Origin: a virus
Reading direction: 5' to 3' (one strand)
Length of the DNA stretch: 41,686 nucleotides
Virus record (IMG/VR): IMGVR_UViG_3300044678_001403
Coordinates: 1 to 41,686 of that record
Below the pieces are notes generated by a model, which was not told the origin of the DNA, ran no database searches, and worked only from the letters and a program-made list of their open reading frames with translations. The position numbers were made by a program, and so were the translations under genes. This document shows, in pieces, positions 1 through 41,686 of the stretch (the first letter of the stretch is position 1; each line of letters opens with the position of its first letter).

Positions 1-4
1 TTAA

Positions 5-30
5 GGGGATGGCCCCGAAGGGCCACCCCC
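5..30 (-). terminator. Hairpin with UUCG loop after coat gene (left copy)
   Basis: On the minus strand an 11-bp GC-rich stem (one G-T wobble) closes a TTCG tetraloop 13 bases after the coat stop. It is followed by TTAA rather than a U tract, so it could be a weak terminator or a 3'-end stabiliser that sets coat mRNA level. The same hairpin follows the other coat copy. Confidence 0.55.
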
Positions 31-42
31 CGTTTGCGGGAA

Positions 43-1356
43 CTATACCTGATTGAACAGGATGATACCACTCATTTCGGGCTGCTTGTTGACAACCCCG
101 TAGAACGTGTCCACACGATACTTGGTCGTGAGGGTGTTCTGGTCGAAACGCTTGGTCATAACGAGCTCCAACCCTTGGTCGGTTGAACCGCGCATCACCG
201 CAACGCCAGCGTTGTCGGGGAGCGAGTAGCGGCCAGGGAGGATTTCAATCGCGTCCTTGTGCCAGAAGCAGTTCACAGGAGCTGCCGCCGTGTTGAGGAG
301 CGTGATTGCCGCGTTGGATGCCTTCGTGTTCGCCACGCAGTTTTGGTTCTGCGCAGAAGCCGCGTTGGCAACCTGGTTCGAGATGATCGGAGGGCTGATG
401 ACGATCGCTTGGCTACCAGCAGCAGGCGCATTCGCCGAGATAACACGGAAGGTCTTAGGCTGACCGGTGTCACCTTTGGTGATGTGATGCACTGCGTTGA
501 TGCCAGCGATGGTGAACGCGTCCCCTGCCGCCAAGGCGCCAGCAGAAACTGCCACCGTCAGAGACTGGAAGCGGTTATCCACGTTGAGCCGCTCAGCCGT
601 CGTTGGCGAGGTCGAGATGGCTTTCGGGATGTAGTAGTTCGCTGCCGCGTCGGTCGTATTGATGGTCGCCGTAGCAGACCCAGCAGACAACCGCACCGCG
701 TAGTCGAGCTTGTAGATGTCGAAGGACGCTACCATCCCAACGTACGCACGCTCATACGCCTTGTCGGACTTCTGGTTCCCGAAGGAGCGCGAAGCCTTGG
801 CAAGGTCGTTGGCAAGACCGTTGTAGTCACGCGTGTTGAGCGCGAGGTAGCGGTCGCCGTCCATGATGCCTTGCTCGTTGAAGATGGCCTCGCACTGGGC
901 GACGTCATCGAAACCGCTCGAAGCACCAGCCGCCGTCGTGCGCTTAACCACCAGCGTGCCCTGATTGGCAGCGATGTTCAGCACCGACACGTTGATGTCA
1001 GAAGCGAGCTTCTGCTTGGCCGAGTTGCCAAGGCGTTGCTCTTGCAGAGCGTCACGAAGCTCTTGAGCGTTGAGCTCGAAAGCGACCGTGCGCGTCTGGT
1101 TGATGCTGGCGGGAACCGCGAGCTGGGTGTAGGAGGCGTAGCCGCCAACGCTGTTGATGTCCGTACCCACACCGGCGTTCGAGAGCGAAGTCGCGATGTA
1201 GGGCTGCGGGCGCCAGATGACGTTGTTGGTGCGCTCCATCATCGTCTGATCCGTGTTGTAGATCGAGACGTTACGGGAGAGGACAAGCGCGTCGTTGAAC
1301 CCCTCAAGGAGGTTTTCAAACGCTACGCGCTCTTCTTTATTGAACGAGTTAGCCAT
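43..1356 (-). CDS. Major coat (capsid) protein, P22 gp5-like, allele A
   Basis: 437 residues, close to the 430 of P22 coat protein. It forms the icosahedral shell around the scaffold. Support is its place directly after the scaffold, its length, and P22-coat-type sequence near the N-terminus (NSFNKEERVAFENLLEGFND) and in the conserved C-terminal third (LVMTKRFDQNTLTTKYRVD). It starts at ATG 1356, 3 bases after the scaffold stop, and no Shine-Dalgarno sequence is visible (AAAAAGTAACCT before ATG). A second copy lies at 40287-41600 and differs at 12 of 437 residues by my count. Most changes are in the middle region (about residues 220-350), which may be surface-exposed. I infer allelic variants of one gene. 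Confidence 0.9.
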   Translation of the reverse strand: MANSFNKEERVAFENLLEGFNDALVLSRNVSIYNTDQTMMERTNNVIWRPQPYIATSLSNAGVGTDINSVGGYASYTQLAVPASINQTRTVAFELNAQELRDALQEQRLGNSAKQKLASDINVSVLNIAANQGTLVVKRTTAAGASSGFDDVAQCEAIFNEQGIMDGDRYLALNTRDYNGLANDLAKASRSFGNQKSDKAYERAYVGMVASFDIYKLDYAVRLSAGSATATINTTDAAANYYIPKAISTSPTTAERLNVDNRFQSLTVAVSAGALAAGDAFTIAGINAVHHITKGDTGQPKTFRVISANAPAAGSQAIVISPPIISNQVANAASAQNQNCVANTKASNAAITLLNTAAAPVNCFWHKDAIEILPGRYSLPDNAGVAVMRGSTDQGLELVMTKRFDQNTLTTKYRVDTFYGVVNKQPEMSGIILFNQV

Positions 1357-1359
1357 AGG

Positions 1360-2232
1360 TTACTTTTTTGACTGCAATTGACGTTTGTAGGCGATTACTT
1401 GCGTGTAGTCACCGGTGCGCTCAGCCTTTGCGCGTAGGTTGTCCAACACTTCGTCGGAACCTCCGGTTGACCTTGCCCCGCCGGACGGTGGGGTCTTCTC
1501 TGGAGGAGGAGCAGTTTTCTTTGTCACCTTGAGTTGCGTTTCGAGCTTTGCGACCGCGAATGCGAATCTTACCGGGTCTTTTATCTCAGCAAGTTCTTTC
1601 GCCTTTTTCGGGTTCTTGCCAAGCGCGTACACCAATAGTGCCGAGTTCTCTGAACCTTGCAACAGGATCCCCTGCTGCGTGGTGTTAAGCACCTCTTGCA
1701 CCGAGGCTTCGGCATCTTCGTAGTCTTGAACCTTCAGCTCAGTCTTTAACTTCGCGTAGTTCTCAAGCTTCTTGTGCCACTCAGCCTGTTGGGCTTTCTG
1801 CTCTTCCTCGGCCTTGGACTGGATTTCAGCGGCTTTTCGTTTCCGATCAAACCACTCAGCCAGCTTGGCCTCGTACTTCTCCGTGTCGTAATCAGCGCCT
1901 TCCAGTGTCGGCTTTGGCCCAGGGTCAACCGGATTGTTCTCAGTTGCCGATATTGCCTTCAGCTTCTCCTCTAGCTCCCGATTCTTGCGGTGCAGTTCCC
2001 GATTGGTTTTACGCACTTCACGCACCCATTCAGGTGCCTTCTCTGCGTCCTCTTTCTGGGTTGGCGAATCCCCGATGCTGACATCAATCTCTTCCGAGGC
2101 TTCCGTTTTACCGCCCTCAGCTGGCTCTGCTTCCACCGTTTTACCGGTGTCTTCAGCCACAGCCTCAGTTGCGGGAACTTCCTCCTCATCCAAGGTCACG
2201 TCAGCATCTACTGCCGTGTTTGTGTTCTCCAT
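1360..2232 (-). CDS. Probable capsid scaffolding protein
   Basis: 290 residues, very rich in Glu, Lys and Ala, with a strongly acidic N-terminal half (about residues 5-70) and a long charged predicted helix or coiled coil (about 65-160). The C-terminus is basic (ending RQLQSKK). This composition, length and position between portal and coat match the scaffolding proteins of P22-like phages, which direct procapsid assembly and then leave the capsid. A basic C-terminal helix is the coat-binding part in P22; that this one does the same is inference. Its ATG follows the portal stop by 26 bases, with an A-rich leader (AAGAAAAA). The last 83 bases are repeated at 41604-41686. Confidence 0.75.
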   Translation of the reverse strand: MENTNTAVDADVTLDEEEVPATEAVAEDTGKTVEAEPAEGGKTEASEEIDVSIGDSPTQKEDAEKAPEWVREVRKTNRELHRKNRELEEKLKAISATENNPVDPGPKPTLEGADYDTEKYEAKLAEWFDRKRKAAEIQSKAEEEQKAQQAEWHKKLENYAKLKTELKVQDYEDAEASVQEVLNTTQQGILLQGSENSALLVYALGKNPKKAKELAEIKDPVRFAFAVAKLETQLKVTKKTAPPPEKTPPSGGARSTGGSDEVLDNLRAKAERTGDYTQVIAYKRQLQSKK

Positions 2233-2243
2233 TTTTTCTTAGT

Positions 2244-2261
2244 TAGTGGATCTGTCCACTA
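2244..2261 (-). other. Hairpin spanning the portal stop codon
   Basis: A perfect 7-bp inverted repeat (TAGTGGA / TCCACTA) with a 4-base loop includes the portal stop codon and ends 11 bases before the scaffold start. There is no U tract. It may tune processing or coupling of portal and scaffold translation, which phages need in very different amounts. Confidence 0.4.
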
Positions 2262-4295
2262 AAATGTTGCAGGCGGCGCTACAAGTTTCTGCACGTCCTT
2301 CTCAATCTTCTCAGCTAACTGCATCGCCTTGTCCTGATCAATCTGGCCGGCCTTCGCAATCGTCTCCTCAGTCTTCGCCCGTGTCTCTTCGGCCTTGGCC
2401 ATGACAAGCACCGTGTCAGCTTGTGCCTTTTGCGCGAGCGCATTTGCCCTTTGCGCCTCCGCAGCGAAGTACTGCGTCTGTGCGTCCGGCTGGGCGTTCT
2501 GTTGCTCTGCAAGGAGCTCCTGGGCCTCTTGCTCGGTGGGTTTAACCGCCCCCATGCGAAGCAGCTTCTTGCGGAAGTAGTTGCGCACGTCCCCAAGCCC
2601 TTCGCCTTCCATGTTCATCATCGCCATCGACGAGAGCACGTTCATCGTCTCCGGATCTTGTGTCACCGCCATCATCGAGAGCAGCGCCTGCACCGTCGCC
2701 TGACGCTTGGTTGTTGACGATGGCCCAACGTCCACCGCAACATCGAACTGGGCTTCCGAGAGGTCGTTGTCGTACTCAAGCTCGCCCGACTCAGGGTCAA
2801 TCACCGGTGTCATGAGCTCAACTTCGTCTTGCTCGCCGTTGGCGGTAACGACCTTCATCTTGCGCTTATCTTCCACGAACACGTCTTTGGCCATGGACAA
2901 CCAAATCTCGCCCACGCGCTTAATGGCCTTGGCCATGTTGGACACGTAGATGTACGACTGCATATCCAGCCGCTGCATCACCAAGTCCACCGCCTTCGAG
3001 GTAACGTGCGAGACCATCTTGTCCCCGTTGCCTTGGCTGCCCAAGAGCTGCTGCATATCAAGGTCTGTCACCCCCAAAAGCGCCGCCATCGCCGGTGGAA
3101 CCTGAGGGGATTTCGTGTACGCCAACGGCGGCGCCGGTTGCACCGCGCCTTGCGCGTCCGTAATCCCATTCACCAGCAGGTACGGGTAGTTCTTGAGGTT
3201 ATCTTCCGCCCACATCACCTGATGCCCCGCTACCTGTTCAGGCATGAAAATGGGCTTCTCCATGGACGAGAGCGCCGAAATCTCTGCGAGCTTAGAGAGC
3301 TGCATATTCTTAAGGCGCTGCATGTCTTTCGCGAGCCGAACGTGCCCCATACACCGCTCCACGTTGTCCACAAACCAGCGCTTGCCGTACACCGGCACAA
3401 TCGGGATGCACTGCCCAGCAATGTAACCGCAGTCCTCAAGGATTTTGCCCCCAGACATAATCCACTTGTGCACCTTCTTCTGCTTAATCTTCTTGCGCTT
3501 AACTTCCTTGTACCCAAGCGCCGTCAACTCCTCCAGCTTCCCATCCTTAAGCACCGACAAAAGCTCCTTCTCCTCATCGCCCGTAATCCCCTCAAACGTC
3601 ACCATGTAATCCGTCTTCTCCTCCACACGGTAGTACTCCGCCACATACACCACATCCGGCGTCTGCCAGTCGAACTGCGTGCGCGTAATCTCCTTCGGCC
3701 ATGTCGCCGGATCATCCCCCCACTCCGCCTCGTAGTCCTCCTTGGTCATCGCCGTAATCACAAAACACCGCTTCGCGTCCGCTTTGTCCTGCCGCTTCGC
3801 ATTCAAGTCGAAGTACACCGATGAGTCCGCATCGTAAATCGGCTCAATGCAAATCTTCTGCTCGTCCGACTCACCGTCGTACTCGTCCTCGTACTCGTTG
3901 CGCAAACGCAACGCCCCAAACCCGCCCGTCACCGCCTCCTCAAACGCGTTGTCATACGCCTCTTCAGCACTCGAATCCACTTCCGTCGCTCGAAACAAGC
4001 CGTTGCACGTCTCCGCCAGATTCTCGTACTCTTTCTCGCGCGGTACGTACTCCACCGTGATACGGTTCGAGCGGTAGTCGTTGATAATCCGCATCACCGC
4101 CAACTGCGTCTTGTTCACCTCAAACCGTGGCCGGTTCTCGTACTGCTCAGAAAGCGGGCCCTCCCATTGCGCGCCGGGGATAGAACAAAACCGGCGGTCT
4201 TGCAGGCACTGCAAACGCTCGTTGCGGAGCACCTCCTGAATACGGTCAAACTCGGCAATAGCCTCCGAATGCACTTTCACCGGGTCGTTCTTCAT
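2259..4295 (-). CDS. Portal protein, P22 gp1-like
   Basis: 678 residues, close to the 725 of P22 gp1. The portal is the dodecameric ring at one capsid vertex through which DNA is packaged and ejected. The N-terminal half (about residues 45-450) has the P22-portal pattern, including the region around RPRFEVNKTQLAVMRIINDY and the FGALRLRNEYEDEYD stretch. The C-terminal part (about 580-678) is Gln/Ala/Lys-rich and helical, as expected for a barrel or crown. It lies between large terminase and scaffold, the conserved order of this phage group. ATG 4295 begins a clear reading frame 50 bases after the terminase stop, with no good Shine-Dalgarno sequence. Confidence 0.9.
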   Translation of the reverse strand: MKNDPVKVHSEAIAEFDRIQEVLRNERLQCLQDRRFCSIPGAQWEGPLSEQYENRPRFEVNKTQLAVMRIINDYRSNRITVEYVPREKEYENLAETCNGLFRATEVDSSAEEAYDNAFEEAVTGGFGALRLRNEYEDEYDGESDEQKICIEPIYDADSSVYFDLNAKRQDKADAKRCFVITAMTKEDYEAEWGDDPATWPKEITRTQFDWQTPDVVYVAEYYRVEEKTDYMVTFEGITGDEEKELLSVLKDGKLEELTALGYKEVKRKKIKQKKVHKWIMSGGKILEDCGYIAGQCIPIVPVYGKRWFVDNVERCMGHVRLAKDMQRLKNMQLSKLAEISALSSMEKPIFMPEQVAGHQVMWAEDNLKNYPYLLVNGITDAQGAVQPAPPLAYTKSPQVPPAMAALLGVTDLDMQQLLGSQGNGDKMVSHVTSKAVDLVMQRLDMQSYIYVSNMAKAIKRVGEIWLSMAKDVFVEDKRKMKVVTANGEQDEVELMTPVIDPESGELEYDNDLSEAQFDVAVDVGPSSTTKRQATVQALLSMMAVTQDPETMNVLSSMAMMNMEGEGLGDVRNYFRKKLLRMGAVKPTEQEAQELLAEQQNAQPDAQTQYFAAEAQRANALAQKAQADTVLVMAKAEETRAKTEETIAKAGQIDQDKAMQLAEKIEKDVQKLVAPPATF

Positions 4296-4345
4296 AGTCT
4301 CATCATGCGGGTTTAAGGGCTTGTGTCAATGGGGCTCGGGGCCTG

Positions 4346-5791
4346 CTACTTCTTGGAGAAGAAGTTCAACACCGGTACCACTTCAATGAGCTTCTGCATC
4401 CGCTTCTTCAGGCTCAACGCCGCTCGATTCAGCCCGCTCACCACCAAGTACCGCGTCGCATCCATCAAGTGGTCGTTCTCCTTCACAACCCGGCCCTTGT
4501 CATCCCGCCGGTACAACCGGAACTCCGCCACCCAGTTCGTCATGCTCTTAAACACCTTCAGCCTCCCAGTAGACATCCGCTGCCACACGTCGTAAATCCC
4601 CGTCTCCACCGCGTTGTTCGCCACCGTCAAGTCCAGCCCCATCTGCCGGTACCTCACAAACAACTGCTGCCCGTCTACCTGCGTTCTCCCACGCGACGCC
4701 GGATCAATCACCCCGGGGATGCCGCGCCCACGCGCATTTATCGCCTCCGCGTGAATCGCCGGCTCCGCCTGCCCTCTGTAATGCTCCGAGTACAAATACA
4801 ACGTGTCACTCTGCTGGTCCAACGCCCCAAACACCGCCGCTGTCTTGTTCCACCCCACGTCCATCCCAAACACCCGCGGCCAATGCACCGGTACCTCAAA
4901 GTCCGGTACCACAAGCTCGCTCTCCGGTACCGGATAAATCGCCCCTGCACCCAACTGCGGAACGCCCTTTGACCGCGCATCCCTCTGGAAGGGCGGGATG
5001 CTCGACCACAAGTCCTCCTTCTGCTTCGCACTCAAGTGCGGCACGTCGTCCCACGTCGCCATCCCCACGTACTTCGTCCCCTCCGCCCGCTCCGCGACCT
5101 CACCGTCCTTCAAGAACGCCATCACCGTCTCCGACATCCCCAAGAGCGGCGTAAACGTCAGCATCACCATACCGTCGTTCGTCATCGTTCGCAGCAGCGA
5201 CTCCGTGTAGATGTCCAACGGCGGCTCCTCGTCCAGCCAGATGATGTCCTGCTCCGTCCCCTGAAAGCTCTCACGACGCTGGTCGTAGCTCTTGAGCGTT
5301 AACCGCGACTCGCCGCCAGAGGCGTGCCGGACGATGATGATCTCTACCGCGTCAGCGATGCCTGCCTTCGCGCTCGTCCTCAGGATATCCTCCTTCGGGA
5401 TGAGACCGGTGCCGTGAGCGCCCGCAGGGCCCAGCAGCTTCGTCTGCAAGATGTCCCGTGAGGTCTTACCGGTGTCCCCTGCCGCCCACGCCGAGATGGG
5501 GCGCTCGAACCGGCGGCCGCGCCACCATGAGGGGTACCGGCCCGTGAGGTGCAACGCCATCTCGAAGCCTCCGATGCCTTCCGTCTTACCGACGCGGTTG
5601 GCTGCCATCATCAGGCGCTCCTTGTACCGCGCCCCCGCCTCGAAGAAGGCGGTGTGCTTCTTGTAAAGCTCGCGCCGCAGGGGGCCAGCGTCTGGGTAAT
5701 AACTGAGTAAGCGGCGCTCGCGCTTGCGGCGCTGGAGCTCCTCAAGGCAGAGGACGAGTTCGGCTTTTTCTTCTGGGCTGAGTTCTTTCAC
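4346..5791 (-). CDS. Terminase large subunit (packaging ATPase and nuclease)
   Basis: 481 residues. The ATPase domain has a variant Walker A (AANRVGKT, about 63-70), Walker B with catalytic acid (IIWLDEEPP, about 183-191) and a coupling motif (LTFTP, about 211-215). The nuclease domain shows the RNase H-fold acids: D311 in FGMDVGW, D363 in VIDPASRG and D444 in HLMDATRYL. It docks on the portal, translocates DNA and cuts the concatemer. The start is GTG 5791. It is 66 codons downstream of the preceding small reading frame and sits next to small terminase and portal in the usual order. This type commonly packages by headful cutting, consistent with a circularly permuted map, but I cannot prove that here. 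Confidence 0.95.
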   Translation of the reverse strand: MKELSPEEKAELVLCLEELQRRKRERRLLSYYPDAGPLRRELYKKHTAFFEAGARYKERLMMAANRVGKTEGIGGFEMALHLTGRYPSWWRGRRFERPISAWAAGDTGKTSRDILQTKLLGPAGAHGTGLIPKEDILRTSAKAGIADAVEIIIVRHASGGESRLTLKSYDQRRESFQGTEQDIIWLDEEPPLDIYTESLLRTMTNDGMVMLTFTPLLGMSETVMAFLKDGEVAERAEGTKYVGMATWDDVPHLSAKQKEDLWSSIPPFQRDARSKGVPQLGAGAIYPVPESELVVPDFEVPVHWPRVFGMDVGWNKTAAVFGALDQQSDTLYLYSEHYRGQAEPAIHAEAINARGRGIPGVIDPASRGRTQVDGQQLFVRYRQMGLDLTVANNAVETGIYDVWQRMSTGRLKVFKSMTNWVAEFRLYRRDDKGRVVKENDHLMDATRYLVVSGLNRAALSLKKRMQKLIEVVPVLNFFSKK

Positions 5792-5866
5792 GGTCTAAGA
5801 GCGACATTCGCGTAGACGCCGCCGTCTCCGCTGTAAGTCCACTAATGCCTAAGGGGTTTTAGGTAT

Positions 5867-6064
5867 TTATTGGATAGAGTTTAAGATAACGTTGAATCCA
5901 GTAGGATTCCTCCCTTGAATCGTACTGGAAGCGATTGGATTGCATTGTTTATTTATAGTTTGACACTGTTTCCAGGCTGGAATGCGTGTTCGTTTTCTTT
6001 GTTTCGCTTTAGGTTTAGCGTCTTTTTTATAGTTAAAAGCGTTACGCAATACAATAACCGACAT
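5867..6064 (-). CDS. Hypothetical small basic protein between the terminase genes
   Basis: 65 residues, strongly basic in the middle (KKDAKPKAKQRKRTRIPAWK), with no recognised domain. It starts at ATG 6064, 12 bases after the small terminase stop, and has no clear ribosome site. The stretch 5800-6060 is visibly more AT-rich than its neighbours and contains an imperfect 11-bp hairpin (5898-5928) inside this frame. It may instead be a non-coding RNA or an inserted segment, so I call it coding only weakly. Confidence 0.35.
   Translation of the reverse strand: MSVIVLRNAFNYKKDAKPKAKQRKRTRIPAWKQCQTINKQCNPIASSTIQGRNPTGFNVILNSIQ
5898..5928. other. Inverted repeat in the AT-rich terminase spacer
   Basis: CCAGTA and TACTGG flank GATTC and GAATC with one mismatch and a 7-base loop, giving a 6+5 bp stem. 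It lies in the low-GC segment between the small and large terminase genes. Near-packaging structures of this kind could belong to a pac region or a structured RNA, but nothing here decides between them. Confidence 0.4.
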
Positions 6065-6076
6065 GGATACATGGTA

Positions 6077-6436
6077 TCACGCATCGCGCTTTAGCGTAAC
6101 AGCCTCAGCCTCAATGCTATCCCCCGTGGAGATAGCCTCAGCTGAGAGTCCCTCGCGGAGCATACCCGCTACGCGTTGGCGTATTTCCGCGTCTGAGAGC
6201 GTCGCGACGTTACCAAGCGCGTTGTCTGTAGCCGCCGGGTTGCGCGGCAGAACCTTGCCTAGGAGCGCACAGTAGGTGCGCGGATCCCTACGTGCTACCT
6301 CCTCGAGGTACGCGGCGCCGCCTAGCCTCTCAAAGGACAGCATCAGCGCGTCTTTGAGCGCCGTTGTCGTCTTGTTCTGCGTACCTTTTGGGCGCCCCGT
6401 GTGTATCAGGTTAGCCAACTGTGCAGGCGATGCCAT
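6077..6436 (-). CDS. Probable terminase small subunit
   Basis: 119 residues from ATG 6436. The N-terminus has GRPKGTQNKTT (about 13-23), a pattern typical of phage small-terminase-like and DUF5681-type proteins, followed by helices. The C-terminus has charged residues. It lies directly upstream of the large terminase, where the pac-recognition subunit is expected. An upstream TTG (6544) would add 36 residues of unusual composition, so I prefer ATG 6436. That start sits inside a perfect 8-bp palindrome (6432-6448), so translation or transcription could be controlled there. The functional assignment rests mainly on position and the N-terminal motif. Confidence 0.65.
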   Translation of the reverse strand: MASPAQLANLIHTGRPKGTQNKTTTALKDALMLSFERLGGAAYLEEVARRDPRTYCALLGKVLPRNPAATDNALGNVATLSDAEIRQRVAGMLREGLSAEAISTGDSIEAEAVTLKRDA

Positions 6437-6466
6437 ATCGGATATGGCTCTACTCTCTATAGAGCC
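6432..6466 (-). promoter_or_regulatory. Overlapping palindromes at the start of the late operon, with shared 12-mer
   Basis: GCCATATC-G-GATATGGC (6432-6448) is a perfect 8-bp inverted repeat covering the small terminase start codon. Right next to it, CTCTATAGAG (6455-6464) is a 10-base palindrome, flanked by GGCTCT and AGAGCC. The 12-mer CTACTCTCTATA (6450-6461) recurs exactly at 11273-11284 in the other divergent spacer. I read this as a control site for late transcription or terminase translation. Confidence 0.55.
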
Positions 6467-6498
6467 TGATTCAAGATTCCCTTTCCTTCTGATACGCA

Positions 6499-6514
6499 AA
6501 AAATGCGCATTTTT
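6499..6514. promoter_or_regulatory. 16-bp perfect palindrome, candidate operator
   Basis: AAAAATGCGCATTTTT is fully self-complementary. It lies mid-way between the divergent small terminase gene and the plus-strand early block, the expected place for a dimeric repressor or activator site. Confidence 0.5.
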
Positions 6515-6534
6515 ATTGTTGCCACCCCTCCCCA

Positions 6535-6573
6535 CTTGCGCCAACCTTGCACCAAGCTTGCAAGACGCAAGCG
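6535..6573 (+). repeat. 11-nt direct repeats (iteron-like), array 1
   Basis: Three consecutive 11-base units start at 6535, 6546 and 6557: CTTGCGCCAAC, CTTGCACCAAG and CTTGCAAGACG. A related CAAGCGAAACT follows. The same TTGC(G/A)C core with about 11-base spacing recurs at 11391-11502. Helically phased repeats in the two divergent spacers suggest binding of one protein at both. Confidence 0.6.
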
Positions 6574-6600
6574 AAACTCAAACCAGCTAAACCCCACAAA

Positions 6601-6786
6601 ATGAATACCATCCTACTTATCGCAGCGATTCCATCGTCTTTCTTCGTCTTCATCGCCTTTCTTGAGCTGTTTGAGAAGATAACGCTCTCTTCTATCGGCC
6701 ACTGTCTCTTCACGCTTGGCATCGCCGCTTCCTTCTTCTGTGTGACCTTCGTCATCGCCACTGGTCTTTCCTTCTCCGTTCGTTAA
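6601..6786 (+). CDS. Small two-helix membrane protein
   Basis: 61 residues and not recognised. Two hydrophobic stretches (about 3-24 and 33-56) are split by a short polar turn (LFEKITLSS), so a two-pass inner-membrane protein is likely. The start is ATG 6601 after the A/C-rich leader GCTAAACCCCACAAA, as for its plus-strand neighbours. It is the first gene of the plus block that also encodes ArdA, so an early role at the host membrane is possible. That is inference from position only. Confidence 0.6.
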   Translation: MNTILLIAAIPSSFFVFIAFLELFEKITLSSIGHCLFTLGIAASFFCVTFVIATGLSFSVR

Positions 6787-6804
6787 CGCAACCCATCCAA
6801 ACCC

Positions 6805-6996
6805 ATGAAACTCAGCACCAAGCAACAGATCCAAACCATCGCATCCATCATGCGCACCATAGACCCCACAATCACCGCATTGCAGGCACTCAGCACCGCC
6901 CGTTACGTGTTAAATCACCGATTCGCAGGAGATTACACAAAGGCCCTTGAGCACGCTCACGATCCATATCTGGTCAACGGCATCATCTGCTGGTAA
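6805..6996 (+). CDS. Hypothetical small protein
   Basis: 63 residues and not recognised, soluble and mostly helical (MKLSTKQQIQTIASIMRTID at the start). ATG 6805 is preceded by CAACCCATCCAAACCC, an A/C-rich leader without a Shine-Dalgarno sequence. It lies 18 bases after the membrane-protein gene and is part of the same plus-strand run of tiny genes before ArdA. Confidence 0.6.
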   Translation: MKLSTKQQIQTIASIMRTIDPTITALQALSTARYVLNHRFAGDYTKALEHAHDPYLVNGIICW

Positions 6997-7028
6997 CACC
7001 CTAAACCAACCTAAACCAACCTAAACAA

Positions 7029-7184
7029 ATGAAAACCAACCACTTCATCCTCGCCATGAACCTCCTCACCATAGCTGACATCCTCGCCCTAGCGTTTTTA
7101 CGCCTCTCAACCGTTGAGGCATGCCTTGTCTACACCTTGATGATAACAACTTACGCGCTCACGCTCAAGGTTGCAATGCGCTAA
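7029..7184 (+). CDS. Tiny hydrophobic membrane protein
   Basis: 51 residues beginning MKTNHFILAMNLLTIADILA. Two hydrophobic segments (about 6-24 and 31-50) suggest a second two-pass membrane protein in this block. ATG 7029 follows a striking leader with repeats of CCTAAACCAA and only one base other than A, C or T. It ends at TAA 7184. No family is recognised. Similar size, leader style and topology to the product at 6601 suggest related roles. Confidence 0.6.
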   Translation: MKTNHFILAMNLLTIADILALAFLRLSTVEACLVYTLMITTYALTLKVAMR

Positions 7185-7217
7185 CACCCAACCCAAACAC
7201 AACAAACACAACACCTT

Positions 7218-7427
7218 ATGCAAACACTACACAACACGTTACACAACACGTCCATCCGCATCCGCTCCCAACTCACTTGGGAGCAGATAGTTGACGCTGC
7301 ATACCGCGCTGAGTCAGCTCGTCCACACAACCGCAACCGCTCACAACTCAACGCATTAGCGTTACACAAGCGCATCCGCCGCGCTTTGTGTGGCATGACG
7401 GATTGCAGCTGTGGCATAGTGCGATAA
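7218..7427 (+). CDS. Hypothetical small basic protein
   Basis: 69 residues with many Arg and His and a C-terminal cluster of three cysteines (CGMTDCSCGIV). ATG 7218 follows a leader of ACACAACAAACACAACACCTT. The family is not recognised. The Cys cluster could bind a metal. It lies directly upstream of ardA in the same direction. Confidence 0.55.
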   Translation: MQTLHNTLHNTSIRIRSQLTWEQIVDAAYRAESARPHNRNRSQLNALALHKRIRRALCGMTDCSCGIVR

Positions 7428-7474
7428 CCAACTCACCCCCAACAAACTACAAACCAAACCAAACCAAACCAAAA

Positions 7475-7996
7475 ATGAAAACGACAACAACCTCCCCCAA
7501 ACTCTATGTTGGCACTTACGCTAAATACGCAAGCGGATCAATCGCTGGCGCTTGGGTAGAGCTAGAAGGCCATGACAAAGAGAGCTTTTTGCTCGCATGC
7601 AGAGAGCTCCATTCTGATGAGTCCGACCCTGAGCTCATGTTTCAGGATTTCGAGGGATTCCCGCGTGAGTTTTATTCCGAAAGCTCTGTTAGTGAAGCAC
7701 TTTTCGAGTTTGCAAACTTAAGCGACGAGGACAAAGAGCTGGTTGAAGCCTATGCAGACGCTTTTTCGTTTGGCGTCGATCTTGAGGAATGCACCATTAA
7801 AAAAGCGCGAGAAGCCCTTGCTGGCCAAGCGGATACGGAAGCTGAGTTTGCGGAAGAGTACACCCTGGAAACCGGCTCTTTACCGCGTGACCTGCCGACA
7901 TGGTTGCAAGCGTGCATCGACTGGCAAGCCGTTTGGGACTCGGCACTTAGGTTTGACTTTGTCCGCTCGGGAGAGTTCTTTTTTTACAACGTCTAA
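7475..7996 (+). CDS. ardA: ArdA-type antirestriction protein (DNA mimic)
   Basis: 173 residues. ArdA proteins are acidic, DNA-shaped dimers that occupy type I restriction-modification enzymes and so protect incoming DNA. The N-terminus has the family signature (LYVGTYAKYASGSIAGAWVE). The protein is rich in Asp and Glu throughout, and the central and C-terminal segments (FANLSDEDKELVEAY, LPTWLQACIDW) fit the three-domain elongated fold, at the usual ArdA length of about 165-175. ATG 7475 is chosen because the reading frame upstream is just the A/C leader, ending in repeats of CCAAA. It would be made early from the plus block, before host enzymes cut the phage DNA. Confidence 0.9.
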   Translation: MKTTTTSPKLYVGTYAKYASGSIAGAWVELEGHDKESFLLACRELHSDESDPELMFQDFEGFPREFYSESSVSEALFEFANLSDEDKELVEAYADAFSFGVDLEECTIKKAREALAGQADTEAEFAEEYTLETGSLPRDLPTWLQACIDWQAVWDSALRFDFVRSGEFFFYNV

Positions 7997-8021
7997 GCAA
8001 ATAAACGCTAAAGGACTAAAC

Positions 8022-8216
8022 ATGCGCACATACCACGTTTACACCGCTGCAGCGTCCCCGGCCTATCTGGGGACAGTTGCCGCCCAATCCCTAGCGGATG
8101 CCCAATCCGCCGTTGAGCGAGCCCTCATCATCCCCTGCGTTGTCCGCGACACGCCACCCCCACCCCCAACCCTTGAACACCGCGTCGGGAGTGACGGGAG
8201 ACTGTACCGACACTGA
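8022..8216 (+). CDS. Hypothetical small protein downstream of ardA
   Basis: 64 residues beginning MRTYHVYTAAASPAYLGTVA, with a proline run (DTPPPPPTLE) near residue 47. The family is not recognised; the start resembles short phage proteins with one beta-alpha unit. ATG 8022 is 25 bases after ardA and has AAAGGA upstream, one of the few plausible Shine-Dalgarno sequences in this block. A strong terminator follows at 8240, closing the unit 6601-8216. Confidence 0.6.
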   Translation: MRTYHVYTAAASPAYLGTVAAQSLADAQSAVERALIIPCVVRDTPPPPPTLEHRVGSDGRLYRH

Positions 8217-8239
8217 CCCAACCCAACCCAACCCAACCC
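8216..8239 (+). repeat. Tandem ACCCA repeat before terminator
   Basis: About five copies of the pentamer ACCCA/CCCAA run from the stop of the preceding gene up to the terminator stem. It resembles the A/C leaders seen before start codons but is followed by no gene. Confidence 0.6.
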
Positions 8240-8273
8240 AAGCCGCGCTTCCTTCGGGAGGTGCGGCTTTTTT
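8240..8273 (+). terminator. Rho-independent terminator of the ardA unit
   Basis: AAGCCGC-GCTTCC and GGAGGT-GCGGCTT pair around a TTCG tetraloop and are followed by six T residues. This is a textbook strong intrinsic terminator for the plus-strand unit that ends at 8216. Confidence 0.9.
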
Positions 8274-8697
8274 CGTGCCGTTCCCCAACCTTTCCGATTC
8301 CACCCCTAAAAACCCCAAGAAGCCTCCCCTCTCCCCTTTCCGCTATCGCCACCTTCCCTGCTTCCTTCGACGCTTGCAAGACCCCTTTCTGTTCGTTTTA
8401 AGCGCATTCCCGAAACGCCACACGCTCCCAACTCCCACACACGCCCAAGCGCACCCACCCACACCCACCCACACCCACACCCAAGCGCGCATGACACACC
8501 CACGCATGACGCGCCCGCACGTAAGACCCCATTCCGATTTCCTGAGCTGCCCAAACTTTTTCACGAATTCCAACTTCTCCCCACGATTTCCAATCTGCCG
8601 CGTTTGATCCGGTTTTTCCGCTAAACCTTTTCGCCTCCCCAACCGATTTTCCCCTCAGTCAGTCAGTAAACCAACCAAACAAACCAAACCACACACC
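8274..8697. other. 424-base non-coding spacer, C-rich
   Basis: I see no gene here. The plus strand is strongly C-rich and G-poor, with a CACCCA-type low-complexity run (about 8440-8490), a 90-base element repeated at 9510-9599, and an A/C leader (8665-8697) for the next gene. Long frames on either strand in this stretch are low-complexity Pro/His/Thr or Gly/Trp runs and not convincing. Confidence 0.6.
8531..8620. repeat. 90-base diverged intergenic element, copy A
   Basis: This aligns without gaps to 9510-9599, with about 60 of 90 positions identical by my count. Both ends are exact: ATTCCGATTT at the left, and ATCCGGTTTTTCCG at the right. The core TCACGAA is also shared. The two copies bracket the gene at 8698-9186. 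Confidence 0.65.
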
Positions 8698-9186
8698 ATG
8701 GCCGGATACTCTGGATTCTCAAAATCGAACAACGCCGTCGCCGCCGAAGCAAGCGGACGCCACCCCGCAACCGCAGCCGCTCGCCTTTTAGGTGTCCCTG
8801 TTGCCTGGGTAAAACTGCAACCAACGCGCGAATGGCACCACACGTCGAGCTGGTACAACTCAACCGACTACTACGACGTTGAGCAACTCGCGGAGCACCT
8901 CGCCACCGAGGAAGGCCAAGAGCAACTCGCTCAGGTTAAAGCGGAGGCCGCCGCTCAAAAGCAAAAGCTGGAAACCGTGATCGGGGGCGCGATCGTGCTT
9001 TGGTTGGAATGGACCGGCACGCGCAACCACCCACGCGCAATCGAACGCCGCGCCGAAAACGCCACCGTCACCGACCGGGGAGGAAAGTTCGTCGAAATCA
9101 GCCTCCCCGACGGAACAACTTTCAAAAAGGGTAAGACAACCAACGGCTTCCGCGTGTTCAAGGACGGAAAAGAAATCCGCTTCTAA
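8698..9186 (+). CDS. Conserved-looking hypothetical protein
   Basis: 162 residues. The start (MAGYSGFSKSNNAVAAEASG) and the motif EWHHTSSWYNSTDYYD (about 45-60) resemble short phage and plasmid proteins of unknown function. The middle (about 62-90) is a charged helix and the C-terminal part looks like small beta strands (GTTFKKGKTTNGFRVFKDGK). ATG 8698 follows an A/C leader of about 30 bases with CCAAA repeats. It is a single-gene unit with its own terminator (9211), flanked on both sides by copies of a 90-base element. I cannot assign a function. Confidence 0.7.
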   Translation: MAGYSGFSKSNNAVAAEASGRHPATAAARLLGVPVAWVKLQPTREWHHTSSWYNSTDYYDVEQLAEHLATEEGQEQLAQVKAEAAAQKQKLETVIGGAIVLWLEWTGTRNHPRAIERRAENATVTDRGGKFVEISLPDGTTFKKGKTTNGFRVFKDGKEIRF

Positions 9187-9210
9187 CCCACCCCTCCCCC
9201 TCCCCCTTCC

Positions 9211-9246
9211 GGCCGAGCTGCCCCCGTGGCGCCTCGGCCTTCTTTG
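9211..9246 (+). terminator. Intrinsic terminator after the 8698 gene
   Basis: GGCCGAG and CTCGGCC form a 7-bp GC-rich stem with a 15-base loop, followed by TTCTTTGTG. It ends the plus-strand transcript before the convergent minus genes. Confidence 0.7.
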
Positions 9247-9509
9247 TGCCCTGAACACCGCACCATGCCCCGCTCACCTCCCCAACGTCACTCCCTGCCC
9301 CAACGCCGCTCCCTGAGCTGACACCGCTGATGCGTGCCTGCTTCCCGTGTCCCCGTCTGTCCCCGTCTGTCCCCGTCCCGTACACGCCCCCATCGCGGCG
9401 CCTCGGGGCAACCGCCAGCAAACGCCATAAGCGCAAGCTGGGCGATCACCCCACCGCGTCACGCGGGAAGGGCTGAACGCTACTGGGGATCGGCTACCGG
9501 GTACAAGGC

Positions 9510-9599
9510 ATTCCGATTTTGTGGGTGCGCTGAAACTTTTCACGAAAGTCAAAATCTGCCGGTGATTTCGGTTTTGGCTGCGTTAATCCGGTTTTTCCG
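9510..9599. repeat. 90-base diverged intergenic element, copy B
   Basis: Same-length partner of 8531-8620, with exact matches at both ends and a shared TCACGAA core. The right end contains CGG-TTTTT-CCG, a small inverted repeat. A fragment of the core (AAACTTTTCAC) recurs near 10588. Confidence 0.65.
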
Positions 9600-9610
9600 T
9601 TGGCCCCCAT

Positions 9611-9729
9611 CCAGCGGTGGATGGACTGCTGTATTACATCTGCGTCCTCGGGACTGCTCTGCTCTGCTGGCGATCATGCGAAAGCTGTCCTCCGGTGGAT
9701 GGGTTGTTGTATTACCCCCTCGTCCTCGG
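9611..9729. repeat. Pair of 41-base direct repeats, 78 bases apart
   Basis: Units 9611-9651 and 9689-9729 match at about 32 of 41 positions (shared CGGTGGATGG, GTATTAC and CGTCCTCGG). The 78-base offset is a multiple of three, so on the minus strand both units read as a similar peptide (RGR..NT..HPP.D). The first unit can also form a CCATCCA/TGGATGG hairpin with its left flank. Confidence 0.6.
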
Positions 9730-9747
9730 CTGGCTCGCGGGCGTCTC

Positions 9748-10125
9748 TCACACCCCGAACTCATCGGCCATCGTGACACGCACCACAATCGGGACGCTCG
9801 CCTGCATGAACCGGTCGGCGTCCAATAGCACCCCCTTGTCGCCGCCCCTCACGTCCAAGTCCGCTATCACCCGCGACAACAATCTCTGCTTTAACTCGCT
9901 GACCACGTCGGTGGCTTCCACCACCAGCCGCTCCGCGGCGTCTGCCCTATCCAAAAGCTCCTGCGATCTGGCCCGCTCCCTGTCCAACGCCGCCCCCACC
10001 TTCTCCAACGCCCGCATCAAGTTTCGGATGATGTCCTCGGGCTCCATGACCGGCAGACCCGTGTCGTGGATACCGGCGGTGTACTCGTTCTGCTCGCTGT
10101 GCTCGTCGTTATTTGGTGTGACCAT
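9748..10125 (-). CDS. Hypothetical coiled-coil protein
   Basis: 125 residues. Residues about 30-85 form a continuous charged helix with heptad character (LMRALEKVGAALDRERARSQ), followed by a short C-terminal beta-like part. No known family. ATG 10125 lies inside the end of the zinc-finger gene (17-base overlap). Its A/C leader (AACAACCAAACCAACAACAA) is therefore also the coding sequence of that protein's Lys/Pro/Thr tail. It is the last gene of the RusA unit. Confidence 0.65.
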   Translation of the reverse strand: MVTPNNDEHSEQNEYTAGIHDTGLPVMEPEDIIRNLMRALEKVGAALDRERARSQELLDRADAAERLVVEATDVVSELKQRLLSRVIADLDVRGGDKGVLLDADRFMQASVPIVVRVTMADEFGV

Positions 10126-10549
10126 GGCTTGTTGTTGGTTTGGTTGTTGGTTTCATTGCTTTCCTGATTTTCTTCCCGACCTTGCTGCACTCTTTCCCGC
10201 AGAACCGGTGACCTGCGTTGATCTTTCTGAACACCGTGCCGCAGTTATCACACGCATAATCCGCCAGCGGTTTGCCCCGCAGTCCCCGCGCAACAAACCA
10301 CACCCGCACGCTCTCGATGTTGGCCTTGCGCGAACACTCCTTGCTGCACCGCAGGTGCACCGAGCAGTTCTTCATAAACTTGGTTCCGCACTGGTCACAC
10401 GAAATGACGCGCAGCTTGTTCTGCTCACCGGTGCGTCCGCTGTACTTGCCGCGCTTGGGCTTCTCAGGCGGCACAACCGCTCTGCCCTGCGCCACTAACT
10501 TGCCCACAATGGAGCGTATCTCGTCCGCGTTGATGTCTGCTGCTTTCAT
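10109..10549 (-). CDS. Double zinc-finger protein, paralogue of the one at 15181-15564
   Basis: 146 residues from ATG 10549. It has two cysteine modules of identical spacing, CX2CX13CX3C: C51/C54/C68/C72 and C100/C103/C117/C121. The N-terminus (INADEIRSIVGKLVAQGR) matches that of the protein at 15181 (INPAEIRAIVERMRSEGR), which has the same two modules. Nucleic-acid binding is likely; the exact role is unknown. The tail (KPTTKPTTSHGHTK) is encoded by the A/C leader of the next gene. It follows rusA by 64 bases. Confidence 0.75.
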   Translation of the reverse strand: MKAADINADEIRSIVGKLVAQGRAVVPPEKPKRGKYSGRTGEQNKLRVISCDQCGTKFMKNCSVHLRCSKECSRKANIESVRVWFVARGLRGKPLADYACDNCGTVFRKINAGHRFCGKECSKVGKKIRKAMKPTTKPTTSHGHTK

Positions 10550-10613
10550 GCTCCTAATCTCGGCAACCCGCTCCCACTCCTTTAGCAAAACTTTTCACAA
10601 ATCTCTCTTCACC

Positions 10614-11066
10614 TCACCCCAACCAATCCGGCGCGGCCTGCTCCTGCACCGGTGCGTCAACGTAAACGCTCACGCTCACGCCCTCCTCACCGGCTGCGCA
10701 CCACCGCTTCCTCACCGTCAAGTCCGCCACCCGGCTATCATCCCCAACCCACAAACCGCCATCCACCAGCGCGTCCATCACCAGCTTCGCCAAGTTGTCC
10801 GCATCCGGCTTGTGCGTGTGCGGCTGCCCAAACCGCCCCTCCTCACCGGTCGAAAAGCTGAACGTCAACTCCATCGAAATCGCTTCACGCAGCCCAAGAG
10901 ACTCCGATGTCTTCCCCGCCCGCTGCAAAACATGGCCCGCGCACGCACGCAAAGCCGCCTTCCACGCGTTGGACTTCGCGTCGAGGGTGGACACCGCTCT
11001 GCCGTTAACAAAACGCGGCCTTGGCTGTGGACGAGGTGTACCGGCAACAAAGAAAGTGAGAGTCAT
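10614..11066 (-). CDS. rusA: RusA-family Holliday junction resolvase
   Basis: 150 residues. RusA is a dimeric endonuclease that cuts four-way DNA junctions and clears branched DNA before packaging. Family marks are the N-terminal GTPRPQPRPRF (about 9-19) and the metal-binding acids in KPDADNLAKLVMDAL (D88, D90) and LWVGDDSRV (D109, D110). It starts at ATG 11066, next to the divergent control region, and leads a three-gene minus unit. The C-terminus APDWLG resembles the tails of the DUF669 protein (KPAWLK) and the Cas4-like nuclease (KPFWLK). Confidence 0.9.
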   Translation of the reverse strand: MTLTFFVAGTPRPQPRPRFVNGRAVSTLDAKSNAWKAALRACAGHVLQRAGKTSESLGLREAISMELTFSFSTGEEGRFGQPHTHKPDADNLAKLVMDALVDGGLWVGDDSRVADLTVRKRWCAAGEEGVSVSVYVDAPVQEQAAPDWLG

Positions 11067-11080
11067 AAAAGTCTATCGGG

Positions 11081-11092
11081 ATTGTATACAAT
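11081..11092. promoter_or_regulatory. 12-bp palindrome upstream of rusA
   Basis: ATTGTATACAAT is perfectly self-complementary. It sits 15 bases before the rusA start and contains a TATACAAT -10-like hexamer on the minus strand. No convincing -35 element is visible, so it may be an operator overlapping a weak or activated promoter. Confidence 0.5.
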
Positions 11093-11189
11093 GCGAGCGG
11101 CGCGGCCCTTCAGAACGGTCAGCAAACACAACAAAAAGAAAACAGGTGGAAATTTTCGTCGATATAGAGGAAGGCAGCCTGCGAAGCAG

Positions 11190-11245
11190 TATCCCCTCTC
11201 CTCTCAGCTAGCAACGCGGTAAGCTGAGAGAAGAGAGAGGGGATA
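11190..11245. other. Long hairpin (20-bp stem) in the divergent spacer
   Basis: TATCCCCTCTC plus CTCTCAGCT pair perfectly with AGCTGAGAG plus GAGAGGGGATA. A 4-base bulge (AAGA) sits on the right arm, and the loop is 12 bases. There is no U tract. Between divergent genes it is unlikely to be a terminator; a structured RNA or a cruciform at a replication origin is possible. Confidence 0.7.
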
Positions 11246-11272
11246 GTAGGAAGAGCGTAAGCGATGAGTACG

Positions 11273-11284
11273 CTACTCTCTATA
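11273..11284. promoter_or_regulatory. 12-mer shared with the late-operon control region
   Basis: CTACTCTCTATA is identical to 6450-6461. Both copies lie in divergent spacers that also carry the 11-nt repeat array. The minus-strand form TATAGAGAGTAG could be part of a promoter or factor site. Confidence 0.5.
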
Positions 11285-11390
11285 TAAGGGCTCATGTCCT
11301 CAAAGGGGATTTTTCTTTTGCAACTCATTTGATTTTCAGGCGTTTACGACGCGTCCTTTTTCGCAACCCATTTTTGGGCACTTACAAAAG

Positions 11391-11502
11391 TTGGCGCAAA
11401 CCATTGCACAAACCTTGCGCTTTTGCAAAAAATACTCTGTAAAAAAGCTTGCGCAAAGTTGGCGAATCTTGCACAAACAGGTTATCGCAAGTTTGCGCAA
11501 AC
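11391..11502 (+). repeat. Iteron-like TTGC(G/A)CAAA array 2
   Basis: Related units start at 11391 (TTGGCGCAAA), 11404 (TTGCACAAA), 11415 (TTGCGC), 11449 (TTGCGCAAA), 11469 (TTGCACAAA) and 11492 (TTTGCGCAAAC). The last is inside the palindrome GTTTGCGCAAAC (11491-11502), and TTTTGCAAAA (11421-11430) is another palindrome. The first three are spaced 11-13 bases apart, as in the array at 6535. Confidence 0.6.
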
Positions 11503-11530
11503 CAAAAATACCACTGATTATCAACGACTT

Positions 11531-11875
11531 ATGATGACCGCCGAATACTACCGTGATTACCGTGTAAAACGCCGTGAAAAAGCCGCCCAAAAGGCGGCTG
11601 AAACGGTCGATATCAAGGCCGATTTGAAGGCTGCGCTGGCAACGTGTGCAGCCCTCCAAAAGACCATTGCCGCTCGTGATGCGACTATTCTTCATCTTGA
11701 GAAGCTAGTTTCTCAGCTCTCGGCAGCCCAATCCGAATCTCTCTCGCGAATTGAGAGCGGAATGCAGGTACTGCTGGCTCGCCATGCTCTTCAGCCAGCT
11801 CCTCCCGCACCGGTTGATCCTCCTGCTCCCGTCCACTCTGGGCCGATGCCGCCATGGATGGCTGCGAGAAGGTAG
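11531..11875 (+). CDS. Hypothetical coiled-coil protein, antisense to the primase-helicase 3' end
   Basis: 114 residues from ATG 11531 (or 113 from ATG 11534). It begins MMTAEYYRDYRVKRREKAAQ, a basic start seen in small phage proteins. A long helix follows (about 25-80), then a Pro-rich tail (APPAPVDPPAPV). It reads out of the iteron-bearing spacer, and its last 191 bases lie opposite the end of the primase-helicase gene. Both frames look protein-like there, so the overlap may be real. Position next to the candidate origin hints at a replication or regulatory role, but no family is recognised. Confidence 0.55.
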   Translation: MMTAEYYRDYRVKRREKAAQKAAETVDIKADLKAALATCAALQKTIAARDATILHLEKLVSQLSAAQSESLSRIESGMQVLLARHALQPAPPAPVDPPAPVHSGPMPPWMAARR

Positions 11876-14213
11876 ACCCCCAGGCTCCCGCTGCCGACCT
11901 GCCAACGCAGGTACCGGTCTCAGGATCGAACATATACTCCGACCAATCCGGCAGGGACGAATACGCCCCTGCTTGGATGGCGGCGCCGGTCTCATCCGAA
12001 GCCAAAAGACCGCCCGGCACATCAAGGTAGCTCTTGGCCTTGCTGCCCTTAACCGCGCAAGAGACGATAAGCTCCTTCTGGAGCCCCTCCTCGATGAGGT
12101 GCCCAAACTCGCTTGCGCCAACTGCGCGCAACACCGGTGGAAGTTCCGAGCGGCGCTTGTAAAGCCCGTTGGCTGCGTTCTTGTTCCCCAGCGTGTACGG
12201 ATGCAGGTTTCCAGCCGCCTCCCGCACCGCCAGAACAAGCCATGCAAGCCTCTCAGTCACGTTGATGGCGCTGTACACGTCCAGCTTCGTAACGTCCTTG
12301 AGCAGGCCGTTGCCGTCTCGAAGCAGTGTGCGCTCTCCGCGCATGAGCCCACTGATGTTGGCCTTGAGCACTCCGAACCGGTAACAAGAGTCCACCCGCG
12401 GCGCCAGAGACATCCCCTTCATGCGGCGCTCGTAATCGGTCGCGTGCCAGAACCCCAGATTGATTCGGAAGTACGATGGGATGGCGCTGCTCCCGCGGAT
12501 GGAGTTCTTCATGTCCTTGAGCGTTCGGATCGGCTCGTTGCCGGGCTTTCGGATGTGGTGCGTAATCATGAGAGCTGCCTTGAGCTCACCGCACACGCGC
12601 CCTGCTTCGCGCATCATCTCTGCAACCGCCAGAGCGTTGTTCTCATCTCCGTGCGAGACCGCGTTGAAGGTGTCGATTGCCACAAGGCAGAGGTCTGGGA
12701 TGCGCTTAAGCTCAGTGATGATGGCCTCCCACTTCGGCGAGGCTATCGGTGAGCCGCTCTTGGGATCGCGCTCCACAAGAGGGAACGCCCCACCAACCGC
12801 TGAGAGCGGTATAACCACAAGCCTCCGTCCTGCCTTCGTGATTAGTCCTCCATGGTCAATCTCAAGGATCCGCCGGTGCATCTCGGTCTGGCTGTCCTCG
12901 CATAGCAGGAGCACCGCGGTTCCACCGTTGGTGATGCGCTGCCCGCACCAGTCCAAGTCCCCGGCGTACTCTGGTTGGGCTGCGACCTTGAGAGCCAAGT
13001 CAGCGATGAGACCGGTCTTGCCTGCGCCGCCCTCGGCGATGAAGAGATGCGGCTCGCCTTTGACGACCAGCGCCTCAACCAAGTAAGTGTGCTCGGGTTT
13101 CGGCCACTTAATCCACCGGTGCGCCTGCCATGCCTCAAACCATGACTCGGCCGGCGTGGACGCCGGAAGAGCGCGGGGCGCCGCTTGCACAGCCGCCGGT
13201 GCTGCATCAACCTTCCCGTTGCGGCGCGTGTCTGCGTTGACAAGCCCCTGCCACTCCGATGCGAAGCGCGCGTCCGTCCATGCTGGGTGCATCCGCTGAA
13301 GCATCCACCCGCGGGTTTGCTCACGGGCTTCCTCAAGAGTTATCATCCCGCGCCGCACAAGCCCCAGGTTCGCCCCTGCAACGCTGTTAAACGCGTCCCA
13401 GCGTGTTTCCCCGTTGGCAGCGCCCTCGTACACGTCCCGCTGATGGGCTGGCTCCTTCGGGAGCGCGTTGGTGCTATTGGCCCCAAAGAGCCCCGCCTCC
13501 GGCGCAATAGAGCCCTGTGGCAATAGCGAGCGAAGACGCTCGGTGAACGCGGCAGCGTTCTGCACGGTCTCGCTCCTCCACTCAATGGCTGTCTGCACCG
13601 GTGTGCCCTTCTTCGCGTGTACGCTGCCCGCCAGCCGGATTGGTTGGTGAGCTCGTCCATACGGGTTTGAGTCAACCCCAAGGCCCATCGCTGAGTCCCC
13701 GCCGCTTACCTTGGCAAGCGCGTCCCGCATACGGATCGCCTGCTCGGCTGGAATCTCTCCATCGAGCTGGTACCAGACGTGCCTCTTTGGAGTTCCCTCC
13801 TCGGTTGTTCCACCGCTCAGAACCACCAGCGAAGGCTCGCCAAGCTGCTCGGTGATGGCCCGCATCTTCTCGTCGGTATTTCCGTTGTCGAGGTCTGCCA
13901 CCAGCGAGCGCATCCGTGCGACGTTTGCGCTTGTGGCGCGACGGTCGCTCAAGATGCCTGGGACAACGAAGGTCGCCACATTGTACTGCGCCCACCGCTC
14001 GGTAGCCGACAACACAGGTGTGAACCCTTCCGTGGCGGGTTCCACGAAGATGTCCTCGCGAAAGACTCCCTCTTGATCAGTGCCCTTTTCTCCAATCCCG
14101 CGAACGCATATGAACTCGTTCTCCTTCCAATCCCTATCGCCGAAAATGAGGCGAAGGTGCTCTTGGGCTTGGCGTAGGTCGACCAAGCCGCGACGATCTG
14201 TCAGTGGCTGCAT
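11685..14213 (-). CDS. Primase-helicase (AEP-like N-terminus, RepA-type ATPase)
   Basis: 842 residues. The N-terminal third looks like an archaeo-eukaryotic-type primase or RepB-like domain: a D-x-D metal pair in LVADLDNG (D107, D109), the LVVLSGGTTEEGTPKRHVWY strand pair, and AHQPIRLAGSVHAKKG. The middle is a RecA-fold hexameric helicase of the RepA/AAA_25 type, with Walker A in EGGAGKTG (about 390-397) and Walker B in LCLVAIDTFN (about 510). A basic C-terminal region follows. It would unwind and prime phage DNA, with a host polymerase, since none is encoded here. The last 63 residues lie opposite the plus-strand gene at 11531. ATG 14213 follows leader CTACCCCAAACAAA. Confidence 0.85.
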   Translation of the reverse strand: MQPLTDRRGLVDLRQAQEHLRLIFGDRDWKENEFICVRGIGEKGTDQEGVFREDIFVEPATEGFTPVLSATERWAQYNVATFVVPGILSDRRATSANVARMRSLVADLDNGNTDEKMRAITEQLGEPSLVVLSGGTTEEGTPKRHVWYQLDGEIPAEQAIRMRDALAKVSGGDSAMGLGVDSNPYGRAHQPIRLAGSVHAKKGTPVQTAIEWRSETVQNAAAFTERLRSLLPQGSIAPEAGLFGANSTNALPKEPAHQRDVYEGAANGETRWDAFNSVAGANLGLVRRGMITLEEAREQTRGWMLQRMHPAWTDARFASEWQGLVNADTRRNGKVDAAPAAVQAAPRALPASTPAESWFEAWQAHRWIKWPKPEHTYLVEALVVKGEPHLFIAEGGAGKTGLIADLALKVAAQPEYAGDLDWCGQRITNGGTAVLLLCEDSQTEMHRRILEIDHGGLITKAGRRLVVIPLSAVGGAFPLVERDPKSGSPIASPKWEAIITELKRIPDLCLVAIDTFNAVSHGDENNALAVAEMMREAGRVCGELKAALMITHHIRKPGNEPIRTLKDMKNSIRGSSAIPSYFRINLGFWHATDYERRMKGMSLAPRVDSCYRFGVLKANISGLMRGERTLLRDGNGLLKDVTKLDVYSAINVTERLAWLVLAVREAAGNLHPYTLGNKNAANGLYKRRSELPPVLRAVGASEFGHLIEEGLQKELIVSCAVKGSKAKSYLDVPGGLLASDETGAAIQAGAYSSLPDWSEYMFDPETGTCVGRSAAGAWGSTFSQPSMAASAQSGREQEDQPVREELAEEHGEPAVPAFRSQFAREIRIGLPRAEKLASQDEE

Positions 14214-14231
14214 TTTGTTTGGGGTAGTGTC

Positions 14232-15032
14232 TTACTTAAGCCAGAACGGCTTGGTTGCTTTGGGGCTTACCTGCACGGGAACATCCTCCCAGCAAGTGGA
14301 CTTGAACGAGCAGAACTTGCACCGAAAGTCGGTGCGGTCGTTCCCGAGGCGCGGGAGTTCCTTGGGTGACTGAGCGTCAATAACGCGCACTGCGCGGTCT
14401 GACGCTTCTTGAGCGGCCAATGCATCGTACGGGACAAGCTCAACGAGCACCTCACCGGTGTCGCGGTTGAGAGCCGTGAACATCCCGCCAGACGGGATGT
14501 CGAGGTACGCACAGTAAATCTGCATCTGGGCGTAGTACACCGGCTTTGAAACTTTGACGCCCTTGTTCTTGGTGTCGTTCCACGACCTATCGTTGAGCGC
14601 CTTGTTTTCCCAAAGGAGCGGGTACTCAACGCCGGTGATGATGGGGCCGCCGGCGACAATGCCGTCGATGTGTCCGCCGAGGCGTCCGTCCGCAGCTCGG
14701 AAGCCGAACTGTTTTCCGTCGCTCTTCTCGGTTAGCAAGTCGAAGCCTGCCTCGCGAATGTAATCAGCCATGCGGGCTTCTCCGTCATGCCCCATGTCGA
14801 AGATGCGAAGAACCTCCGGCGAGAACCCTGAGCCTTCGTCCTCCGGCGTGTGCTCGTACTCATACCGCAGGCGCCGCTCGCACGCCTCGCCCCACCTAGA
14901 CGCCCCGAGGTAGTCCCGCTTCTCTTGGCTTGCCTGCCGCTTCAGAATGGCATCATCCAGCACCGAAGCGATTGCTGCCTGAGCTGGCTCGTTGCCGGTC
15001 TGCTTCTTTGTCTCTGCTTTGAAGATGCTCAT
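14232..15032 (-). CDS. Cas4-like PD-(D/E)XK nuclease with Fe-S-type cysteines
   Basis: 266 residues. The core reads GHIDGI (H121, D123), WENKA (E142, K144) and YYAQMQIYCAYLDI (Q169), the catalytic order of PD-(D/E)XK exonucleases of the Cas4/RecB group. One cysteine before the core (C51 in GEACERR) and three after it (C238, C241, C247 in CKFCSFKSTC) match the four-cysteine 4Fe-4S arrangement of Cas4 and AddB. It probably resects DNA ends for recombination with the Sak4 protein. ATG 15032 overlaps the preceding stop (ATGA). The C-terminus TKPFWLK resembles the tails of RusA and the DUF669 protein. Confidence 0.85.
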   Translation of the reverse strand: MSIFKAETKKQTGNEPAQAAIASVLDDAILKRQASQEKRDYLGASRWGEACERRLRYEYEHTPEDEGSGFSPEVLRIFDMGHDGEARMADYIREAGFDLLTEKSDGKQFGFRAADGRLGGHIDGIVAGGPIITGVEYPLLWENKALNDRSWNDTKNKGVKVSKPVYYAQMQIYCAYLDIPSGGMFTALNRDTGEVLVELVPYDALAAQEASDRAVRVIDAQSPKELPRLGNDRTDFRCKFCSFKSTCWEDVPVQVSPKATKPFWLK

Positions 15033-15184
15033 TCCTCGTCGTTCTTCATTGCGTAAAAGATGCCGAAGACTGCCAATAGCAGCACCAGCAGATACGCGGT
15101 TACGGAGGCTTTGTCCTCCTGTTGGTATAGTTTCATGGTGTCAACGATTGCGATGATCGCGAATACGGTTGCGAGTATTTTCAT
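15029..15184 (-). CDS. Tiny two-pass membrane protein
   Basis: 51 residues beginning MKILATVFAIIAIVDTMKLY. Two hydrophobic stretches (about 2-16 and 28-45) are separated by a charged loop (QQEDK), and the tail is acidic (KNDEE). It is linked on both sides by 4-base ATGA overlaps, to the zinc-finger gene upstream and the Cas4-like nuclease downstream. This supports it as a real gene translated by coupling. The family is not recognised. Confidence 0.65.
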   Translation of the reverse strand: MKILATVFAIIAIVDTMKLYQQEDKASVTAYLLVLLLAVFGIFYAMKNDEE

Positions 15185-15564
15185 TTCTTTTGATGCTCAC
15201 GCCTGCTCCTAGCCCGTCGAGTACAAAGCGGCCTGCAATGCCTCTGCCAGATCGAGCCCTGCCGGAACCTCGTCCCGCACTGCTCGCAAGTCCGCTCGTC
15301 TCCAAGTGGCTGATGTCCTCCTCTGCGACGACGCATCATCAAAGCCCCGTGCTTTGTGCAGGCTTGGCTACACCTCCGGTTGCGGTTGTTGCGCTGTACG
15401 AACTCCGTGCCGCACTGGTCGCATTTGGCAACAGTCAACTGCCGGTTGACGGTTCGAACCAACAAGGATTGCTTGTCGGTTGCCTTGTCCGGCTCGGCTG
15501 AGGTGATGCGGCCTTCCGACCGCATCCGCTCTACAATCGCCCGTATTTCTGCGGGGTTGATCAT
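15181..15564 (-). CDS. Double zinc-finger protein, paralogue of the one at 10109-10549
   Basis: 127 residues from ATG 15564. It has two CX2CX13CX3C modules, C48/C51/C65/C69 and C93/C96/C110/C114, with exactly the spacing of the paralogue. The first finger has the same CDQCGT start as the first finger there. The C-terminal tail is very basic (RRARSRREHQKK), fitting nucleic-acid binding. The 32 bases encoding its N-terminus (15533-15564) recur at 16111-16142 as the end of another gene, so this gene has been duplicated or recombined in the past. It starts 2 bases after the DUF2829 stop. Confidence 0.75.
   Translation of the reverse strand: MINPAEIRAIVERMRSEGRITSAEPDKATDKQSLLVRTVNRQLTVAKCDQCGTEFVQRNNRNRRCSQACTKHGALMMRRRRGGHQPLGDERTCEQCGTRFRQGSIWQRHCRPLCTRRARSRREHQKK
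15533..15564 (-). repeat. 32-base repeat, copy 1 (start of zinc-finger gene)
   Basis: It matches 16111-16142 at 31 of 32 positions. Here it encodes the zinc-finger N-terminus MINPAEIRAIV. At the other site the same bases encode the C-terminal MIDPAEIRAIVKS of the DUF551 protein. Confidence 0.85.
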
Positions 15565-15566
15565 CC

Positions 15567-16070
15567 CTAGCCAACAATGTACCAATCGTTCGACAGCATG
15601 TCGGTTTGCGAAGCAAGCCATCCCGTAAGTACACTTCCGTCTGCGGTTTTCATACGGATTGATGCAAGACATTGAACTGCTCCGCCATTTTTTTCAGCGA
15701 TGTCTTTCAATCCGTCCTCTTTAATCCATTCAATCGGGACGATGTTGGCTGGCATCAGCCAAAGATACATATCCTTGCCATTCCAGACCTTACGAGTAAC
15801 CCGAAATCCAGATTTTAATGCCTCAAGAGCGTGTCCGAATGTGAGTGCGTCACGCTTTGCATAAAAAAGCTCAAAAACGTGTTTTGGCAACCATGAAATG
15901 TAACCTGTGAAATCTGGATGGTTTGGCTTCTCGACATCGTCGCACTCGACAAGGTAGCCCTCATCATTCCCATCCTCACTCGCTGGCAACTCCCATCCGC
16001 GAAGCTTGTTGTACTCAAGCCTAGTCATTGGATTTGCTTTTACGATTTTTGTCCCGATGTATGTATTCAT
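15567..16070 (-). CDS. DUF2829 protein, Tad2-type anti-Thoeris candidate
   Basis: 167 residues in two parts. Residues 1-70 form a common phage N-terminal module (MNTYIGTKIVKANPMTRLEY, then DEGYLVEC and GYISWLPKHVFELFY). From about 75 on there is a DUF2829 domain: LTFGHALEALKSGFRVTRKV, WNGKDMYLWLMP, a variable insert, then GWLASQTDMLSNDW. DUF2829 is the family of Tad2, which binds the signal molecule of Thoeris defence and blocks it. That this copy does so is inference from the domain. ATG 16070 follows an A/C leader with repeated AAAC (AAACAAACAAAACAAACA). Confidence 0.8.
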   Translation of the reverse strand: MNTYIGTKIVKANPMTRLEYNKLRGWELPASEDGNDEGYLVECDDVEKPNHPDFTGYISWLPKHVFELFYAKRDALTFGHALEALKSGFRVTRKVWNGKDMYLWLMPANIVPIEWIKEDGLKDIAEKNGGAVQCLASIRMKTADGSVLTGWLASQTDMLSNDWYIVG

Positions 16071-16100
16071 TGTTTGTTTTGTTTGTTTACTTATCTACTG

Positions 16101-16472
16101 CTAACTTTTAACAATCGCCCGTATTTCTGCGGGGTCGATCATTTTCTCCACCTCCTTCGGTGGTTCCGGCAATGGCATCCAATGGGTTGGCATATAGCCT
16201 CTCCACACCCCAAACTGGTCGATGCAAGACACCGTCAAGTGATACCACCTGCCAATGCAAACAAGCACCATCTCGTTGGCTGGAGGATGAGCTTCGCTGA
16301 CCGGAATCCATCGTTGAGCCTCCTTCAACCGCTCAACCTCGGCGCGGAGGGCGTCACGCTCAGCAATAAGCTCGGGAATGTTGACCGGAACCTGTCCGCC
16401 TTGTCCATCGGCCACGCAGACTCTTCCGTTTGTGTAAAGGAAGAGGAACCCTTTTGGATAGTGCTCGCTCAT
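16101..16472 (-). CDS. DUF551-type protein with a captured C-terminal segment
   Basis: 123 residues. The middle has the DUF551 pattern found in many phages (RWIPVSEAHPPANEMVLVCI, then THWMPLPEPP). Before it is a short helix with IAERDALRAEVERLKEA. The last 13 residues (MIDPAEIRAIVKS) are nearly the N-terminus of the zinc-finger protein at 15181 and lie in a 32-base DNA repeat, so this tail was probably joined by recombination. ATG 16472 overlaps the upstream stop (ATGA) and is preceded by a strong AGGAGGTG site inside the upstream gene. Function unknown. Confidence 0.75.
   Translation of the reverse strand: MSEHYPKGFLFLYTNGRVCVADGQGGQVPVNIPELIAERDALRAEVERLKEAQRWIPVSEAHPPANEMVLVCIGRWYHLTVSCIDQFGVWRGYMPTHWMPLPEPPKEVEKMIDPAEIRAIVKS
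16111..16142 (-). repeat. 32-base repeat, copy 2 (end of DUF551 gene)
   Basis: Partner of 15533-15564 with one mismatch. It keeps the ATG and frame of the zinc-finger start but runs into a stop after ten further codons, so it looks like a truncated remnant of a zinc-finger gene fused to the DUF551 frame. Confidence 0.85.
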
Positions 16473-16705
16473 CCCTGCACCTCCTTTTCAGGTAGCACTA
16501 AGTTGTTGAGCTTGAAAATCGTGTCTCCGTTTACGACATCATCTTTTTCACTCGCAAAAAACAACTCTATGACATTGCAGTTTTCGCCGCGCCAAACGAC
16601 CGACCCCGCGTTACGGATGAACGCTTTCGGGAACGTGTCGCAAACCTTTGAGAGGCTGTCGATGCGAACAGGGCACAGCACCTGAAGAATTGCGCGCTCG
16701 CTCAC
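16469..16705 (-). CDS. Hypothetical small phage protein
   Basis: 78 residues from GTG 16705, beginning MSERAILQVLCPVRID. It is predicted as a small alpha/beta protein with no recognised family. It overlaps both neighbours by 4 bases. Its last residues, EVQG, come from the AGGAGGTG ribosome site of the next gene. Confidence 0.65.
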   Translation of the reverse strand: MSERAILQVLCPVRIDSLSKVCDTFPKAFIRNAGSVVWRGENCNVIELFFASEKDDVVNGDTIFKLNNLVLPEKEVQG

Positions 16706-17013
16706 GGCTGCACCTCCTCATTCACTTTGTTCATCAGCTTCGTCAACAAGTCTCCCGCTTGGATACAGGCGTTGTCTCCAAAGTCACCCCGAAGAGCTTG
16801 CGCGTGAGATATCGCTTCGTCGCGTTGAGCAAGCAAAAGTGCATTTTTGCGGATTAGTGGCCCACAAATCTCAGCAAGTTTAGCACAGGTGATATCTTGC
16901 CCGAACCCACCCTCAGCGGTCATAAACGAATTGCAGGTGTAGTTTGCGTGTCCATTGCGAATAGGCACCCACAACCCAGAACCGCACTTCGGACATTTAT
17001 CTGGAGCGCTCAC
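16702..17013 (-). CDS. Hypothetical protein with N-terminal zinc ribbon
   Basis: 103 residues from GTG 17013. CPKCGSGLW (C7, C10) with later cysteines (YTCNSF, ITCAKL) suggests a zinc-ribbon-like N-terminal half. A helical C-terminal half follows (about 55-100) and it ends EEVQP. It is coupled to both neighbours by 4-base GTGA overlaps, with GGAGGTG embedded before its start. It may bind nucleic acid; no family is assigned. Confidence 0.65.
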   Translation of the reverse strand: MSAPDKCPKCGSGLWVPIRNGHANYTCNSFMTAEGGFGQDITCAKLAEICGPLIRKNALLLAQRDEAISHAQALRGDFGDNACIQAGDLLTKLMNKVNEEVQP

Positions 17014-17246
17014 GGCTGCACCTCCTCAAGTTTGATTTCAGACTTCACGACTGGCCGCAGCGTTGCGACAAGCTCGAAGATTTGCACGGTCGCAAACCAG
17101 TTTTCATCGGGGTCTCTCTTTAGGCAGTTGCACGACGAGTCAAAGAGTTCTTTGGACTCCTCAAGAATCACTTTGCGGCACTGTGTGAGGGTGAATGGCC
17201 CATGAAGAGCATCCTCCTTGCCTGCTCGAAAGTAGTATCGGCTCAC
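17010..17246 (-). CDS. Hypothetical small phage protein
   Basis: 78 residues from GTG 17246, beginning MSRYYFRAGKEDALHGPF, with two close cysteines (SSCNCLK). It ends EEVQP, encoded by the ribosome site of the next gene. The family is not recognised. It is a member of the coupled gene string. Confidence 0.65.
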   Translation of the reverse strand: MSRYYFRAGKEDALHGPFTLTQCRKVILEESKELFDSSCNCLKRDPDENWFATVQIFELVATLRPVVKSEIKLEEVQP

Positions 17247-17548
17247 GGTTGCACCTCCCCGACCTTTTTCGTGCCGTCACGCAAATGGTCTGCTTCAGTT
17301 GTAAAGCATTCCTTTACTACTGGTTCCCACTTGTCCAGTGCCCTCAGAAACGCCTCGGCCCGTTGCCGTGCGGTGGCGCGAATGCCAAATAAAGACCCCT
17401 CTACGGAATCCAAAATCATAGCGTAAACCATGTATTGGTTTCCACTGAGTTCGTCCTCCGCTTCGTGCATGGCGTTCAGGTCGCCGCAGTAGTCCGCTTG
17501 CCATCCGTGCAACTCACCGATGGCGTGGTTGATTTGATCGTTGGTCAT
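17243..17548 (-). CDS. Phage ABA-sandwich-type small protein
   Basis: 101 residues. The pattern ACCESS-type N-terminus MTNDQINHAIGELHGW, then CGDLNAMHEAE (about 22-32) and ATARQRAEAFLRALDKW (about 58-74), is that of the short alpha-beta sandwich proteins common in phages and of unknown role. It starts at ATG 17548 after TTGTGCAACC, a degraded form of the GGAGGTGCAACC junction used by its neighbours. It ends GEVQP, overlapping the next start by 4 bases. Confidence 0.7.
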   Translation of the reverse strand: MTNDQINHAIGELHGWQADYCGDLNAMHEAEDELSGNQYMVYAMILDSVEGSLFGIRATARQRAEAFLRALDKWEPVVKECFTTEADHLRDGTKKVGEVQP

Positions 17549-17560
17549 GGTTGCACAATG

Positions 17561-17821
17561 CTAAAAAGCATCAAAATATTTATTTCCATTATTATCCATT
17601 ATGCCGTCTTTATAGATAGTCTCTTTAATAGGAACATCATCTACGAAAAACTTGGGCCTGAAATCTCCATCACCATCAGAATAAAAAGTAATTTTTCTTG
17701 AACCACCTAAGTTTCCTAATTGCTCCATGTAACGAAGCATTCCTAAAAAATGAGGAATCCAACGCTCTCTCATTGTGCAATTTATTGTAAATGTCACATC
17801 CTTCGTTTGGTCGTCGCTCAC
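17561..17821 (-). CDS. Hypothetical phage protein, AT-rich insert
   Basis: 86 residues from GTG 17821. It includes INCTMRERWIPHFLGMLRYM and the acidic FYSDGDGDFRPKF (about 46-58), a pattern I associate with a conserved hypothetical phage protein. The gene is visibly AT-richer than those on either side. It lacks the EVQP tail and is not overlapped with the next gene (12-base gap). These signs suggest later insertion into the coupled string. Confidence 0.65.
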   Translation of the reverse strand: MSDDQTKDVTFTINCTMRERWIPHFLGMLRYMEQLGNLGGSRKITFYSDGDGDFRPKFFVDDVPIKETIYKDGIMDNNGNKYFDAF

Positions 17822-18009
17822 GGTTGCACCTCCTTTTCGTTGGTCTCACCGAGATGGTCTGGCGTCGGCGGAATCTCCATCCAGTGCGTTGCCTTCCACA
17901 TATCGCAGTTAGCCAGTCGCGTCCTGATGGACAGACCAAGCTCGCCGGTGACCAGCACCTGCTTGCCGACTTCCGGCAGGCGGTCTTTTACTAAAATCCA
18001 CTCGCTCAT
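17818..18009 (-). CDS. DUF551-type small protein
   Basis: 63 residues: EWILVKDRLPEVGKQVLVTG (about 3-22) and KATHWMEIPPTP (about 39-50) match the DUF551 pattern, as in the protein at 16101. It ends KEVQP through the embedded ribosome site of the next gene. ATG 18009 follows AAGGAGGAG inside the upstream gene and overlaps its stop by 4 bases. Function unknown. Confidence 0.75.
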   Translation of the reverse strand: MSEWILVKDRLPEVGKQVLVTGELGLSIRTRLANCDMWKATHWMEIPPTPDHLGETNEKEVQP

Positions 18010-18179
18010 AGCCTCTCCTCCTTCTCACGCTCACACTCAACGCACACCCACCTGCCGCACGGGCCAATGCCATCATGGTCGTCCACCCAATCCATGAGCG
18101 CACCGCACTCGCACTCCTTCTCGGCCGGCTCTGGCGCATCTTGCAACCAGCCATCGTACCAACTTGGGAGCCCGCTCAT
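18006..18179 (-). CDS. Tiny zinc-ribbon-like protein
   Basis: 57 residues beginning MSGLPSWYDGWLQDAPEP. It carries CEC (C23, C25) and, about 16 residues on, CGRWVCVEC, enough cysteines for one zinc site, with a Glu/Arg-rich tail. ATG 18179 is preceded by AAAGGAG and overlaps the upstream stop by 4 bases. Its own tail encodes AAGGAGGAG for the next gene. It is short but well supported by the coupling on both sides. Confidence 0.7.
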   Translation of the reverse strand: MSGLPSWYDGWLQDAPEPAEKECECGALMDWVDDHDGIGPCGRWVCVECEREKEERL

Positions 18180-18319
18180 TTGGACTCCTTTCTGAGGCGC
18201 ATGATTTCGGCCTCGATACGCTTGAATGTCGCCTCGAACGCACGCCGGTTTGGGTGCGACTGAAGCAGTGTCTCCGTCAAAGCCAGAAGCTCAACGGTTT
18301 CGTGTGTTATGTTGTTCAT
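18176..18319 (-). CDS. Tiny helical protein
   Basis: 47 residues beginning MNNITHETVELLALTETLLQ, all helical and ending in a basic stretch (RLRKESK). ATG 18319 overlaps the DUF3310 stop by 4 bases. It is preceded by ACAACCAAAACAAA, which is at once an A/C leader and the codons for the TTKTK tail of the DUF3310 protein. The family is not recognised. Confidence 0.6.
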   Translation of the reverse strand: MNNITHETVELLALTETLLQSHPNRRAFEATFKRIEAEIMRLRKESK

Positions 18320-18612
18320 TTTGTTTTGGTTGTGATGCGAGCAATCTCTCGGCGAAGATACCAAGCGGCCTTCTCCAAGTCTTCCCGCTGCGTTTCGTAC
18401 TTGAGACCTGCTCGCCACACATACTTGATGACGTTTCCCAAGTTGAAATTGAAGTGCTCGGCGACCTGGATGCACTCGGTGCCAGACGGGTGCTGATTGT
18501 AATGGTCTGGATGATCCACGGTGTTTGTCGCTTGTGTTGTCGATGAGCTCGGGGAGTATGACCTCCCACCACAGTTTGCTGTACATACTTTGTCTTTCGG
18601 TTGGTTTTCCAT
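18316..18612 (-). CDS. DUF3310 (SaV-like) protein
   Basis: 98 residues. The DUF3310 core is clear: VDHPDHYNQHPSGTECIQVA (about 33-52), FNLGNVIKYVWRAG (about 56-69) and EDLEKAAWYLRREI (about 77-90). Members are widespread in phages next to nucleotide and DNA metabolism genes; the biochemical role is not settled. It starts 6 bases after the helicase stop and leads the coupled string of tiny genes that runs to 16101. Confidence 0.85.
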   Translation of the reverse strand: MENQPKDKVCTANCGGRSYSPSSSTTQATNTVDHPDHYNQHPSGTECIQVAEHFNFNLGNVIKYVWRAGLKYETQREDLEKAAWYLRREIARITTKTK

Positions 18613-18618
18613 AGTCCT

Positions 18619-20262
18619 TTAGCCAAGAATCGCTTTTTTTATGCGTGCCTCGTTGAACTTCCACGTGAGCACGCAGCTTGCGCGGTAGCGCGACATCCCA
18701 AACATCGGAACATCAGCCATATGCTTCAGTTGTGAGTCCGTTGGTGGCAGCTTAATCCAACTGCGTGTCTTTCGGGAGTTCGTTCTATCCCCATTGCTGC
18801 GAAGGAAATCGTCAGCCTGAGCAAGCGCAAGTTCCTTGGAGTTGGTGCGCGTGATGATGGTGACCGCGCCTCCGGTGACGCCGCCAATGGCGTTGTACAC
18901 CTCACCAAGCCTGATGACCGCGCCCCACGCAGTGAGCGCGTTCGCCATACGCACGGCGTCCCCGTACATCGACTCCCACCGGAAGGGCGACATCTCGATG
19001 ATTTGCATCTCCGACATCTCGAAGGACTCGATGGTCTCGATGCCGTTGACGCGAACCGGAAACACGTAGCCGCACACGGGGCAGCTGCTGACCGCAGCCG
19101 GCACCTGAATGCCGCATTCGGGGCACTTCTTCATCGGCGCTTCACCGGTCTCGCTCTGGCGAACGAACAGGCGGTCTCCCGCGTCGATGTCACCGTGCGT
19201 GAGCAGTGAGGCGCCAAAGTCCAAGATGATGCAATCGCTCTTAATCACCCCAGGGTATCGCTTGGCGTCGATGCACGGTCTCAGCCCTCGCCCGATCATC
19301 TGAATCATGGTCGACTTCTGACTGCACGGACGCACCAACACAACGCACCCCACACGCTGGCAGTCCCAGCCCTCCGTCAGCTTCATCACGTTGAGCAGCA
19401 CCTTGATTTTGCCTTGGTCGAAGCGCCTCAGAACCGTTGCGTTGTCGTCGTCGGACATCTCGGAGTGTACCGCCTCCGCCGAGATGCCTTCTTCGCGGAA
19501 CGCCTCAGCCAAGTGCTGGGCGTGTTGGATGGTCGAGCAGAACACCACGGTCGAGCGGTCGGACGCCTTCTCGCGCCAATGCCGCAGAATCTCCGAGTGA
19601 ACCGCTCGCTTGTCCATGATGGCTTCCACCTCGCCCATGTCGAACTCTGCACCGGTCTTCTGCACGCTCTGGAGTTGGTCATTGAGGCCGATGTCCATGC
19701 GGAACGCACGCGGCGGCACGAGGTTCCCAGTAGCGATGAGTTCGCCCACGGTGATTTTGTCGGCGACGTTGTTGAAAACCGCGGTGAGAGCCTGCTTGTC
19801 TCCGCGCTCTGGGGTTGCCGTAAGCCCCAACACGACGCCCTTCGGGGAGCGTTCGCGGAAAGTATCCACAATCCGCATATAGGTGTCGGCCGCCACGTGG
19901 TGACATTCGTCGATGAACAGTCCGGTCATCCCGCTCGGCATGGTTGCCAAGTTGGATGGCCTGCACAGCGTCTGCACCATTGCGAAGGTCGCGCCATCCG
20001 ACCAAGCCTTGCGCTCGGCAGTGTACACGTCGGTCTTCTCCGTCGGGCAGTACCGCTTGAAGGTGTCCTTGTTTTGCTTCACCAGTTCGTCGCGGTGTTG
20101 AATGACGAGAACCGGCCCGCGTTTCACGAACGGCGCAAGGATTGCGCTGCCCATGACTGTTTTGCCTGCGCCAGTTGGCGCAATGCCTAGAGTGTTACCG
20201 CACTCGTTCAGTGCGGCGATGCAAGCGTCAACAAACTGCGCTTGCCGTGGACGTAAAATCAT
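18619..20262 (-). CDS. DEAD/DEAH-box superfamily 2 helicase with zinc ribbon
   Basis: 547 residues from ATG 20262 (a GTG at 20319 would add 19 residues of poor fit). It has an N-terminal LRPRQAQFVDAC Q-like motif, Walker A APTGAGKT (28-35), motif II DECH (118-121), motif III LGLTATPERGD, and a second RecA domain with GRGLRP. A four-cysteine ribbon (KKCPECGIQV, CPVCGYVF) follows the helicase core, and the C-terminal part is a basic unknown domain. This is the RecG/UvsW/type III restriction-like phage helicase often found with Sak4 and RusA, probably remodelling forks and recombination intermediates. Confidence 0.9.
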   Translation of the reverse strand: MILRPRQAQFVDACIAALNECGNTLGIAPTGAGKTVMGSAILAPFVKRGPVLVIQHRDELVKQNKDTFKRYCPTEKTDVYTAERKAWSDGATFAMVQTLCRPSNLATMPSGMTGLFIDECHHVAADTYMRIVDTFRERSPKGVVLGLTATPERGDKQALTAVFNNVADKITVGELIATGNLVPPRAFRMDIGLNDQLQSVQKTGAEFDMGEVEAIMDKRAVHSEILRHWREKASDRSTVVFCSTIQHAQHLAEAFREEGISAEAVHSEMSDDDNATVLRRFDQGKIKVLLNVMKLTEGWDCQRVGCVVLVRPCSQKSTMIQMIGRGLRPCIDAKRYPGVIKSDCIILDFGASLLTHGDIDAGDRLFVRQSETGEAPMKKCPECGIQVPAAVSSCPVCGYVFPVRVNGIETIESFEMSEMQIIEMSPFRWESMYGDAVRMANALTAWGAVIRLGEVYNAIGGVTGGAVTIITRTNSKELALAQADDFLRSNGDRTNSRKTRSWIKLPPTDSQLKHMADVPMFGMSRYRASCVLTWKFNEARIKKAILG

Positions 20263-20301
20263 AAGTGCCTTTGTTTCACTGCGCCAAAATGAAAGCGCTG
20301 T

Positions 20302-20318
20302 TGCAGGGTCTCCCTGCA
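20302..20318. other. Hairpin upstream of the helicase gene
   Basis: TGCAGGG and CCCTGCA form a perfect 7-bp stem with a 3-base loop. It lies 40 bases upstream of the preferred helicase start (on the minus strand) and downstream of the DUF669 terminator. A leader structure controlling helicase expression is possible. Confidence 0.4.
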
Positions 20319-20354
20319 CACCATACGGCTTGGATTTGCCGTAAGGTTTACCTC

Positions 20355-20394
20355 AAAAAAGGGGGACGAGACAACCATTATTGCCCCGCCCCCC
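20355..20394 (-). terminator. Intrinsic terminator after the DUF669 gene
   Basis: On the minus strand GGGGGCG pairs with CG(T)CCCCC, with one bulged T, across a loop of about 18 bases and is followed by TTTTTT. It separates the DUF669 gene from the helicase unit and may be partly read through. Confidence 0.7.
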
Positions 20395-20418
20395 TACATC
20401 CCCAAACAAACTCCTGTG

Positions 20419-20994
20419 CTACTTCAACCAAGCAGGTTTCTTGCGAGCTGTCGCAGCTGCTGGAGCCGCTGCTTTCGCAGCTGGCACCGGTGCTGGTGCT
20501 GGTGCGCTGCCTTCGGTTGCCTGCGCCCACAGCTTGTGCCCGTTGCTGGCTGGATTCGGTGAGCCCCAGTCCGCAATGCTGTTGCGGTCTGCGCGTCCGT
20601 CCTTGCCCTTGTCGATGCCGACCTTGATGACGACTTCAGCGCCGTTGAGCGCCTCGATGATTTGGTTGAAATCACCGCTGTTGAACTGCTCGTACGAGGC
20701 AGGGTCTTCGTAGTTGAAGACGCCCTTGCTCTCAAGGATGCGAGTGATGGCACCGATGCCCATCTGACGCCACACCTCGCTGTTGTTCTCATCGAAGGGA
20801 TTGCAAACCATCCCGAACACGCGCCGGTTGTTGTACTGACCCCCTTGGATGGCGAGCTCGATGGATAGGTAGTCACCACCGGTTGACTGACTGCTCTTGC
20901 GCTCCTTCACCACAAGGATGGCCTTGGCGACCGTTCCTTTTGGGATGAGTTCCATCTCTGTTGACCCGACGTTTGTTGACTGTGAATTGAACAT
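20419..20994 (-). CDS. DUF669-type ssDNA-binding-like protein
   Basis: 191 residues. The N-terminal 130 have the DUF669 pattern, with a strand region around LSIELAIQGGQYNNRRVFGM (about 44-63) expected of an OB-like fold. A low-complexity Ala/Pro linker follows (about 160-182), then a short tail, KKPAWLK. This build (DNA-binding body, flexible linker, conserved tip) parallels bacterial SSB, although the tip differs. It lies directly below the Sak4 gene, the common pairing of a single-strand annealing or recombination module. ATG 20994 follows an A-rich leader (ATAAAAATACAATC). Confidence 0.8.
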   Translation of the reverse strand: MFNSQSTNVGSTEMELIPKGTVAKAILVVKERKSSQSTGGDYLSIELAIQGGQYNNRRVFGMVCNPFDENNSEVWRQMGIGAITRILESKGVFNYEDPASYEQFNSGDFNQIIEALNGAEVVIKVGIDKGKDGRADRNSIADWGSPNPASNGHKLWAQATEGSAPAPAPVPAAKAAAPAAATARKKPAWLK

Positions 20995-21030
20995 GATTGT
21001 ATTTTTATTTGTATTATTTTTTTTGCTTAT

Positions 21031-21165
21031 TTAATATTCGCGACCGTACCCGTCCCCGTACCCGTCCCCGTACCCGGACCCGTCCCCGTACCCGTACCCG
21101 TCCCCGTACCCGTACCCGTACCCGGACCCGTCCCCGTGTCCGTCTAAAATTAAAACCCTTTGCAT
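21031..21165 (-). CDS. Possible Gly-Tyr/Asp repeat micro-protein
   Basis: 44 residues. An ordinary start (MQRVLILDGHGDGSGYG) leads into alternating Gly with Tyr, Asp or Ser to the end (GREY). ATG 21165 overlaps the upstream gene by 16 bases, and no ribosome site is seen. Nearly every glycine codon is GGG, so the pattern may be a DNA hexamer expansion and not selected protein. Reading frame is kept open across the whole repeat, which slightly favours coding. Confidence 0.35.
   Translation of the reverse strand: MQRVLILDGHGDGSGYGYGYGDGYGYGDGSGYGDGYGDGYGREY
21044..21139. repeat. Hexanucleotide tandem repeat (CCCGTA/CCCGTC/CCCGGA)
   Basis: About 16 hexamer units starting CCCG and ending TA, TC or GA run without a break from just upstream of DUF669. 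Hexamer length keeps one open frame on each strand. Such repeats change copy number easily by slippage. Confidence 0.85.
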
Positions 21166-21464
21166 GGTATCAAGTGGATAAGACTTTTTAATGGGGCCAA
21201 CACGATTCCACACTCGTCCAACTTGGTCTCTTTCAATGGGCCATTACGAAGTTCACCAAGCCCTTTGGTAGTTCCCCAAATGCGAATGTTTCTTGCGTTT
21301 TCAATGTTCACCCAACCATCTCGGATGGTTACGTTCCCAACGTAAACAAACCCTTTGTCGAGCACTACAATCTGCTGTTCGGGAACGATTTGTTCAGCTT
21401 GTTTTTCTTGTTTTTCTTGTCCAAGTGCCACTTTTAGCAGCATTTCAATTAGTTCTTTGTTCAT
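21150..21464 (-). CDS. Hypothetical protein
   Basis: 104 residues. There is an N-terminal helix (MNKELIEMLLKVALGQEKQE) rich in Gln and Glu to about residue 32, then a beta-rich part with hydrophobic strands (IVVLDKGFVYVGNVTIRDGW). The family is not recognised. ATG 21464 follows the leader GTAAACTAAAAATAAA. It lies between Sak4 and DUF669, so it may serve the recombination module. Confidence 0.6.
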   Translation of the reverse strand: MNKELIEMLLKVALGQEKQEKQAEQIVPEQQIVVLDKGFVYVGNVTIRDGWVNIENARNIRIWGTTKGLGELRNGPLKETKLDECGIVLAPLKSLIHLIPCKGF

Positions 21465-21476
21465 TTTATTTTTAGT

Positions 21477-22319
21477 TTACTTAGTGGTGTCGATACGTTT
21501 GCCTGCGCGGATCTTGGCGAGCACCTTACCAAGGTCAGCGGGTTCCTGGAGCTCAAGCGTGCCTGAGCGGTCTTTTGCGGGGTAGCCCCACGGGTTTTGC
21601 TGGTGACAGACAAAAGCGCGGTACTGCGACTTGTCCTCAGCCTCAAAGTTCTGAAGCGTCAGAACGAGGTCAAAGATACCGGGCAACTCGCGACCCGTTT
21701 TCGAGCCTTCGATTTGAACGTCCCAGTACTTGCGTTTGAGCTCATCCTCCTGCTGCTCCAGAATGCCAACGAGCACCACGTTCTTGTGGCAGTGCTGAAG
21801 CTGGGTCACCCAACGGATCATCTCGCGTCCAAGAAGCCCGTAGGCTCCGCGGATGTCGGGTTTACCGGTCTTCTCGCTGAAGGCGTCTGGCTGCGTCTGG
21901 CACCACGCAAAGCACATCCGGCTTGCGACGGTGATGGAGTCCACGAACAGCGTCTCGTACTGTTTGTGATTGTCCGGTGAGCCGAAGGCTTCGCACACCT
22001 GCTTGTAGGCAGCTGCACTGTAGCTGCCGTTGGCATCAGCTGGATCAGGCCCGCCAAGCCAGAGAGCGATAGCTTTTGCTAGCTCCCACGGGTGCGCCGC
22101 CATGTCGTTTGAGGTCGCCCGGATGTCCAGCACATCCCCCTTCCAGTCTTTGCCAAGCGCCAGCGTGCCGGCTTCAAGGTCAACGAACAGGGTGGTCTTG
22201 GCGTCCAGCGTGCGGGCTTGGTAGGTTTTGCCGACACCGGCAGGGCCGAATACAACCGCCTTCACGCAGTCCGACGTGCGCTTGAGACGCTCGTCCGCTT
22301 TGATGATTTTGAGCGCCAT
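21477..22319 (-). CDS. Sak4-type AAA ATPase (RecA-like recombinase)
   Basis: 280 residues from ATG 22319. Walker A is GPAGVGKT (25-32), followed by a strand ending in LFVDLEAGTLAL (about 43-54, a Walker B-like acid) and LFVDSITVASRM further on. This is the AAA_24 family that includes phage Sak4, a RecA-core protein acting with an SSB-like partner in single-strand annealing and recombination-dependent replication. The DUF669 gene lies two genes downstream. ATG 22319 follows the previous stop by 1 base; an upstream start would run into the neighbouring gene. Confidence 0.85.
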   Translation of the reverse strand: MALKIIKADERLKRTSDCVKAVVFGPAGVGKTYQARTLDAKTTLFVDLEAGTLALGKDWKGDVLDIRATSNDMAAHPWELAKAIALWLGGPDPADANGSYSAAAYKQVCEAFGSPDNHKQYETLFVDSITVASRMCFAWCQTQPDAFSEKTGKPDIRGAYGLLGREMIRWVTQLQHCHKNVVLVGILEQQEDELKRKYWDVQIEGSKTGRELPGIFDLVLTLQNFEAEDKSQYRAFVCHQQNPWGYPAKDRSGTLELQEPADLGKVLAKIRAGKRIDTTK

Positions 22320-22320
22320 G

Positions 22321-22719
22321 TTACGCGAAGCGGATTTTGGGCTCGCTGTACTTGGTTGTGCGGGCGTCGAGAACACGCTTAAGGACGCTCTCGTCCCCAA
22401 TCTTCTCAATCATCCGCGCCGGCACACTCATCTTGGTGGCGATGAGCTGGCGTGCGTCATCGAGCGGAAGCGCCTCCCAGAGGGATTGCAGCTTGCCCTG
22501 ATCCCAGAGGTAAGTTGCCTTAACCTCGTAGGTGAGCTTGACGTCGTCAACCGTTGTCGTCAGTTCCCCGTGTCCCTTGCCGGACTCGGCCAGCTTGTTC
22601 TGGAGGTCAGCGCCGACCATGTTGAGTGCAGCCTGCTCCAGTGCGGTTATCTCGTCCTCAAGAGAGGCGATTTTGGTGTTCCGCTTCGATATCTCGAAGC
22701 GTATTTGTTTCAGTGTCAT
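22321..22719 (-). CDS. Hypothetical protein with N-terminal coiled coil
   Basis: 132 residues. Residues 1-35 form a charged helix (IRFEISKRNTKIASLEDEIT), followed by a mixed alpha/beta part (YEVKATYLWDQGKLQSLWEA). The family is not recognised. ATG 22719 follows ACTGAACTACAACAAA and lies inside the end of the HTH gene (62-base overlap). It is 1 base before the Sak4 start, so the two are probably co-translated. Confidence 0.65.
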   Translation of the reverse strand: MTLKQIRFEISKRNTKIASLEDEITALEQAALNMVGADLQNKLAESGKGHGELTTTVDDVKLTYEVKATYLWDQGKLQSLWEALPLDDARQLIATKMSVPARMIEKIGDESVLKRVLDARTTKYSEPKIRFA

Positions 22720-22957
22720 TTTGTTGTAGTTCAGTTTTCAGTCTTGGGCACATATCTTCCAGACGGAGACTCCAGCCTTCCTTATGCGCGATGGAGACCA
22801 ACGCGCAAAACTTATCCAGCGGGATTTTCCCCTTCTCGATCCACTTGGCCAGCGTTCTCGGCTGAACAAGCACACCGTGGAAGAGCAACTTCTTCCAGAG
22901 GTTTTTGACGCCTCCGAAGCTGTTGACCACGCGCCGACCGTTTATGGTGTAACTCAT
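22658..22957 (-). CDS. Small HTH DNA-binding protein (possible regulator)
   Basis: 99 residues from ATG 22957. Residues about 12-58 (FGGVKNLWKKLLFHGVLVQP, RTLAKWIEKGKIPLDKFCAL) look like a Cro/CI-type helix-turn-helix, followed by a short charged tail. It is the first gene of the minus-strand early region. Its own start is 15 bases from a perfect 7-bp inverted repeat (22973-22991), the arrangement of an autoregulated phage regulator. An upstream TTG/ATG start (22996) would cover that repeat and is less likely. Fold assignment is by eye. Confidence 0.6.
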   Translation of the reverse strand: MSYTINGRRVVNSFGGVKNLWKKLLFHGVLVQPRTLAKWIEKGKIPLDKFCALVSIAHKEGWSLRLEDMCPRLKTELQQNDTETNTLRDIEAEHQNRLS

Positions 22958-22972
22958 GGCGCCGATGACTGT

Positions 22973-22991
22973 GCGCGAAAATCGTTCGCGC
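22973..22991. promoter_or_regulatory. Candidate operator of the HTH regulator
   Basis: GCGCGAA and TTCGCGC flank AATCG as a perfect 7-bp inverted repeat. It lies between the HTH gene (minus) and the plus-strand gene at 23047, so one dimer bound here could control both. Confidence 0.55.
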
Positions 22992-23046
22992 TGCAATAGG
23001 TTTTTTCATTTCGTCGTAAGGCGCTCTGCCGTAACGTCCAACGCCC

Positions 23047-23280
23047 ATGGAACCCGTCTCATCCAGCGAACTTGTTGCACGATTCACCGGTATTCACAAC
23101 GCTCCCGCGGGGCTTGTGACGCTTGCTCCGAAGGTTTACTCCGAGTCAGGCCCGATTGCGACCATGGGAAGCGCCATGCCGCCGGACACCATTATCCCCA
23201 AGGGCGCAGGGATTTACGACGAGAATGGGATGCTTCCAACCATCAAAGGCAAAGGCCTTGAGTTCATCGCTTACGCTTAG
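23047..23280 (+). CDS. Hypothetical small plus-strand protein
   Basis: 77 residues, soluble, Gly/Pro-rich with beta character (PKVYSESGPIATMGSAMPPD). ATG 23047 lies 90 bases from the divergent HTH gene, and its last 17 bases overlap the end of the lysozyme gene tail to tail. It is the only plus-strand gene in this half of the map and separates the early minus region from the late region. The family is not recognised. Confidence 0.5.
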   Translation: MEPVSSSELVARFTGIHNAPAGLVTLAPKVYSESGPIATMGSAMPPDTIIPKGAGIYDENGMLPTIKGKGLEFIAYA

Positions 23281-23890
23281 GCTCAAGTGCCTTCTCAAAC
23301 AACTCGGCTTCTGCATCGCGCCGACGTTGTAAACTGTTGGTATCAGGCCACAAGCGACGCATGGAACGAATAAGGTCGGGAACGTCGCGGTTCCGTCCTT
23401 GGCGGAGCGCGGTTTGAATCTCCAGCATTTCCGCTCGGCGTTGGCCGGCCAGGTCGGTTCCGCGGTTGAAGATCAGTGAAATCAGGGCGTCGCGTGCTTC
23501 TGGGGGAAGCATGATTGCTTGGGGGTAGGTACGGAGGGTTGCCATGTAAAAACGGGGGAGCGTGATCCGCTGAAAAGCGTCGAGGGCTTTTTCCCAAGGG
23601 ATTTCGATGTCGCGGAGGTCGGGGTTGGCGCGGAGAAAATCGCGAGCGGCGGTGGCTTTGATACCAAGTGCGGCGCGGAGCTGGGCGGCGTTGTCGTCGG
23701 CGAGCACGTTTTTCCACGCCTCGTCAAACTGCGCGGGCGAGTTGTATCCGCAGTCCCAGCCGATTCCAATCGTGACGCCGGATTGGACGCCGGGCCAAGT
23801 GGGGCGCGAGAGAAACTTGCGGTAATAGGCTTCGCCCCCTCCGACTTCGTAGTCGAGGAGAAGCTGGAGGCCTTTTGGCGAGAGGGTCAT
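23264..23890 (-). CDS. Endolysin, lysozyme family
   Basis: 208 residues from ATG 23890. LLLDYEVGGGEAYYRKFLSR (about 10-29, with E15 as likely catalytic acid) and PGVQSGVTIGIGWDCGYN (about 34-51) match the T4-lysozyme-like glycoside hydrolase pattern E...T of phage muramidases. A helical C-terminal half follows, with basic end (EPKRKR). It cleaves peptidoglycan at lysis. ATG 23890 overlaps the preceding membrane-protein stop by 4 bases. There is no signal peptide, so it needs a holin for release. Confidence 0.85.
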   Translation of the reverse strand: MTLSPKGLQLLLDYEVGGGEAYYRKFLSRPTWPGVQSGVTIGIGWDCGYNSPAQFDEAWKNVLADDNAAQLRAALGIKATAARDFLRANPDLRDIEIPWEKALDAFQRITLPRFYMATLRTYPQAIMLPPEARDALISLIFNRGTDLAGQRRAEMLEIQTALRQGRNRDVPDLIRSMRRLWPDTNSLQRRRDAEAELFEKALEPKRKR

Positions 23891-24054
23891 TTGTGCCGGT
23901 CTCCAACGCGTTCTGCCAGCTCCGAAACCTTTTCCCACAGCTTCGAGCGGTCAATCTCGCAGTCCTTTATCTTGCTTGCCAGCCACCAGATAGCGATACC
24001 CATGGCCGCAGCAAGCGGCCCCTGTGAAATGATTGCATCGACCATCTTGTCCAT
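23887..24054 (-). CDS. Small membrane protein of the lysis cassette
   Basis: 55 residues. There is one hydrophobic segment (about 8-26, ISQGPLAAAMGIAIWWLASK) and then a charged helix (IDRSKLWEKVSELAERVGDR). This build is like phage membrane-anchored accessory or XhlA-type lysis proteins. ATG 24054 overlaps the previous stop as TAATG and has AAAGGAAAAG upstream. Its stop overlaps the lysozyme start. Holin or holin-modulator is the likely role, by position. Confidence 0.7.
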   Translation of the reverse strand: MDKMVDAIISQGPLAAAMGIAIWWLASKIKDCEIDRSKLWEKVSELAERVGDRHK

Positions 24055-24221
24055 TATGACTTTTCCTTTCTGAATATGTTGATGGCTGAGTACACACTCA
24101 CACCGGCGGTGAGAATAGCGTCTGCTTGGTCGGGCGCAATACGAACTCCAAAGACCGTGAGCAGGCTGATAATGCCGCGCCATGTGGACGGCTCCATTAA
24201 ACGAGCGAGGATGTATTTCAT
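24054..24221 (-). CDS. Holin-like small protein
   Basis: 55 residues beginning MKYILARLMEPSTWRGIISL. EPSTWRG followed by a hydrophobic helix, an acidic turn (PDQADAI) and a second hydrophobic stretch is typical of short phage holins of the two-helix type. It overlaps both neighbours (ATGA above, TAATG below). It would make the membrane lesion that releases the lysozyme. Confidence 0.7.
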   Translation of the reverse strand: MKYILARLMEPSTWRGIISLLTVFGVRIAPDQADAILTAGVSVYSAINIFRKEKS

Positions 24222-24511
24222 GGGTGTGTGTGTTTTGCAATGAGTGCCACGGCGACAACCGCAGCGGTTGGGTAAACGAAGTCAGTGATGCCCTTGAGCG
24301 TCCATGCACGGGGCTGTAAACCGCCCCAGAAGGGCATATTTGCACGCCGCCCACCGTAGTTGTGCTCGATGTTGCGGTACTCGGCCTGCGCGTATTCGCG
24401 GCCCACGAAGTACGCTGACCCCGCAGCCGCGCCTGTCCACCAGTTGCCCGTCACCATGGCGATGACGGACTGGATGGCGAGCGCGATGAGCGGGTGGGCT
24501 AGGTGGTGCAT
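24218..24511 (-). CDS. Membrane protein of the lysis cassette
   Basis: 97 residues. Hydrophobic segments lie at about 4-36 (LIALAIQSVIAMVTGNWWTG) and about 76-94 (FVYPTAAVVAVALIA), with a basic, Gly/Asn-rich loop between (YRNIEHNYGGRRANMPFWGG). The central EYAQAEYR pattern recurs in phage proteins next to lysis genes. It could be a second holin or antiholin. ATG 24511 is 17 bases after the beta-helix protein stop. Confidence 0.65.
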   Translation of the reverse strand: MHHLAHPLIALAIQSVIAMVTGNWWTGAAAGSAYFVGREYAQAEYRNIEHNYGGRRANMPFWGGLQPRAWTLKGITDFVYPTAAVVAVALIAKHTHP

Positions 24512-24527
24512 GGGTTAGCTTCTCAGA

Positions 24528-25991
24528 TTACATTACCTTCTTCAGAACCGTTGGAAGAACAGAGTAAGTGATTTGAGCCGTATCATTTGGAGCGAGATAA
24601 AGAGTCGCCCCAGTCGTGTTCTGAATGGTCTGTCCTGACTGCTTAATGTCGCTCACGGTTCCGCCAAGAATATACAAGGTCGTCTGGGTGTGACCATTGG
24701 TGAATGTCCAAGGACTAGCTCCTACAGTTTGCCCTGCAATGGCTTGGAAGTTGTAACCGGTGTTTGCTGCTACAAGGCAACTTGTTGTTCCACTCGCATT
24801 GTCAATCAAGCCACCAGTCGTATTGCCCGTGACGTCGTTCCCTGTGACTTGAAACGTATCACAAGTTCCATCGAGTTTGATTCCGTAGTTGTTTGGTCCT
24901 CTGGCAGCAATGTTTCCTGCACGGTGACCAGTGACTACAAAGTCAGAACAGTTGTTGAACCGAAGCCCTGCATCAGCGTTGCTGCTTGAGTGCCCACCGG
25001 TGACAGTGACGTTTTTGCACGCCGTGCCATTTACGAGCAGACCCGAGTCGCCGTTATCGACGAACTGACAGTTCCCAAAGTCAAGACCATCGACTGTACC
25101 GCCTCCAGAAGCCTCAACAAAGCACCCGAACTTGGCTTGAGATAGACCGAACCAGCAGTTCACGAACTGCGTGTCGTAGACGCCTCCAGAGGGCGTAATC
25201 ACCGCTGACGAAACGGCGGTTCCACTAGCGTTGTTTTTGGCTGAATCGAATGCGCAGTTACTCGCCATGAATGCGTAGCAGTTCAGGCTTGCGGCTGTTG
25301 AGATACTCAAGGCAACGCCATGAAGCGTGATGTTCACTGAGTCCATGAACAACGTGTCACCGTTGTTAACCTTCACGCCGAAGTCAGGCCAAGGGCCAGC
25401 ATTTGAACCTGAAGCTATCACGTCAGTGATGACAAGGTTCGAGAAGTTGTCGGCATTTATCGCCCCTCCTCCTGCGACCGTAGCAGGTGATGTGAAGCGC
25501 AGTGATTCAAGTTGTGCGCCAACTGGCAACTTTGAGCCAACAACAGAACCCACGTTGATGCCGATGTAATATCCAGAGAGTTCGCAGTCTAAAACAACCG
25601 ATCCATTTTCAAGGATGTTGACGTGCGCTCCTGATGTTCTGGAAACTGACGAGGCAATCTTTAAGGATTCAATCCCAGAGGATACACCAAGCGAAACGAC
25701 GTTGCCGGTTGCGCTGGATGTCAGCAAGACGGAACCATAAGGGTTTTGTCCTACAAGACGAACTCCGTCAGGGATGCTTATGGAGGTAATCTTGTAAGTA
25801 CCGCTTGTGAGTTGAACATTCCCGCCAAATGAAACCGAGTTTAATGCCGCCTGAATGGCTGCGGTGTCGTCTGTAGTACCGTCTCCAACGGCACCGAACT
25901 GCTTTACAGTGACAACCAACGGTATGTTTTCAAACTGCTGAATCGTCCCAGCGTTTAGCTTGTCTGCGTTCTGAAATGCTTTGCTGCTCAT
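24528..25991 (-). CDS. Pectate-lyase-fold tail protein (possible depolymerase)
   Basis: 487 residues. VKQFGAVGDGTTDDTAAIQA (about 30-49) is the classic start of a right-handed parallel beta-helix, and Asn/Gly/Val-rich strand repeats continue to about 430, as in polysaccharide-degrading tailspikes. It lacks the P22-like head-binding domain found in the protein at 26185, so it may attach through another tail protein. ATG 25991 overlaps the 66-residue gene by 4 bases. Substrate and catalytic acids cannot be read safely. Confidence 0.75.
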   Translation of the reverse strand: MSSKAFQNADKLNAGTIQQFENIPLVVTVKQFGAVGDGTTDDTAAIQAALNSVSFGGNVQLTSGTYKITSISIPDGVRLVGQNPYGSVLLTSSATGNVVSLGVSSGIESLKIASSVSRTSGAHVNILENGSVVLDCELSGYYIGINVGSVVGSKLPVGAQLESLRFTSPATVAGGGAINADNFSNLVITDVIASGSNAGPWPDFGVKVNNGDTLFMDSVNITLHGVALSISTAASLNCYAFMASNCAFDSAKNNASGTAVSSAVITPSGGVYDTQFVNCWFGLSQAKFGCFVEASGGGTVDGLDFGNCQFVDNGDSGLLVNGTACKNVTVTGGHSSSNADAGLRFNNCSDFVVTGHRAGNIAARGPNNYGIKLDGTCDTFQVTGNDVTGNTTGGLIDNASGTTSCLVAANTGYNFQAIAGQTVGASPWTFTNGHTQTTLYILGGTVSDIKQSGQTIQNTTGATLYLAPNDTAQITYSVLPTVLKKVM

Positions 25992-26188
25992 AGGTTGTTA
26001 GGCGAATTGTCTGCTTGTTGAATCGGTATAGCCCCTGTTGGCCCTTCAATACGGGAATCAAACTGTTTTTGAATCTGCGTGTTTATGTATTGAATCAACG
26101 GTGCTGCAATACGGAACGGAAGTTCGATTAGCGCGTCGTTAAGCACCTTGAGTTGGTCTTGGGTGAAGGTGATGGTTACTGGGTTCAT
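25988..26188 (-). CDS. Small conserved-type tail-region protein
   Basis: 66 residues beginning MNPVTITFTQDQLKVLNDAL, with a helical middle (PFRIAAPLIQYINTQIQKQF) and a Pro/Asn tail. It fits the short 'ITFTQDQL' proteins found beside phage tail fibre genes, of unknown function. It overlaps both neighbours by 4 bases, so it sits as a coupled gene between the two beta-helix proteins. It might be a chaperone or linker for them. Confidence 0.65.
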   Translation of the reverse strand: MNPVTITFTQDQLKVLNDALIELPFRIAAPLIQYINTQIQKQFDSRIEGPTGAIPIQQADNSPNNL

Positions 26189-27738
26189 GGTTCGTAATAC
26201 GGAATCAATTTGATGAATCCTCCAATTTCCACCTTGAGATAACCAGTCGGATTTGCTGGAAGAACTTGTGCAGCACCTGCAACACCGCGAGTAGTCTGAG
26301 TTATGCCGTTGTTGAAGGCGCACCGGCCATCCTGTTTGATTGAGAACTTATCAGTTCCTGTTCCATCAGTGTAAATTAGCCACGCACTTGCTGCCACAGG
26401 AGTGCCTACGCCAGCAACACGAATTGCTTCTTTAGTAGGCGAGTGTTTGGCAACAATTGCCGTGTGAGTGCCAGTGCTGGTAGAGTCAACAAACAGCCCG
26501 TAAGTTGTGATTGCATCCTGATCTAGATAGATGCCAGTCAAAAATCGCTGCGGAGACGATCCTTCTCTGCCTAGGTGAATCCCAATGCTTGAGTTTGCTG
26601 TTCCGCCAGCCCCAATTGTAAGGGCAATAGGATGTTGCTGTGTGGTTCCAATAGAGCGATTCGGTGGAAGATTCGAGGATGGGGCTGCACCATGGTTAAA
26701 TGAGTCAATCTCATTAGTGGCAACGCCAGTATTAGCATACTGTCTCCCTTCAGCATAAATGCCGAACACTTGATTTCCGTCACTTATGTTTTTCCCATAT
26801 CCAGTCACACCAGTAGGGAAAGCAAAAGTGTTTGCTGGCAGATTGTTTTCAGCAAGGCCGACAATCGAGTTGTGGTAACCAGCACCAAACACTTTCATTG
26901 AAACGGCAGCGAACCCAGGTGCTGGATCAATTGAATTTGTTCCGGTGAAAGATGCTCCACTGGTGACAAGACGACGCTGAGATGTCACCACGCCATCCGT
27001 CTTATAGGTGCCAGGTGGAACATACACAGGAACGCCAGTTGCAATTGCCGAGTTAAACGCCGCCGTATCATCGGTGCTGCCATCCCCAGCTGCCCCGAAG
27101 TCCTTCACGCTGATGAACTCGCCGAGCTTCTCCTCGACGTTCGTGAACACCGAGTCCATCGCAGGCAGCTTGTAGGTGACGTCTTGAGCGTCGATGTTTG
27201 CGGCGGTGTCGTAGTTGTAGCCGATGTCGAAGACGAACTCGTCCCCGTTGTCTGCCCCAGCCGTCAGGGTAATCTGGCTGTAGCCGGTCTCGGTGTAGTC
27301 TTGACCTACGATGAGCCGCAGCCCGTTGCGGTAGACGAACAAGTTGTTCGTCCCAGGGATGTAGGTGCGGCTGAGGTTGAACACCGTCTGCCCCGCGATG
27401 GCGGTGATGACCTGCTGGTAGGTGCTGCCGGCGTTTGTGCTGGGGTCGCGGTAGTTGAGGTCAGAGAAGACCAGTGCGCCCTTGTTGTTGGTGACGCGCA
27501 GGGAGTAGGTGACGAATGCCGTGTAGATGCGCCCTGGGGAGCCGTTGCGCGAGAGGTAGCCGTTGATGGTGCGGATGGGCTGCGCGGCTGGCTGGGTGAG
27601 TGCTTCGTCCCAGTATACCGGTATCGGGTCGGTGACAGGGTTCAGGTTGGCGGAGCCAACGTAGACGTAACCGTTGTTGAGCGGCGAGCCGTCGGTGTCG
27701 TTGAAGGACGGGAAAGGGGAGGTGATGGCGTATGACAT
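26185..27738 (-). CDS. Tailspike with P22-like head-binding domain
   Basis: 517 residues. Residues about 1-110 (FNDTDGSPLNNGYVYVGSAN, then VYWDEALTQPAAQPIRTING and YLSRNGSPGRIY) match the P22 tailspike N-terminal head-binding domain. A repeat-like beta region follows. From about 212 VKDFGAAGDGSTDDTAAFNS begins a beta-helix, and a C-terminal part (about 340-517) is different in character. It trimerises on the tail and binds or cuts surface polysaccharide. The N-terminal region (26900 up) is GC-richer than the variable C-terminal half, which suggests C-terminal swapping. Confidence 0.85.
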   Translation of the reverse strand: MSYAITSPFPSFNDTDGSPLNNGYVYVGSANLNPVTDPIPVYWDEALTQPAAQPIRTINGYLSRNGSPGRIYTAFVTYSLRVTNNKGALVFSDLNYRDPSTNAGSTYQQVITAIAGQTVFNLSRTYIPGTNNLFVYRNGLRLIVGQDYTETGYSQITLTAGADNGDEFVFDIGYNYDTAANIDAQDVTYKLPAMDSVFTNVEEKLGEFISVKDFGAAGDGSTDDTAAFNSAIATGVPVYVPPGTYKTDGVVTSQRRLVTSGASFTGTNSIDPAPGFAAVSMKVFGAGYHNSIVGLAENNLPANTFAFPTGVTGYGKNISDGNQVFGIYAEGRQYANTGVATNEIDSFNHGAAPSSNLPPNRSIGTTQQHPIALTIGAGGTANSSIGIHLGREGSSPQRFLTGIYLDQDAITTYGLFVDSTSTGTHTAIVAKHSPTKEAIRVAGVGTPVAASAWLIYTDGTGTDKFSIKQDGRCAFNNGITQTTRGVAGAAQVLPANPTGYLKVEIGGFIKLIPYYEP

Positions 27739-27744
27739 GGCGGT

Positions 27745-30700
27745 TTACTTCTTTTCCTGCTCAAACTTTCTCTGTGCGTAGAACTTCACATACGGACGCA
27801 GGTTCTTGACTGTATCCGCGTTGGTTCCTCTGAGAAGCTCTGCTGCAAGTCTTGGATTTGTCTGGGCTTCAGCAAGTATTTTCAGCGCGGCTCTTGAGGA
27901 ATCACCCCTGTAGGTCATTGTAAGCAGATTCGCAATCGAACCGAAGATTTTATTGACCGCTGACACCTCATTTGCGCCCATGCCTGTTGCAATGCGTTGC
28001 AGTGCTCCAAGAGCGTTGTTCTTGTTGATTTCAGAAAGCGAGTCCTTGAGGGAGGTGCGCAGTGCTGTTTGGGATTGACCGGCAGTTGCTCTACCGGCTC
28101 GCGCCATGACTTCGTACTGGCGCCGTATGATGTCGAGCGCACGCATCTCTCTGGAGTTTGCTCCGTAAACCGCCTCGAGCACCTGCCTAGGCTCTGCTCC
28201 TTGCGTGAGGAAATCATTCATGCGTCCAGCCAAACCAGCAAACTCCTCCATGGTTACTGGGCCTTCAGCGTTGAGCGTCGTCTCAACTCGCGTGCTCGAG
28301 CGAAAGCGATCATTGAGATAGTTGCTTACAGCGTTTCTGAAGCCTTGTATTGCTTCTGGATTTCCGCGCAAATCTCGCATTAACGCTGCGGCTGTATCGG
28401 CCGGATTCGGTGAATCGAACACTGACTGAACGGCAGACTGCGGTGAACGTCCAAGGATTCGGTTGGCCGCGTTGGCTTGGATGCGTTCCTGTTCGGTTCT
28501 GAAGGTCTCACGTGCAGCTCTTCTTCGCTCTTGCTCAACCTGAATCTCACGCTGTCTTGCACCGGTCTCTTGCGCTGTCCTCTCTTGGCGCATTGCACCA
28601 ACTCGCTCGCGAGCGGCGCCTCTTGCTTCAGTAGCTACCTCAACTCCTGCTCTGGCCTCACGAACACCGGCCTGCGCGTCACGCACTGCCTGCATCGCTT
28701 CAGGGAAGACTCTAGCAAAGTCACGGTTCTTTTGATCCATGGACCAGTTGTCCATGGCAGTTGTGGTTGGAGAAGCGCCGACCTGTTCAGCGAACTTGTC
28801 AACGAACCACTGGTTAACCGCGTTGAGCGCGTTTGCATCGCCTTTGACTGAGTCGCGAAGCTGTAAGAGCGATTCCTCGTTCTTGGTGTAGGCGTCAATG
28901 GTCTTACTGTTCGCTGTTGTCTTGCTGGCTTCTGGAGCCACAACGCCAGCCGCAGGCCCGTCGATGTACCGCTGTGCATACTCAAAGAATAGCCTGTTGG
29001 CATCGCGGAACAACTCTGACGCCCTTCCAGCAGACTCCAAGTCAGCGCGAAGAGCGTCCTTTACCTGCTGAAGCCATCCCTTGAACGTGCGGTTGTCTGT
29101 GTCCGAAAGCTCGCCAGAGATGTTCCGGTAGTTTGAATCAATGTCTTCAACCCGAAGCTGTCTGTTAGGCTCAGGGTTGTCAACGTATGCATCAAGCATC
29201 CGCTCGATGTGCCCCGGAAGTCTGCCAATTCCAGCCTGCCGACGCGCTCTTGTCAGGGCGTCGATCGTGTTCGTGAAGTCAACGGCAAGCTCACCGGCTT
29301 CTTCTCTTGCTCTGCCATACGCTCTATCAACCTGAGCTTTTTCTTCAGCGGCATTGCGTTGGAGAACTGACTCAACCGTTCTGCTAAAGTCTGCACGCGA
29401 GCGCCCCTGTTGTGCCTGTGCGAACTGTCCAAGCGTGCGCTCAAGCGTTGCCCTGCTCGCGGCCAGAGCGGTATCTGCGTTTAGAAGACCGCTTTCAGCA
29501 TCAGCAAAGTTCTGTCTGGACTGCGCGACGGCTTCCTCAAAAGCAGCCAAAGCCCGCTGATTACCGGCTACAATAGCATTCTCACGGGCTGCTTCAGCAG
29601 CGCGAATGAGATTGTCGTGCTGTTGCTGGATAACCGCCTGAGCTTCCTGAATGCCAGCTGCCCCTTGCGGGGCCAAGGATTGCCCTAAATCGCGTGCAAT
29701 TGCTGCCCGTGACTGCTGACGCACTTCGCGAAGTCTGGCCCCTTCCTGCGAGTTTACGAGGGCTTCCTGAAGCCCAAGCAGACCTTCGTTGCCTGACACC
29801 TCGCCAGCGAAAAGTTGTGCGCCCGGACTCGTTGCTGTTCCTGTCTCGATTGCACGGGCAGCTGCTTCGATGCGTTGCGGAACTTCCTGTGGCGTTTGCG
29901 CGGTTGCTCCGGCGAACTCGCGCATGGTGCGCTGCGCAGACTCGCGAGCGGCAATATCGGTGCGCTGCGCTCTGGGCGTCATTATCGCTCGTCCAAGAGC
30001 CGTTGGACGCGTCACAGCCCCAAGTGCGGCGCTTTCAATGGCGCCATTGAGGATTTCCTGTCCAGATGGGAGTCTGCCGTCCAGCGCCGCTGAAACAAAG
30101 CCACCGGCAGCACCGGCAGCTGCTCCAATGGTAAGTTCTTGAGCAAGCAATCTTCTAGCCGCGCCTACGGCCTGCTGGGTTCCCATTCCAGCCACAGTTG
30201 CAAGTTTGCCTACAGACGGAACACCCATCGTCAGGGATGGCGCAAAACTTCCAGCCGTGCGTGCCGCCGATGTCAGTCTTTGCGATTCATCAAACGCCCG
30301 CTGAGCGGCCTGTGCTTCTGTTTCAGGCAGCAACTCCTGCTGGAGTTTGCCAGCTACAGCGCCACCGGCAACCGCGCCTCCGATTGCTCCCACTGGCCCC
30401 ATCGTTCCTCCAAGGAATCCGCCAACCGCCCCACCAATTGTTGGAACAATCTGTTCGGTAGCACCGCGGGTCGCAGCCCCCAGCATACTCGGCTCTTTCT
30501 CCTGCTTGTACTTCTCCCATGCGCCAGCAAGCGTTGGCGAGGCTTGTGGATCAAACGAAGATGCGATGTCGATGCCGCCTTTGGCTACAAGGTTGTCGAA
30601 AAAGTCCCTTGTGGACTTGCTGCCAGCTGTCTTTTTGAACGACTCAACTTCCGTTGCGGTTGGAGTCTCGCCGGTCTGCGCCTTACGAAGTTCTGCGATG

Positions 30701-30951
30701 AGTTCCCGCGATACGTTCTTGTTCAGATTCGCCTCTTGCCTTGCCGCTTCACCATAGAACGGTTGCGGCTGGAGTTCTTCTGGAGGTCGCTCGATACCGG
30801 ATTCTCCAGCTGGAAGAGCGGCTTCTTGGCGGGCGCGATCCTGAGCCTGTTTGAATTTTACCAATTCCTGCGCGAAGTAAGTCGCGTTTTCGGTATCTCC
30901 ATTCTCTCTGGCAAGGTCAAACGCCTTCGCCAAATCTTCTACCGTTGCCAT
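27745..30951 (-). CDS. Large DNA-ejection (internal virion) protein
   Basis: 1068 residues. The N-terminal region is charged (MATVEDLAKAFDLARENGDT). A glycine-rich hydrophobic stretch (about 165-200, FLGGTMGPVGAIGGAVAGGA) could insert in membrane. The rest is Ala/Gln/Arg-rich helix and coiled coil, with long repeats of EARAG/AQ type. Size, composition and position at the end of a three-gene row after the tail genes match P22-type ejection proteins (gp16-like), which leave the capsid with the DNA to build a conduit across the envelope. ATG 30951 has GGAGG upstream, inside the end of the previous gene. Confidence 0.75.
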   Translation of the reverse strand: MATVEDLAKAFDLARENGDTENATYFAQELVKFKQAQDRARQEAALPAGESGIERPPEELQPQPFYGEAARQEANLNKNVSRELIAELRKAQTGETPTATEVESFKKTAGSKSTRDFFDNLVAKGGIDIASSFDPQASPTLAGAWEKYKQEKEPSMLGAATRGATEQIVPTIGGAVGGFLGGTMGPVGAIGGAVAGGAVAGKLQQELLPETEAQAAQRAFDESQRLTSAARTAGSFAPSLTMGVPSVGKLATVAGMGTQQAVGAARRLLAQELTIGAAAGAAGGFVSAALDGRLPSGQEILNGAIESAALGAVTRPTALGRAIMTPRAQRTDIAARESAQRTMREFAGATAQTPQEVPQRIEAAARAIETGTATSPGAQLFAGEVSGNEGLLGLQEALVNSQEGARLREVRQQSRAAIARDLGQSLAPQGAAGIQEAQAVIQQQHDNLIRAAEAARENAIVAGNQRALAAFEEAVAQSRQNFADAESGLLNADTALAASRATLERTLGQFAQAQQGRSRADFSRTVESVLQRNAAEEKAQVDRAYGRAREEAGELAVDFTNTIDALTRARRQAGIGRLPGHIERMLDAYVDNPEPNRQLRVEDIDSNYRNISGELSDTDNRTFKGWLQQVKDALRADLESAGRASELFRDANRLFFEYAQRYIDGPAAGVVAPEASKTTANSKTIDAYTKNEESLLQLRDSVKGDANALNAVNQWFVDKFAEQVGASPTTTAMDNWSMDQKNRDFARVFPEAMQAVRDAQAGVREARAGVEVATEARGAARERVGAMRQERTAQETGARQREIQVEQERRRAARETFRTEQERIQANAANRILGRSPQSAVQSVFDSPNPADTAAALMRDLRGNPEAIQGFRNAVSNYLNDRFRSSTRVETTLNAEGPVTMEEFAGLAGRMNDFLTQGAEPRQVLEAVYGANSREMRALDIIRRQYEVMARAGRATAGQSQTALRTSLKDSLSEINKNNALGALQRIATGMGANEVSAVNKIFGSIANLLTMTYRGDSSRAALKILAEAQTNPRLAAELLRGTNADTVKNLRPYVKFYAQRKFEQEKK

Positions 30952-30954
30952 TTT

Positions 30955-32550
30955 CTACTTACCTCCTTTCCGAAGGTATTCTGCTGCTATCTCAAAAATA
31001 TCATTTCCAACATTTTTGAAATCAGGCGCTTGACCACCTTCTGGAGGCCGTTGACTAATAGCATCCATCTTACGCTTCTCAACTGCATTAGACTCTTCCC
31101 GCATCTGTTCGAAGAAGTCCGTTGAGCCTAGTTGTTTTACGATTCTTTTTTTGAAATCAGGAAAGGATTCTCCCTTCTTGATAGGGATTCCAGCAATACT
31201 GGTGTCCTCTTGAGCTTTTCGCGCCAACCCAATGTTTGTAGCCCACTCAACTTGTGCTTGTTCGTAATTTTCGGCTCTTGCAGTGGTGTTTACTACTGCC
31301 TTCAGATAATCTTTCAAGATAACGGGAGATGCCGTTTTTGATGGCATTGCGCTTAATGCACGAGCCGTTTCAGTGTTCGACATTGCCCCAGAGCCAGGAG
31401 CTGCTTGTTTCCAGTTACGCAGAGCCTGAGCGTCAAGCATTCCGCCTATCTGCGTTCTGAATTGCGTCACATCATCCCCGCCAAAAAACCGAGTAATTGC
31501 TTCTTTTACTTGAGCGGGAGCCCCACTGTCTAAATTCAATTCCTCTGCTTTCTTGTAAAGATCAAGAGCATTGTTTGCAGTTTCATTCATTTTGATTGAT
31601 GAATCCGCATAACTCTCAACCACCTTCTCGTCTATTTTATCGAGAGGTCTTCCAACACCTGATTCTCCTTGAGCTTTTTTCCCAAAAGCTGTTTCCCTTT
31701 CTGTTTCAGCCTTGGTTTTCTTGAGCTTGAAATACGTTTCAGCAGTATCTCCAATCATCTTTCCAATGGAAGATTGGCCAAGCAAATTGGAAAGTTCTGT
31801 GCCACGAAGATACCATCCTGTTTGATCAAGAGTTCCTTCTTTGTTTTGCTTCTTAATGCTCTCCAGTTCTTTTGATACAATCTCTCCAAGATTTTTGTTT
31901 TGAGGATTTTCACTGTTCTTCAATCCATCCACAAGGCTTTGAAGACGATTGATTGCAGTTGCATTGTCACCGCCAAGCCCCGCTGTCGTTACCATTGAAA
32001 TCTGTTTTCCAAATTCGGAACGAACTGGATCTGGAACTGCTGCAATCGCGCTGCGAAACATATTTCCCTCTTGCGGGTTCAGCATATACGAGAGAACAAG
32101 CGCATCGTTTACCGTTTTCTTGTCTTCAGGACGTATCTCCCCTTGCTCAAGCAATGGTCCAATCTTTGTCGCAGTAATGGCCTGAGCAAGTTGTGGGAAC
32201 TTTGAAACAAACCCTGGGCTTGCATTCGGAAGCAGTGTGGCAATTTCTGCTGGGCTTTTGCCTTCAGAGATTGCAATCGCAAGATTCCTGTCTGCCTCCT
32301 GTTGTTTTGTGAACTCTCCAAACCTTGCTTCTTCTCGGGACGCCGCAGCCGCGCTCTGAGACATCTGCTGTTGAGTAGAAGCAAGGTTTGCCTGCGCCTG
32401 TTGAACTTGCAAAGGAGCAAGTTGCTGCATCAAAGCTGACCTGTCTTGGGCCTCAACAATGTTCTGCAACGCTCCAATTTTCTGCATCATGCCAGCACCA
32501 AACCCTGTTGGTTGCGGTATGTTTATCGAGTAATCAAATTTAGAGGCCAT
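30955..32550 (-). CDS. DNA-ejection protein (coiled coil)
   Basis: 531 residues, Gln/Ala/Ser/Lys-rich, with long helices (LQVQQAQANLASTQQQMSQS at about 47-66, and a region about 265-330). No enzyme motif. Position between the 363- and 1068-residue proteins suggests the gp20-like member of the ejection set. Its last codons (LRKGGK) encode an AAGGAGG ribosome site for the next gene, which starts 3 bases later. The DNA here is somewhat AT-richer than the large ejection gene. Confidence 0.7.
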   Translation of the reverse strand: MASKFDYSINIPQPTGFGAGMMQKIGALQNIVEAQDRSALMQQLAPLQVQQAQANLASTQQQMSQSAAAASREEARFGEFTKQQEADRNLAIAISEGKSPAEIATLLPNASPGFVSKFPQLAQAITATKIGPLLEQGEIRPEDKKTVNDALVLSYMLNPQEGNMFRSAIAAVPDPVRSEFGKQISMVTTAGLGGDNATAINRLQSLVDGLKNSENPQNKNLGEIVSKELESIKKQNKEGTLDQTGWYLRGTELSNLLGQSSIGKMIGDTAETYFKLKKTKAETERETAFGKKAQGESGVGRPLDKIDEKVVESYADSSIKMNETANNALDLYKKAEELNLDSGAPAQVKEAITRFFGGDDVTQFRTQIGGMLDAQALRNWKQAAPGSGAMSNTETARALSAMPSKTASPVILKDYLKAVVNTTARAENYEQAQVEWATNIGLARKAQEDTSIAGIPIKKGESFPDFKKRIVKQLGSTDFFEQMREESNAVEKRKMDAISQRPPEGGQAPDFKNVGNDIFEIAAEYLRKGGK

Positions 32551-32556
32551 ACGCTT

Positions 32557-33648
32557 TTAGAACAATCCGAACATCTTTTGCTGAGGCATACCTCTCATTT
32601 CACGAACGAAGTTTTGTGCCCCGAATGTCTGTGCGTAATCACCAAGAGCGCCAACAGCACCCATGAGACCTTGGTTTTGAGCGTTTGCTGCGCCAATGAT
32701 TCCAGCCGCTCCAGCAGCGCCTCTATCCGAGTAGAGACCGGCGATTGCATTGCCTGCTGATGTTGCCGCAGCACCGGTTCCAGCGGCTGAAGCTTGACCG
32801 ATGTTGAGCAGGCTTTGCGCTGCTGTTTGACCGACGTTGGTCAATCCCCCAAGTCGGGCATACGTTTGATCGATGAGCGAGTTGAGAAGCTGCGGACGAA
32901 AACGCGCAATCGCGCTTTGCGTGTCATCAGCTCCCCTTCGACCGGTGGCAGATGCGGTTGCGAGCAAACCGGCTTCCCCCTGCTTGGCGAGCTCTTGGAA
33001 CAGTGGCCCCTGCTCAATCTGCTGGATGGCTTGGCGCTGTTGCTCCATGCCCATCTGCTCGTACTGCTTGTCCTCAAGGACTGGTTTAAGGAGAGCCTGC
33101 TGTTGATTATACCCCTGCGTTTCGATGTCTCGAATGCCCTTATCTGTGGCAAGCTGGAAGTTGGAAATAAGGTCTTCACGAGCTTGTTTGATTGCCGTTT
33201 TGCCCTTTTGCCCTTCTGCAAGAGTTGGTTTTTTGTACGCTGCTGACTTCTTAAAGAGCTCTAGTTCCTGCTTTCTATTGCGCTCGTACTCATCAATGTT
33301 TTGCTCAGTGATGTCAGATAACTGCCTGTAATCTGTCCCCTGATATACATTGAAGAGTGCCTGTTGGCGTGCTTGTTCGCCGCCGAGACCAACAAGCCGT
33401 TGCATCTGCTGAATCGCCCCTGGGCCAGCCGCGATGTACGGCTGCGTCAAATCAGGCCGTCCAGCCGAGACGTATGGAGCAAGGATTTTTTGAACAAAAT
33501 CAAACTGACGCTTTTGCTCTTCAATGCCTTGGTCAATGCCTTTTTGCTGAGCTTTTGCTGCTTCGCTGGCAGCCTTAGCAGAACGTCTTCCAGAATAAAT
33601 TGATGCTCCTCCCGCTAATGCAAGTGTTCCTGTCACTGGGTCTGGCAT
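32557..33648 (-). CDS. DNA-transfer or ejection protein (P22 gp7-like position)
   Basis: 363 residues. The N-terminal 45 include the motif LALAGGASIYSGRRSAKAAS, typical of phage DNA-transfer proteins, followed by helices (about 40-230) with many Gln. A Gly/Ala-rich C-terminal third follows (AAGTGAAATSAGNAIAGLYS). ATG 33648 lies within the end of the preceding gene (16-base overlap) after AAAGGAG. It is the first of the three ejection-type genes. Confidence 0.7.
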   Translation of the reverse strand: MPDPVTGTLALAGGASIYSGRRSAKAASEAAKAQQKGIDQGIEEQKRQFDFVQKILAPYVSAGRPDLTQPYIAAGPGAIQQMQRLVGLGGEQARQQALFNVYQGTDYRQLSDITEQNIDEYERNRKQELELFKKSAAYKKPTLAEGQKGKTAIKQAREDLISNFQLATDKGIRDIETQGYNQQQALLKPVLEDKQYEQMGMEQQRQAIQQIEQGPLFQELAKQGEAGLLATASATGRRGADDTQSAIARFRPQLLNSLIDQTYARLGGLTNVGQTAAQSLLNIGQASAAGTGAAATSAGNAIAGLYSDRGAAGAAGIIGAANAQNQGLMGAVGALGDYAQTFGAQNFVREMRGMPQQKMFGLF

Positions 33649-34091
33649 AGAAACTCCTTTCTGTAATCTTCAAATGTTTCGCCGTAAAACTTCATTACTT
33701 TCTCGGCGTTTTGGGTTGCGAACTCAATGCCATGGCAGACGTGAGTCACGAACAGAATAAGGTCATAGAACCCTGCTCTCCAAGCGTAGGACATCTCTGT
33801 TGCTCTTCCGGCTCGCTCGGCTTGATCAGATGCCTGCCATTTCAAGAACAGGTTTACCATTACCGGAATCAACAACGCCGAGTTTATGGAGTAGAACCGG
33901 TTTAGCGGCATTGCCACCATCGTGTTCCAGATACACCGGTCGAGTTCTTTGCGCGGCACCGCATCGCCATCTGCAACGTCATCGAACACCTGCATCACTT
34001 GCCAAAACGACATCAACCAGTCCTGTGCGTCCTCGGGAAGAAGAAGCACCTCTGCAAACAGACACCGGAATGATTCTTCAGCGGAAGTCAT
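33633..34091 (-). CDS. Conserved-type hypothetical phage protein, all-alpha
   Basis: 152 residues, predicted as helices. FWQVMQVFDDVADGDAVPR (about 29-47), LNRFYSINSALLIPVMVNLF (about 62-81) and MSYAWRAGFYDLILFVTHVC (about 99-118) look like a conserved phage protein of unknown role. The DDVAD stretch resembles the aspartate-rich motif of isoprenoid synthases, but the protein is half their length. It lies in the tail region before the ejection genes. Confidence 0.65.
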   Translation of the reverse strand: MTSAEESFRCLFAEVLLLPEDAQDWLMSFWQVMQVFDDVADGDAVPRKELDRCIWNTMVAMPLNRFYSINSALLIPVMVNLFLKWQASDQAERAGRATEMSYAWRAGFYDLILFVTHVCHGIEFATQNAEKVMKFYGETFEDYRKEFLCQTQ

Positions 34092-34093
34092 CT

Positions 34094-34429
34094 CTACGTC
34101 ACTTCCCTCCCAGAAGCCATGATAGTCAGCGAGGTCGCTGCGCTTGCGGTTGTGGAGATGATGCCACCGGACTCAAGAACCTGCCCGACGAGCTCTGGGC
34201 AGGTGTAGGTCTCATTGGGCACAACGACCTTCGAGGAAAGAATCTTGTTGCTGTTTACGGCTGTGCCCGAGGGCGTAATCAGGTTCACCGTGATGGACGC
34301 ATTCGCCGCAGAGGTGTTTGTCACCGTGAACTTGTCGATGATGCACTTGCAGTTCGACGCAAGGTACTGGGCTGTCGCAGCAGCCTCGGCCTGCTTGGGC
34401 GGGATGATGTTTTTGACGGTTACAGCCAT
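34094..34429 (-). CDS. Virion-associated beta-sandwich-like protein
   Basis: 111 residues, beta-rich, without charged helices. CKCIIDKFTVTNTSAANASI (about 27-46) followed by VNLITPSG looks like a small immunoglobulin- or jelly-roll-type fold, as in many phage head or tail decoration proteins. It starts 1 base after the C1q-like gene and stops 2 bases before the next start, inside the late unit. Exact position in the virion is unknown. Confidence 0.6.
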   Translation of the reverse strand: MAVTVKNIIPPKQAEAAATAQYLASNCKCIIDKFTVTNTSAANASITVNLITPSGTAVNSNKILSSKVVVPNETYTCPELVGQVLESGGIISTTASAATSLTIMASGREVT

Positions 34430-34430
34430 G

Positions 34431-35177
34431 TTAGGAGATGTTGTTGGTCACGGACAGGATTGCAGACGGTATACTTGGCACCGGTGGGGCTGCGGCAAAG
34501 GCTTGGATTGTAATGTCCGTAGTGTCAACAGACCAAACGAGCTCCAAGTAATCTCCCGCGTTCATTCTATACACGAAGTTCCATGCCGCAACACTTTCTG
34601 CGTTGTTGCCTTGAATGCGGATTTGGGTGGCCGAGTTGGCTTGGTCAACGCCGTTGATTCGCGCCCACAAGTAGAACAGGCCAACGCCTCCGGACACTTT
34701 GTCCAGTTGCAGTGAGAACTGGAAGTTGTAGATGCCCTCAGACTCAACGTAAATGCGGCTTGCAGGCGTTCCAGTGCTCACGCCGAAGCTGAGGTCGGTT
34801 GAGTTGAACGTGACCGCGTACGCCGTGTTTATGGCCGCTGCCGTCTGCGTTGTGGTGTCGTAGAAGGTTCCGTAACGGGGAGCCTTGCGTTGTTCCACTG
34901 GTGGGGCTTGCGAGAGCAGGGCTACCTGCTGGGCTAGTTCAGCAATCTGGTTAGCCTGCTGCGCAGGCGCTGTAGAAGCGAGTTCGATGACGCTGCGCAG
35001 AGCTTCAACCGTATCAAGCGCCTGTTGCGCAGACGTCTGAGAGTTATACGAGTCAATGGCGTTGGCGTCGATTTCGGCTGGGACGTAATCGAAGAGTTGC
35101 TCGAAGGCGCGGATAAGGCGCTGGTCGGGCAAGAACTTGGCAAGGTCATTCCGGTTTGGCTTGATGGAGTTCGCCAT
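34431..35177 (-). CDS. Tail-associated protein with C1q/TNF-like domain
   Basis: 248 residues. Helical N-terminus (about 1-100, with an Ala/Gln-rich coiled-coil stretch QANQIAELAQQVALLSQA), then a beta-sandwich: IYNFQFSLQLDKVSGG, LFYLWARINGVDQANS and FVYRMNAGDYLELVWSV. These strand patterns are those of C1q-like trimers in phage tail proteins, so a trimeric receptor-binding or decoration role is likely. It directly precedes the gp10-like gene in map order and follows it in transcription. Confidence 0.7.
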   Translation of the reverse strand: MANSIKPNRNDLAKFLPDQRLIRAFEQLFDYVPAEIDANAIDSYNSQTSAQQALDTVEALRSVIELASTAPAQQANQIAELAQQVALLSQAPPVEQRKAPRYGTFYDTTTQTAAAINTAYAVTFNSTDLSFGVSTGTPASRIYVESEGIYNFQFSLQLDKVSGGVGLFYLWARINGVDQANSATQIRIQGNNAESVAAWNFVYRMNAGDYLELVWSVDTTDITIQAFAAAPPVPSIPSAILSVTNNIS

Positions 35178-36578
35178 TTACCACACAAGCGGCTCAAGCC
35201 GCGCCTCCAAGATTGCTACAGACAAGTGCGCGTCGCTTGTCCCGCGAAACCGGTACGTTCTCCAGTCGCCCATGCGACCGTTGCGCATCCACGTGAGGCG
35301 CTTGTTGCGATCCCCAATGCGCCCTGCGCTGATACCGCGCTCCTGCGAGTAGGTGATGCCGTCCGCTGAGTAGCTCGCGAAGATGGTGGGGTTCACGCCC
35401 AAGGCAACCCGCCCTGTCAGGGCGACAAGCTCAAGCTCATGGAAGATGGCGCCCTTGCCTTCGTTGTAGAAGATTTGGGTCTCGAACTGCCACCCGATGC
35501 GCTCGCCCCACAGCGAGGAGATGTCGTATACCGCATATCCCAAGTTGGGAGCTGACGTGTCACCGCAAATCCACTTGTCGTAGGCGTTGATGAAGTTGCG
35601 TGCGCGGTAGCTGCTGTTGCCGTAAAGACCGTCTGCCAGCGTGAACCAGATGGCCTGCTCGGCAATCTGGGAGGCCGAGCCGTCGTACACTAGCGTGTGG
35701 TCTGGAAGGTGGATGTAGAGATGGTTAAGTCCGTTGTAGACCCGTGCCTCACAGATAGTCGTAGCCAGAGCAGTTTCAGTGTAAGTTGCCAGAATCTGGT
35801 CAATCTCACGGGTAGAGATTTTGACGGTGTTTGCTCCTGACGCCAGCCACACCGAGATGCCCTCGTTTCTCCCGCCTCCGACGAAAGCCACAGAATCCAG
35901 ATATACGCAGCAGGAGTACGTTCCGACTCCACCCCGTTGTATCTGGGCTCCTTCGATGCGTGCGAACGGGAAGGAAAGAATGTCCCCTCCGACGTTGTTA
36001 AAGAGCTCGATGGTGTGTCGGTTAATCGCATAGACCTCGTTCCGAAACTTCTGGATGGACGTGATGGGATCGGGGTCAGCCTCGGACGTTGCCTTGGCCT
36101 GAACGATGGTCGGGTTCACCAAGTTCGTCGTAGCGATGAAGTTCCCGTCTGTTAAGAAGAAGTAGCCGTCCACCCAGCAGAAGTCCGTGATTGGCCCCAT
36201 GCCTGTAGTCGTCAGGCTGGTGAGCGTGGAACCGTCCCAGTAGTACAGCGTGCCGCTGGAGAGAATGGCGAGCAGGGTTTCTGAGTAGTCAAGTGTTACT
36301 TGACCACTGCCGCCGACGTCCGCAAGAACCACCACGTTCCCAAGCGAGCTTACCGAGACGAGCTTGGTGCCCATCACGCGGTAGAGAACACCGTTCCACT
36401 CGATGCCGCCTCGGTCTACCCCAGGGCCTACCGCGAAGTGTTTGATGCCGTCAGCGGGGCGCAGATACCCGTTGCTCAAGCCCGAGGGCTGGATGACCGG
36501 TATCAGGTTACGCGGATAGCTGCGGCGGAAGTCGCCGGCTGCGTCCGTGTAGATGCCGCTGAGCAGTGGAACTTGCAT
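35178..36578 (-). CDS. Packaged-DNA stabilisation protein, P22 gp10-like
   Basis: 466 residues, close to 472 for P22 gp10. The start MQVPLLSGIYTDAAGDFRRS, then PRNLIPVIQPSGLSNGYLRP and ADGIKHFAVGPG, matches the gp10 family. The rest has beta-propeller-like repeats. gp10 binds below gp4 and closes the portal channel after packaging. It shares the late unit with the gp4-like gene (39271). ATG 36578 overlaps the stop of the small basic gene upstream. Confidence 0.9.
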   Translation of the reverse strand: MQVPLLSGIYTDAAGDFRRSYPRNLIPVIQPSGLSNGYLRPADGIKHFAVGPGVDRGGIEWNGVLYRVMGTKLVSVSSLGNVVVLADVGGSGQVTLDYSETLLAILSSGTLYYWDGSTLTSLTTTGMGPITDFCWVDGYFFLTDGNFIATTNLVNPTIVQAKATSEADPDPITSIQKFRNEVYAINRHTIELFNNVGGDILSFPFARIEGAQIQRGGVGTYSCCVYLDSVAFVGGGRNEGISVWLASGANTVKISTREIDQILATYTETALATTICEARVYNGLNHLYIHLPDHTLVYDGSASQIAEQAIWFTLADGLYGNSSYRARNFINAYDKWICGDTSAPNLGYAVYDISSLWGERIGWQFETQIFYNEGKGAIFHELELVALTGRVALGVNPTIFASYSADGITYSQERGISAGRIGDRNKRLTWMRNGRMGDWRTYRFRGTSDAHLSVAILEARLEPLVW

Positions 36579-36724
36579 TACTTCTTCTTGGCGGTCTTCG
36601 CGGATGCTTTGAACGCTGCCGCAGTCGGCGCTCCCTTGGAGCCTGGCTTGCGCATCTTCTCCTTCGAGCCAGCTTCGATGCGTTCGCGTTTAGCGTGGAT
36701 GTTGGCGTAGAGTCCTTTTTTCAT
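36578..36724 (-). CDS. Small basic phage protein (KKGLYANI type)
   Basis: 48 residues beginning MKKGLYANIHAKRERIEAGS, very rich in Lys. Such short proteins are common in podovirus and siphovirus structural regions; the role is unknown, though DNA or capsid binding is plausible. ATG 36724 overlaps the upstream stop by 4 bases, and its stop touches the gp10-like start. Confidence 0.75.
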   Translation of the reverse strand: MKKGLYANIHAKRERIEAGSKEKMRKPGSKGAPTAAAFKASAKTAKKK

Positions 36725-36993
36725 TTGCAGTTCCAGCGTTTGAGGCTTGCTGCTTTGCGTGTCGGCCTGCCCTTCTCGTCCTTCATGGGCCCCGGCATCC
36801 CGCTCATGCGAGCGCAAAACGATTTCCGACGTGCAGCGTCTTTCTCGGTCTTTGGGTTGGGTGCCGGTGCCTTAAGGTTGCTTCCCGTCTCGCGGTTGTA
36901 CTTGGCGCGGCCCTTGGCAGTGAGTCCTGCTCCCTGAGATACAGGGAGCTTCTCACCGCGGCTGACCGAGAGGTTGACTTGCTTCTTAGGCAT
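36721..36993 (-). CDS. DUF6321-type small basic protein
   Basis: 90 residues from ATG 36993. SQGAGLTAKGRAKYNRETGS (about 19-38) and RRKSFCARMSGMPGPMKD (about 55-72) are the usual marks of this phage family, whose function is unknown. It overlaps both neighbours. An upstream start at 37065 would read through the neighbouring gene and is rejected. Confidence 0.8.
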   Translation of the reverse strand: MPKKQVNLSVSRGEKLPVSQGAGLTAKGRAKYNRETGSNLKAPAPNPKTEKDAARRKSFCARMSGMPGPMKDEKGRPTRKAASLKRWNCK

Positions 36994-37168
36994 CTTCAGG
37001 AGGAGGTGCAAAGGTTCCGTCTGGTTGTTGAATCCAGCCAATGTCACACGGGATATCAGTGACATTTACCAAGCTGGTTCCAGCGGGAGGTGTGTAGGGG
37101 GCAACGCCATCCCAACGGATGATATTCAGCACAACTTTTGTGAGGTCGTCTACAATAGCGTATCTCAT
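36986..37168 (-). CDS. Small tail-region protein
   Basis: 60 residues beginning MRYAIVDDLTKVVLNIIRWD. The pattern IIRWDG...PPAGTSLV...GWIQQPDGTFAPPP is that of short proteins next to phage tail fibres. It follows the glycine-rich protein by 2 bases, so it may be a partner or assembly factor for it. It overlaps the next gene by 8 bases. Confidence 0.7.
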   Translation of the reverse strand: MRYAIVDDLTKVVLNIIRWDGVAPYTPPAGTSLVNVTDIPCDIGWIQQPDGTFAPPPEDA

Positions 37169-37170
37169 AA

Positions 37171-38370
37171 TTAGAAGTAGGTTGTGACCACAACGATGCC
37201 GTCTGCTCCATTGCCGCCTGCGCCAGAGTTTCCGACGTTATCAAGGCCCGCACCGCCACCACCACCTGCGCCACCATAAGTCCCACCATTGCCTCCAGCA
37301 CCAGCGTTCCCAGTAACACTAGATCCTCCACCTGCACCTCCGCTGCCAGCAATAGGAAAGTTTGCGGTAACATTTGGAGCGGTTCCTCCGTTGCCGCCAA
37401 TAACGCCGCCTGTAGCGGTTCCTCCACTTAAAAAACTTCCAAGTGCAGTTCCTCCGTTGCCGCCTACAAACCCAACTGTCGCAGACGTAGGTAATCCTCC
37501 TCCAGCACCACCGCCTGCTGCAGCTACAGAAATATTTGCTCCACCCAATCCTGCTCCCGCCCCACCTGCGCCGCCGTTTCCACCCTGAAACATTGCACGC
37601 GCACTTGACGAGCTTCCTGCTGAGCCTGATGCGGTAGTTGCTGCGCCTGCGCCGCCACCGCCTTGCGTCTGAACCAAAGTGCCAAAAGATGAATTGCCTC
37701 CAACTCCACCTCCATTGCCATTCGTGCTGTTGATGCTCACAGAGGCTCCACCAATGCCTCCGCTGCCAACAGTAACAGTTTCAGTTGCACCAAGTAATGT
37801 GGCTGAAATGTTGCGGGCGGAATACGATCCACCGCCACCTCCTCCTCCGCCTGATGCTTGAGATCCAACGCCAGCCTTGCGACCAGATCCTCCACCTCCA
37901 CCAGCAGAAATCACAATCACATCAACTGCCTTGGCATTCGCCGGTTTTGTCCATGTGCCACTGGAAGTGAACACCTGCACGTCCGTTGGGGTTGCGCTGC
38001 CGCCAGAAGATGCAATGGTGATAGCTCCGTTGCCGTTCGTGATGGTGACATTGCTACCTGCCGTCAGCGTTGCCTTTGTAAGCCCGCCTGCGGCGTTGCC
38101 GATGAGCAGCTGCCCATTGGAGTAGGTGGTTTCCCCTGTGCCGCCGTTGGCTTCCAAAACCGTTCCGGTTACGTTCGATGCTGTACCGGTGGTGTTCTGG
38201 TTCAGCGTTGGCACGTCAGCAGCTTGGATTGCGCTCATCACCACGTCGGCGCCATTCCCGCGAAGGTACTGGCCGGAAGTCGTTGCGCCCGCAAGATTGT
38301 CCATCGCGGCCTGCCTTGAAGCAGACTGCATGAAGGAGTCGATGTCAGAGGATACTGTAATGTCAGGCAT
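37171..38370 (-). CDS. Glycine-rich adhesin-type tail protein
   Basis: 399 residues. N-terminus MPDITVSSDIDSFMQSASRQ and the YSNGQLLIGNAAGGLTKATL stretch (about 82-101) are phage-fibre-like. VFTSSGTWTKPANAKAVDVI (about 131-150) opens a long Gly/Ala/Ser/Asn-rich domain with many GGNGG and GGGG blocks to the C-terminus (VVVTTYF). This resembles the glycine-rich sandwich adhesins of S16/T2-type phages, which bind outer-membrane receptors through variable loops between polyglycine helices. Receptor unknown. Confidence 0.75.
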   Translation of the reverse strand: MPDITVSSDIDSFMQSASRQAAMDNLAGATTSGQYLRGNGADVVMSAIQAADVPTLNQNTTGTASNVTGTVLEANGGTGETTYSNGQLLIGNAAGGLTKATLTAGSNVTITNGNGAITIASSGGSATPTDVQVFTSSGTWTKPANAKAVDVIVISAGGGGGSGRKAGVGSQASGGGGGGGGSYSARNISATLLGATETVTVGSGGIGGASVSINSTNGNGGGVGGNSSFGTLVQTQGGGGAGAATTASGSAGSSSSARAMFQGGNGGAGGAGAGLGGANISVAAAGGGAGGGLPTSATVGFVGGNGGTALGSFLSGGTATGGVIGGNGGTAPNVTANFPIAGSGGAGGGSSVTGNAGAGGNGGTYGGAGGGGGAGLDNVGNSGAGGNGADGIVVVTTYF

Positions 38371-38375
38371 ATGCT

Positions 38376-38534
38376 TTAGGGTCTGATGTACCGGTCAACG
38401 CCGCCTGGTCGGCGATAGTAGTTCGTTCCGCCACCAGGGCGCAGGTAGAACGACGCGGCGGGAGGCGGCCCTGGCGGGGTCACTGTGGGCCCCGCAGGCG
38501 TCTTCGAGCGTCGTCTTGAGAGGTAACGAATCAC
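38376..38534 (-). CDS. Tiny Arg/Pro-rich protein
   Basis: 52 residues from GTG 38534 (read as Met), beginning MIRYLSRRRSKTPAGPTVTP, with Pro-rich middle (PPGPPPAAS) and Tyr/Arg-rich end (NYYRRPGGVDRYIRP). The GTGA overlap with the upstream stop supports coupling, and it fills the only gap in this part of the late unit. The family is not recognised; a virion protein is likely from position. Confidence 0.55.
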   Translation of the reverse strand: MIRYLSRRRSKTPAGPTVTPPGPPPAASFYLRPGGGTNYYRRPGGVDRYIRP

Positions 38535-38824
38535 AGGCCAGCGCCGCAGATGAAGTTAACCGTCGTTCCAGAAGGCGAGATGATTGCAATGACGTTATCG
38601 TCCTCGAACTTGCCAAGGGACACTTGGCTGCTCGGCATGACGATGTAGTCAGCGGTCGTTGCGGTAATCGTGCCCTGCCCGATGCGGACAAACACCGGAT
38701 TGGTTGCACCGGTGTTGGTCACGCAAATGCTGCGGGTGCCAGAGCGGATGCTGTACTGGGCGGAGGTTCCAGTTGCTGACTGGGTTTGTCCGCTACCGTA
38801 AGAGGGATTGAATGGGAGTGTCAT
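38531..38824 (-). CDS. Small beta-rich virion protein
   Basis: 97 residues: MTLPFNPSYGSGQTQSATGT, then strands ICVTNTGATNPVFVRIG (about 33-49) and a hydrophobic end (VIAIISPSGTTVNFICG). This is typical of small jelly-roll phage structural proteins. It lies in the late unit between two other beta-rich proteins. Confidence 0.65.
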   Translation of the reverse strand: MTLPFNPSYGSGQTQSATGTSAQYSIRSGTRSICVTNTGATNPVFVRIGQGTITATTADYIVMPSSQVSLGKFEDDNVIAIISPSGTTVNFICGAGL

Positions 38825-38825
38825 A

Positions 38826-39269
38826 TTAGCCTACGCGATACCATTTTTGGATGACCGGCTCGAACCGGAGTGTGAAGAAGCCGTTTGCCGCGAGAGTCGT
38901 CGGAACGCCGCCTCCGACCGCCCCATTCAGGTTCACCGTCAAAGCGGTGATTGTCTGGGTGGTGTTGACGAGAATCTCTTGGTTTGCCACGCAGCCCGAG
39001 ACCTGCGGGAGCTGGATCGTCAGCGAGGCCACTGTGCTAATGGGGGTAAGCACCAACCACACGCTGTTGTTCGTGCCGCTGATGGCGACCGTCGAGCCGC
39101 TAATCGGCGAGGAGTACTGGATGACTTTGCCATCGTTGACCGTGACGTTCTGCTCAATGAAGTCAGCCACCACCGCTGCGGTGCAGTTATAATCGAGCCC
39201 GTTCTGGTTGACAGCAAACAACGTCGAGGGGCTGATGCTGTCGACGTTATCGAGATTTTGAATAGCCAT
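38826..39269 (-). CDS. Beta-rich virion protein
   Basis: 147 residues from ATG 39269. MAIQNLDNVDSISPSTLFAV followed by many strands with Asn/Thr/Val (TITALTVNLNGAVGGGVPTT) suggests a decoration or tail protein. Its place after the gp4-like gene is where P22 has tail-needle and head-completion genes, but I see no needle-like coiled coil. Frames extending upstream of 39269 overlap the gp4-like gene and are rejected. Confidence 0.65.
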   Translation of the reverse strand: MAIQNLDNVDSISPSTLFAVNQNGLDYNCTAAVVADFIEQNVTVNDGKVIQYSSPISGSTVAISGTNNSVWLVLTPISTVASLTIQLPQVSGCVANQEILVNTTQTITALTVNLNGAVGGGVPTTLAANGFFTLRFEPVIQKWYRVG

Positions 39270-39270
39270 G

Positions 39271-39747
39271 TTAGCGGAACTGAAGTTGACCGTTTGGTTC
39301 CTGCTCGATGGGAGCGATGGATGGCACCGGCAGGAACGGCCAATCCACGTCTTTGTTGCCAGCTCCCGCGGGCATCGTAGAAGGGTACTGTTGTTGCAGG
39401 ACATTCGCGCTCTGCATAAGGAGCGTCTGGTAGCCCGAAATCGCCCCCAACTTGGTGTCCACAGACGGCGCTTTGCCGTACTGCGGAGCAATCCGCATCG
39501 CCAGATTCAAGATGATGGCTTCGTTCGCGGTAATCGGCACGTTCGTCTCGGTGTCCAAGTCCGCGTTCTCGGGCGAGTTGGTCAGTGGATAGCCAATCTG
39601 GATGGCTTTCGCGTACCACTGCGCTACCATGGCATCCAACCGGCGAACCGCCGACTGAAGCTCTTCAGGCGTTAGGTCAAACACGTAAGACGCCAGTCCA
39701 AGTTCCTCAAAAGCGGCCTCAACAAACTGGCGTTTAGTGTATCCCAT
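39271..39747 (-). CDS. Tail accessory factor, P22 gp4-like
   Basis: 158 residues, near the 166 of P22 gp4. MGYTKRQFVEAAFEELGLAS (1-20), then LQSAVRRLDAMVAQWYAKAI (about 30-49) and a long helical middle are the gp4 pattern. gp4 is the first protein added under the portal after packaging. It is in the same late unit as the gp10-like protein. Confidence 0.9.
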   Translation of the reverse strand: MGYTKRQFVEAAFEELGLASYVFDLTPEELQSAVRRLDAMVAQWYAKAIQIGYPLTNSPENADLDTETNVPITANEAIILNLAMRIAPQYGKAPSVDTKLGAISGYQTLLMQSANVLQQQYPSTMPAGAGNKDVDWPFLPVPSIAPIEQEPNGQLQFR

Positions 39748-39750
39748 GCG

Positions 39751-40062
39751 TCATTTGCGCCTGCGGCGCGGTTTCTCGTCTTCTTCTTCGTCCTCAGAAA
39801 CAAGCTCAGGAGCCTCAGGAGCGGCCACAGCCTCAACTTTTGGCTCAGTCACCACAATCTTGACCTTCGGCTCGTTCTTGAGCCTCTCAGCGGCCTCCAA
39901 AGCGGCATTGCAAGCGTCTACCGCTGCTTCAACCGAGGTGTGCCAGCCGTATTGGATGGCTTCATCGAGTTCCTCTTGGGATTCGACGCCACAATAGTCG
40001 TACGTCCCACCTCTTGCCTGATTCCGCCCTGGTGAGCGGTACACCATGCTTGGAAATTCCAT
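39751..40062 (-). CDS. Hypothetical acidic protein of the head region
   Basis: 103 residues. The first part (about 1-30) has aromatic and Arg-rich sequence (MVYRSPGRNQARGGTYDYCG). The middle is an Ala/Glu helix, and the end has an acidic run and a basic tip (SEDEEEDEKPRRRRK). The family is not recognised. It starts next to the small basic DUF6496-type gene and stops 3 bases before gp4-like. Confidence 0.6.
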   Translation of the reverse strand: MEFPSMVYRSPGRNQARGGTYDYCGVESQEELDEAIQYGWHTSVEAAVDACNAALEAAERLKNEPKVKIVVTEPKVEAVAAPEAPELVSEDEEEDEKPRRRRK

Positions 40063-40223
40063 TACTTCTTGAGTTTGCCGACGGGTTTTCCAGCTGCTTG
40101 CTTGGCTTTGCGGACAGTCGAGAGCGCGATTGCCACCGCTTGCTTCTGCGGCTTACCGGACTTCATCTCCTTGCTGATGTTGGAGGAGATTGTCTTCTGC
40201 GAATAACCCTTCTTGAGCGGCAT
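40062..40223 (-). CDS. DUF6496-type small basic protein
   Basis: 53 residues beginning [40 protein letters not shown] (about 21-40) is the hallmark of this short, very basic phage family of unknown role. It is the first gene after the coat in transcription, and its TAA overlaps the next ATG (TAATG). Confidence 0.8.
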
Positions 40224-40248
40224 AAGTCTTTGGTTTCAGTAAAGTTAA

Positions 40249-40274
40249 GGGGATGGCCCCGAAGGGCCACCCCC
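40249..40274 (-). terminator. Hairpin with UUCG loop after coat gene (right copy)
   Basis: Same 11-bp stem and TTCG loop as at 5-30. Here the downstream sequence is visible: TTAACTTTACTG, again with no strong U tract, then the DUF6496-type gene. Attenuation rather than full termination would let late transcription continue. Confidence 0.55.
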
Positions 40275-40286
40275 CGTTAGCGGGAA

Positions 40287-41600
40287 CTATACCTGATTGA
40301 ACAGGATGATTCCACTCATTTCGGGTTGCTTGTTCACAACCCCGTAGAACGTATCCACACGATACTTGGTCGTGAGGGTGTTCTGGTCGAAACGCTTCGT
40401 CATAACGAGTTCCAACCCTTGGTCGGTCGAGCCGCGCATGACCGCAACGCCAGCGTTGTCGGGCAGCGAGTAGCGACCGGGGAGGATTTCAATCGCGTCC
40501 TTGTGCCAGAAGCAGTTCACAGGAGCTGCTGCCGTGTTCAGGAGCGTGATTGACGCGTTGGTTGCCTTCGTGTTCGCAACGCAGTTTTGGTTCTGCGCGG
40601 AAGCGGCGTTAGCAACTTGGTTCGTGATGAGCGGCGGGCTGATGACGATTGCTTGGTTACCAGCAGCAGGCGCACTCGCCGAGATGACACGGAAGGTCTT
40701 AAGCTGACCGGTGTCGCCTTTGGTGATGTGGTGCACTGCGTTGATGCCAGCGATCGTGAACGCGTCGCCTGCGGCCAAAGCCCCAGCGGAAACTGCCACA
40801 GTCAAGGACTGGAAGCGGTTGTCCACGTTGAGACGCTCTGCCGTTGTTGGCGAGGTCGAGATGGCTTTGGGGATGTAGTAGTTCGCGCCAGCGTCCGTCG
40901 TGTTGATGGTCGCTGTAGCAAGCCCAGCACCCAAACGAACCGCGTAGTCCAGCTTGTAGATGTCGAAGGACGCTACCATGCCAACATACGCACGCTCATA
41001 CGCCTTGTCGGACTTCTGGTTCCCGAAGGAGCGCGAAGCCTTGGCGAGGTCGTTGGCAAGACCGTTGTAGTCCCGCGTGTTGAGCGCGAGGTAGCGGTCG
41101 CCATCCATGATGCCTTGCTCGTTGAAGATGGCCTCGCACTGGGCGACGTCATCGAAACCGCTCGAAGCACCTGCCGCGCTCGTGCGCTTAACCACCAGCG
41201 TGCCCTGATTGGCCGCGATGTTCAGCACCGACACGTTGATGTCAGAAGCGAGTTTCTGCTTGGCGGAGTTGCCAAGGCGTTGCTCTTGCAGAGCGTCACG
41301 AAGCTCTTGAGCGTTGAGCTCGAAAGCGACCGTGCGCGTCTGGTTGATGCTGGCGGGAACTGCCAGCTGGGTGTAGGAGGCGTAGCCGCCAACGCTGGTG
41401 ATGTCCGTCCCAACCCCTGCATTCGACAACGAGGTCGCAATGTAGGGCTGTGGGCGCCAGATGACGTTGTTGGTGCGCTCCATCATCGTCTGATCCGTGT
41501 TGTAGATCGAGACGTTACGTGACAGCACAAGAGCGTCATTGAACCCCTCAAGGAGGTTCTCAAACGCTACGCGCTCTTCTTTATTGAACGAGTTAGCCAT
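40287..41600 (-). CDS. Major coat (capsid) protein, P22 gp5-like, allele B
   Basis: 437 residues, same start, stop and length as the copy at 43-1356. I count 12 amino-acid differences, including N/T after GTDI, S/G and S/L in the VRL-AG- region, P/L in DTGQ-K, and a cluster at SPP-I/L and S/T. There is no frameshift, and most DNA changes are silent, which indicates purifying selection in both. This allele is the one linked in this sequence to the downstream DUF6496 and gp4-like genes. Confidence 0.9.
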   Translation of the reverse strand: MANSFNKEERVAFENLLEGFNDALVLSRNVSIYNTDQTMMERTNNVIWRPQPYIATSLSNAGVGTDITSVGGYASYTQLAVPASINQTRTVAFELNAQELRDALQEQRLGNSAKQKLASDINVSVLNIAANQGTLVVKRTSAAGASSGFDDVAQCEAIFNEQGIMDGDRYLALNTRDYNGLANDLAKASRSFGNQKSDKAYERAYVGMVASFDIYKLDYAVRLGAGLATATINTTDAGANYYIPKAISTSPTTAERLNVDNRFQSLTVAVSAGALAAGDAFTIAGINAVHHITKGDTGQLKTFRVISASAPAAGNQAIVISPPLITNQVANAASAQNQNCVANTKATNASITLLNTAAAPVNCFWHKDAIEILPGRYSLPDNAGVAVMRGSTDQGLELVMTKRFDQNTLTTKYRVDTFYGVVNKQPEMSGIILFNQV

Positions 41601-41603
41601 AGG

Positions 41604-41686
41604 TTACTTTTTTGACTGCAATTGACGTTTGTAGGCGATTACTTGCGTGTAGTCACCGGTGCGCTCAGCCTTTGCGCGTAGGTTGT
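41604..41686 (-). CDS. Scaffolding protein, 3' fragment cut by window end
   Basis: Last 27 codons and stop of the scaffold gene, identical to 1360-1442. It is partial because the sequence ends; on the circular map it is the same gene as 1360-2232. Confidence 0.85.
   Translation of the reverse strand, partial: NLRAKAERTGDYTQVIAYKRQLQSKK

Follow-up and report, generated by a model that had tools for sequence, protein, structure and literature searches.

A candidate phage replication origin with exchangeable repeats and a possible basic coiled-coil binder

Introduction

Initiation at plasmid RSF1010 relies on RepC, which binds iterons, on the RepA helicase and on RepB', which primes at ssi hairpins (PMC4234260). 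An experimentally mapped origin with a stem-loop lies 3' of the primase-helicase gene of pRN1, and an origin has been proposed at the same primase-helicase 3' position in Bordetella phage BIP-1 (PMC4234260). Viral origin binders of the bZIP type are represented by Zta of EBV and K-bZIP of KSHV, the latter having been modelled on a cluster of C/EBP motifs at oriLyt (PMC7412551). For most uncultured phages, origins and initiators are not known.

Here we describe two repeat clusters in a viral contig of 41,686 bases (IMGVR_UViG_3300044678_001403), the whole of which is called the window below. The larger cluster lies at the 3' end of a primase-helicase gene and may be a replication origin. Like oriV of RSF1010 (IncQ), this locus combines a RepB'-like primase fold and a RepA-like helicase with an A+T-rich stretch and hairpins beside repeats, and we propose that its repeat cluster is also bound by a separate small protein. 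Unlike RSF1010, the phage has primase and helicase in one protein, its repeats are short palindromic 8-9-mers with irregular spacing rather than long direct repeats in tandem, a basic coiled coil takes the place of RepC as proposed binder, and the hairpins are only candidate ssi elements. With pRN1 and BIP-1 the phage shares an element directly 3' of the primase-helicase gene and a large stem-loop, but its helicase is RepA/DnaB-like and not SF3, and it has a repeat cluster, which pRN1 lacks. Lambda O origins likewise carry group-specific iterons, which lie inside the O gene. The proposed binder would resemble Zta and K-bZIP in its basic helix followed by a coiled coil and in a double role at promoters and origin; however, no sequence relation was detected and the host virus here is a dsDNA phage of bacteria, making this a likeness of working and not of descent.

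Results and discussion

Gene order of the phage

The phage appears to be an uncultured podovirus, its terminase sharing 62% identity with the EBPR podovirus 1 terminase. The contig ends repeat inexactly over about 1.44 kb and represent either an inexact overlap or strain variants joined in assembly; the two terminal copies of the head protein are slightly different, with N or T in ..GTDI[N/T]SVGG... Since the ends repeat each other and the head gene is present in both, the genome is about 40.2 kb long and circular or permuted. Nearly all genes point leftward, the exceptions being a rightward block behind 6601 (small ORFs and ArdA) and gene 11531. The genes needed for the argument are the following:

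1-1442 and 40245-41686: near-identical terminal repeats, each with the major head protein gene (437 aa)
6601-6786, plus strand: first rightward ORF, behind a 5' hairpin
10614-11066, minus strand: RusA-like resolvase (phrog_140, 1e-24), C-terminal tail APDWLG
11531-11875, plus strand: basic region plus coiled-coil protein of 114 aa (alternative start 11534), tail MPPWMAARR, candidate iteron binder
11685-14213, minus strand: primase-helicase with an AEP/RepB'-like primase fold and a RepA-like AAA_25 helicase (AAA_25, 5.6e-31)
14232-15032, minus strand: Cas4-like exonuclease (phrog_1990, 4e-68), tail KPFWLK
20419-20994, minus strand: SSB-like protein (phrog_2300, 1e-18, with weak SSB matches), tail KPAWLK

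The original prediction had placed one repeat array in both divergent control regions, a fair description of the intervals 6436/6601 (TerS to the left, first rightward ORF to the right) and 11066/11531 (RusA to the left, coiled-coil gene to the right). In the rightward genes at 6600-9200, third codon positions are unusually C-rich, with tracts such as CCCACCCACACCC, contrary to the usual coding-strand bias. Relatives were gathered by the primase gene and comprise 64 loci.

The N-terminal domain of the primase-helicase, as predicted by AlphaFold2 (pLDDT about 85-90), matches the PrimPol 6zp9 (S-2L) at E 2e-8 and RepB' 3h20/3h25 at E 2e-6 and 5e-6, matches of fold only, at 14% identity; one of the matched RepB' entries includes initiator DNA. 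The primase domain carries conserved DLD and KRHVWY motifs, and a sequence search of the PDB with the primase gave no match. The helicase is probably of the RepA type, and a Wolbachia phage relative found by tblastn bears the annotation 'similar to RepA of plasmid RSF1010'. At its 3' end, the primase-helicase gene overlaps the convergent coiled-coil gene over 190 nt (11685-11875), and the primase extension in this overlap exists only in relatives that have the coiled-coil gene.

A cluster of short sites beside the primase-helicase gene

The interval between rusA and the coiled-coil gene holds the larger array, two hairpins and a conserved core (the locus L027, primase 73%, recurs below, as do the relatives at about 50%):

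11191-11244, minus strand: long stem-loop (ATCCCCTCT..CTCTCAG / CTGAGAG..AGAGGGGAT), candidate ssi-like element or RNA leader
11253-11275, minus strand: second hairpin, with a conserved AGCGTAAGCG motif
11331-11356, no strand: left boundary element TTTTCA..TTACGACGCGTCC, with a related element in L027 and in the ~50% relatives
11391-11399, minus strand: candidate iteron 1, TTGCGCCAA
11404-11411, plus strand: candidate iteron 2, TTGCACAA
11415-11428, no strand: degenerate sites TTGCGC and TTTTGCAA, left of the core
11431-11444, no strand: conserved core AATACTCTGTAAAA; each control region, whatever the group, has one or two copies of ACTCTG(T/G)
11449-11456, plus strand: candidate iteron 3, the palindrome TTGCGCAA
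11469-11476, plus strand: candidate iteron 4, TTGCACAA
11493-11500, plus strand: candidate iteron 5, the palindrome TTGCGCAA
11518-11533, no strand: right boundary TTATCAACGACTTATG, which runs into the start codon

The TTGC(G/A)CAAA core had been said to recur at least five times at 11391-11502, and five exact TTGCRC(C)AA sites are indeed found there, at 11391 (minus strand), 11404, 11449, 11469 and 11493, against a mean of 0.18 and a maximum of 3 in shuffled sequence. The motif is not equally dense elsewhere: the 120-bp span at 11391 holds six sites with at most one mismatch, and the next best span of the genome holds three. The steps of about 11 bases that had been proposed for this region did not hold up, the spacings between site centres being 12.5, 45, 20 and 24 bp. 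The palindrome TTGCGCAA equals the C/EBP palindrome. No DnaA box (TTWTNCACA) was found in the whole 41,686-nt window. Two other readings of this stretch were discarded: a sigma-54 promoter at 11391 (TTGGCGC..TTGCAC), whose GG-GC gap is 11 or 8 and not 10, and an antisense ORF at 11336-11695, which is open in relatives but has its base changes at its first codon position and an unconserved peptide.

The stem-loop at 11191-11244 folds with z -3.6 as RNA and z -4.35 as DNA and is better conserved than the iterons in close relatives. In the ~50% relatives the AGCGTAAGCG motif occupies the loop of a hairpin whose stem has another sequence, and a conserved CGCTTACGC element by the iterons is also present in this group despite those other stems. 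Strong minus-strand folding spans 11150-11300, nearly unchanged in close relatives, and may belong to the leader of the leftward RusA transcript or to origin hairpins; in Rfam the only match was a sub-threshold one to tmRNA at 11193-11360 (minus strand), taken as chance. In all close relatives GC3 skew shifts across the array, from about 0.33-0.49 in RusA to about 0 in the primase; to the left of the array, genes that run rightward have the same third-position strand bias, independent of gene direction. The shift weighs less as support for an origin because a second change in third-codon skew is seen at about 1.3 kb and because transcription or module boundaries could also account for it.

Exchange of repeats around a fixed core

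Both arrays are kept in the close relatives that keep the genes, despite diverged array DNA. Loci at 84-97% identity carry many copies of TTGCGC/GCGCAA ahead of the coiled-coil gene; in some close clades the whole array unit is doubled, and in one clade (L012, L022) the sites are fewer and weaker. In L027 the repeat is GTCGCG, in six copies, and its coiled-coil protein has the basic region SDYHRKWRQKR as against AEYYREWRAKKR in the window protein, so that repeat and basic region may have changed together in this one lineage. In the ~50% relatives the coiled-coil gene is absent and an unrelated repeat, GAGGACAC, occupies the same place between the primase 3' end and RusA. The layout is nevertheless kept in this group, namely a boundary (TTTTCAACAACTTA..CCCGTCCTC), repeats, the core TTTACTCTG and again repeats, and in two nearly complete ~50% genomes the GAGGACAC repeats form essentially one cluster per genome. 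The window (at 11295) and L027 each retain one TGTCCTC copy near the left end, which suggests that GAGGACAC is the older repeat. Dense TTGCGC and GTCGCG repeats are restricted to loci with the coiled-coil gene, where they lie directly ahead of its start codon.

Repeats that change as a set while the core stays are what would be expected of initiator-specific iterons, and thus of an iteron origin. An origin is further supported by location: the array invariably lies at the 3' end of the primase-helicase gene, as do the origin of pRN1 and the proposed one of BIP-1. Related phages that keep one origin frame and exchange the repeats would provide a natural experiment on the coevolution of initiators and iterons.

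A basic coiled-coil protein with a tail shared by replication proteins

Gene 11531 is real, as base changes concentrate at third codon positions of the plus strand. Its product is predicted to form one helix (residues 2-86, pLDDT above 95 over most of it), with basic residues at 7-16, hydrophobic heptads after these and a disordered tail, and the basic region is continuous with the coiled-coil helix, as in bZIP proteins. Homologues were found in 25 loci, all of them close relatives or L027, and only alongside TTGCGC or GTCGCG repeats. The product had no family match in Pfam, PHROGs or NCBIfam and is thus not a RepC homologue by these searches; the bZIP profile of Pfam gave no match at E up to 0.1, and the PDB held no relative by sequence below E 0.1 nor by fold. 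No relative was found in named phages, and none of 73 pattern matches in bacterial genomes was confirmed. Among the binders that the original prediction had proposed, this protein gained support, and the HTH-like and zinc-finger proteins gained none.

The product ends in P-x-W-L/M (PPWM or PPWL), and so do the SSB-like protein, the Cas4-like exonuclease and RusA. Such an end is present in 4 of 56 genes, and in no other of the 56, against 0.025 expected from internal positions, but the pattern was chosen after it had been sighted, so that the computed chance probability is too small and conservation of the tail is the stronger argument. SSB-like homologues as distant as 37% identity still carry this tail, as do many homologues of the exonuclease and of RusA, though one group of exonucleases has another end. 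It is probable, on the evidence of these shared ends, that the tail is a docking motif for a common partner. Since it is common to replication and recombination proteins, it would tie the 11531 protein to replication and recombination and not to transcription alone. The window encodes an AAA_24 protein, a family that includes Sak4. A precedent comes from phage HK620, whose SSB recruits the recombinase Sak4 through its tail (PMC5928155). The shared tail points to a docking hub of phage replication.

The small array at the rightward promoter

The second control region contains these elements:

6493-6509, no strand: dyad TACGCAAAAAATGCGCA upstream of the rightward promoter
6519-6547, plus strand: putative rightward early promoter, TTGCCA (6519-6524), 17 bp, degenerate -10 CAACCT (6542-6547)
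6536-6555, plus strand: two tandem sites, TTGCGCCAA (6536-6544) and TTGCACCAA (6547-6555), 11 bp apart
6556-6572, plus strand: 5' mRNA hairpin GCTTGC-AAGAC-GCAAGC, 17 nt

Three 11-nt units had been read at 6535. CTTGCGCCAAC, CTTGCACCAAG and CTTGCAAGACG do follow one another there at 11-bp steps, but the third is no repeat and instead forms the left (5') arm of the hairpin. Between units 1 and 2, 9 of 10 bases agree; at period 11, just three genome positions attain this level. TRF reports 2.5 copies of period 11 at 6535-6562 with a modest score. Two exact TTGCRC(C)AA sites within 6501-6600 were matched in 2 of 500 dinucleotide shuffles. The proposed spacing of one helical turn is borne out for the pair 6536/6547 only and not for the array at 11391-11500. 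The 10-mer TTGCGCCAAC (6536-6545) recurs exactly, as reverse complement, at 11390-11399, and also at three coding places.

The pair is conserved as TTGC[AG]CCAANNTTGCACCA in 12 close relatives and absent from L110 and the ~50% relatives; close relatives keep TTGC[AG]CCAA, two free bases and TTGCACCA. A simple scan found no consensus promoter in either control region (6536 or 11391). In close relatives TTGCCA, TTGACG or TTGCAA always stands 17 bp before CAAC(C/A)T or CAAAGT, and with two conserved sites placed behind these hexamers the pair looks like sites laid across a promoter -10 and start. The hairpin would begin at about the expected transcription start. It is paired in 97.9% of cells, with two pairs changed on both sides and a covariation score of 0.381 against 0.136 when shuffled, and its stem varies among relatives yet stays paired (GCTTGC/GCAAGC, GTTGGC/GCCAAC, GTTCGC/GCGAAC; further stems are GTCC/GGAC, GTTC/GAAC and TACGGC/GCCGTA in L019, L022 and L110). 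The dyad at 6493-6509 has a related dyad in close relatives and is kept as TACGCAAAAAAAGCGCA in the ~50% relatives. An 11-bp repeat in L039, GTGCGTAG, was considered as an equivalent of the 6535 array; it is absent in the neighbour L105 and was taken as chance.

An L027-type virus has at this place a plain TTTACT-17-GATATT without small array, read from a second contig with an exactly matching TerS end because the promoter is missing from the L027 contig. Since L027 and the ~50% relatives lack the small array, its role would be confined to one clade. The small array occurs only where the large array has TTGCGC sites, and the 10-mer is common to both, which makes one regulator shared by 6536 and 11391 plausible.

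A possible mechanism and its alternatives

The original prediction had left open whether the sites were a master switch or replication iterons. For 11391-11502 the latter is supported by the neighbouring primase-helicase gene and its predicted fold, the hairpins, the swapped repeats and the strand asymmetry, all of which are features read from sequence. We lean, with little more than even confidence, towards the view that 11391-11500 comprises origin iterons bound by the 11531 protein, which would also act at the 6536 promoter. A small dimeric coiled-coil protein from 11531-11875 would bind the TTGCRC(C)AA sites through its basic helix, and its P-x-W-L/M tail would join it to the same partner as the SSB-like protein, the exonuclease and RusA. 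The RSF1010-like primase-helicase would act at the conserved TACTCTG core and prime at the hairpins at 11191-11275. Array binding may also set expression of the coiled-coil gene and the leftward RusA operon. As the 6536/6547 pair overlaps the rightward early promoter, the same protein may repress or modulate this promoter once it has accumulated, the sign of regulation being guessed from position. Against an origin speak the shortness and irregular spacing of the sites, where typical iteron plasmids have tandem direct repeats, and the lack of a DnaA box in the window. Only tentatively would we go further and propose that a bZIP-like phage protein reads the origin iterons (with TTGCGCAA as a C/EBP-like site), docks via its tail and displaced the GAGGACAC repeat when the gene was gained, the core remaining fixed. 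If this is true, a virus of bacteria would have a bZIP-like origin binder comparable to those of herpesviruses, probably by convergence.

It is conceivable, though in our view doubtful, that the array is a transcriptional operator only, that is, a bidirectional promoter of the coiled-coil gene and the RusA operon, autoregulated by the coiled-coil protein, which would also regulate the promoter at 6536, with no origin involved. Both clusters are intergenic between oppositely oriented genes, the 6536 pair falls at the expected place of a -10 and start site, and ACAGAGTA could be part of a leftward promoter. In bacteria, RptR sets a precedent as a dimer that recognizes short palindromes within one groove, although RptR is no long coiled coil (PMC12255303). 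However, the layout of the array and its core persist, with other repeats, in relatives that lack the rightward gene, an RSF1010-like primase fold and hairpins adjoin the array, the candidate regulator bears the tail of replication proteins, and neither region shows a promoter consensus.

An origin whose repeats are bound by the primase-helicase or by another phage protein, with the coiled-coil protein as an accessory, seems unlikely to us. The repeat cluster exists in the ~50% relatives, in which no basic coiled-coil gene was found, so that another protein must bind their repeats and could be the binder here too. A winged-helix-like segment of the primase-helicase is possible near residues 645-735, modelled with low to medium confidence, and ORF904 of pRN1 uses such a domain. 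Yet the restriction of dense TTGCGC or GTCGCG repeats to genomes with the coiled-coil gene, directly before its start codon, argues for that gene's product, as does the lone TGTCCTC copy in the window and L027, as if an older repeat had been replaced on gene gain. Moreover, L027 has other repeats yet a primase C-terminal domain (residues 650-750) that is still 84-92% alike.

That the repeats are chance or compositional and without function is highly improbable: TTGCRCAA is not clearly enriched genome-wide (10 against 5.75 expected) and the tandem-repeat score at 6535 is modest, but clustering at 11391-11500 lies above all shuffles and both clusters are conserved across diverged relatives.

Just upstream of rusA, a perfect 12-bp palindrome at 11081-11092, ATTGTATACAAT, is conserved in the close clades and looks like an operator for another regulator.
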